Shown: piece after piece, positions 1 through 26,063 of the stretch
Numbering within the stretch: position 1 is the stretch's first letter
Layout: each line of letters begins with the position of its first letter
Virus record (IMG/VR): IMGVR_UViG_3300021964_000447
Location: 1 to 26,063 of that record
Source of the DNA: a virus
Reading direction: 5' to 3' (one strand)
Length of the DNA: 26,063 nt
Position numbers and translations under genes: made by a program
The notes under the pieces: generated by a model
The model's input: only the letters and a program-made list of their open reading frames with translations
Database searches by the model: none
Told to the model about the DNA's origin: nothing

Positions 1-400
1 GAAAACCTAATTGATTACCAGAAGCATCTCTTCCATTTTCTTCAAGTGTCATAAAACTATATTCACTTGCATTGTTAAAGTTAAATAAATACAAAATTTG
101 ATTAGTTACTTCCCCTGTATTAGTACCTTGTGAAGAACCTTGAAATTGTGTTTGACCTATTGAATGAAAATTAAAAAAATTAGGATTTGCTAAAAATTTT
201 CCTGCTAAATCATAATTAGCTGAACTATCAGCAGTCCCAGTTACAGTAACTCTAATTCTAAGGTTAGTATTATCTGTTACTGGCTGATAGTTTGAAACAA
301 CAACCATATAAACATCATCACTATCTATGCCTGTTAAGGTAACACTACCTACTGCACTTGTTACTGTTTCTGTTGCTACTTGTATTAATTGTCCTGCCAT
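1..400 (-). CDS. Tail-tip/fibre-like protein, paralogue 3 (C-terminus cut by window edge)
   Basis: The ATG at 400 overlaps the stop of the upstream gene (TAATG), and the frame stays open to the left edge, so only the first 133 or so codons are visible. The start reads MAGQLIQVATETVTSAV. A segment near residue 105-120, ILYLFNFNNASEYSFMT, matches LYIFNPYNSSYTFV and YIYFYNLNNSSKYSFST at the same relative place in the two upstream genes, so the three are paralogues. The composition (Ser, Thr, Asn and Val rich, no Cys, predicted beta) suits a trimeric tail fibre or receptor-binding protein. The position downstream of the minor tail protein agrees. No enzymatic motif is visible. The exact role (adhesin, fibre or decoration) is inferred. 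Confidence 0.7.
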   Translation of the reverse strand, partial: MAGQLIQVATETVTSAVGSVTLTGIDSDDVYMVVVSNYQPVTDNTNLRIRVTVTGTADSSANYDLAGKFLANPNFFNFHSIGQTQFQGSSQGTNTGEVTNQILYLFNFNNASEYSFMTLEENGRDASGNQLGF

Positions 401-936
401 TAGCTATCTACTCTCAATCCATAAGTTCTTATTAACCCACTATTGTATGGTCTGCTACCATTTCCATCAATTAATTGAATACCTGTTATTGCAGTAGTTT
501 GTTTATATACACCAATAGATTTCCAATTAGTTTCCCCACTACCACCAACATTTGAACTAGCATTTTGACCTAAAACAAATGTATAAGAACTGTTATATGG
601 ATTAAATATATATAAAGTAGTTCCTAAAGTATGTGGGGATTGTCCTGCATATCCACCAATCCACTCTATTTTTGATTGATTTGTATTTTTCTTTTCAGTA
701 AATGCTTGATAGGAATACATTGTTAAAAGTGCATAATCATAACTTCCATCTACTAATACATTTCCTGCTGAATCAATAAATCTAACATTAATTGCAGTTG
801 GTGTTGAACTTACTGTTGATATATCAGTAATAGTTATTTTATAAATATCAAAATCTAAATTGAATAAATTAGTTATATTAGTTGTACTTTGACTACCACT
901 TATTTCAGTTTCATTAATTAATCTTAGGTTACTCAT
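400..936 (-). CDS. Tail-tip/fibre-like protein, paralogue 2
   Basis: This is a 178-residue protein whose ATG overlaps the stop of the preceding gene as ATGA (933-936) and whose stop overlaps the next start as TAATG, so the three genes are translationally coupled. It is a Ser/Thr/Asn/Tyr-rich, Cys-free, beta-type sequence with the family segment LYIFNPYNSSYTFVLG near residues 108-123 and a C-terminal GIQLIDGNGSRPYNSGLIRTYGLRV. That C-terminus resembles DGIRIRSGNTANITQANIKLFGV in the upstream paralogue. Likely a virion tail-tip or host-recognition component. The function comes from position and paralogy, not from a recognised domain. Confidence 0.72.
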   Translation of the reverse strand: MSNLRLINETEISGSQSTTNITNLFNLDFDIYKITITDISTVSSTPTAINVRFIDSAGNVLVDGSYDYALLTMYSYQAFTEKKNTNQSKIEWIGGYAGQSPHTLGTTLYIFNPYNSSYTFVLGQNASSNVGGSGETNWKSIGVYKQTTAITGIQLIDGNGSRPYNSGLIRTYGLRVDS

Positions 937-1562
937 ATCTGTTTTACTCCAAAAAGTTTTATGTTTGCTTGTGTTATGTTTGCAGTATTACCACTTCTAA
1001 TTCTTATACCATCTACTAAACTTGCTTGTGGTAAAACAAAACCACCAAATCCATAACTTGCACCAAATCCACCACTTGCCATTTGAGTTATATGAAAAGT
1101 TGAAAAACTGTATTTGCTAGAATTGTTTAAATTGTAGAAATAAATATATCCATTAGTTAAAAAATTTGTTGTATTACCTGCTTGAATAGAAATAACAGGT
1201 GTTGCAGTTCCTGTGCTTTTTTGTTCTCCACTACTACCACTAGATGTTCCATATTGTTGTGCATATTGATACACACTTGCAGTTTCTAAAACTCCACTTT
1301 CATATAATTGAGAAGATAAATATTCATTACCACTTGCATCAGAAAATAACATATCATCAATTTGTATTTTATGAACATCATATTTGCTACCTTTGATAGA
1401 AGTAAAATCAACACTTGCTACTGCACTAGATACAGTTTGTTCTTCAATAAGTTCTAATGAGCCACCCCAACTACCATCTTTAGTAAGTTGTAATATTTCA
1501 CTAGGTGTATATAAACCTGTATTCTTTTTTACATCATTTGGTTGCGTACCTAAGTAAGCCAT
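933..1562 (-). CDS. Tail-tip/fibre-like protein, paralogue 1
   Basis: 209 residues, starting MAYLGTQPNDVKKNTGLY. Starts of the MAYLG-type are common in marine phage tail proteins and may form an anchor to the tail tip. The remainder is paralogous to the next two genes: it has the segment YIYFYNLNNSSKYSFST at about residues 141-157 and ends DGIRIRSGN...IKLFGVKQI. Compared with paralogue 2 it carries an extra N-terminal stretch of about 35 residues, which may be the attachment module. The stop overlaps the next start by four bases. Receptor recognition or fibre assembly is inferred; sequence change is expected to be fast. Confidence 0.72.
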   Translation of the reverse strand: MAYLGTQPNDVKKNTGLYTPSEILQLTKDGSWGGSLELIEEQTVSSAVASVDFTSIKGSKYDVHKIQIDDMLFSDASGNEYLSSQLYESGVLETASVYQYAQQYGTSSGSSGEQKSTGTATPVISIQAGNTTNFLTNGYIYFYNLNNSSKYSFSTFHITQMASGGFGASYGFGGFVLPQASLVDGIRIRSGNTANITQANIKLFGVKQI

Positions 1563-1573
1563 AAATAGCCCCT

Positions 1574-1900
1574 TTAAGTTTGTCTAAGAAATGAAACTGT
1601 ATAATCTGCACTAGAGCTAGCTGAACATAAACCTTGTAGTACGTCACCTGTTTCTAAAGTTATCTTTGTTGTAATCTCAATAGTCGTACCGAATGGTAAG
1701 GAGACATCATTTAAAATGTGCCTTAAACTTCCACCTGACTTTGTAACACTTAAATCTACTGTTACGTCTGCACTACTTCCACTTACATTAGATATTAAAA
1801 TACCTATGACTGTTTCAGTTGTAGATGAAGGAACTGCGTCAACAATATCTCCTGCTGATGTTCCAAGTACACCTTGAACTGAATGTAATGTATCTGCCAT
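1574..1900 (-). CDS. Small tail structural protein
   Basis: 108 residues, starting MADTLHSVQGVLGTSAGDIV. The sequence is Ser/Thr/Val rich and beta-type, with no Cys and no membrane segment. A purine-rich GAGAGGA lies before the ATG. It sits between the fibre-like paralogues and another small tail protein, so a virion role (tail tip, or collar of the fibre) is likely. Similar short proteins with an ILISNVSGSSADVTVDLSVT-like core, in which a small beta domain reports binding of a tail accessory, are frequent in marine siphoviruses. I cannot name a specific family. Confidence 0.65.
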   Translation of the reverse strand: MADTLHSVQGVLGTSAGDIVDAVPSSTTETVIGILISNVSGSSADVTVDLSVTKSGGSLRHILNDVSLPFGTTIEITTKITLETGDVLQGLCSASSSADYTVSFLRQT

Positions 1901-1913
1901 TTTTTATCCTCTC

Positions 1914-2366
1914 TTAACTTAAAGCCAATACTAAACCTAATGATACACCTGCTGATACCAAGTTATTAATATCTGCAACTGTTGTTCTTTTAAGGTTATT
2001 ACTATCGTCTGCGTCTCCAAATAAAATTATATCACTTCCTGCTACTGTTCCTGATGTTGCTTGAATAGGTGCTATTGAAAGAGTTGCAACGCCACTTGTT
2101 GTTCCACCTGACAAACCTGATGTTGAAGCAGTAACAATAGAAGTTATATCTCCTTCGCCAATGAAAGATTGCCAAGCACTTCCGTCATAAAATTGTAAAG
2201 TATTTGTGTCTTGTAAGAAACAAAACATACCTTCTTCTGCTGAACTAACTTGTGAATCTCTAGCAGACGAATCAGCAAAACGCATGATGACCTGTTCTTG
2301 TAGGTATGAATTAAAATCAGAAGCGTTTACTAAGTCTCCTGTTGTCCAAACTTTAAATCCTGCCAT
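1914..2366 (-). CDS. Minor tail protein with N-terminal actinophage-like module
   Basis: 150 residues. The N-terminus MAGFKVWTTGDLVNASDFNSYL and the following EEGMFCFLQDTNTLQFYDGSAWQSF fit a module seen at the start of many phage tail proteins, especially of actinobacterial phages (x-W-x-x-G-(D/E)-V-(V/N)-A-x-D-x-N, then a 'T-x-x-L-x-x-Y-D-G-x-A-W' strand). The second half is Ser/Thr/Gly rich, low in charge, and may be a short fibre stalk. It ends 11 bases before the next gene. The ATG follows AAAAAGGAGAATTTATA, a strong Shine-Dalgarno. Likely part of the tail tip. The family resemblance is from memory and not checked. Confidence 0.68.
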   Translation of the reverse strand: MAGFKVWTTGDLVNASDFNSYLQEQVIMRFADSSARDSQVSSAEEGMFCFLQDTNTLQFYDGSAWQSFIGEGDITSIVTASTSGLSGGTTSGVATLSIAPIQATSGTVAGSDIILFGDADDSNNLKRTTVADINNLVSAGVSLGLVLALS

Positions 2367-2385
2367 TTATAAATTCTCCTTTTTA

Positions 2386-3651
2386 CTAAGCATAAACTAA
2401 CCTAGTACCTTCTCCAAGTTTTGCTTGTCCTAATATCCAAGCCGAGCTTCCTGCGGGACTTAATGTTGCAGTCCAATCCCAACTCTGATTACTAGCGTTT
2501 ACAGTATGCGTTATTGATTCTATCCAAAGTTCATCAGTAAAGCTACTACCGTCAACATTTACTATCTTAACAGATATTCTATCTCCGAACTCTCGTCCTA
2601 AAACTTGTTCCCAAAGAGAAGTATTATCTCTAGGGTTAACAGATAAGGTATCAATTCTTAGAATTGGTAATGAAGTCTCAGCAATCTTCTGCTCGATAAT
2701 TGATAAAACATCAGAATCATTAATGTTAATTGTTGTCTTTGTACTTTCTTTAGGTCTATATCTAAGTACAGAATCAGCGTCAGCTTTGTATTGTGTAGTT
2801 CCACCACTTCTCTGCCACTCATAAATATTGATGATTTCGTTGTCATCAAAGGAAGTAGATACATTTGTATAAGGTAAGTTACTACCGTCATTACTAAATG
2901 TACCTTGAACATTAACTGCTTTTGTGTTTGAGAGCTTATAGTCTCTATTTCTAAACGTTGCTTTACCGTCTTTAGAAATAAAGAATTGTCCATTCTCTGC
3001 AACTTCACATTCTCTTAAACCACTAAGTACATTAGTTGTGACTGCTTGACTTATAACTTGTTTAGTACCTGTAAGGACATCACGTCTATTGCTAGGAAAT
3101 CCAATGGAGTCTAATATTCTTGTAACTCTTAAAGAAGATAATTCCTGTTCATCTACATAGCTCAGTCTTGTCGAGTTACCAAGTTCTGAGAATCCTGCTT
3201 GTCCAAGTCTCCAACCAATACCGTCTAACTGTGCAGACTGAAATATCTTAAATGCGTCAGCACAAGTGAAGGTAACAATAGAGTCAGCACCTTCTGAGAT
3301 AAATTTTACAGGAATAGATTGTAAAAAACCTTCATAGATAACATACGTTGTTGAATCATAAGTAGCAGACATACGCACTCTTTTAAGAGGTTGTATCTTT
3401 GTCCTTGCATTAGATGAGTCATAATAAGGACTAGAAGTATTGCTAGGGTTGAATCTATTGTCAGCGTTTGATACTGAGAAGCTCATTGTACCTGATACAA
3501 ACTCTCCAATCTCATTTATCCTACCTCGTCTAGTTGTAAAAGCTCTAAGATAAGTTGTTATATCTGTATACGATTGTGACTCATCAAACGGCTCTGAGTC
3601 AAAAGCTACTTGTAAAGTCAAACTAACATTGGAGTCAAAATTAGCACTCAT
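2386..3651 (-). CDS. Minor tail protein (distal tail / baseplate hub type)
   Basis: 421 residues. The N-terminal stretch, with VAFDSEPFDESQSYTD followed by FTTRRGRINEIGEF, 'GTMSFSVSNADNRFNP' and later TYVIYEGFLQSIPV, matches a minor tail protein widespread in actinobacteriophages. In that family a strand pair of the 'R-x-x-x-(I/L)-x-R-G-R' kind opens a Dit-like domain. The first ~130 residues would form the Dit-like fold, and the rest a beta-rich extension ending in SPAGSSAWILGQAKLGE. The start overlaps the stop of the tape measure gene as TAATG, and the position directly after the tape measure is the usual one for the distal tail or tail-tip hub. Which of the two it is cannot be settled by eye. 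Confidence 0.78.
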   Translation of the reverse strand: MSANFDSNVSLTLQVAFDSEPFDESQSYTDITTYLRAFTTRRGRINEIGEFVSGTMSFSVSNADNRFNPSNTSSPYYDSSNARTKIQPLKRVRMSATYDSTTYVIYEGFLQSIPVKFISEGADSIVTFTCADAFKIFQSAQLDGIGWRLGQAGFSELGNSTRLSYVDEQELSSLRVTRILDSIGFPSNRRDVLTGTKQVISQAVTTNVLSGLRECEVAENGQFFISKDGKATFRNRDYKLSNTKAVNVQGTFSNDGSNLPYTNVSTSFDDNEIINIYEWQRSGGTTQYKADADSVLRYRPKESTKTTININDSDVLSIIEQKIAETSLPILRIDTLSVNPRDNTSLWEQVLGREFGDRISVKIVNVDGSSFTDELWIESITHTVNASNQSWDWTATLSPAGSSAWILGQAKLGEGTRLVYA

Positions 3652-6104
3652 TAGGTAATTACTTTAATTCCTTTTTTCTCAGCTTCTCTAATAGCTTTTA
3701 AGACTGCAACTTGTACATCAGCTTCACTACCAAGTAATGCACCTGTGTTAACTGTTATAATTGTGTTATTAGCACTTGATGTTCCGACAAGTCCACTAGT
3801 TCCACCTAAGTCAAGTGATTCAGCACCTAAAGGCGTGAAAGATTTTCCATCTTTTTCAGGTAATGATTTCGCTTCTTCTTCTATTTCTTCTATAACATCA
3901 TCAACGGCAGGTGGTGTTGTAGGTGGAGTAGCAGGTGGTGGAGTTCCACCATTAGTCAATCTTCTAGCGTCTGTAATCATTTTCATAAAACCTGTATATA
4001 GATTACTAAAAGTACCGAGACCAAGTTTCTCCATTTGTTCTATTGCAACTGTAAAAGATTGTAATGCTTTTTGGTCAGCAATAGCTTCGTCTAGTTCCAT
4101 TTTAGCTAATGCTATTTCCATTAAGTTTTCAGGTGTCTTAGCAGTAGCTTCATTTAATTCTTTTTGTGCTTCTGCAAGTTCGCTTGTTGCTTTTTCTAGT
4201 TCTACTTCTGCCCTTGTAACATCTTCTAAGGCTCTATCAAGGTCTCTTTGTGCAGAAACTTCATCACTTGTTGCACCAGTACTAGCTAAAGTAATCTCTT
4301 TTAATTTTTTCTTAGCTAATTCGAGTTCTTTTTGTGTTAAAAGGCTTTTTTCTTCTTGTTCTTCTAATCGTTTAACTGCTTCTGATTGTCTTAATATAGC
4401 TATTTCTTCTTCTAAAGTAACTTTTTTAGATTCTATTTTTTGTTTTTGTAATTCATCTTCTGCTTTTTGTGCATTTGCAATAGCTTTTTCTAAATTCTTA
4501 TCTGCTTTTATTTTTTTCTCAGCTTCTTTATTTCTTGCAGTTTCTAAATCAATCTCTCTTTGTTTGATATCATTAATTTTTTGTGTTGCACTTAATATTC
4601 TGCTTAGTATTGGAATAGCTTTACTTTGTCGTTCTTCGTTAAGTTTCTTTTCTTCATCTGAGAGTTCTTCAACTGTGTCAGCTAATTCTTTATTGTTATC
4701 AATCTGACGTTGTGATAATTCATCAAGACCGTGCATACCTTGTGCTAAATCTCTATTTATTTTATTTTGAAACTCTTGTTTTTCATTAGCTTCTGTGACT
4801 GCCCTAGCATATTCTTGATAAGTTTGTGCAGTTTTTTTATTCTGTTCTTCTATTTGTGCTTGTTTGGCTTCTACTCCAGTAAGACCGAAGCCATAAATTT
4901 CAAGTTTGTCTCCTGATTTCTCAAGTTCTCTGTTAGTTTGTTTAACTTGTTTAATAAAATCTGTAAATCCTTGAACACCTGCTGAGATTTCTTCTACTAG
5001 GTCTATAACAAAAGGTGTAACAGAAGCACCAATTTCTGACCCTAGCTCGCTAAATGATTGTCTCATTATGTCAGTCTTAGCGTTTAACGACCCCATTTGC
5101 TTATCAGCAACTTCTTCGGTCATTCCACCTGCGTCCTCTAAAGACTTTTGGTAATTCCTAATCTCGTTGCCTGCACCTGATAAGATTTTAACTGCGTCAG
5201 CTACACCACGATTCAAACCTAATTGGTCTAATGTACTTGCTTTAAGTTCATCAGACATTGGAGATAATACTGAGTCTAAGTTTTCTACTAAGTCAGCAAC
5301 ATTAAGTAAGTTGCCTTCCGAGTCAAACATTTGAAGATTAAGTTTTTTAAACTCCTCGCTATTTTTTGCAGTAGCTCTAGGAATATCTCTAAGTAACTGG
5401 TTTAACTTTTCGCCTGCTTCTGCACCTTTAACACCTCTATCGGCAAAAGCTGATAATACTGCTACACCTTCTTCAATACCCTTGTTAGCAACCTTGAGAG
5501 AAGCACCTGCTTTGTTTGTGAGAGCTTCTGAGAATTGTTGTACAGAAGCGTTAGCTAACGTGTTAGCTTTTACAAGAACGTCTGTAACTCTTGTTAAGTT
5601 TTCTAAGTTTTGTTGAGCGTCACTTACTGTTAGTCCTAATGCAGACTGAGAGTCAGTTGCTAAGTCAGTAGCAAGAGCCATATCGAACATACCTGCCTGA
5701 GCAAATTTTGCAACCTGTGGTAATGCACTAATAGATTGTTGTGCGTCTAAACCTGCTGACGCTAAAAAGAAATATGCTTCTGCTGATTGTTCAGCAGAAA
5801 TTCTTGTTGTTCTTGATAGAGCCATAGCTTGAGACTCCATAGCTTGTTGTTCTTCAAGAGTTGTGTCCATGATTGCAAGAGACTGTGTCATCTTGTCGTT
5901 GAACTTTGCGTATTCTTGTACTGCCGAAGATAGTCCTTTGACTAAAGCAACACCAACGGCAATAGCTACTGTTCCTGCAACTTTACCAAACTTATCAAAC
6001 TTCTCGCCTGACTTATCAGTCTTTTTGCCCAATGTGTTCATTTGAGCTTGAGCTTTTGTAAATCCTTGAAGGACGAGTTTTATTAGGATATTAGAACTAC
6101 CCAT
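3651..6104 (-). CDS. Tape measure protein
   Basis: 817 residues, the longest protein of the window. Residues ~60-350 carry a TP901-type tape-measure core, including MTQSLAIMDTTLEEQQAME, SRTTRISAEQSAEAYFFLAS and ALTNKAGASLKVANKGIEEG. The middle (~430-690) is highly charged coiled coil rich in Glu, Lys and Gln, followed by a Pro-rich hinge near 730 (GGTPPPATPPTTPPAVDD). It sets tail length and is packed inside the tube; by the usual rule of about 0.15 nm per residue the tail would be near 120 nm. The start overlaps the stop of the frameshifted chaperone extension (TAATG), as expected downstream of a chaperone pair. A 320-codon antisense frame over the coiled coil is a shadow. Confidence 0.93.
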   Translation of the reverse strand: MGSSNILIKLVLQGFTKAQAQMNTLGKKTDKSGEKFDKFGKVAGTVAIAVGVALVKGLSSAVQEYAKFNDKMTQSLAIMDTTLEEQQAMESQAMALSRTTRISAEQSAEAYFFLASAGLDAQQSISALPQVAKFAQAGMFDMALATDLATDSQSALGLTVSDAQQNLENLTRVTDVLVKANTLANASVQQFSEALTNKAGASLKVANKGIEEGVAVLSAFADRGVKGAEAGEKLNQLLRDIPRATAKNSEEFKKLNLQMFDSEGNLLNVADLVENLDSVLSPMSDELKASTLDQLGLNRGVADAVKILSGAGNEIRNYQKSLEDAGGMTEEVADKQMGSLNAKTDIMRQSFSELGSEIGASVTPFVIDLVEEISAGVQGFTDFIKQVKQTNRELEKSGDKLEIYGFGLTGVEAKQAQIEEQNKKTAQTYQEYARAVTEANEKQEFQNKINRDLAQGMHGLDELSQRQIDNNKELADTVEELSDEEKKLNEERQSKAIPILSRILSATQKINDIKQREIDLETARNKEAEKKIKADKNLEKAIANAQKAEDELQKQKIESKKVTLEEEIAILRQSEAVKRLEEQEEKSLLTQKELELAKKKLKEITLASTGATSDEVSAQRDLDRALEDVTRAEVELEKATSELAEAQKELNEATAKTPENLMEIALAKMELDEAIADQKALQSFTVAIEQMEKLGLGTFSNLYTGFMKMITDARRLTNGGTPPPATPPTTPPAVDDVIEEIEEEAKSLPEKDGKSFTPLGAESLDLGGTSGLVGTSSANNTIITVNTGALLGSEADVQVAVLKAIREAEKKGIKVIT

Positions 6105-6292
6105 TATCTTTGTTTCCTTTTCTTAGCTTCTGCTTCTGCCATAGCTCGTTGTTTGTTCCTCTCTTGTTGTTCTACATAGTAGTATGTAGCCCATTGAGAA
6201 TACTCTAATGATGACATTTTAGTTCGCAATTCGCCAACTGTCATTCTTAGGTCACGAGCTAATCTGAATTGAAATGCTAAGTCAGGATTAGC
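6104..6292 (-). CDS. Tail assembly chaperone, frameshift extension (GpT-like part)
   Basis: The +1 frame relative to the upstream chaperone is open from 6307 to a TAA at 6106-6104. It encodes ANPDLAFQFRLARDLR, then MTVGELRTKMSSLEYSQWATYYYV and a charged C-terminus, 62 residues if entered at GCT (6292). This is the sequence pattern of the second half of phage tail assembly chaperones: 'D-L-A-x(n)-A-R-D-L-x-M-T-V-G-E-L'. It lies between the chaperone and the tape measure, with no Shine-Dalgarno of its own. It is probably made only as a fusion of about 175 residues with the upstream ORF. Reinitiation at the internal ATG (6244) is a weaker alternative. Confidence 0.8.
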   Translation of the reverse strand, partial: ANPDLAFQFRLARDLRMTVGELRTKMSSLEYSQWATYYYVEQQERNKQRAMAEAEAKKRKQR

Positions 6293-6632
6293 TTTTGAAA
6301 TCTTCGGCTAATGCCGACTCAATCTCGCTTCCTACACCGTTGAGTGTATTAAGTTCTGCAAATATTAAATCAATGACTGTTGCGTCTTTTTCATAGAGTT
6401 CATCTATTGCTTCGTCAGTTAACTTAGGCTCTACAACACTTGCTATTAGAAGTGCTTTTTGATAATCAAATGCGTCTGTTTGTTCGCCATTGATTAATCG
6501 ACCTAATTCGATTTGCATTTTTTTAGATATGCCTTTTACCTTTATAGAGACATTCCATTGTGGAATATCAATAGTCTTGGTTGGCACATCAGGTAATGAC
6601 TTGATGTCATCTAAGTTTAAAATTTTCGCCAT
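6288..6632 (-). CDS. Tail assembly chaperone (GpG-like part)
   Basis: 114 residues, starting MAKILNLDDIKSLPDVPTKT. It is acidic, with no membrane segment and no Cys. It lies between tail-tube and tape measure genes, the fixed place of the tail chaperone. Its C-terminal end AEDFKS-stop overlaps a second frame that encodes the GpT-like domain, the classic two-product layout (short form alone, long form by frameshift). The chaperone holds the tape measure during tube assembly and is absent from virions. The start follows a GGAGAG Shine-Dalgarno. Function rests on order plus the frameshifted partner rather than on sequence similarity of this half. Confidence 0.85.
   Translation of the reverse strand: MAKILNLDDIKSLPDVPTKTIDIPQWNVSIKVKGISKKMQIELGRLINGEQTDAFDYQKALLIASVVEPKLTDEAIDELYEKDATVIDLIFAELNTLNGVGSEIESALAEDFKS
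6290..6300 (-). other. Probable +1 programmed frameshift site
   Basis: On the minus strand the overlap reads GAT TTC AAA AGC TAA. A lysyl-tRNA on AAA (6296-6294) could slip one base forward onto the next AAA of the A4 run, changing AGC-TAA into GCT-AAT. The only window in which both frames are open is about 20 bases (6307-6288), so the shift must happen here. Other phage chaperones mostly use -1 slippery heptamers, but +1 and -2 cases are known in the literature. The exact slip is inferred. Confidence 0.6.
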
Positions 6633-6656
6633 ACGTCTAGCTCTCCTTTTTACTTA

Positions 6657-7067
6657 TTAATGTGTACCACGAGTGATTGCACCTGAAACTTGCATATCGG
6701 CAGAATATCCTACGACATCTCCTACGGGACTTGATATGGCATAAGAAGTCAAAATTGCTTCTCCAGTATATTTAACGTTGCCACCTGTTGTTCCTTCAGG
6801 ACTATATTCAAAAGATAGAGTTGCTGATTGTCCAACAACTGCACCAAATATAGCGTCAGCAGTAGAATCCCAAAGACCTGACAATGAAATTGTAGAGTCT
6901 TTAAGACCTGCGATATATGTTTTATTATCTGCACCTAGTGTTGTGGTTTCAGATACATCTGATGTTTCAGGAAAATCAACATTGTTAACATAGCTTGAAA
7001 TATCAGTTAATGACCCACCTGAGTTATCAAGTTTGAAAACTGAATCTTTACCGTGTACAAATGCCAT
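6657..7067 (-). CDS. Major tail tube protein, short paralogue
   Basis: 136 residues, starting MAFVHGKDSVFKLDNSGG. It has the tail-tube features of this group: the stretch DISSYVNNVDFPETSDVSETTT, an 'LSGLWDSTADAIFGAVVG' strand pair, and 'YAISSPVGDVVGYSADMQVSG' near the end. The gene upstream (7079-7789) shares the same start and the same blocks, so the two are a tandem duplication. This is the shorter copy and lacks the C-terminal beta domain. One of the two builds the tube; the other may be a minor tube subunit, an initiator ring or a decorated version. Start preceded by AAAAGGAGAATAT. Confidence 0.85.
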   Translation of the reverse strand: MAFVHGKDSVFKLDNSGGSLTDISSYVNNVDFPETSDVSETTTLGADNKTYIAGLKDSTISLSGLWDSTADAIFGAVVGQSATLSFEYSPEGTTGGNVKYTGEAILTSYAISSPVGDVVGYSADMQVSGAITRGTH

Positions 7068-7078
7068 ATATTCTCCTT

Positions 7079-7789
7079 TTAATTATTTCTTCCAAATCCA
7101 ACTATAACATTGAAACTTGGGCTTGTTCCACTAACAGTATAAACGACTTTTAAGTATCGATTTACTGTTGTGCCACTTGCGACTTCTTTAACTTCTGCAC
7201 CTGCTGATGTTAAAGCAGTAAAAGTTACAAGGTCTGCATAGGTTGAGTTATCTGCTGAGTGTGTAATCTTAGCAGTCAACGTAGGCGTACTTGTTCCTGA
7301 TACTGATGTTGCAATTATAAAAGCACCACCACCATTGGCAGTAGAGCTAGTATTATCTCTAGCAGTTCCGTTACCTGTTGCAGTAACAGTAGCATTTTCT
7401 AAAACACTTCCACTAAAAAAACCACTTGCTTGTAAGTCAAAAGTAACTGCAACAACATCTCCAACAGGACTTGAAATCCCATAGTTAGTTGTTACACCTT
7501 TGCCAAACATACAGTTATCTGTTGCGTCAACACCGTCAAGACCAATAAGTGCTACTTTATCATTTGTACCAACTAAGCCTTGTATTATTGCGTCAGCAGT
7601 AGCGTCAAAGAATCCTGAGAAGGAAACTGTTGCGTCTTTTTCTCCTGCAACGTATGTTTTGTTAGAGCTACCAAAAGTGGTTGTCTCTCCAACATCAACT
7701 GTTCTACTTGGGTCAGCAGAACTTAAATAAGAACTCAAATCATTTGAGTCTATATAAACCTTTGTGTCTTTACCGTGTATAAAAGCCAT
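7079..7789 (-). CDS. Major tail tube protein with C-terminal beta domain (long paralogue)
   Basis: 236 residues. Residues 1-~135 are paralogous to the next gene: MAFIHGKDTKVYIDSNDLSS, GETTTFGSSNKTYVAGEKDA, FFDATADAIIQG and ISSPVGDVVAVTFDLQASGF. Residues ~136-236 form a separate Ser/Thr/Gly-rich domain with a strand pattern (HSADNSTYADLVTFTA, NRYLKVVYTVSGTSPSFNVIVGFGR) resembling a small lectin- or Ig-like module. Such modules project from the outside of a tail tube. It probably builds the tube, with the extra domain a surface decoration. The 24-residue Arg-rich gene ends one base before the ATG. Confidence 0.85.
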   Translation of the reverse strand: MAFIHGKDTKVYIDSNDLSSYLSSADPSRTVDVGETTTFGSSNKTYVAGEKDATVSFSGFFDATADAIIQGLVGTNDKVALIGLDGVDATDNCMFGKGVTTNYGISSPVGDVVAVTFDLQASGFFSGSVLENATVTATGNGTARDNTSSTANGGGAFIIATSVSGTSTPTLTAKITHSADNSTYADLVTFTALTSAGAEVKEVASGTTVNRYLKVVYTVSGTSPSFNVIVGFGRNN

Positions 7790-7864
7790 TTACTTTTTAC
7801 CTGTCCTTCTTCTGTTACGCCTTCTGCTTGACGGCTTACTGCCACCATATCCGTGCCTTGACAT
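7790..7864 (-). CDS. Arg-rich 24-residue peptide
   Basis: The ATG at 7864 is preceded by AAGGAGAGAT, the strongest Shine-Dalgarno in this part of the operon. The frame encodes 24 residues: MSRHGYGGSKPSSRRRNRRR followed by TGKK. Eleven residues are Arg or Lys and none is acidic. It sits between the gp10-like neck protein and the long tail tube gene, and its TAA is followed immediately by the next ATG. It could bind DNA or RNA, neutralise the packaged genome end, or simply couple translation. No family is recognised; the coding call rests on the Shine-Dalgarno and tight packing. Confidence 0.65.
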   Translation of the reverse strand: MSRHGYGGSKPSSRRRNRRRTGKK

Positions 7865-7883
7865 ATCTCTCCTTATCTTAGCC

Positions 7884-8441
7884 TTACTTTTTTAATTTCC
7901 AAGCCAAAGAAATCTCTGCTGAAACTTTGCGTGTTATTTTCCTACGCTCTTTTCTTGTATTTTTTTCAGCTATAAGTAAGAACGGAACTAAGGGAGTTCC
8001 TCTCTCGTTAATGGAGTTTACCACACTATAAGGGTTGACATCTGTTTTTCGACTAGCCCATTCTTCTATTGGTTGTAAAGGTGGATAATGTGGTTTAGTT
8101 CTCCAGTTAGCACCACCCCAGTTTTTTCTATTCTTCTTTGGTGGCAATCTATAACCATTAGGAAGTCTTTTAAAGTTACCGTGTACAAAAGCTGAATGTG
8201 GTGCAGTCGCTTCAATCTTTACAGAAGTAGGCAACCTTCCTCGCATAGCTACATTCTTTGCTTGTATAGATTTCTGTAACTTGCCAGTATCAACAGGCAC
8301 AACTCTTTTTGCTTCTTCTACAATTACTTCTGAGTGTTCATTCATAAGATGACGCAATGGTATAAGAGTAAAACCTGCGTTTTGTAGTTTACGTTTTATC
8401 TGAGTCATTCCACTTATTTGGAAATTGTTTTTAGTTGCCAT
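7884..8441 (-). CDS. HK97 gp10-like neck/tail-completion protein
   Basis: 185 residues with the hallmarks of the HK97 gp10 family: EEAKRVVPVDTGKLQKSIQA near 42-61 ('A-x-x-x-x-P-V-D-T-G-x-L-x-x-S-I') and ATAPHSAFVHGNFKRLP near 79-96. A basic patch (PPKKNRKNWGGANWRTKPHYPP) lies in the middle. It probably forms the tail-proximal neck ring or tail completion ring. Its partner, the gp6-like connector (8889-9533), lies just upstream with an accessory gene wedged between. Length is within the usual range of the family. Start chosen at 8441; a purine-rich region but no perfect Shine-Dalgarno precedes it. Confidence 0.85.
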   Translation of the reverse strand: MATKNNFQISGMTQIKRKLQNAGFTLIPLRHLMNEHSEVIVEEAKRVVPVDTGKLQKSIQAKNVAMRGRLPTSVKIEATAPHSAFVHGNFKRLPNGYRLPPKKNRKNWGGANWRTKPHYPPLQPIEEWASRKTDVNPYSVVNSINERGTPLVPFLLIAEKNTRKERRKITRKVSAEISLAWKLKK

Positions 8442-8457
8442 AAAGACATACTAACAA

Positions 8458-8784
8458 TTATTTATGTTTGATTGAACACCTTTTTGAACAAGTAGCAAAA
8501 GAAAAATTGTCATAGTCTTTAACCATATATGGCAACCTATTATAATCTTTCAAAAATTTAAGAGTCTCTTTTGAATAAGGTGTTTTAGATTCTGTGTAAT
8601 AAACTGTATAAACTGTGTGCCAATGAGTATAAACAGTATCTAATTCATTAAGTTTTTTATTACAAGTATCACATTCAGACCAACCGTCAAAATTATCTTC
8701 TCGAACAACTTTAGGAGTATTGTAATTTCTAGTCATATAAGTATGTGTGTAACGTTTTTTGTCATTTTTAATTGTTTCATTCAT
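8458..8784 (-). CDS. Accessory zinc-finger-like protein of unknown function
   Basis: 108 residues starting MNETIKNDKKRYTHTYM. An open frame runs 12 codons further upstream, but it passes over the palindromic operator and -10 box, so the start is placed at MNET. Cys pairs CDTC (residues ~39-42) and CSKRC near the C-terminus could bind one zinc. The gene is wedged between the gp6-like connector and the gp10-like protein, its own promoter lies upstream, and a terminator precedes that. No Shine-Dalgarno is seen before MNET, so it may be translated from an almost leaderless mRNA. Base use is richer in A+T than the flanking virion genes. It looks like a moron inserted into the late operon. Confidence 0.7.
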   Translation of the reverse strand: MNETIKNDKKRYTHTYMTRNYNTPKVVREDNFDGWSECDTCNKKLNELDTVYTHWHTVYTVYYTESKTPYSKETLKFLKDYNRLPYMVKDYDNFSFATCSKRCSIKHK

Positions 8785-8794
8785 AAGTACATTA

Positions 8795-8807
8795 TAATCA
8801 TAGATTA
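8795..8807 (-). promoter_or_regulatory. Palindromic operator over -10 box, TAATCNNNGATTA copy 1
   Basis: The minus strand reads TAATCTATGATTA, a 13-bp palindrome with a three-base centre. CATAAT just upstream can serve as the -10 box and TTGTAA, 16 bases further, as the -35. The gene start ATGAATGAAAC lies 11 bases downstream. The same palindrome stands before five or more other genes of the window, so a shared regulator is likely. Confidence 0.65.
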
Positions 8808-8840
8808 TGAAATAACACAATCAATTTACAAGAAATCCAT

Positions 8841-8869
8841 AAAAAAAAGCTCAATGTTTATAGGCTTTT
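8841..8869 (-). terminator. Intrinsic terminator before the accessory gene
   Basis: Minus strand: AAAAGC, a 13-base spacer, GCTTTTTTTT, i.e. a weak A/T-closed stem followed by eight U. It lies after the stop of the connector gene and before the promoter of the accessory gene. Its upstream half belongs to a 20-base sequence that is repeated exactly at 21121-21140. Confidence 0.5.
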
Positions 8870-8871
8870 AT
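8852..8871. repeat. 20-base exact repeat, copy 1
   Basis: CAATGTTTATAGGCTTTTAT occurs here and again at 21121-21140 in the same orientation. In both places it lies 40-60 bases before a TAATCNNNGATTA promoter on the minus strand. It may be a remnant of the end of a mobile cassette or a shared terminator arm. Confidence 0.7.
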
Positions 8872-8888
8872 TACTTATTTAAAAATAA

Positions 8889-9533
8889 TTATAGAATTGT
8901 GCCACTTAGAGTGACTTTTTTGTGTCCTTTAAGTATGGTTTGGACATCAGGGTCAAGACGTGAAAAGAGTTCACTAACGCCTGTGTTGACATCTCCGTAT
9001 GTATTGAAGGGAGTATCTTTTCTCTTAAAGTATCTAAGAGCTTGAATCAATGTAGCAGTTTTAATATCTTGTGGTATTGCTGAGTAACCCCACTTTGCAG
9101 TAATCTGTACATTGTTTTTAATTGTTGGGTCGAATCTCTCTGAGCTTCTTGTATCAAGAATTGTAATTTTGTTGTATGGCTCGTAGTAAGTTATGCCACC
9201 AGTAATTTGTATGATTCTTGGATTGGTTGGCTCTACAATAAAATCTGTGTTGATAGTTAGAGTAGTTTCGTAAGTACCGTCATCATTATCATCTAGCTTT
9301 ACAACAAGACCTGTGGTTGTACTTATATCAGGCGTGTCAAGATAAACACTCGACTTTGGAGTAAATACTTTAGCATTAACAGAATCATCTTGGTAAAACT
9401 TACGTCCACAGATTGTGTCTATTAATCTGCTAGCAGAATCAATAGCAGTATCTATATTGTTGTCCTGAGCCGTACCTGATAAACCAATGTATGCTTTTAA
9501 ATCAGTTTTATCTACATACTGTGCATGAGCCAT
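8889..9533 (-). CDS. gp6-like head-tail connector
   Basis: 214 residues with the pattern of HK97 gp6-like connectors. The N-terminus is helical (YVDKTDLKAYIGLSGTAQDN, then ASRLIDTICGRKFYQ), the 'ID.ICGRKF' motif being typical, and a beta region follows. The second half, TRSSERFDP...NVQITAKWGYSAIPQDIKTATLIQALRYFKRK, is the characteristic 'W-G-x-x-x-(V/I)-P-x-x-(I/V)-x-x-A' element. It forms a ring below the portal. Its usual partner, the gp10-like protein, follows in the same direction. Confidence 0.85.
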   Translation of the reverse strand: MAHAQYVDKTDLKAYIGLSGTAQDNNIDTAIDSASRLIDTICGRKFYQDDSVNAKVFTPKSSVYLDTPDISTTTGLVVKLDDNDDGTYETTLTINTDFIVEPTNPRIIQITGGITYYEPYNKITILDTRSSERFDPTIKNNVQITAKWGYSAIPQDIKTATLIQALRYFKRKDTPFNTYGDVNTGVSELFSRLDPDVQTILKGHKKVTLSGTIL

Positions 9534-9539
9534 TAAGAC

Positions 9540-9731
9540 CTACTTAGATTTATTTTCTTTAGGTGCTTTTGCTTTTGTGGTAACAAACTTAAGAGCTTTA
9601 TAATCTGCGTCATTCATCTCTTGACCTGCACGACCCATTAGTTTACCTTTATTCCAACCTTTAGGAAGTCCGTCATTTGATTCAACACATTCGCCTTTTT
9701 CGTTACACCAAATATCTTTTTTTAATATCAT
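9540..9731 (-). CDS. Small conserved head protein of unknown role
   Basis: 63 residues starting MILKKDIWCNEKGECV. A longer frame begins at 9788, but its first 19 codons lie over a 30-base hairpin and have no Shine-Dalgarno, whereas the ATG at 9731 follows AGAAGGAAAAT. I take 9731 as the start. Two Cys are near the N-terminus (WCNEKGEC), the centre reads GLPKGWNKGKLMGRAG, and the end is Lys-rich. It lies between the major capsid gene and the gp6-like connector, where small head accessory proteins are common. Function unknown. Confidence 0.65.
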   Translation of the reverse strand: MILKKDIWCNEKGECVESNDGLPKGWNKGKLMGRAGQEMNDADYKALKFVTTKAKAPKENKSK

Positions 9732-9748
9732 ATTTTCCTTCTTGCTCA

Positions 9749-9779
9749 ATGTCCCACCCTCATAAGATGAATGGGACAT
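9749..9779 (-). promoter_or_regulatory. RNA hairpin between capsid gene and next gene
   Basis: ATGTCCCA (49-56) pairs with TGGGACAT (72-79), and inside these TCAT pairs with ATGA around an AAG loop. The structure sits just before the AGAAGGA Shine-Dalgarno. There is no U-tract after it, so it is not an ordinary terminator; it may stabilise the capsid mRNA or set the ratio of capsid to downstream proteins. Confidence 0.5.
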
Positions 9780-9801
9780 CAAAGCCATTTTATCTAATTT
9801 C

Positions 9802-11067
9802 TTAGAAGTTTGTGATTGTACAGAACGCAGTAGCTCTATAAATAGGCATACCGAGTCTAACTGTTGCCTTCATAACGACAATGTCTTTTACGAAGTTCTC
9901 ATCATGTGAATCAGACATAGCAACTTCCATACCTTGTCTTGCGACAATGTGGATAGCTTGTCCACCACCAAATACACCAACGATAACTGTACCTGCACCT
10001 GCTTCTGTTGATAATACAACAGGAAGTCCCCAAAGGGTAGGTGCAACTCCACCACCGAATTGTCCTGCACCAACAAATAGAGGGTTTAAGCTACCACTTG
10101 TTGTAACTGCATTGACTTCGGTAACTAGTTGATACCAGTCGGAAGGGTGCATTATGATTGCGTCAGGTGTTAAGAAGCTATCTTTCTGAATTTCAGTAAT
10201 TGCTTCATAAACTTGACCAATTCTTTTAAGGTTTCCTGTGAAACTTGAGAAATCAAAAGTGTTGATTCCTGCTTTGTTCAAGATACCAGTTAGGTTAGCA
10301 CCTGTGCCTGCCCCACTGACCATTTGGTCTGAGACGGCTAGTCTAACCATTGTTTGTAATCTTGAATCAAGATAACCTTGTACTGCTGAAACGTCAGCTA
10401 ACAATTCTTCTGTTACAGGAAGGAAAGCACCAATTTTTCTGATGTTCTCTGTTCTTTCTGTAAAAGCTAATGCGTTTTCGCCTAAAGCTGAGCCTTCGGC
10501 AGTTGCAGTAGCATTGTTAGTGAATGTTGTTTCTTCCAAATACTTGTATTGATAGTTATCAGTTGTGATTGTATCAATAAGGTCAGGTATTTGTAATGGG
10601 TCAAGTGTAGCAGTAGGTACTACTAAGTCTGACCTTGTGACAGCAGGTGGGTAACCTGTTTCTGTTAAAGTAGTTTTTAATTCTACTTGTGGATTCCACT
10701 TAAGTTCGGAGTTAATGTTCTTTTGTCCATTTTCCATAAAACTTTTGTAAGCATTAGAGTCCATAAATTGACCACCAAGAGATTTTCTTACTTCTTTTGG
10801 CTCGTCATTGTGGATTGGCATTGATTTAACTTCTTTGCCTTTTACTAATGCGTCCTCAAGTCTTGCTTCTTGAACTTCAAGAGCGTTTAACTCGTTTACT
10901 TTTTCATTAAGTTTTTCAATCTCGATATTTCTATCTTCGATAGCTTGTTTTTTCTCAACTGAAATTTCTGAGCCACTTTCAAAAGTGTCTTTCATTTCTT
11001 TGATAGCACCAAACTGTGTTTCTCTTAATGCGTGGAGTTCCTGATTGAGTTCTGTTAATTTACTCAT
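9802..11067 (-). CDS. Major capsid protein (HK97 fold, with N-terminal delta domain)
   Basis: 421 residues. Residues 1-~95 are a charged coiled coil (LHALRETQFGAIKEMKDTFE...IEKLNEKVNELNALE), the scaffolding delta domain removed by the prohead protease. From ~100 the HK97 shell domain follows: GYPPAVTRSDLVVPTATLDPLQIPDL, then ETTFTNNATATAEGSALGE and KIGAFLPVTEELLADVSAVQGY. The start overlaps the protease stop as ATGA, the standard layout. Cleavage near residue 95-110 would leave about 310 residues for the mature form; the exact site is not visible. Confidence 0.95.
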   Translation of the reverse strand: MSKLTELNQELHALRETQFGAIKEMKDTFESGSEISVEKKQAIEDRNIEIEKLNEKVNELNALEVQEARLEDALVKGKEVKSMPIHNDEPKEVRKSLGGQFMDSNAYKSFMENGQKNINSELKWNPQVELKTTLTETGYPPAVTRSDLVVPTATLDPLQIPDLIDTITTDNYQYKYLEETTFTNNATATAEGSALGENALAFTERTENIRKIGAFLPVTEELLADVSAVQGYLDSRLQTMVRLAVSDQMVSGAGTGANLTGILNKAGINTFDFSSFTGNLKRIGQVYEAITEIQKDSFLTPDAIIMHPSDWYQLVTEVNAVTTSGSLNPLFVGAGQFGGGVAPTLWGLPVVLSTEAGAGTVIVGVFGGGQAIHIVARQGMEVAMSDSHDENFVKDIVVMKATVRLGMPIYRATAFCTITNF

Positions 11068-11876
11068 TCGTTTTCTCCTTCAATAGTTATGCCTTGACTT
11101 TGTGCCAAGACTTCTTGAGTTGTTAACCAAAGTTTGTCTAGTTCATCAGAAGGTTGCTTTGCTTCTTCTTGTTCTACACCAAGTCCAAGAATTGAGTCTA
11201 AATCATTATAGACTTCTTGGATTCGGTCTTGAATCTGCATAAGTGAATCTTGAGCAGACTTTGATAACATTTTGCCTTTTTCTAAGCGTAAAGAAGTAAG
11301 TTCTTTTGCTCTATCAATGAAACTGTCGATTGTGTTAAGAACACTCTTGGCTTCATCTGTGAATCTAAGACCTGATTCAACATTTTTTACATCTTTTTCT
11401 TTTTGTTCTTTGACTGATAGCGTGTGAGTTAATTGATTTGCACCAACAAGAACTGGAGATACTTCATAAACAGTTGCAGATTTTATGTACCTGACGTTTG
11501 TAGATTGTCCGTCTTTTGTGAACTGACCTTCTTCTGCGTCATCTACTTGAAATCCGAATGACCATTGTTGTAAGTCTCCCATAGCTTTGACAAGTTTATA
11601 TGCTTCTTGTCCTGCGTCTGTATCTAAGAAAAATTCTCCTTTAGCTACTGCTTTTTCTTCGTCTTGTGTAATTGTAGCTTTACCAATAGGCGACTCCCAT
11701 TTGTGAGACCAAACCATTGGTACTTCTTTACTCTCTCCCCAAGCTGATTTTAATGAGTTGGGTACAACAACATCTCCGTCTGAATCGACTGTATTGAATA
11801 CTGAGAATACTGCTTCTACTTTTCCTTCGGCTTCTGTATCTAAAGCAAAATTTACCGACTTAAATTCTTTGTCCAT
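11064..11876 (-). CDS. Prohead maturation protease (HK97 type)
   Basis: 270 residues from ATG 11876. The frame extends eight codons further to a GTG, but ATG 11876 overlaps the previous stop as TAATG and has AAGGAAG upstream, so it is preferred. Catalytic residues of the S78-type serine protease are recognisable: His58 in MVWSHKWESPIGK and Ser106 in DLQQWSFGFQV. The N-terminal domain has 'FSVFNTVDSDGDVVVPN', typical of these proteases. The C-terminal part (~165-270) is charged and coiled-coil, a scaffold-like tail. Directly followed by the capsid gene with ATGA overlap. Confidence 0.93.
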   Translation of the reverse strand: MDKEFKSVNFALDTEAEGKVEAVFSVFNTVDSDGDVVVPNSLKSAWGESKEVPMVWSHKWESPIGKATITQDEEKAVAKGEFFLDTDAGQEAYKLVKAMGDLQQWSFGFQVDDAEEGQFTKDGQSTNVRYIKSATVYEVSPVLVGANQLTHTLSVKEQKEKDVKNVESGLRFTDEAKSVLNTIDSFIDRAKELTSLRLEKGKMLSKSAQDSLMQIQDRIQEVYNDLDSILGLGVEQEEAKQPSDELDKLWLTTQEVLAQSQGITIEGENE

Positions 11877-12136
11877 TATTCTTCTTCCTTTTCTATCCAC
11901 GCTTCATTTTTTTCTGTGGAAGGGTCGTCTGCAATAAAGTGTCCTTTATCATCTCTTGCTCTTACTTTAGTAGATTCTGCTAACTTTTTTTCTTTATATG
12001 CTTTATCTATCTTGATAAGCATACCTTGTTCAATAAGCCATTTGATACTTTTTTGTGGCACTTTTTTGTTGTCAACAATTTCGCCCTCAGCAAAATATTT
12101 ATCTCCGACTGTTATGCCATTTACTACTTCATACAT
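11876..12136 (-). CDS. Small head-proximal protein, unknown role
   Basis: 86 residues, starting MYEVVNGITVGDKYFAEGEIVD. It has a winged-helix-like KVPQKSIKWLIEQGMLIKID at ~26-45, a Lys-rich helix, and a tail KVRARDDKGHFIADDPSTEK. The tail, 'R-D-(D/E)-K-G-(H/R)-F-x-(A/G)-D-D-P-S-T', is often seen on small phage proteins beside capsid genes. The start overlaps the previous stop (TAATG) and the stop overlaps the protease start (TAATG), so it is translationally coupled to the protease. Function is not known. Confidence 0.7.
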   Translation of the reverse strand: MYEVVNGITVGDKYFAEGEIVDNKKVPQKSIKWLIEQGMLIKIDKAYKEKKLAESTKVRARDDKGHFIADDPSTEKNEAWIEKEEE

Positions 12137-12543
12137 TATGTTATTATCTCCACGCTAAATTCTACGCCTAAATAGTCAATACTGTTTATAGTATATACAC
12201 CATAATTGCTTGCTTCAACAACTCTAGCAGAAGAAACTACACCACCAAGTGTTGTGTCTCCTTCTATTGCTTGTTTTATACTTGAGCTTCCACTTCCTGC
12301 AAGAAACTCATCAAGAGAATCCTGTGATAATTCTGCGTCAACTCTTGAGACATAAAGATAAAGAGGTATTTCGTACATATCTGAGCCACGAGACATTGTA
12401 GAATCATAATCTACTGAACTCATTACTCCAACTACGGCAGTTGGTGGCTCTATTGAATCAGGAACATAGGAATAAACACTTAGTCCTGAAATTGTTGCAA
12501 GTCTCGTTGAGAGACCTGTTCTTATACTTGATAAACTTGCCAT
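12136..12543 (-). CDS. Tail-terminator-like protein
   Basis: 135 residues starting MASLSSIRTGLSTRLATISG. The 'R-x-G-L-x-x-R-L-A-T-I-x-G-L-x-V-Y-x-x-V-P-D-x-I-x-P-P-T-A-V-V' opening, then 'MSRGSDMYEIPLYLYVSR' and 'IKQAIEGDTTLGGVVSSARV', match the tail terminator or tail completion proteins seen in actinobacteriophages. Here it comes first of the head block, ahead of the prohead protease. This is out of the usual order, in which it follows the connectors. It would cap the tail tube next to the head. A terminator lies directly upstream (12557-12583). Confidence 0.75.
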   Translation of the reverse strand: MASLSSIRTGLSTRLATISGLSVYSYVPDSIEPPTAVVGVMSSVDYDSTMSRGSDMYEIPLYLYVSRVDAELSQDSLDEFLAGSGSSSIKQAIEGDTTLGGVVSSARVVEASNYGVYTINSIDYLGVEFSVEIIT

Positions 12544-12556
12544 AGGTTTACTATAA

Positions 12557-12583
12557 CAAAAAAGCCACCAATGTAGGTGGCTT
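12557..12583 (-). terminator. Strong intrinsic terminator after the 144-residue accessory gene
   Basis: On the minus strand AAGCCACC, a six-base loop TACATT, GGTGGCTTTTTTG: an eight-bp stem followed by a U-run. It stands between the accessory gene ending at 12603 and the tail-terminator-like gene starting at 12543, so the accessory transcript would end before the head genes. Confidence 0.85.
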
Positions 12584-12602
12584 AATTGCTTTTGTTAATT
12601 TA

Positions 12603-13037
12603 TTAAAGTTCAATACAAGCACTCTCAAGGATTCCATACCAACCTCTATGAACAAAACAAAATTCGCATTCTTCAACATATTGTTCGTGATTTGGAACTT
12701 CAAGCAATTCAACTTTTATATCTTTGTAATAATAGTTTGCCATTTCATTATCAAAGTGATGTGCGTCTCCCCAACGGTCTATTAACTCTAAGTTTTGTGT
12801 CCACCCTAGACCATTTTCTATCAAATCATAATTTACTGTAAAATTATAATCATAAGCAAAACAATCGTACCAAGTATCTTTTTGTCGGTCTTTTTCTTCC
12901 TTCCAAGTAACTTTAAGAATTTGATTCTCAGTTCTTTGTTCTTCTAATTTTTTAATGTCATTAACTAACTTTGTAATTCTTCTGTCTTTCCCTGAAGAAT
13001 TATCATAGTATTCTTTAACATATTGTGTCTTTGTCAT
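12603..13037 (-). CDS. Accessory protein of unknown function (144 residues)
   Basis: Start placed at ATG 13037 (MTKTQYVKEYYDNSS), preceded by AAAGGAGACGAA. An open frame reaches back to 13064 (MNEITKGDE), but those nine codons are the conserved transcript leader, not needed for the protein. The protein is charged, with an early helix (RRITKLVNDIKKLEEQRTEN), many aromatic residues (WYDCFAYDYNFTVNYD, NYYYKD) and a CEFCF pair near the C-terminus. No family is recognised. It has its own promoter and operator upstream and a strong terminator downstream, and is A+T richer than the head genes. It is a likely moron. Confidence 0.72.
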   Translation of the reverse strand: MTKTQYVKEYYDNSSGKDRRITKLVNDIKKLEEQRTENQILKVTWKEEKDRQKDTWYDCFAYDYNFTVNYDLIENGLGWTQNLELIDRWGDAHHFDNEMANYYYKDIKVELLEVPNHEQYVEECEFCFVHRGWYGILESACIEL

Positions 13038-13063
13038 TTCGTCTCCTTTTGTTATTTCATTCA

Positions 13064-13098
13064 TAATCAGAGATTACTACAAATAAAAAACAATGCAA
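13064..13098 (-). promoter_or_regulatory. Promoter and palindromic operator, TAATCNNNGATTA copy 2
   Basis: Minus strand: TTGCAT (13098-13093), a 16-base spacer, TAATCT, forming the palindrome TAATCTCTGATTA (13076-13064). Seven bases after the -10 lies the A of ATGAATGAAATAAC, so the transcript would begin right at the leader. The same TTGCAT-16-TAATCT arrangement is at 14330-14364. Confidence 0.75.
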
Positions 13099-13125
13099 GT
13101 CTTTTTGGTGATTTTCACTATTAAT

Positions 13126-13221
13126 GCAGATAGCAGTAGCTTCGGAGTTTAGATGAATGAATGAAACAAAGCTACTGCTTCAATATCTGCTTTGTAACTA
13201 GGTACAGGGAATGAAACCTAG
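13126..13221. ncRNA. Two-hairpin element with loops carrying the leader complement (candidate RNA)
   Basis: Hairpin A: GCAGATA plus GCAGTAGCTT (13126-13142) pair with AAGCTACTGC (13169-13178) and TATCTGC (13184-13190). This gives a 17-bp stem with one five-base bulge and a 26-base loop (13143-13168). Hairpin B: CTAGGT (13198-13203) pairs with ACCTAG (13216-13221) around a 12-base loop. The loops read ATGAATGAATGAAAC and GGAATGAAA on the plus strand. On the minus strand they read GTTTCATTC, the complement of the leader found at accessory genes. No obvious promoter is seen on either strand, so transcription is inferred. About 190 bases here hold no gene. Confidence 0.45.
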
Positions 13222-13240
13222 CCACAATTTTATAATAACA

Positions 13241-13345
13241 TTAAATGTGTCCTCTGTTACAGTCGTAGCAAAGTTCAGTTTCTCCGTCCATAAGTTTTAC
13301 TTCATCACAGATTTTGCAGGTATTGTTTTCTTTAATCAAGCTCAT
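13241..13345 (-). CDS. 34-residue double-CxxC zinc-ribbon peptide
   Basis: ATG 13345 lies inside the end of the preceding gene (overlap 13332-13345) and follows a GGAGAC Shine-Dalgarno. It encodes MSLIKENNTCKICDEVKLMD followed by GETELCYDCNRGHI. Two CxxC pairs 14 residues apart can bind one zinc. It is the last of a chain of six tiny overlapping genes; its stop is followed by the hairpin element. No family is recognised; candidate roles are protein-protein contact or nucleic-acid binding. Confidence 0.65.
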   Translation of the reverse strand: MSLIKENNTCKICDEVKLMDGETELCYDCNRGHI

Positions 13346-13667
13346 TTTCGTCTCCAAACAATTCATCAAAACATTTAGGGTGCGAGCCTGAGATAATCTG
13401 TTCCCAACCTGATTTGTCTAAGTATGGAAAATATACTTTGACTTCTTTTCTGATAATATCCCATTGGTATGAGTGCCAATCTTTTCTGATAACTTCTACT
13501 GTTCCTTCTTGGCTACAAATTATACATCTTTGTGTTGGCACAGTAACAATGTCATCATCAACGTCTCGATTCATATATTGAGATGTTGTAAACAAGAGCT
13601 TCTGTTCTTGTAAGGTTAAGTGTCCTGCACAATGTTTATCTTTAGGACAATTACAATTAGTTATCAT
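13332..13667 (-). CDS. Cys-rich accessory protein (111 residues)
   Basis: Starts MITNCNCPKDKHCAGHLTLQ, with ATGA overlap to the upstream gene (13664-13667). Cys and His are clustered: C5, C7, C13 and H16, then CIICS near residue 48-52, and later HPKCF near the end. This is enough for one or two zinc sites. The middle is rich in Trp and aromatic residues (WHSYQWDIIRKEVKVYFPYL). It lies in a chain of small overlapping genes that starts at 14238. Function unknown, but the run of zinc-binding neighbours suggests a shared host-interaction role. Confidence 0.7.
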   Translation of the reverse strand: MITNCNCPKDKHCAGHLTLQEQKLLFTTSQYMNRDVDDDIVTVPTQRCIICSQEGTVEVIRKDWHSYQWDIIRKEVKVYFPYLDKSGWEQIISGSHPKCFDELFGDENELD

Positions 13668-13792
13668 TTTTTTTCCCTTTCTAGTAAACCAAGCTCAAGT
13701 TTTCTTTTGAGCAATAATCTCTCTGCATATTGTATTTGTTCATTTGATTCTAAATGATTTAATAACTGTTCAAGGTTTTCAAAGATTGTCAT
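13664..13792 (-). CDS. 42-residue helical accessory peptide
   Basis: The ATG at 13792 overlaps the preceding stop as ATGA, with GGAG some 10 bases upstream, and its own TGA overlaps the next ATG. Sequence: MTIFENLEQLLNHLESNEQI, then QYAERLLLKRKLELGLLERE and KK. It is all-helical and amphipathic with Leu repeats, so it may dimerise. It is the third gene of the small-gene chain. No family recognised. Confidence 0.6.
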   Translation of the reverse strand: MTIFENLEQLLNHLESNEQIQYAERLLLKRKLELGLLEREKK

Positions 13793-13935
13793 TTCTTTAA
13801 CTCCACATCTTCCTTCTCAAACTCTGCCTTACAATGTATGCACTCAAGAGCAGACCACATCAAGTGCGTGACCTCAAGCTCAAGACTACAATCAGGACAA
13901 TCAAATTTAAAGGTTGTTCTTTTTTGGTAAATCAT
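13789..13935 (-). CDS. 48-residue zinc-ribbon peptide
   Basis: ATG 13935, preceded by GAGGGAAAAGAAAAATA; the first 29 bases overlap the end of the previous gene in another frame. It reads MIYQKRTTFKFDCPDCSLEL, then EVTHLMWSALECIHCKAEFE and KEDVELKK. CPDC and CIHC, 16 residues apart, form a rubredoxin-like zinc ribbon. The stop overlaps the next ATG (ATGA). This two-CxxC plan matches the 34-residue gene further on and the 35-residue gene at 23215-23322. Confidence 0.65.
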   Translation of the reverse strand: MIYQKRTTFKFDCPDCSLELEVTHLMWSALECIHCKAEFEKEDVELKK

Positions 13936-14035
13936 TATTTTTCTTTTCCCTCTTTAATATATTTATATCGTTCTGCATAGAATCTAATTTTTTATCTAAT
14001 TTTTTAATCTCATCATAAATTATTTGTAATGACAT
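13907..14035 (-). CDS. 42-residue Lys-rich coiled-coil peptide
   Basis: ATG 14035 overlaps the upstream stop as TAATG, immediately after a run coding for Glu. The sequence MSLQIIYDEIKKLDKKLDSM continues QNDINILKREKKNNDLPKKN, strongly helical with Ile/Leu every 3-4 residues. A short dimerising helix is likely. It is the second gene of the chain of six small genes. Low complexity makes the call less certain, but overlaps on both sides and an intact frame support it. Confidence 0.55.
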   Translation of the reverse strand: MSLQIIYDEIKKLDKKLDSMQNDINILKREKKNNDLPKKNNL

Positions 14036-14238
14036 TATTCTTCTTCTCCCTCTGATTCTATTGTACGGACTTCAAACTTCCCTACAAGAATCTTCTTCTC
14101 AACGTCCTTCCACTTGTCGAATCCTAGCTTGATATTTTTATCAAACAGGTTGGAATACATTTGTTGAGCTTTTGCTTCCGTGTCAGCTTCTACCTCGAAG
14201 TCAACTTGGAATGATTCACTAAATTTATATATAGCCAT
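14035..14238 (-). CDS. Small acidic accessory protein (67 residues)
   Basis: Start placed at ATG 14238 (MAIYKFSESFQVDFEVEADT), preceded by AAAAAAGGAGAAACAA. The frame runs eight codons upstream to a GTG, but those codons lie in the leader (ATGAGTGAAATTAAAAAAGG). The protein is acidic, alpha-beta in pattern (FQVDFEVEADTEAKAQQMYSNLF), and ends EGEEE. It begins the chain of six small genes and is driven by the promoter at 14266-14301. No family recognised. Confidence 0.65.
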   Translation of the reverse strand: MAIYKFSESFQVDFEVEADTEAKAQQMYSNLFDKNIKLGFDKWKDVEKKILVGKFEVRTIESEGEEE

Positions 14239-14265
14239 TTGTTTCTCCTTTTTTAATTTCACTCA

Positions 14266-14301
14266 TAGAGAGACCTTAATCGAAGATTCATAGTTTGTCA
14301 A
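14266..14301 (-). promoter_or_regulatory. Promoter with imperfect palindromic operator, copy 3
   Basis: Minus strand TTGACA (14301-14296, consensus -35), a 17-base spacer and TAAGGT (14278-14273). The spacer contains GAATCTTCGATTA (14289-14277), one base off the TAATCNNNGATTA palindrome. The leader ATGAGTGAAATTAAAAAAGGAG starts nearby. It is divergent from the plus-strand promoter at 14330-14364. Confidence 0.55.
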
Positions 14302-14329
14302 ATCTTAAATTATATTTCTTTATTTCGTG

Positions 14330-14364
14330 TTGCATAAGATTTCATACCTGCTAATCTTAGATTA
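14330..14364 (+). promoter_or_regulatory. Promoter and palindromic operator, TAATCNNNGATTA copy 4
   Basis: TTGCAT (14330-14335), a 16-base spacer and TAATCT (14352-14357), with the perfect palindrome TAATCTTAGATTA (14352-14364). The seventh base after the -10 is the A of ATGAATGAAAC. It has the same spacing as the promoter at 13064-13098. It drives the plus-strand cassette 14391-15133. Confidence 0.75.
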
Positions 14365-14390
14365 TGAATGAAACAAATAAAGGAAATAAA

Positions 14391-14984
14391 ATGGAACCTA
14401 AAAGATTAGAAACAAAATTAGAACGTAAAACTACAATTATGAAGAATCACGAATTGATTAAACTTTTTTCTAAAACAAAAAGTTTTGCTGACGTTATTAA
14501 AGAACTTAATAAAGCAGAATTATTTTTAGATTTAGATTCAGAAAATAAATTAGTGTCATCAACAGACTGGCAAAAAAGTTGGCATACAGACGATAATCAG
14601 ACTTTTGAATTTATGTCTCATCACGCAAGTTTTACATTTACACATAAAGACGGTCACACTATTAATTTTGAAGTTTCTTTAAGAAGTAAATTTAAGTTAA
14701 GTCAAAAAGGCTCTTATGACAATTTAGATGTTTTATTTGCTAAGAAAATGATTCCATTGTCATTAGATTATAATTCAGATACACTCAAAGCAAATTACAA
14801 TGGTGGTAGTGTATTTGTTTCAAGTCCTCATTATTACAATGATGAACTTATTAGCAAAGGTCATAATGACTCTATTGAAGGTGGCTTTGCAACAATCATT
14901 AAATGTCTAACAAGTGATGAATATTCAAATAAACATATTGGTCTTTATCATCATTTAACAAATAATAGAAACGGAGAAAAATAA
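14391..14984 (+). CDS. Plus-strand accessory protein (197 residues)
   Basis: Start placed at ATG 14391 (MEPKRLETKLERKTT), preceded by AAAGGAAATAAA; the nine codons before it (MNETNKGNK) lie in the conserved leader. The protein is Lys/Ser/Asn/His rich with a central block SWHTDDNQTFEFMSHHASFTF and GHTINFEVSLRSKFK, probably beta-sheet. It has no Cys motif; the only Cys is near residue 178. It reads against the surrounding late operon and sits between divergent and convergent regulatory signals. Function unknown. Confidence 0.68.
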   Translation: MEPKRLETKLERKTTIMKNHELIKLFSKTKSFADVIKELNKAELFLDLDSENKLVSSTDWQKSWHTDDNQTFEFMSHHASFTFTHKDGHTINFEVSLRSKFKLSQKGSYDNLDVLFAKKMIPLSLDYNSDTLKANYNGGSVFVSSPHYYNDELISKGHNDSIEGGFATIIKCLTSDEYSNKHIGLYHHLTNNRNGEK

Positions 14985-15133
14985 TGCAAGACCAAATAGC
15001 TAGTCATCTAATAGCGATTACAAAAGATGTATTCGGCATAAACTATCAAGACCAGTTTCAACAATTAGGTCAGATGTCTAAATTCATAAAAGAGTTAGAC
15101 AAAGAGTTTGATGTAAAATATAAAGCCGAATAG
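14984..15133 (+). CDS. 49-residue peptide downstream of the plus-strand accessory gene
   Basis: ATG 14984 overlaps the previous stop as TAATG and follows CGGAGAAAAA. It encodes MQDQIASHLIAITKDVFGIN and continues YQDQFQQLGQMSKFIKELDK, then EFDVKYKAE. Helical, acidic and basic in turn, no Cys. It ends 26 bases before a strong terminator. It is the second gene of the plus-strand cassette; no family recognised. Confidence 0.6.
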   Translation: MQDQIASHLIAITKDVFGINYQDQFQQLGQMSKFIKELDKEFDVKYKAE

Positions 15134-15155
15134 TTCACGCTTAATCGAGACTCGG

Positions 15156-15184
15156 AAGCCCACCGTTCATTCGGTGGGTTTTTC
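15156..15184 (+). terminator. Intrinsic terminator of the plus-strand cassette
   Basis: CCCACCG (15159-15165), loop TTCATT, CGGTGGG (15172-15178), then TTTTTC. The stem can extend by two A-U pairs on the outer side. The minus strand has no U-run after the stem, so it acts on the plus-strand cassette and protects the convergent MuF gene (ending 15218). Confidence 0.85.
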
Positions 15185-15217
15185 GTTTGAAAAAAATTTT
15201 TGTGCTTACCGACTTCT

Positions 15218-16804
15218 TTAGCCGTTGGGACTTGCCTCACGATAAATTACGTTGCACCGACAGTTGATTGTTTCTTTGGCAGATAGGTTTGGTGCTTTTG
15301 GATATTCGGCTCTCTCTCCACCAACAACAAATAATTCGTTCTGCCCTACAACTTGTCCGTCTGCTTGAATGTGTGTGTCTCTTGAATTGTTGAATTGTGT
15401 CTGCCACTCTTTGACGGTAATCAATCCTGATTTCTGTACTGCGTCATATTGTCCAAATTGTGCCAACGCACCACCTTCTGTTCTTGCAATCGTAGAAGCT
15501 CTACCCATAAACTTTTTCGGTAAGGCGTTCTCGACTTGTCCAGTAATGTACTCATACATTGTGTCTCCACTCAGACCAAGCTCGACTGCTTCGTCAATAC
15601 TTTTTCTGATTGTTCTGTTCAAGGTTGCCTTTGTGGTTTTAGCTAAGTCAGGTAAAACAGAATCGAGTCTCTGATTAACAAACGCAACTGCTTGTCGGTT
15701 GTATCTTGTTCTAGGAATTGGAGACTGGGCAGTCGGAATTATTCCACCACCACGAGTTCGTATTGGATAGAAACCTTCGTTGACTACTTGACTACGATTT
15801 TTCTTCCTAGCCTTGTAATCGTACAAGTCCGTGTCCTCGACTTCGGAATATCCTTTAAGAGTTTCAGGTAAGAGAATACCAAACTGGAATAAGTTAAAGT
15901 CATACACCTCAGATAAGTACACATCATACAAGTCAACCTTCCAATCGTTTGTTGTGTCATCAATTAACTTATTCAGAATCGGTGATTGTCCATTCAAAAT
16001 GGAATTTTTGTACGCACGGTTATCTCTCCCTCGCCTCATACTTCTCGTGATTTTCTGATTCTGACTACGCAACAGACCGAAGAAGTAATCCGTGTACCAC
16101 TTCTCCCAGTTCCGTAACATAGCGTCATAGTTCCGATAGATACCTTGCTTGACTTCTACTGAACTGAGACGATTGTACCTGTACTCTGCTTCCTGTTCTG
16201 TTCTGAGCTTATGTCTCCGTACCAGTTCTGACGCAGTACTCTGTTTCTCATCTCTCTTGTTCATAGCTCTTACTAACTTCTCACTCCACGTCCGTCCACT
16301 ACTGCCACCCCATAGCTTCCACGCTATCCAACCGTTAGTCGCTCTATCAGTTCGTCCTGCTATGTAGTCTCTATGGGCTTGGCTAGTTAAGTCTCCTTCG
16401 TGTCTAGGGAAGTACTTAGCTATGTGCCTTACCTTCTCAGGCGAGGCTTTTGTATTGGAGACAAGATAGCGAGCCGTTGCTAATCCAACGCTTGTACCAC
16501 CTCGACCAAACTTCTTGCGTAGTGCCAGTCCTTGCTCGGCTTGTCTCTTAACTCCTTTAGGTATCGAGAAATTCAGGTCATCGTATTTTCCTTTTTTAAG
16601 GTTTCCGTTTACGCCTGTGTCTATCTCTCCGACCATTTCCAACTCCCCTGTATCAGTATCTAAATTAGACTGAAACTGTATCGTAGACGATACACTAGAA
16701 CTATCCTTACTACTCTCTATCTCTGTATCTACCGTATATGCAGTAGGAGTAGAATTTATTGCGAGGTTTTTATCCTTCAGAGTCATAGGCTTCATTGTTG
16801 TCAA
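15218..16804 (-). CDS. MuF/SPP1 gp7-like head morphogenesis protein with N-terminal extra domain
   Basis: 528 residues. Around 85-190 lies an extra domain, with SIPKGVKRQAEQGLALRKKF and GRGGTSVGLATARYL, then 'KYFPRHEGDLTSQAHRDYIAGR' and WKLWGGSSGRTWSEKL. The MuF domain is in the last ~130 residues: 'GRASTIARTEGGALAQFGQYD' and 'WQTQFNNSRDTHIQADGQVV', ending 'SAKETINCRCNVIYREA'. This minor head protein is packed near the portal. The frame starts with TTG 16804, overlapping the portal by 35 bases; ATG 16795 or 16786 are alternatives, but only TTG has a GAAGG five bases upstream. The N-terminal module is found in other phage head proteins. Confidence 0.88.
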   Translation of the reverse strand: MTTMKPMTLKDKNLAINSTPTAYTVDTEIESSKDSSSVSSTIQFQSNLDTDTGELEMVGEIDTGVNGNLKKGKYDDLNFSIPKGVKRQAEQGLALRKKFGRGGTSVGLATARYLVSNTKASPEKVRHIAKYFPRHEGDLTSQAHRDYIAGRTDRATNGWIAWKLWGGSSGRTWSEKLVRAMNKRDEKQSTASELVRRHKLRTEQEAEYRYNRLSSVEVKQGIYRNYDAMLRNWEKWYTDYFFGLLRSQNQKITRSMRRGRDNRAYKNSILNGQSPILNKLIDDTTNDWKVDLYDVYLSEVYDFNLFQFGILLPETLKGYSEVEDTDLYDYKARKKNRSQVVNEGFYPIRTRGGGIIPTAQSPIPRTRYNRQAVAFVNQRLDSVLPDLAKTTKATLNRTIRKSIDEAVELGLSGDTMYEYITGQVENALPKKFMGRASTIARTEGGALAQFGQYDAVQKSGLITVKEWQTQFNNSRDTHIQADGQVVGQNELFVVGGERAEYPKAPNLSAKETINCRCNVIYREASPNG

Positions 16805-18449
16805 CTAAACCTTCGTACACTTCGTGTGTTGCACAAGGCATATATATTGTATTACCATTGTCGTCCATACTATGTGTACCTTCACAACCTAACTCTTTAG
16901 CTCTTGCTTGAGCTTCTTCTTCTGTTGTATATTGGTCTGTTGCAACAACGCCCTTATCACTACCCTTAAATCTCTCTATCTGTCTGAGTCGTATCTCTGC
17001 TAACTCTTTAGTAGGGTAACAACCCATATTGCGACCTGTCTCCTCTGTTATGACACAGTACTCTCCGTCTATCTCCTCAACTACCTTTAATTCAGCAGAT
17101 TGCATACTTGCAAGGCTTATAGCTTCAGGTACGACATCAGACTGTTCTTCTTGTTGTATTGAAGCAGGTTGATAGTCTTGAAGCATATTGGCAGGAATAG
17201 TTACTTTACCTTCAGGAAGTAAATAGACATCTTGCTCAGGTGTAGTAGGTAAGCCAATGCTTTGTCTTGCTTCAGCGATTGTAACCCAACCACCTGTGAC
17301 TGCTAAGTTCATTCTCTCATAAATCTCATTTGTATCTGTTTGTAAAGCTCTAACGTCTGTGTAATCGTATCTAGCTTCTAAGTTACTTGAGTTAGGGTAA
17401 TCTACTTTAAGTATCTGATGTGTTATCTCTTGCGACACCATATCCCATAAAGGTATGAGCTTTTGTTCTGTAAAGAACTCTCGCAAGGTCTTAGCATTCG
17501 AGTATGTTGCGTATTTCAATCCCACTTCGAGACCTGCGATTATTGACGGCACGCCTAAAACAGAAGATACACGAGACTCGAATGACTCTCTTAAGTCTCC
17601 AATCTCTAAGTCTTTAGGACTAAATGCTAACTTCTCTACATTCACGCCACCTGATAGTACTAAAGGTTTACCTTTGTTCTGACCACCAGTCTTACGTTGG
17701 AATGCTTTGGAGATAGCTTCTCCTTCTTCTTCTGTTAAGCCATACTCATCTTTTGGTGTAATCATAAAGCTAGGGACACCCATATTAGCGAGGATTGATG
17801 TAGCCATTTGTCCTGCACTCTCATCTCCATAAATCTCTCTTAGTAATGTTCTAACTGGCGAGAAACCTTGTCTATGGTTTGAAGGGTCTAGTCCAAGTCT
17901 AAAGTGTGCAACCATATCTCTATCAAGCAATACTTTTTCGTTTTTAACTTGGTATTCATAATGCGAGATTAAAGTCTCATCATTACCTTTAACAGTTACA
18001 TTCTCAGGCATAAGAGGATAAAGTGCGACCAACTGACCTGCTTCATTCTTTTGTTTAAGTAAATAAGCGTCTCCTGATATGTGCATTGATTGTACTAAGT
18101 AGTTTTGTACAACATCTCCTGACATATAAGGATTAGGTCTTTTGAAAAGCATTGTGAGTTGATGATTAGGAAGGACATCTAATTCTCCTACTTCGTTTCT
18201 TACATAAACTTTAAGTTCTGCTTCTCCGAATGCAGTTCCAAGAACTGATAAGCAAGAAACAACAGCACTATTTGAAGCACCATTACCAAGTCCACCTACA
18301 TCAAATTGTCCTGCGTTACTTTGATAACCCTGAATGAAGTTAGTGTTGTTATTGTTAATACCTTGTCTAAAAAAATTATATCCTGTACTTCTCTTTGTCT
18401 CAGGTGTTTGTCCAAAGAATACTTCTCTGAAACTTCTTCTCTCTACCAT
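16770..18449 (-). CDS. Portal protein (HK97 family) with C-terminal Cys-containing modules
   Basis: 559 residues. Residues ~50-420 form the HK97-type portal: 'NSAVVSCLSVLGTAFGEAEL', HISGDAYLLKQKNEAGQLVA, LYPLMPENV, then 'AHFRLGLDPSNHRQGFSPV' and 'FESRVSSVLGVPSIIAGLEV'. The last ~120 residues are an unusual extension with two repeated module types. One is YCVITEETGRNMGCYPTKE; the other is TTEEEAQARAKELGCEGTHS, followed by MPCATHEVYE. Start at ATG 18449 follows GAAGGAAAAGTAA. The extension overlaps the MuF gene start by 35 bases. Ring-forming DNA gateway of the head. Confidence 0.93.
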   Translation of the reverse strand: MVERRSFREVFFGQTPETKRSTGYNFFRQGINNNNTNFIQGYQSNAGQFDVGGLGNGASNSAVVSCLSVLGTAFGEAELKVYVRNEVGELDVLPNHQLTMLFKRPNPYMSGDVVQNYLVQSMHISGDAYLLKQKNEAGQLVALYPLMPENVTVKGNDETLISHYEYQVKNEKVLLDRDMVAHFRLGLDPSNHRQGFSPVRTLLREIYGDESAGQMATSILANMGVPSFMITPKDEYGLTEEEGEAISKAFQRKTGGQNKGKPLVLSGGVNVEKLAFSPKDLEIGDLRESFESRVSSVLGVPSIIAGLEVGLKYATYSNAKTLREFFTEQKLIPLWDMVSQEITHQILKVDYPNSSNLEARYDYTDVRALQTDTNEIYERMNLAVTGGWVTIAEARQSIGLPTTPEQDVYLLPEGKVTIPANMLQDYQPASIQQEEQSDVVPEAISLASMQSAELKVVEEIDGEYCVITEETGRNMGCYPTKELAEIRLRQIERFKGSDKGVVATDQYTTEEEAQARAKELGCEGTHSMDDNGNTIYMPCATHEVYEGLVDNNEAYDSEG

Positions 18450-18467
18450 TTACTTTTCCTTCTTTGC

Positions 18468-18521
18468 GAGCATTTGAGTAGTAATGGACGCAACCCTTAT
18501 CGGCACTACTACTCTATGCTC
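18468..18521 (-). promoter_or_regulatory. Long RNA hairpin between large terminase and portal
   Basis: Arms GAGCAT (18468-18473) and ATGCTC (18516-18521); inner arms AGTAGTAATG (18477-18486) and CACTACTACT (18504-18513). There are short internal loops and a 17-base loop. The one weak inner pair is A-C on the plus strand but G-U on the minus strand, so the fold fits a minus-strand transcript, i.e. the mRNA. No U-tract follows. It may control portal expression or be part of a processing site. Confidence 0.5.
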
Positions 18522-18538
18522 TTTTATCTTAACTTAAT

Positions 18539-19804
18539 TTACAAAACTTTTATACTTTTGCGTACTTTTGATTCTATTACTGCGTATGCCAAAGAGTCAA
18601 CTATGTCGTCATGCTCGGCTTCGGGAAACCTTAGCAACTCTGTTTGTACATCAGCAAACCACGTTGAGTTCTTAGGGAAAAATATGTCGCCTGACTCCAT
18701 ACGAGCTATTAATGGATAAGCACGAGAAATCTTATCTCTGTCAGCTTTAAGCGACTTTACAACCAACCCTTCTCTTTTAGCCATTTGAATAAACGCCAAC
18801 TGGTAACCTGCTCGCTCAATCCCGACATACGCCAAGTCAAACTGTTCCACTTTTCTTTGTAGTAAGGGCAGTAAATCAGGTGCTTCCAATCTTCTTCGGT
18901 CAATGTCCAATATGAGAATCTTGCCTTCAGGTGTGATTGCCACCGAAGTAATAACTGTGAAGTCAGCACTTTGCTTAGTTGAAGTTGCAAGGTCAACAGT
19001 TGCATATCTACGGCAGTCCTCAAGCCTGCACTCTTTATCCTTATATTTGTAAACAATTTCTGTAAATTCGTTTTTATCATTATCAATTCCTATTCTTTCT
19101 TCTATTTTGTAGTGGTCAAACCAATCGGCTTTAAATAAACCACCACTAGCTTCTATAAATTGAGCTTCGTACTCTTGAGCATATAAAAAACTTCCTATTT
19201 CTTGTTTTGCCATTTCTAACTCGGCAGGGTCAATAATTGGGTTTGTTATTGTCGGATATGTAAATCTGACCCAGTCATCAAGCATATTTGCTTCTGAATA
19301 CAATTTCTCAAAAAAGTTATATCCTTTTGGCGTGCTTATAAAAAATGCACTACCTTTTTTTTCTGTTAGGGCAGGTCGGATAACTTCTGCCCAAGTTTGT
19401 GGCTTCATAAAGGCACACTCGTCTAAAACAACAAAGTCAAGACCTGCACCTCTTAATTTCATAGGGTCATCTGCTGACCTTACTTGTACTGAGCCACCAG
19501 TAGCAGTAACTATTGTTCGTTCTGCTTCTTTTACTTTGATACCATATTCGATACCAATACTTCTTAAATCTGCCCACGCTTCATTAGTCATAGAGTAAGA
19601 AGGTGCAATCCACCAAGCTCTCTTGCCTTCCCAAGCGTATTTTAGACAAAGCCAAACGCCTAGTTTAGTTTTACCCCAACGCCTACCTGCTGATAGAACA
19701 GTAAACCTTTTCATATTCTTTACAACTTCCATTTGTGCTGAGTGTAAAGGTGGTAACTGAATATCTAAGCCTGATAAGACATCATTATCTAAAGCTGATT
19801 GCAT
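18539..19804 (-). CDS. Terminase large subunit
   Basis: 421 residues. The ATPase is in the first half: Walker A AGRRWGKTK (Gly40-Thr46), Walker B LDFVVLDE (Asp128, Glu129) and the coupling motif STPKG (157-161). The RNase H-like nuclease is in the second half, with Asp271 in YATVDLATS, Glu330 in AYVGIERAGY and Asp399/400 in AEHDDIVDSLAY as likely metal ligands. It drives DNA packaging and cuts concatemers. Start chosen at ATG 19804, preceded by CAGGAGTAAT. The length is typical. The type (cos or pac) cannot be told. Confidence 0.95.
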   Translation of the reverse strand: MQSALDNDVLSGLDIQLPPLHSAQMEVVKNMKRFTVLSAGRRWGKTKLGVWLCLKYAWEGKRAWWIAPSYSMTNEAWADLRSIGIEYGIKVKEAERTIVTATGGSVQVRSADDPMKLRGAGLDFVVLDECAFMKPQTWAEVIRPALTEKKGSAFFISTPKGYNFFEKLYSEANMLDDWVRFTYPTITNPIIDPAELEMAKQEIGSFLYAQEYEAQFIEASGGLFKADWFDHYKIEERIGIDNDKNEFTEIVYKYKDKECRLEDCRRYATVDLATSTKQSADFTVITSVAITPEGKILILDIDRRRLEAPDLLPLLQRKVEQFDLAYVGIERAGYQLAFIQMAKREGLVVKSLKADRDKISRAYPLIARMESGDIFFPKNSTWFADVQTELLRFPEAEHDDIVDSLAYAVIESKVRKSIKVL

Positions 19805-19805
19805 A

Positions 19806-20048
19806 TTACTCCTGAGTTTTGTACCAAGTAATAAATGTTTCCAATGCTTTTGATGATATTGGAAGTGAACTATACATCAGTCCCATATCTGTAATCATTG
19901 GAATAAATACTACGGCAGGTATTTCAAAATCAACCAACTCCTCAAGAATTGGGTCATCTAAATCTTCATTAATTTCTAATGCGTCAATGTAAAGATTATT
20001 AAATTCTATAATCTCAGCAAACGATTGGTTTATATCTTCATTCTCCAT
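19806..20048 (-). CDS. Small acidic protein between terminase genes
   Basis: 80 residues starting MENEDINQSFAEIIEFNNLY. Very acidic (EINEDLDDPILEELVDFEIP), with one hydrophobic helix region IPAVVFIPMITDMGLMYS that may be buried rather than membrane-spanning. Its start overlaps the small terminase stop by 11 bases and follows AAAAGGATTAGACA; it ends one base before the large terminase start. Wedged between the two terminase subunits, it could be an accessory factor of packaging, but no known family is recognised. Confidence 0.65.
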   Translation of the reverse strand: MENEDINQSFAEIIEFNNLYIDALEINEDLDDPILEELVDFEIPAVVFIPMITDMGLMYSSLPISSKALETFITWYKTQE

Positions 20049-20487
20049 TGTCTAATCCTTTTGGCTCTACTATTTCGCCTTCTATAAATTCTTCTTCTTG
20101 AGCTTTGTCTAGTAAGTTACCGTCTGCCCAACGCAGTCTAACTTGTTGGTTGTCTTGATTTTCAATGGCAACTGTATCTCTTTTACCAAATAAGTGTGGG
20201 TATCTTCGCTCTAAGTACCAAGCGTCTGCTTGCCAAGAGCCACTCTCTCCTGCTTCCTCTATTCTTCTTATCCTACGTTCAATAGCTTTAGCTTCTGCAA
20301 TCTGTATTTTTTTCCATACTTGGTCGTAAGGTGTTATGCCTTGCTGACCTTTTCTTTTCCATTCGTGAAGTGTTGATGTGCCTATGCCTACTGATTGGCA
20401 AGCGAGGTTAACATACATTCCTGTTGCGATTGAATCACAAAGGGCTTGTACTAAGTCGTCATTATGAGCGAGTGTTTCTTTTGGCAT
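20038..20487 (-). CDS. Terminase small subunit
   Basis: 149 residues. The N-terminal helix-turn-helix region runs LVQALCDSIATGMYVNLACQ, then SVGIGTSTLHEWKRKGQQG (~10-50), the typical DNA-binding part of small terminases. A helical region follows with AEAKAIERRIRRIEEAGESGSWQADAWYLERRYPHLFG (oligomerisation, 'W-x-A-x-A-W-x-L-E-R-(R/K)-x-P'), and a short acidic tail. It binds the packaging start and stimulates the large subunit. The large subunit lies downstream, with one small gene between. There is no good Shine-Dalgarno at ATG 20487, so the start is the least certain part. Confidence 0.9.
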   Translation of the reverse strand: MPKETLAHNDDLVQALCDSIATGMYVNLACQSVGIGTSTLHEWKRKGQQGITPYDQVWKKIQIAEAKAIERRIRRIEEAGESGSWQADAWYLERRYPHLFGKRDTVAIENQDNQQVRLRWADGNLLDKAQEEEFIEGEIVEPKGLDNGE

Positions 20488-20504
20488 TATGCACCCATAA
20501 TAGC

Positions 20505-20530
20505 AAAGTCGGTCTCAAAAGAAACCGACC
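20505..20530 (-). terminator. Hairpin terminator after the 169-residue accessory gene
   Basis: GTCGGTTTC (20529-20521, minus strand), loop TTTT, GAGACCGAC (20516-20508), then TTTGC. Nine pairs with one G-U wobble. The U-run is short (TTT), so termination is partial or weak. It lies between the accessory gene ending 20545 and the small terminase start 20487. Confidence 0.6.
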
Positions 20531-20544
20531 TGTAAGATTTGTTA

Positions 20545-21054
20545 TTAAGAAATTATCTCTCTCCAAGATTTAGTAAATTTCTTCCATTCTTTATATTCAT
20601 TAGATGTAAATTCATTTCTAAATTCATTCCAATCATTATGATATTCTTTACTATCAAATCCTAATTGTAAAAATCTATGCTCATTATTTTTTAGGATTAC
20701 TTTGTTACCATTTAGAAAAGCACCTTTTTTAACTTGAACTATTACATAAGCAATTTTATTTTCTTTTTCTAATTCAACATAGTAATAATCTTTTAGTTGT
20801 TTTTCCATACCAAGTTGAATTCCTTGACCAAAATCTGTAACATTTAAAAATATTTTTTCTTCGTTGTCAATGTCATCATTGCTTCCGATAAGCAAACCTC
20901 TTAAAGCAACAAATTCATTTTTTACTTCTTCTTTTAAATTTAATGTTTCAAATAATTCACAAGTGTTTGTAACTTTGTAACCAAGTTCTTGAAGTTCTTT
21001 TAGAACTTTAACTTTGTTGATATTAAATTCTGTGTTGGTCTTTGTTTCATTCAT
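20545..21054 (-). CDS. Accessory protein of unknown function (169 residues)
   Basis: Starts MNETKTNTEFNINKVKVLKE at the ATG of the leader (ATGAATGAAACAAAG), the only in-frame start before the first residues. No Shine-Dalgarno is seen, so an almost leaderless start is likely. Charged and alpha-beta in composition: KVLKELQELGYKVTNTCELF, then 'FLNVTDFGQGIQLGMEKQLK', and a C-terminal helix DSKEYHNDWNEFRNEF. One Cys only. It sits between the replication gene and small terminase, with its own promoter, operator and terminator. Function not recognised. Confidence 0.7.
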   Translation of the reverse strand: MNETKTNTEFNINKVKVLKELQELGYKVTNTCELFETLNLKEEVKNEFVALRGLLIGSNDDIDNEEKIFLNVTDFGQGIQLGMEKQLKDYYYVELEKENKIAYVIVQVKKGAFLNGNKVILKNNEHRFLQLGFDSKEYHNDWNEFRNEFTSNEYKEWKKFTKSWREIIS

Positions 21055-21069
21055 ACTTATATTTAACTA

Positions 21070-21084
21070 TAATCTACGATTATA
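21070..21084 (-). promoter_or_regulatory. Palindromic operator with TATAAT -10, copy 5
   Basis: Minus strand TATAATCGTAGATTA: a consensus -10 box TATAAT (21084-21079) shares bases with the palindrome TAATCGTAGATTA (21082-21070). A TTGCAT element lies immediately upstream. The start ATGAATGAAAC of the 169-residue gene is 16 bases downstream. Confidence 0.7.
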
Positions 21085-21120
21085 TGCAAATTTAGTTAGT
21101 ATTTCTGCAACTAAAAATCC

Positions 21121-21140
21121 CAATGTTTATAGGCTTTTAT
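21121..21140. repeat. 20-base exact repeat, copy 2
   Basis: Same 20 bases as at 8852-8871, in the same orientation. On the minus strand the next bases are GGGATTTTT, which could close a hairpin (AAAAGCC with GGG/TTTT). To the right a run of A/T-only blocks (21141-21180) follows; it holds no gene and could melt easily. Confidence 0.7.
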
Positions 21141-21168
21141 AAATTTTTTTTATTTTTTTTGTAAATTT

Positions 21169-21996
21169 CTACTTTTTTTTCTCTAATTTGCACACAATAC
21201 AGTACAAGAAGTAGTTATGGTCAATGAAGTGATGACCCTTCTCCTCGCATATTAAAGTTGGATTCTCCTGCATTTGTTTCTTTCGAATCTCATCTTTACC
21301 TAGAGCTTCAAACTTACCAAACCATTTGTTGATTGCGTAAGGCGTGATGTCTATGTTGTTCCAATGCTTCTTGTATGCGAGGATTGAGCCTTTAAGCATA
21401 TCAGTTGTGACACCAACCTCAGCTAACTCCTTGCAGACTTTAAACCAACCTGACTTCTCCATTTGACTTCTTGGCTCATATCCAAGTTCATCAACAAAGA
21501 CTCGGTAAAGTGCCTTGCGTTGTTTAAGTACATCTTCATCAATCTTCTTTACTTGTGGCTCGTCCACATATTCTTGTTCTATTGGTTTTAGTTCATTGGT
21601 TATAGTTCTATGTATTGTCTCCGATACTACCCTTGTATCGTCAGCAATACTACCCCTAGTATTATCTACAATACTACTAGATGTAGTAATATCATCTGCG
21701 ACACTAGGTTTGCTTGTAATTAAGAAATACAAGTTAGTTTGCTTAACATTATCCTTGACTCGATTTTGTTTTGTAATAGCACCCAAGTCCAGTAGCTCAT
21801 TAATGAGCTTGTGTGTATTTGCACGACTAACACCTACTCGCTTTGACAAAGTGGTAACACTAGGAAAACAAGAGTTGTCTTTTCTATCAGCATAAGTCCA
21901 CAAGATACAATAAAGATTCTTTGCTCTTGGGCTAATGTCTGCGTCTAAAATCCACTCAGGTATTATTGCAAAATAATTATCTGCTTCTATTTTCAT
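21169..21996 (-). CDS. Helix-turn-helix replication-initiator-like protein
   Basis: 275 residues. The N-terminal domain 'AIIPEWILDADISPRAKNLY' plus 'CFPSVTTLSKRVGVSRANTHKLINELLDLGAI' (about 10-75) is a winged-helix (HTH_36-like) domain found in phage replication initiators. A low-complexity Ser/Thr/Asp linker (about 100-125) follows, coded by iteron-like DNA. The C-terminal domain (~150-250) has EPRSQMEKSGWFKVCKELAE. Near the end CEEKGHHF...YCIVCK is a possible zinc site. ATG 21996 follows ACGGAGAAGA. It would bind the origin and recruit host replication proteins. I cannot name a homologue with certainty. Confidence 0.75.
   Translation of the reverse strand: MKIEADNYFAIIPEWILDADISPRAKNLYCILWTYADRKDNSCFPSVTTLSKRVGVSRANTHKLINELLDLGAITKQNRVKDNVKQTNLYFLITSKPSVADDITTSSSIVDNTRGSIADDTRVVSETIHRTITNELKPIEQEYVDEPQVKKIDEDVLKQRKALYRVFVDELGYEPRSQMEKSGWFKVCKELAEVGVTTDMLKGSILAYKKHWNNIDITPYAINKWFGKFEALGKDEIRKKQMQENPTLICEEKGHHFIDHNYFLYCIVCKLEKKK
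21622..21688. other. Iteron-like repeats within the initiator gene (candidate origin)
   Basis: Three copies of (C)AATACTA or CGATACTA on the plus strand at 21622, 21645 and 21669, spaced 23 and 24 bases. ATACTA-CCCC-TAGTAT is a perfect dyad at 21647-21662, and TACTAC-TAGAT-GTAGTA follows at 21672-21688. They encode the Ser/Asp linker of the initiator. The layout is like lambda O, where origin iterons lie inside the initiator gene. Binding is not shown. Confidence 0.5.
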
Positions 21997-22017
21997 TCTT
22001 CTCCGTTTCTTTGTTTA

Positions 22018-22065
22018 GATTATAAGTCTTTGTGAGTCCTATGCGTCTAGGACTCACTTAGACTT
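22018..22065. promoter_or_regulatory. Large hairpin upstream of the initiator gene
   Basis: Arms AAGTCT (22024-22029) and AGACTT (22060-22065), plus GTGAGTCCT (22032-22040) and AGGACTCAC (22049-22057), with TT/TT internal mismatches and an eight-base loop. That is 15 exact base pairs. On the minus strand TATAATCT, a -10-like half of the operator palindrome, follows immediately. No U-tract is present, so a terminator is unlikely; an operator or replication structure fits better. Confidence 0.6.
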
Positions 22066-22074
22066 GTACGTATC

Positions 22075-22545
22075 TTAAAAGGGAGATACATTGTCCTCTA
22101 GCTCGTCTAATGACTTCGCTACTGGTACACTTGGCTCTTTAAAATCAGGGAGACATTCGATTGGAATATCATCTGACCAACTTGCAAAGGGAAATCCATT
22201 GTTTCCACCTGTACATTGTTTGTTCCCACATTTAAAGTTAGGACTCTTGTCTGACTTCTTGTCAGCTCTGTTGTCGTACACCTTAGACGCACAAGCAGGA
22301 CATTTAAGCTCTACTTGACCAACTGGGCTATGTGACGACACATTTGGTTGGCTTGGTTGCGTTGTAGGTGTACTGACAACAGAATTAGTAGATTGAGCAA
22401 ACGGATTTAAAACCCAATCTTCTATGTTTTGTGCAAACTTAAATATATCTTCATTAGAAATAAGCGTAGGGTAACCACTACTTGCTAGTTCTATTGCTGA
22501 CTTGATTGCTACTTGTCGTACAATTAATTTATCTTTATTATCCAT
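22075..22545 (-). CDS. Zinc-ribbon protein with an SSB-like C-terminal tip
   Basis: 156 residues. Residues ~1-45 are helical (IVRQVAIKSAIELASSGYPT), followed by a Ser/Thr/Pro/Gln linker. A zinc ribbon follows: 'CPACASKVYDNRADKKS' plus 'FKCGNKQCTGG' (four Cys, of the 'C-P-x-C...N-R...C-x-N-K-x-C' type found in phage DNA-binding proteins). The end reads DELEDNVSPF, acidic with a terminal Pro-Phe like that of bacterial SSB. Start at ATG 22545, preceded by AAGGAGTTAGTAA. Likely acts in DNA replication or recombination beside the initiator. Confidence 0.65.
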   Translation of the reverse strand: MDNKDKLIVRQVAIKSAIELASSGYPTLISNEDIFKFAQNIEDWVLNPFAQSTNSVVSTPTTQPSQPNVSSHSPVGQVELKCPACASKVYDNRADKKSDKSPNFKCGNKQCTGGNNGFPFASWSDDIPIECLPDFKEPSVPVAKSLDELEDNVSPF

Positions 22546-22756
22546 TTACTAACTCCTTATAAGAATTTACTCTATCTTCTACCCAAGCGTTATCTTCTCT
22601 CCACTTGAGTAATGTTTCTTTAGTCCATACAGGCGTTGCTTTTAACTGATAGTCAGGCTCAGGTAATTTACCTTGAAACTTCCATTGAGCTACTTCTTGA
22701 CGAGTAACTCCAAGCCATACTCCAATTTCAGCACTACCCATTATCTCTTGCGTCAT
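22538..22756 (-). CDS. Small helix-turn-helix protein (excisionase/MerR-like)
   Basis: 72 residues. The sequence 'MGSAEIGVWLGVTRQEVAQWKFQGKLPEPDYQLKATPVWTKETLLKW' has the shape of HTH_17-type DNA-binding domains, where a helix-turn-helix is followed by 'x-P-x-W'. ATG 22756 follows AAGGAGAGAGT and the stop overlaps the next gene. It could be a transcription factor for this gene set or an excisionase; no integrase is seen in the window. It is the only obvious DNA-binding regulator here, hence a candidate for the palindrome TAATCNNNGATTA. Confidence 0.65.
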   Translation of the reverse strand: MTQEIMGSAEIGVWLGVTRQEVAQWKFQGKLPEPDYQLKATPVWTKETLLKWREDNAWVEDRVNSYKELVNG

Positions 22757-22974
22757 ACTCTCTCCTTTAGATATTCTGCTACGTTTATTTCTTTTTGGTT
22801 TTGTAGTTCCTCATACAACTCATCAAGAGCTTCACTAAGACTAGCTTCGCTCTTATGTAAGTGTGGAAAATACTTTAATGATACTTCTTCTACAATCATA
22901 AGAATAATTCCTATGCCTGCAAGAATACCAAGCGTCCACATTAGTAACCAATAAAAGTCTAATTCATTCATCAT
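22753..22974 (-). CDS. Small single-pass membrane protein
   Basis: 73 residues starting MMNELDFYWLLMWTLGILAG. One membrane helix at about residues 8-29 (WLLMWTLGILAGIGIILMIV) is followed by a charged C-terminal helix, EASLSEALDELYEELQNQKE. The topology is probably N-out or reversed and cannot be told. Preceded by ACGGAGAAGAAGA; overlaps of four bases with both neighbours. It could be a holin-like or host-membrane factor; nothing supports lysis here. Its placement in the replication operon is odd. Confidence 0.6.
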   Translation of the reverse strand: MMNELDFYWLLMWTLGILAGIGIILMIVEEVSLKYFPHLHKSEASLSEALDELYEELQNQKEINVAEYLKERV

Positions 22975-23213
22975 TCTTCTTCTCCGTTCTTTATTGTGTC
23001 ATACGTTCCTTGTGTTAGTACAAACTTAAACTGTTGGAACTTTTCTCTGTTTAAGTTCGAGACTGCTTTAAGCACGTCCATAGGACTTTGATAGCTCAAT
23101 ACAGGCTCAAGGTTTATCCAACCACTTGCCTTGTACTGCTTACCATAACTTTGCTCAACGACAATATCTACTCGTCCTTGTACAAATCCTCTAAGTGTTA
23201 TTTCATCTGTCAT
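22971..23213 (-). CDS. Hypothetical replication-region protein (80 residues)
   Basis: Starts MTDEITLRGFVQGRVDIVVE and ends FVLTQGTYDTIKNGEEE. Beta-strand pattern in the first 40 residues, then a helical SPMDVLKAVSNLNREKFQQF. No Cys or motif. ATG 23213 follows the tiny zinc gene's stop by one base (GGGAGTTGATATG gives the Shine-Dalgarno and coupling). Overlaps the next gene by four bases. It resembles small phage proteins of unknown function; a single-strand DNA-binding role cannot be excluded. Confidence 0.62.
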   Translation of the reverse strand: MTDEITLRGFVQGRVDIVVEQSYGKQYKASGWINLEPVLSYQSPMDVLKAVSNLNREKFQQFKFVLTQGTYDTIKNGEEE

Positions 23214-23214
23214 A

Positions 23215-23322
23215 TCAACTCCCTATGCAATCAAAACAAATAATTTGGTTTTTATCTGTTAATCCATAGTCTGTATAAGTTACATCTGTTTTACATTTGT
23301 AACAAGTGTCTATTAATCCCAT
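23215..23322 (-). CDS. 35-residue double-CxxC zinc-ribbon peptide
   Basis: ATG 23322 follows ACGGAGTTGATAAG, a good Shine-Dalgarno. The protein MGLIDTCYKCKTDVTYTDYG continues LTDKNQIICFDCIGS. CYKC and CFDC are a zinc-ribbon pair 19 residues apart. The stop is one base before the next ATG. It is the first gene behind the operator at 23357-23375, so it starts the transcript. The same plan occurs in the 34- and 48-residue peptides of the 13-14 kb cluster, but no sequence identity is clear. Confidence 0.65.
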   Translation of the reverse strand: MGLIDTCYKCKTDVTYTDYGLTDKNQIICFDCIGS

Positions 23323-23356
23323 TCTTATCAACTCCGTTTCATTAATATATATATCT

Positions 23357-23375
23357 TAATCTCAGATTAATTATA
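23357..23375 (-). promoter_or_regulatory. Palindromic operator with TATAAT -10, copy 6
   Basis: Minus strand TATAAT (23375-23370) is directly followed by TAATCTGAGATTA; with the flanks TTAATCT-G-AGATTAA it is a 15-bp perfect palindrome (23356-23370). The leader downstream reads TTAATGAAACGGAG, sharing AATGAAAC with the other leaders. Confidence 0.68.
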
Positions 23376-23388
23376 TGCAAATCTTTTA

Positions 23389-24621
23389 TTATAATATTTT
23401 TAAATTATCCCAACCGTCTTTAGTTACAGTCATAGTTACTACACCCATTGATGTTGAGTAACCTGTTCTTGTTTGGAAATCATCAGAAGGACTCATGGCA
23501 GGTACTCCCATAATTGTTCTACCACCCTGCTGAACGGCAGTAAAGTGATGATAGTGACCGTGTACAATCATTCGAGCAACGCCAACTGGGTTGTCTCCTG
23601 CTTCGTTTAATCCAAACATTTGACCCTTCCACCAGTTCTCTATCTTCTTTGCAGGCGTTCCACCACCTGCCGTAAGATGTCCGTGAGTGAAACCCATAGC
23701 ATAACCTTTAACATCTAAGAGTAGGTGTGGAGAATCAGGTACAACAACTTTAATATTCTTGTAACTAGATTCATACGCTAGGTCTCCAACTTGTTCTAGT
23801 ATCTGCAAGTCAAGGTTATCTAGTTCTTCTGTTGTTAGAGATTGCTTACCACTTCTGTTCTGACCGTGATTAGAAGTTACTCCTGAGAGAATGACTGTAT
23901 AGTTTTGGTCTGCAAAGTTCTTTACTATCTTCCAAAGTAATCTTCTTGCAACTGTTATTTGGTCTCTAAGATGTAAGTCTGTATTCCAAACTTGGCTTGA
24001 GTACCAACCACTCAGATTACAATTTTCGCAAATATCCCCTAATCCTATGACATACACTTCATCAATCTTGTGACCAGTCTTTTGCAATTCTTTAAGTCTC
24101 GCATTAGCAGTTGTAAGTGAGTCAAGAACTTTAGAGACAATACCTTCGCTACCTTTTCCGTCTCTCTTACCCATTTGCCAGTCTGCAACATAGTACATAA
24201 ATGCCGTGTTACCTTTTTTAACTGGTGCAGTCTTTGGCTTATAAGATTTAATCTCAGCAAGAAGCTGACCATAGTCTGTATCTAAGCTAGGTATCTTTTT
24301 TCTAATATCTGCTTTGTAGTACCAAGCCTGTTGGGTTTCTCCACCACCCATATTCATATCCCAAGTTCTGACTTGCAGGTTTCCTACTATCTCATATTCC
24401 TTTGGGTCGAATCCCCATTCAAGTAAGAGTGTTGCAAACTCAGGCTCTTGTTCTTGTGTACCTCGTGAGACTAATGTACCTTTATTAGACTTAGGGTCAT
24501 ACTCTGCGTGTGGTTGCCAACCAATCGGGTACTTTTCTTTTGCTAATTTCTTGTTAGATTCTTTGTCTTGATAGAGTTCAAGAAACTGATTTAGCTTTAC
24601 GGATTCTGTTTTTTTCTTCAT
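23389..24621 (-). CDS. Metallophosphoesterase (Mre11/SbcD-like fold) with N-terminal extension
   Basis: 410 residues. The phosphoesterase core starts at ~140: D147-x-Q (VADWQMG), G195-D196 (VIGLGDICEN), N251-H252 (TSNHGQN), H313-G-H315 (THGHL) and H354-G-H356 (VHGHYHHF). That is the full set of dinuclear metal ligands. The N-terminal ~125 residues (ATLLLEWGFDPKEYEIVGNL, then VRTWDMNMGGGETQQAWYYK) are a conserved extension in phage relatives. It may cut DNA or cyclic nucleotides; nuclease is likeliest. It overlaps the small upstream gene by 44 bases. ATG 24621 follows AAGGAATCGCATTA. Confidence 0.85.
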   Translation of the reverse strand: MKKKTESVKLNQFLELYQDKESNKKLAKEKYPIGWQPHAEYDPKSNKGTLVSRGTQEQEPEFATLLLEWGFDPKEYEIVGNLQVRTWDMNMGGGETQQAWYYKADIRKKIPSLDTDYGQLLAEIKSYKPKTAPVKKGNTAFMYYVADWQMGKRDGKGSEGIVSKVLDSLTTANARLKELQKTGHKIDEVYVIGLGDICENCNLSGWYSSQVWNTDLHLRDQITVARRLLWKIVKNFADQNYTVILSGVTSNHGQNRSGKQSLTTEELDNLDLQILEQVGDLAYESSYKNIKVVVPDSPHLLLDVKGYAMGFTHGHLTAGGGTPAKKIENWWKGQMFGLNEAGDNPVGVARMIVHGHYHHFTAVQQGGRTIMGVPAMSPSDDFQTRTGYSTSMGVVTMTVTKDGWDNLKIL

Positions 24622-24829
24622 TAATGCGATTCCTTATTGTCTTGGGTGCGATTCCTGTCCAACCACATTCATCAATTAAGTAATCAACAAGTGGAGTTGT
24701 TTCAAGATAGCCTTTGTGTAAGGCACTAAGGACTTCTTCCCATTGTTCAGTCCTTTTTTCAGTCCCATAAAAATAGCCTTTTTTGATTGGCTCTCTTGTA
24801 TAAGACTCAAGATAATCGTTAAGTGTCAT
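24578..24829 (-). CDS. Small helical protein paired with the metallophosphoesterase
   Basis: 83 residues starting MTLNDYLESYTREPIKKGYF. Helices with HKGYLETTPLVDYLIDECGW and 'PKTIRNRINEEKNR' (a helix-turn-helix-like C-terminal half) and a Lys/Arg tail. The gene overlaps the metallophosphoesterase start by 44 bases, a tight coupling that suggests the two act together. Start ATG 24829 follows ACAGGACGCAA. The possible role is DNA binding for the phosphoesterase; not proven. Confidence 0.65.
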   Translation of the reverse strand: MTLNDYLESYTREPIKKGYFYGTEKRTEQWEEVLSALHKGYLETTPLVDYLIDECGWTGIAPKTIRNRINEEKNRIRKAKSVS

Positions 24830-24853
24830 TTGCGTCCTGTCTTTTAACTACTT

Positions 24854-24866
24854 TAATTATAGATTA
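24854..24866 (-). promoter_or_regulatory. Imperfect palindromic operator, copy 7
   Basis: Minus strand TAATCTATAATTA, one base off the consensus TAATCNNNGATTA, with CATAAT as a possible -10. It stands before the 83-residue gene and the metallophosphoesterase, 25 bases upstream of the ATG. Divergent to copy 8. Confidence 0.5.
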
Positions 24867-24936
24867 TGACTAGGACATATTAGGGTATTTGATTAGGATT
24901 TGTTCGGGAATAATAATCTTGTTTTATACTTGTATA

Positions 24937-24949
24937 TAATCTAAGATTA
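24937..24949 (+). promoter_or_regulatory. Palindromic operator with TATAAT -10, copy 8
   Basis: TATAATCTAAGATTA: TATAAT at 24935-24940 shares bases with the palindrome TAATCTAAGATTA (24937-24949). The leader ATGAATGAAATAAC follows at 24964. That ATG opens only a 13-codon frame that stops at 25003-25005, so here the leader is not the start of the real gene. Confidence 0.7.
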
Positions 24950-24997
24950 TGTATAATTTTAATATGAATGAAATAACAAAAATGATTGGAGATAACA

Positions 24998-25156
24998 ATG
25001 AGTAAGTACGATTTAATTTGTGAAGATTGCGACCAAAAATATATGTCAATACCAACTAAAAGAGACTATCAAATAGCTTTGTTATATAAAGATACAGTTG
25101 TAATGACCGTAAAAACAAAACACGATATTACTTGTATTCCATTAGAAGATTATTAA
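24998..25156 (+). CDS. 52-residue Cys-containing accessory peptide
   Basis: ATG 24998 follows TTGGAGATAACA. It encodes MSKYDLICEDCDQKYMSIPT and continues KRDYQIALLYKDTVVMTVKT, then KHDITCIPLEDY. CEDC and a later Cys might share a zinc. It is the only gene of a plus-strand cassette with its own promoter and terminator. Read against all its neighbours. A 13-codon leader frame (24964-25005) overlaps the first codons in another frame and could regulate it by translation. Confidence 0.65.
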   Translation: MSKYDLICEDCDQKYMSIPTKRDYQIALLYKDTVVMTVKTKHDITCIPLEDY

Positions 25157-25167
25157 TATAAAAAACT

Positions 25168-25197
25168 AAACCCACCTGCTTCGGTAGGTGGGTTTTT
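25168..25197 (+). terminator. Intrinsic terminator with UUCG tetraloop, likely bidirectional
   Basis: AAACCCACCTGC, TTCG, GTAGGTGGGTTT then T-run: a 12-bp stem (one G-U) capped by C(UUCG)G. The minus strand has the same stem followed by TTTAGTTTTTTATATT, so it can also end the gene on the other strand (25199-25666). Confidence 0.88.
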
Positions 25198-25198
25198 T

Positions 25199-25666
25199 TT
25201 ATGCTTGACTATCCCAAGTCTCTATCAAGGCAAACACAATTTCTTCTAGCTTGTCTAACTCCATAACAACCAAGCCATTAGATGTACCGTCAGGCATAGC
25301 AACAAACAGGAATGGTCTTGTATCTCCTATGCTTGTGTTTGTATCTGATTGTTCTTTAGCTTTTAGATACTTTGTCCATAAGGTTTGTACTTGTTTTCCT
25401 GCTTTAACTTCTACTCGGACTTCGCCCTTCCAAGATTCCTCATTACCCATTTGGCTTCTGAACTTTGTGTCAGGTATGTTGAGCTTCTTCCTTGCAAGGT
25501 TTTGTTTCCTGCGACCTTTGTTCTTATTAGTTAGCCCACGCTTTTGATTGTCTGACCAACCTTCTCTGTTCTTAACAGTCTTTTGTCCCATACCTTGTAA
25601 CCCTGCGTGCTTCCTTCTCTTATAATCTGAGAACGTTTCATCAGGTTGCCACTCTATCTCACTCAT
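25199..25666 (-). CDS. Possible PD-(D/E)XK nuclease / Holliday junction resolvase-like protein
   Basis: 155 residues from ATG 25666, which overlaps the upstream stop as TAATG; the frame extends to GTG 25678, but that is less likely. Residues 1-~65 are very basic (YKRRKHAGLQGMGQKTVKNR, GRRKQNLARKKLN). Then comes NEESWKGEVRVEVKAGKQVQ, an E-x-K-like strand typical of PD-(D/E)XK folds, followed by RPFLFVAMPDGTSNGLVVME. It probably cuts DNA during recombination or packaging. The family is not certain. Confidence 0.55.
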   Translation of the reverse strand: MSEIEWQPDETFSDYKRRKHAGLQGMGQKTVKNREGWSDNQKRGLTNKNKGRRKQNLARKKLNIPDTKFRSQMGNEESWKGEVRVEVKAGKQVQTLWTKYLKAKEQSDTNTSIGDTRPFLFVAMPDGTSNGLVVMELDKLEEIVFALIETWDSQA

Positions 25667-26063
25667 TACAATCCACACATACCTTCACAATCGTCTAATT
25701 GTAATGTCATTTGATATTCTTTTGATTTATGTGTAAAGTTTATATCTTTAAGAGGTATCATTGTTCTATGTAAATAATTTACATATCCGTCTTTACCCTT
25801 GTTCCTAATTTTTTCATCAAACTCAACTGCAAATTTAAAGTCTCTAGGATAGTTATTTTTCATATCTAACCACTCTGCGTTGCTATGGTAAGGACATACA
25901 ATACAAGCACTTCTAGGTGGTCTACTAATTTCTTTTGCGTCATAGTAATCTAAACAATCTTGCCTAGTTATTTGGCTTGGAATAAAAGGATAACAATGCA
26001 CCTGCCATTGATTCTTTGGAGTCTTTGCTCTTTGTTGTTCATCAAAACTTATACCCATAACTA
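25666..26063 (-). CDS. PAPS-reductase-like ATP-binding thiolation enzyme, C-terminal part (truncated by window edge)
   Basis: The frame is open past the right edge (the codon before ATG 26058 is GTT, not a stop), so the start lies outside. The visible ~132 residues have QQRAKTPKNQWQVHCYPFIP, then 'TRQDCLDYYDAKEISRPPRSACIVCPYHSNAEW' and a final 'DDCEGMCGL'. Four Cys in CxxC and CxxxC form could hold an Fe-S cluster as in tRNA thiolases. Similar proteins in phages are called PAPS reductases but may thiolate DNA or tRNA. The next gene overlaps as TAATG. Confidence 0.78.
   Translation of the reverse strand, partial: VMGISFDEQQRAKTPKNQWQVHCYPFIPSQITRQDCLDYYDAKEISRPPRSACIVCPYHSNAEWLDMKNNYPRDFKFAVEFDEKIRNKGKDGYVNYLHRTMIPLKDINFTHKSKEYQMTLQLDDCEGMCGL

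Follow-up and report, generated by a model that had tools for sequence, protein, structure and literature searches.

The c4 RNA of phages P1 and P7 is a structured phage RNA with loops complementary to the ribosome-site region of a phage mRNA (PMC12197685), and it is also listed in PMC2864571. The sar and sas RNAs of P22 are small phage antisense RNAs that act at the translation of phage genes (PMC12197685). VpdS of VP882, PreS of lambda and 24B_1 of phi24B are trans-acting phage RNAs that control mRNAs of the phage and/or the host; of these, VpdS and PreS require Hfq, and their targets include host mRNAs or sRNAs. Known phage antisense RNAs are mostly single-target switches. Moron cassettes are self-contained accessory genes that carry their own promoter and terminator.

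We examined a window of 26,063 bases, corresponding to IMG/VR record IMGVR_UViG_3300021964_000447 from an uncultivated phage, for an element that is probably a trans-acting antisense RNA, judging by its sequence and that of its relatives: it would pair with the translation starts of dispersed accessory cassettes and most likely repress them. Similarly to c4, its loops are complementary to the ribosome-site region of the targets, according to our computation; c4, however, acts on ant in its own immunity region, whereas the leader addressed here is common to many dispersed, unrelated genes. The sar and sas RNAs act on one mRNA each (ant and sieB), while many targets were predicted here, mostly distant from the RNA. 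The element would act in trans as VpdS, PreS and 24B_1 do, but unlike those of VpdS and PreS, its predicted targets are a phage regulon defined by a single common start sequence. Finally, the targets resemble morons in having their own palindromic promoter, a gene and often a terminator.

The window contains siphovirus-type head, tail and replication genes, nearly all of them on the minus strand. No nucleotide relatives of the window were found among phage isolates, and the capsid protein search recovered remote relatives only (<33% identity). The two hairpins that the earlier note had placed at positions 13126-13221 were confirmed, with the sequence as described. The element is located between a zinc-ribbon-like ORF and a 153-aa gene (13064-12603, minus strand). 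The ORF (MSLIKENNTCKICDEVKLMDGETELCYDCNRGHI; 34 codons, 13345 to about 13241, minus strand) was not listed before and shortens the gene-free gap from the 190 bases first given to ~176; it has four cysteines in CxxC pairs and, from its sequence, likely encodes a zinc ribbon. It is conserved, directly upstream of the RNA, in the window's clade only. In all contexts the element comes after the final gene of a block, while gene content differs on both sides, and in some contigs the tail-terminator gene comes directly after it in the same direction. That gene, in the window (12543) and in the relatives, has a promoter-like TTGTTATAGTAAACCTATG and almost no 5' leader, which suggests that starts with little or no leader are frequent in these phages.

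The minus strand of the element folds at -40.7 kcal/mol (z -7.2), a value that none of 200 shuffled sequences equalled, and the plus strand at -35.5 kcal/mol (z -4.5). We annotated the predicted structured RNA at 13126-13228 on the minus strand, with its 5' end near 13225. Hairpin 1 (13192-13227) has a 12-bp stem, UUGUGGCUAGGU/ACCUAGUUACAA, and a 12-nt loop, UUCAUUCCCUGU, whose conserved portion is CCCUGU. Hairpin 2 (13126-13190) consists of the outer pairs GCAGAU/AUCUGC, a 5-nt bulge, an inner stem of 13 bp and a 22-nt loop. The stem of 17 bp with a 26-base loop reported previously is valid for the plus strand, but on the minus strand it becomes 6 + 13 pairs with a 22-nt loop, a U-G pair extending the inner stem to 13. 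The other hairpin, given with a 6-bp stem and a 12-base loop, has 12 pairs and a 12-nt loop on the minus strand, where two G-U pairs are added.

Exact stem and loop patterns recovered the element in 20 viral contigs and a relaxed loop pattern in 55, and a search with the neighbouring tail-terminator protein added forms with an altered hairpin 1 and loop, giving a family of ~62 IMG/VR contigs with 18 distinct sequences. The covariance model found one copy per phage (where checked), on the minus strand. A scan of genome contigs gave two matches without stems, which we judged to be chance, and GTTTCATTC occurring twice at a distance was discarded as a search pattern because it produced mostly chance matches. 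Rfam was searched at gathering score and with E values up to 10, and only chance snoRNA-like matches were returned. No match to the c4 model (RF01695) was obtained at gathering score or among the weak matches, and no match to antirepressor families was detected among the element's neighbours and the target genes tested. On this sequence comparison, the two hairpins are a conserved RNA family absent from Rfam and, given the lack of a model match and of an antirepressor target, not a member of c4.

Both stems vary among the relatives with compensatory changes, the observation whose absence had been named in the earlier note as grounds for rejecting the element. The inner stem of hairpin 2 occurs as AGCAGTAGC, AGCTGACCC, AGCAGACGC or AGCTGACGC with matching partners; all 304 of 304 cells are paired, there are double changes in 4 pairs, and the covariation score is 0.214 vs 0.058 in shuffled alignments. 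Hairpin 1 is represented by GGCTAGGT/ACCTAGTT, GATTAGGT/ACCTAATT, GTTCGAT/ATTGAAC, CTGAAT/ATTCAG, GTTGAAT/ATTCAAC and GTTTAAT/ATTAGAC, with 95% of cells paired, double changes in 6 out of 7 core pairs and a score of 0.90 vs 0.27 shuffled. Both scores collapse when the partners are slid. While the stems change wholesale, the 13 bases of UUUGUUUCAUUCA, most of them in the loop, are invariant across the 18 forms and exactly complementary to UGAAUGAAACAAA; ACUCC is also kept. The fixed parts of hairpin 2 are GCAG.T/ATCTGC, UUUGUUUCAUUCA and ACUCCGAAG, and hairpin 1 usually keeps CCCUGU. GTTTCATTC had been described as exposed twice, and it is present in both hairpins of the window, but the G and the first T of the hairpin 1 copy are paired. 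This copy is not kept in most relatives, which have CAATTCCCTGT, AAATACCCTGT or ACCCTGT in hairpin 1, so the argument for selection from the same core in two loops does not hold.

Reading the aligned stems as minus strand gives 28 G-U cells vs 1 A-C cell, and the covariance model scores 102.5 bits on the minus strand of the window vs 19.5 on the plus strand, which is near noise. Whatever genes lie upstream, a -10-like box (TAAGAT, TAATAT, TAACAT, TATTAT or TAAACT, mostly after TGY) precedes the base of hairpin 1 by 6-7 nt, and several forms have TTGCAC 16 nt further upstream of it. An independent scan of the window found the corresponding putative promoter at 13232-13260 on the minus strand (GTAACA-17 nt-TATTAT, with TG before the -10). 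We therefore place the RNA on the minus strand, because of the wobble pairs and the conserved extended -10 box at the hairpin 1 base. As expected of a trans-acting sRNA, the element appears to have a promoter of its own, its secondary structure is conserved, and it lies away from several predicted targets, which have a complementary site in common near their 5' end or start. An intrinsic terminator, that is a GC-rich hairpin directly followed by a U tract, was not found in the scan of the window, where no U tract follows the stem; some relatives have U5 after the stem, and the 3' flanks vary across relatives.

The claim that the large loop region contains the complement of the leader was borne out: TTTGTTTCATTCAT at 13157-13170 is the exact complement of ATGAATGAAACAAA; ten of its bases fall in the loop and four in the loop-closing pairs. 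On the minus strand, this is the antisense core UUUGUUUCAUUCAU (13157-13170), fully complementary to AUGAAUGAAACAAA, and 13 of its 14 bases are invariant across the 18 forms. Allowing up to 3 mismatches, ATGAATGAAACAAA was found 25 times in the window vs 10.4 expected (2.4-fold), a number reached in 0 out of 100 shuffles. The target motif is ATGAATGAAA(C/T)AA, and it lies from immediately after to ~20 nt past the palindromic promoter TAATCNNNGATTA, which itself has TTGCAT/TTGTAT about 17 nt upstream. In the element phages, TGAATGAAA(C/T) is present at 51 out of 72 distinct promoter starts; the remaining starts listed include several ATGAATGAATTAAT, which fit the loop in another register, and several promoters that were read backwards. 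Two accessory leaders in these phages are AUGAAAGAAAC, with one mismatch. Matches of at least 10 bases to the loop complement exceeded those of shuffled loops in all 8 records tested (the count was reached by 5 or fewer of 200 shuffles), and most of them were located at promoters or gene starts. For the window's loop and its own leaders, the summed match was 62 vs 29.6 for shuffled loops (0 out of 2000 shuffles). Not all leaders ranked top in whole-genome duplex energies.

The genes after the motif belong to 29 protein families that show no similarity to one another. The motif is out of the gene's frame or upstream of the gene in four or five of the 29, which argues that it is kept as RNA and not as peptide. 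Often AAGGAG and a second ATG come after it, which makes it a 5' leader in those genes; in other genes it holds the start codon, and in many of them the only plausible start codon is within it. In one contig (3300017745_000589, ~6464-6491, minus strand) we observed the motif twice in one gene, in the leader and at a second start after AAGGAG. The A-rich motif, often a coding start as well, could also favour translation by itself.

In the window, ATGAATGAAACAAA occurs as a target at 14364-14377 (plus strand), at the start of a 206-aa gene and directly after the promoter palindrome TAATCTTAGATTA. Three more predicted targets are on the minus strand, each where a gene starts: ATGAATGAAACAAAG (15-nt match, 21040-21054) for a 169-aa gene, ATGAATGAAACAA (13-nt match, 8772-8784) for a 108-aa gene, and ATGAATGAAA (10-nt match, 13055-13064) for the 153-aa gene that lies immediately downstream of the RNA. 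Another 10-nt match (24964-24973, plus strand) belongs to the leader of a 52-aa gene and has the motif in another frame. The target genes tested had no confident Pfam or PHROG match. Palindromic promoters TAATCNNNGATTA precede accessory genes at 13064-13076 (minus), 14352-14364 (plus), 21070-21082 (minus), 8795-8807, 24937-24949 and 23357-23369. An inverted repeat, ATTTATAGTGATTTTCACTATAAAT, is found just upstream of the palindromic promoter in several contigs and is perhaps an operator for a phage regulator. Hairpins resembling AAAGCCTATAAACATTGGGCTTTT with T runs are located upstream of cassette promoters at many loci (8844-8880 and 21113-21149 in the window); these hairpins before the genes and GCCACCTACATTGGTGGCTTTTTT after them point to a terminator-promoter-gene-terminator layout.

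Based on these data, we infer that an extended -10 promoter of the element itself would drive minus-strand transcription of a small RNA of ~100 nt, and that the hairpin 2 loop would pair in trans with the target mRNAs, at their 5' end or start region, over AUG AAU GAA ACA AA. The pairing site would usually lie just upstream of, or at, the ribosome site, where the duplex would block 30S loading and might also recruit RNase III. One RNA would thereby reduce expression across the whole dispersed cassette set, and incoming cassettes with the standard promoter and leader would be controlled immediately. A second possible pairing site lies around AACUCC (13144-13150, minus strand), a ribosome-site complement that reads AUCAACUCC in most relatives; in the main clade, a few accessory or early genes have ribosome sites (GGAGUUGAU) complementary to AUCAACUCC in the loop, and this second seed is supported in that clade and weaker in the window's clade. 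That pairing would repress the targets and not activate or stabilise them is suggested by the position of the site and is the least certain step.

It is unlikely that the RNA instead activates or protects the leader mRNAs, e.g. by shielding their 5' ends, or mainly targets co-infecting relatives or host mRNAs. The frequent position of the motif upstream of a separate SD (AAGGAG) and second ATG agrees with such a role, since the SD need not be covered, and, as related phages have the motif, they too would be affected by the RNA; pairing should nevertheless block the many genes with their only plausible start codon inside the motif, and complementarity of AUCAACUCC to GGAGUUGAU points to inhibition. 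Another explanation, which we consider quite improbable, is that the hairpins are only a 3'-end structure of the upstream operon (a transcription barrier, an attenuator or an mRNA stabiliser) and that the loop match is incidental. The constant position after the last gene of a block, the U5 of some relatives, and the location directly before the tail-terminator gene in some contigs, a place that holds a typical terminator (GCCACCTACATTGGTGGCTTTTTT) in others, are all in line with it. The window, however, has neither a U tract nor a terminator prediction, an invariant 13-base loop core is not required of a terminator, the conserved promoter stands immediately before hairpin 1, and the complementarity far exceeds chance.

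The earlier note had proposed three readings, a minus-strand antisense RNA, a plus-strand decoy and a degraded cassette start, and it is the antisense RNA that is supported by the covariation, the invariant loop core, the conserved promoter and the many targets. A decoy transcript, whose loop would carry the leader sequence and compete for a leader-binding protein or RNA, is very unlikely: the plus strand does fold, and CGGAGTTGATTGCTGAATGAATGAAACAAAG in its loop looks similar to a ribosome site plus start, but the G-U excess and the -10 box belong to the minus strand, the plus side has a variable flank without a conserved promoter, the plus covariance score is near noise, and the short plus ORFs vary in length (14-30 aa). 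With intact copies in ~62 contigs, a degraded cassette start is refuted as a description of what the element does at present. An inverted copy of a cassette start is still plausible as its origin, since the whole loop complement (CGGAGUUGAU..GAAUGAAUGAAACAAAG) resembles a cassette ribosome site plus start. Finally, we give very little credence to an element acting as DNA, either as a site of cassette recombination or exchange or as a single-stranded structure for replication or packaging. The element does stay in place while gene content varies on both sides, and its 3' junction is sharp at GCTATCTGC, but such an element would not be expected to keep G-U pairs, a -10 box at a constant distance or a loop that complements dispersed gene starts, the cassettes are not flanked by copies, and the covariance model gives one copy per phage. 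The sharp junction was also considered as the end of a mobile element and rejected, given that both flanks vary and each phage has one copy.

The two-hairpin element was not found in the sister clade (L005, L007, L009 and L218-L224; tail terminator 78-79% identical). The cassettes of this clade start with ATGAAAGAAA or ATGAAAACAAAC and never with ATGAATGAAA, the motif being at 0 promoter starts; as this compares one clade that carries the element with one that lacks it, both element and leader type are confounded with phylogeny. In a similar place, these phages have another hairpin, with a 14-pair stem (GCAGRGACUCUUAG/CUARGGGUYUCUGC, read by hand) and a 25-nt loop, GUCUUUCUUUAAAUUCCCUUUGUUU; it was seen in L218-L224, G001 (~4521) and G002 (~11361), with G-U/A-U variation in the stem. 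It is a possible functional analogue with its own leader type. The GUCUUUCUUUAAAUUCCCUUUGUUU loop has 9-nt matches to its own leaders (AGAAACAAA and AAACAAAGG; 9 of 2000 and 6 of 2000 shuffles) and fits the window's leaders less well, and the sister-clade leaders were not among the top duplex matches. The co-change of loop and leader between clades is therefore suggestive and not proof, and we do not claim a clean covariation, considering the modest shuffle support and the duplex ranking. In more distant relatives (67-72% identity), no palindromic promoters or motif were found in the stretches examined.

We know of no published case of moron cassettes with a common RNA leader read by one antisense RNA, and a literature search restricted to papers outside subscription found no report of such a regulon. 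As a tentative extension, the element could be a master RNA for modular accessory genes, and the co-change of loop and leader (in the sister clade, leader AUGAAAGAAAC and a different hairpin with UUUGUUUCU) could create compatibility groups that decide whether the cassettes of co-infecting phages are silenced. If the antisense RNA is real, it would define a post-transcriptional regulon within a phage, in which one RNA acts against the start sequence of ~29 unrelated accessory families, and it would provide a mechanism by which phages tolerate and control fast-changing cargo genes.

Follow-up and report, generated by a model that had tools for sequence, protein, structure and literature searches.

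Does the gene for a phage replication initiator also contain, in the DNA that codes for the linker of its protein, the origin at which replication starts? This question is raised by IMGVR_UViG_3300021964_000447, a linear IMG/VR virus record with a phage structural gene set aboard, whose whole length of 26,063 bases is referred to here as the window. A preliminary description had placed an origin of the lambda O type within the linker of the initiator encoded by rep, a proposal whose comparative part holds up and whose functional part, activity as an origin, we infer. A lambda-O-like origin carried by the rep linker is well supported by the comparison of sequences, and we consider it very probable that the linker-coding DNA is the origin of replication, where iterons bound by Rep, melting of the adjacent DNA and recruitment of a helicase would lead to theta replication.

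Rep matches Pfam HTH_36 (E 1.4e-12, above the gathering score) and PHROG 270, "replication initiation protein" (3.6e-20), and is distantly similar to O-type initiators, with matches to the lambda-O-like PHROGs 391, 8540, 678 and 345 (3.5e-08 at best, the rest weaker). These PHROG matches are mostly confined to the N-terminal half of the protein, and HTH_36 was found in 26/26 members of the group that were scanned. Pfam RepA_N gave no match in Rep at E <= 0.01, and as for a DnaD-like helicase loader, DnaD_N scored 18 bits, below the Pfam cut-off of 27, and PHROG 186 aligned with residues 1-140 only. No close isolate of this phage group was found, and a scan of genome contigs for a host with the A2 pattern yielded 9 pattern matches and 0 relatives.

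The AlphaFold2 model of Rep (mean pLDDT 68 and pTM 0.37 overall) predicts a protein in three parts, a DNA-binding domain, a disordered linker and a C-terminal domain. The N-terminal domain consists of helices and two strands, with blocks across residues 11-80 at pLDDT 76-90. Residues 98-151 form a Ser/Asp/Thr-rich linker, predicted to be disordered (pLDDT < 50), that runs from the HTH domain to the C-terminal domain, in agreement with the Ser/Asp linker between two domains that had been described. The C-terminal helical domain is presumed to recruit a partner, and the region from C250 to C269, in which C250, C266 and C269 are invariant across 26 sequences, is likely to be a zinc ribbon that would bind zinc. 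A Foldseek comparison of the model with the PDB returned nothing at E <= 0.001. Its top matches were 4pql, 5kbj and 4pt7, whose entry titles name an initiator or a Rep-DNA complex and which we take to be staphylococcal RepA. The fold match is generic, with a Z of 10.3 for 4pql versus 10.5 for the winged helix of riboflavin kinase, and the VIA list of structure matches for Rep consists mostly of generic winged helices.

The preliminary description had counted three 8-base repeats at steps of 23 and 24 bp in the linker-coding DNA. The word common to all three is ATACTAC, at 21624, 21647 and 21671, and the steps are as described, with a mean iteron spacing of 23.5 bp, or about 2.2 helical turns where a value near two had been estimated. 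Extended to 8-mers the copies differ by one base, reading AATACTAC twice and GATACTAC once. On the coding strand the unit is TAGTATYGNNGAYRATAC, and it occurs in four copies rather than three, at steps of 30, 24 and 23 bp (Table 1). Of the dyads described earlier, ATACTACCCCTAGTAT (21647) and TACTACTAGATGTAGTA (21672), both prove exact. Iteron 1 is perfectly dyadic and forms, together with its flanking TA, a 20-bp dyad in which 7/7 arm pairs match; the remaining units are partly dyadic. The half-sites may be paired either about the CCC/GGG stretch, as originally drawn, or about the N6 of TAGTATYGNNGAYRATAC.

Table 1. Coordinates of rep, its putative origin elements and the large terminase gene in the window.
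Feature	Position	Strand	Remarks
Terminase large subunit (terL)	18539-19804		
Replication initiator (rep) gene	21169..21996	minus	275 aa; Pfam HTH_36 and PHROG matches
Codons of the N-terminal winged-helix DNA-binding domain (aa 14-92)	21721..21957	minus	AlphaFold2 model and HTH_36
Iteron 0, degenerate, TAGTGTCGCAGATGATAT	21689..21706	minus	2 mismatches to unit pattern
Iteron 1, TAGTATTGTAGATAATAC	21659..21676	minus	0 mismatches to unit
Iteron 2, TAGTATTGCTGACGATAC	21635..21652	minus	0 mismatches to unit
Iteron 3, TAGTATCGGAGACAATAC	21612..21629	minus	0 mismatches to unit
Block of collapsed synonymous variation, codons 101-155	21532..21696	minus	30 close genes; 41 in the larger set
Tandem 14-mer, GAACTATAACCAAT / GAACTAAAACCAAT	21581..21608	minus	Adjoins iteron 3
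Proposed unwinding region	21571..21611	minus	73% A/T; adjoins iteron 3; putative function
Codons of the C-terminal helical domain (aa 154-253)	21238..21537	minus	AlphaFold2 helices 154-253
Codons C250 to C269, zinc ribbon candidate	21190..21249	minus	Invariant Cys

We tested the repeats by scoring three similar 24-mers placed 20-28 bp apart, with synonymous recoding of codons 86-160 as the null. The best triple in rep scored 53/72, as high a score was reached by 0/2000 recodings (maximum 48), and no higher-scoring triple exists anywhere in the 26 kb window. When TAGTATYGNNGAYRATAC was searched on both strands with at most three mismatches, 10 matches were found versus 1.08 expected, and 0/100 shuffles reached 10. 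Dyad symmetry taken alone was not significant in the window gene, three spaced dyads being equalled by 114/2000 shuffles.

Dyads of the iteron type also occur outside the linker. A perfect 16-bp palindrome, GTATCGTAGACGATAC, at 16678-16693 within the gene 15218-16804, fits the iteron dyad and is a candidate second Rep site, with weaker matches at 16450 and 16855. The exact word GTATCGTAGACGATAC is present in 14/221 loci, several of which are overlapping pieces of one contig. A further such dyad, GTGTCACAACTGATAT, lies at 21398-21413 in the part of rep coding for the C-terminal portion.

Relatives were collected from IMG/VR, 40 at first and then more via terL and via rep; the rep search gave 233 confirmed relatives, 80 of the 233 being among the matches listed. 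From 158 ORF hits we retained 67 genes that were distinct as DNA and no shorter than 225 aa. They sort into five groups, with 39 genes in A, 2 in B, 10 in C, 13 in D and 3 in E, and this set underlies our analyses of synonymous variation, dyad centres, AACYA words and left-arm spacing. A separate alignment of close genes comprises the window and 34 of 40 loci (L035-L040 are partial), and synonymous rates were taken from 30 of its 35 rows, with L001, L015, L017, L032 and L034 left out.

Measured as the fraction of same-residue pairs with different codons, synonymous variation among the 30 close genes is 0.060 at codons 101-150 versus 0.259 in the remainder of the gene. A 50-codon window as low as this was found in 0/5000 column shuffles, and per-codon variation is near zero at codons 151-155 as well. 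The larger set was analysed separately for A+B (n=41), C (n=10) and D (n=13), leaving out the three group E genes. The lowest ten-codon block lies at the linker, with values of 0.006 in A+B, 0.000 in C and 0.010 in D, versus 0.10-0.43, 0.26-0.59 and 0.19-0.49, respectively, in most other blocks. Because related sequences do not give independent pairs, these figures are effect sizes and not probabilities, and the weight of the evidence lies in the recurrence of the dip in separate groups. The collapse in A+B, C and D means that the repeats are maintained as DNA besides being maintained as protein. We judge the signal in the linker to be a real, functional DNA signal.

Conservation of this kind might be sought at the protein level only, as peptide repeats in the Ser/Asp linker, or in an overlapping antisense gene. 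The linker peptide is indeed alike among relatives, yet selection on a protein does not freeze synonymous positions. An antisense ORF does exist in the window (21515-21895, plus strand), spanning most, not all, of codons 34-160, but over those codons every antisense frame is interrupted by at least one stop in 41/41 relatives, and by more in many; we regard this explanation as extremely improbable. Alternatively, the constraint could serve to preserve a fold of the rep transcript. As RNA, the segment from the window gives a better fold than its shuffles do (z -3.65), and so do several relatives, although some RNA folding is expected as a side effect because the DNA sites are palindromic. The predicted folds vary among relatives (z -0.55 to -3.78 in 15 sequences), most of the constrained part beyond the iterons is left unpaired, and the segment has no Rfam match, all of which makes an RNA element very unlikely. 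A packaging (pac/cos) site would suit the neighbourhood of the terminase genes, with rep approximately 0.7 kb upstream of a probable small terminase gene (20038-20487) and approximately 1.4 kb from terL. In L090, L087 and L100 of group C, however, rep lies at least 5 kb from terL and the constraint is still found in the linker, and we give a packaging site hardly any credence.

Loss of the repeats from relatives that keep the protein domains, which the preliminary description had named as an outcome that would refute its proposal, was not seen. All 41 genes of groups A and B (41/41) space their left arms by 24 and 23 bp. At this 24/23 spacing, 39 of the 41 carry three or more sites with no more than four mismatches, and the other two, both of group B, have two sites. 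The fourth site, 30 bp upstream, is present in 18/41 A/B relatives. The group B linker is without a stretch of 10 aa (30 bp), yet the 24/23 spacing of the left arms is retained. Half-sites in groups C, D and E differ from those of A/B and are TGAC/GTCA-like; despite such unlike sequences, half-site or dyad centres recur every ~11.5-12 bp in groups A-E, an observation that is descriptive and made without a null model.

In 66/67 genes the word AACYA is paired with a second AACYA 14 bp away. The codon phases of the pair are (2,1) in A/B and (1,0) in C/D/E, so that the same DNA word codes for different residues and it is the DNA, not the protein alone, that is kept. Since 6-18% of synonymous shuffles per gene contain such a pair by chance, it supports this conclusion rather than proving it. 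Direct repeats taken alone were not significant in the genes sampled, one to three from each of groups C, D and E (400 shuffles per gene), the observed score being matched by 180 shuffles in L090, 56 in L100, 180 in L202, 377 in L191, 184 in L194 and 326 in L209. The case in these groups therefore rests on the synonymous constraint (C and D) together with the shared layout.

The layout invites a broader reading, which we offer tentatively and hold to be possible rather than probable, in which what HTH_36/O-type phage initiators have in common is a spacing code and not a sequence. The sites would be 24 and then 23 bp apart, with half-sites alternating at ~11.75 bp, and a tandem 14-mer whose core is AACYA would come after them. 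Such a code, if it exists, persists in groups that have diverged in the sequence of their iterons, in reading frame and in linker peptide. It would point to an initiation complex of a single, fixed geometry and would allow origins to be read from metagenomes without isolates.

The stretch directly past the iterons is frozen, T-poor and A/C-rich, and occupies the same position as the AT-rich region of lambda, with an A/T content of 73% at 21571-21611 versus 78% in the lambda stretch. It is only mildly unstable, the 50-bp window from 21580 lying at the 13.7th percentile of the record. A melting site here, beside the iterons, is our best reading, rather than one at 21141-21180, the tract that the preliminary description had favoured and had called A/T-only. 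That tract contains 1 G and 2 C. It is locally the weakest 50-bp duplex (49.8 kcal/mol, 0.4th percentile), and it was rejected as the melting region on two grounds: it lies at and past the stop codon, ~430 bp off the iterons, and its sequence is lost near the stop in several of 11 relatives, L018, L020 and L027 among them.

The flanks of rep carry signals of their own. Between rep and the next gene (21055-21168), several relatives have, in the coding direction, CCTATAAACATTGGG-like words followed by T runs, resembling a terminator, and a ATAATCTNNGATTAT-like dyad near the start of the next gene. Just upstream of the rep start, at 22021-22068, lies a 21-bp imperfect inverted repeat (TATAAGTCTTTGTGAGTCCTA / TAGGACTCACTTAGACTTGTA), a possible operator or terminator.

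Replication initiators often autoregulate, and the palindromic sites within rep would suit a dimeric repressor. The iterons could then be an operator only, bound by Rep or another regulator for transcription control, with replication beginning elsewhere. Against this, the sites are more than 280 bp into the coding region, far from the gene start; the tandem 14-mers and the constraint run past the iterons to approximately codon 155, exceeding what an operator needs; and the same layout is a proven origin in lambda. We consider an operator alone improbable, and every rival explanation is inferior to an origin in accounting for both the iterons and the constrained stretch that follows them.

For an origin, the mechanism would begin with Rep dimers that use the N-terminal winged helix to bind the palindromic iterons. 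The nucleoprotein complex so formed would open the adjacent A/C-rich stretch of tandem 14-mers (~21571-21611), the C-terminal domain of Rep would bring in a helicase, probably that of the host, and theta replication would then start. DnaB_C and IstB/DnaC-type genes were each found in 0/8 related records, all eight of which may be fragments, and this is consistent with the use of a host helicase. A minimum of cumulative GC skew at rep had been suggested as a check; the skew runs in one direction, with no turning point at rep, through the window and through G001 and G002, two relatives of ~34 kb (all linear records, possibly fragments), and is for that reason uninformative about the origin.

Lambda offers a detailed parallel. 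In the available portions of two accounts (PMC7466680, PMC6022878), the iterons of ori-lambda also have inverted symmetry and lie in the middle of the initiator gene, in DNA coding for a linker; each is an inverted repeat of 18-19 bp to which a dimer of O binds. A 39-bp AT-rich region lies directly downstream, to the right of the iterons, and a flexible linker joins the two domains of O, which like those proposed for Rep are an N-terminal DNA-binding domain and a C-terminal partner domain (PMC7466680, PMC6022878, as far as available). In the lambda record, four iterons are annotated inside O with starts 20, 24 and 23 bp apart, compared with 30, 24 and 23 bp here, and in the repeat test used above lambda O scores 50 and the window rep 53 (0/400 shuffles in each). 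Unlike in lambda, the iteron sequence here is an unrelated one, a tandem 14-mer stands in place of the 39-bp A-rich tract, Rep has a probable zinc ribbon at its C-terminus, and a DnaC/IstB-type loader was not found in 8 records related to the window. The arrangement itself is thus already known from lambda, and it is well supported that this locus is a new case of a known design and not a new kind of system.

The O proteins of the coliphages mEp021 and mEp554 (mEpimmI group) are distant homologues of the group C initiator L100, that of mEp554 at 30.5% over L100 residues 17-139. The mEp554 O gene has GGGTAGTGTCAGAGAGACACC repeats in the same place as the iterons here and scores 68 in the repeat test (0/400 shuffles). 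In both phages, GGGTAGTGTC...GACACC repeats recur every 22-23 bp and are followed by TATAACCA; the units are near-identical and GC-richer than those described here, and the second AACCA 14 bp on is absent. The terms "iteron" and "origin of replication" are absent from the main text of the mEpimmI paper (PMC11893012).

Origins within initiator genes are also described for plasmids and for P1. According to the available part of PMC5703833, the origin of pSK41, whose initiator is of the RepA_N type, lies centrally in rep, and the hybrid initiator of pPR9 has, like Rep, an HTH_36 (pfam13730) N-terminal domain, which resembles a phage protein. These are plasmid systems, whereas Rep belongs to a phage and has no Pfam RepA_N match at the threshold given above. 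The origin of the P1 RepL/oriL system is thought, according to the abstract, to lie inside repL, where synonymous changes in an A/T-rich stretch impair replication; iterons are not mentioned in that abstract (PMC9948254). In the literature consulted, with most subscription papers beyond reach, neither this phage group nor an in-gene origin of HTH_36 phages was found as such.

From sequence alone, a probable replication origin can thus be placed in a phage group in which our searches turned up no close isolate, and the loss of synonymous variation within an initiator gene is a sharp means of finding such origins. The diverged pairs of initiators and iterons supplied here could help to establish how sites are recognised by the winged helix. 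Two further initiator genes, those of Microbacterium phage Gingerbug (L217:1462-1533; score 45, 3/400) and Arthrobacter phage Bolt007 (L216:1497-1544; score 50, 8/400), likewise have mid-gene repeats of 17-24 bp, which suggests in-gene origins in these two phages as well.
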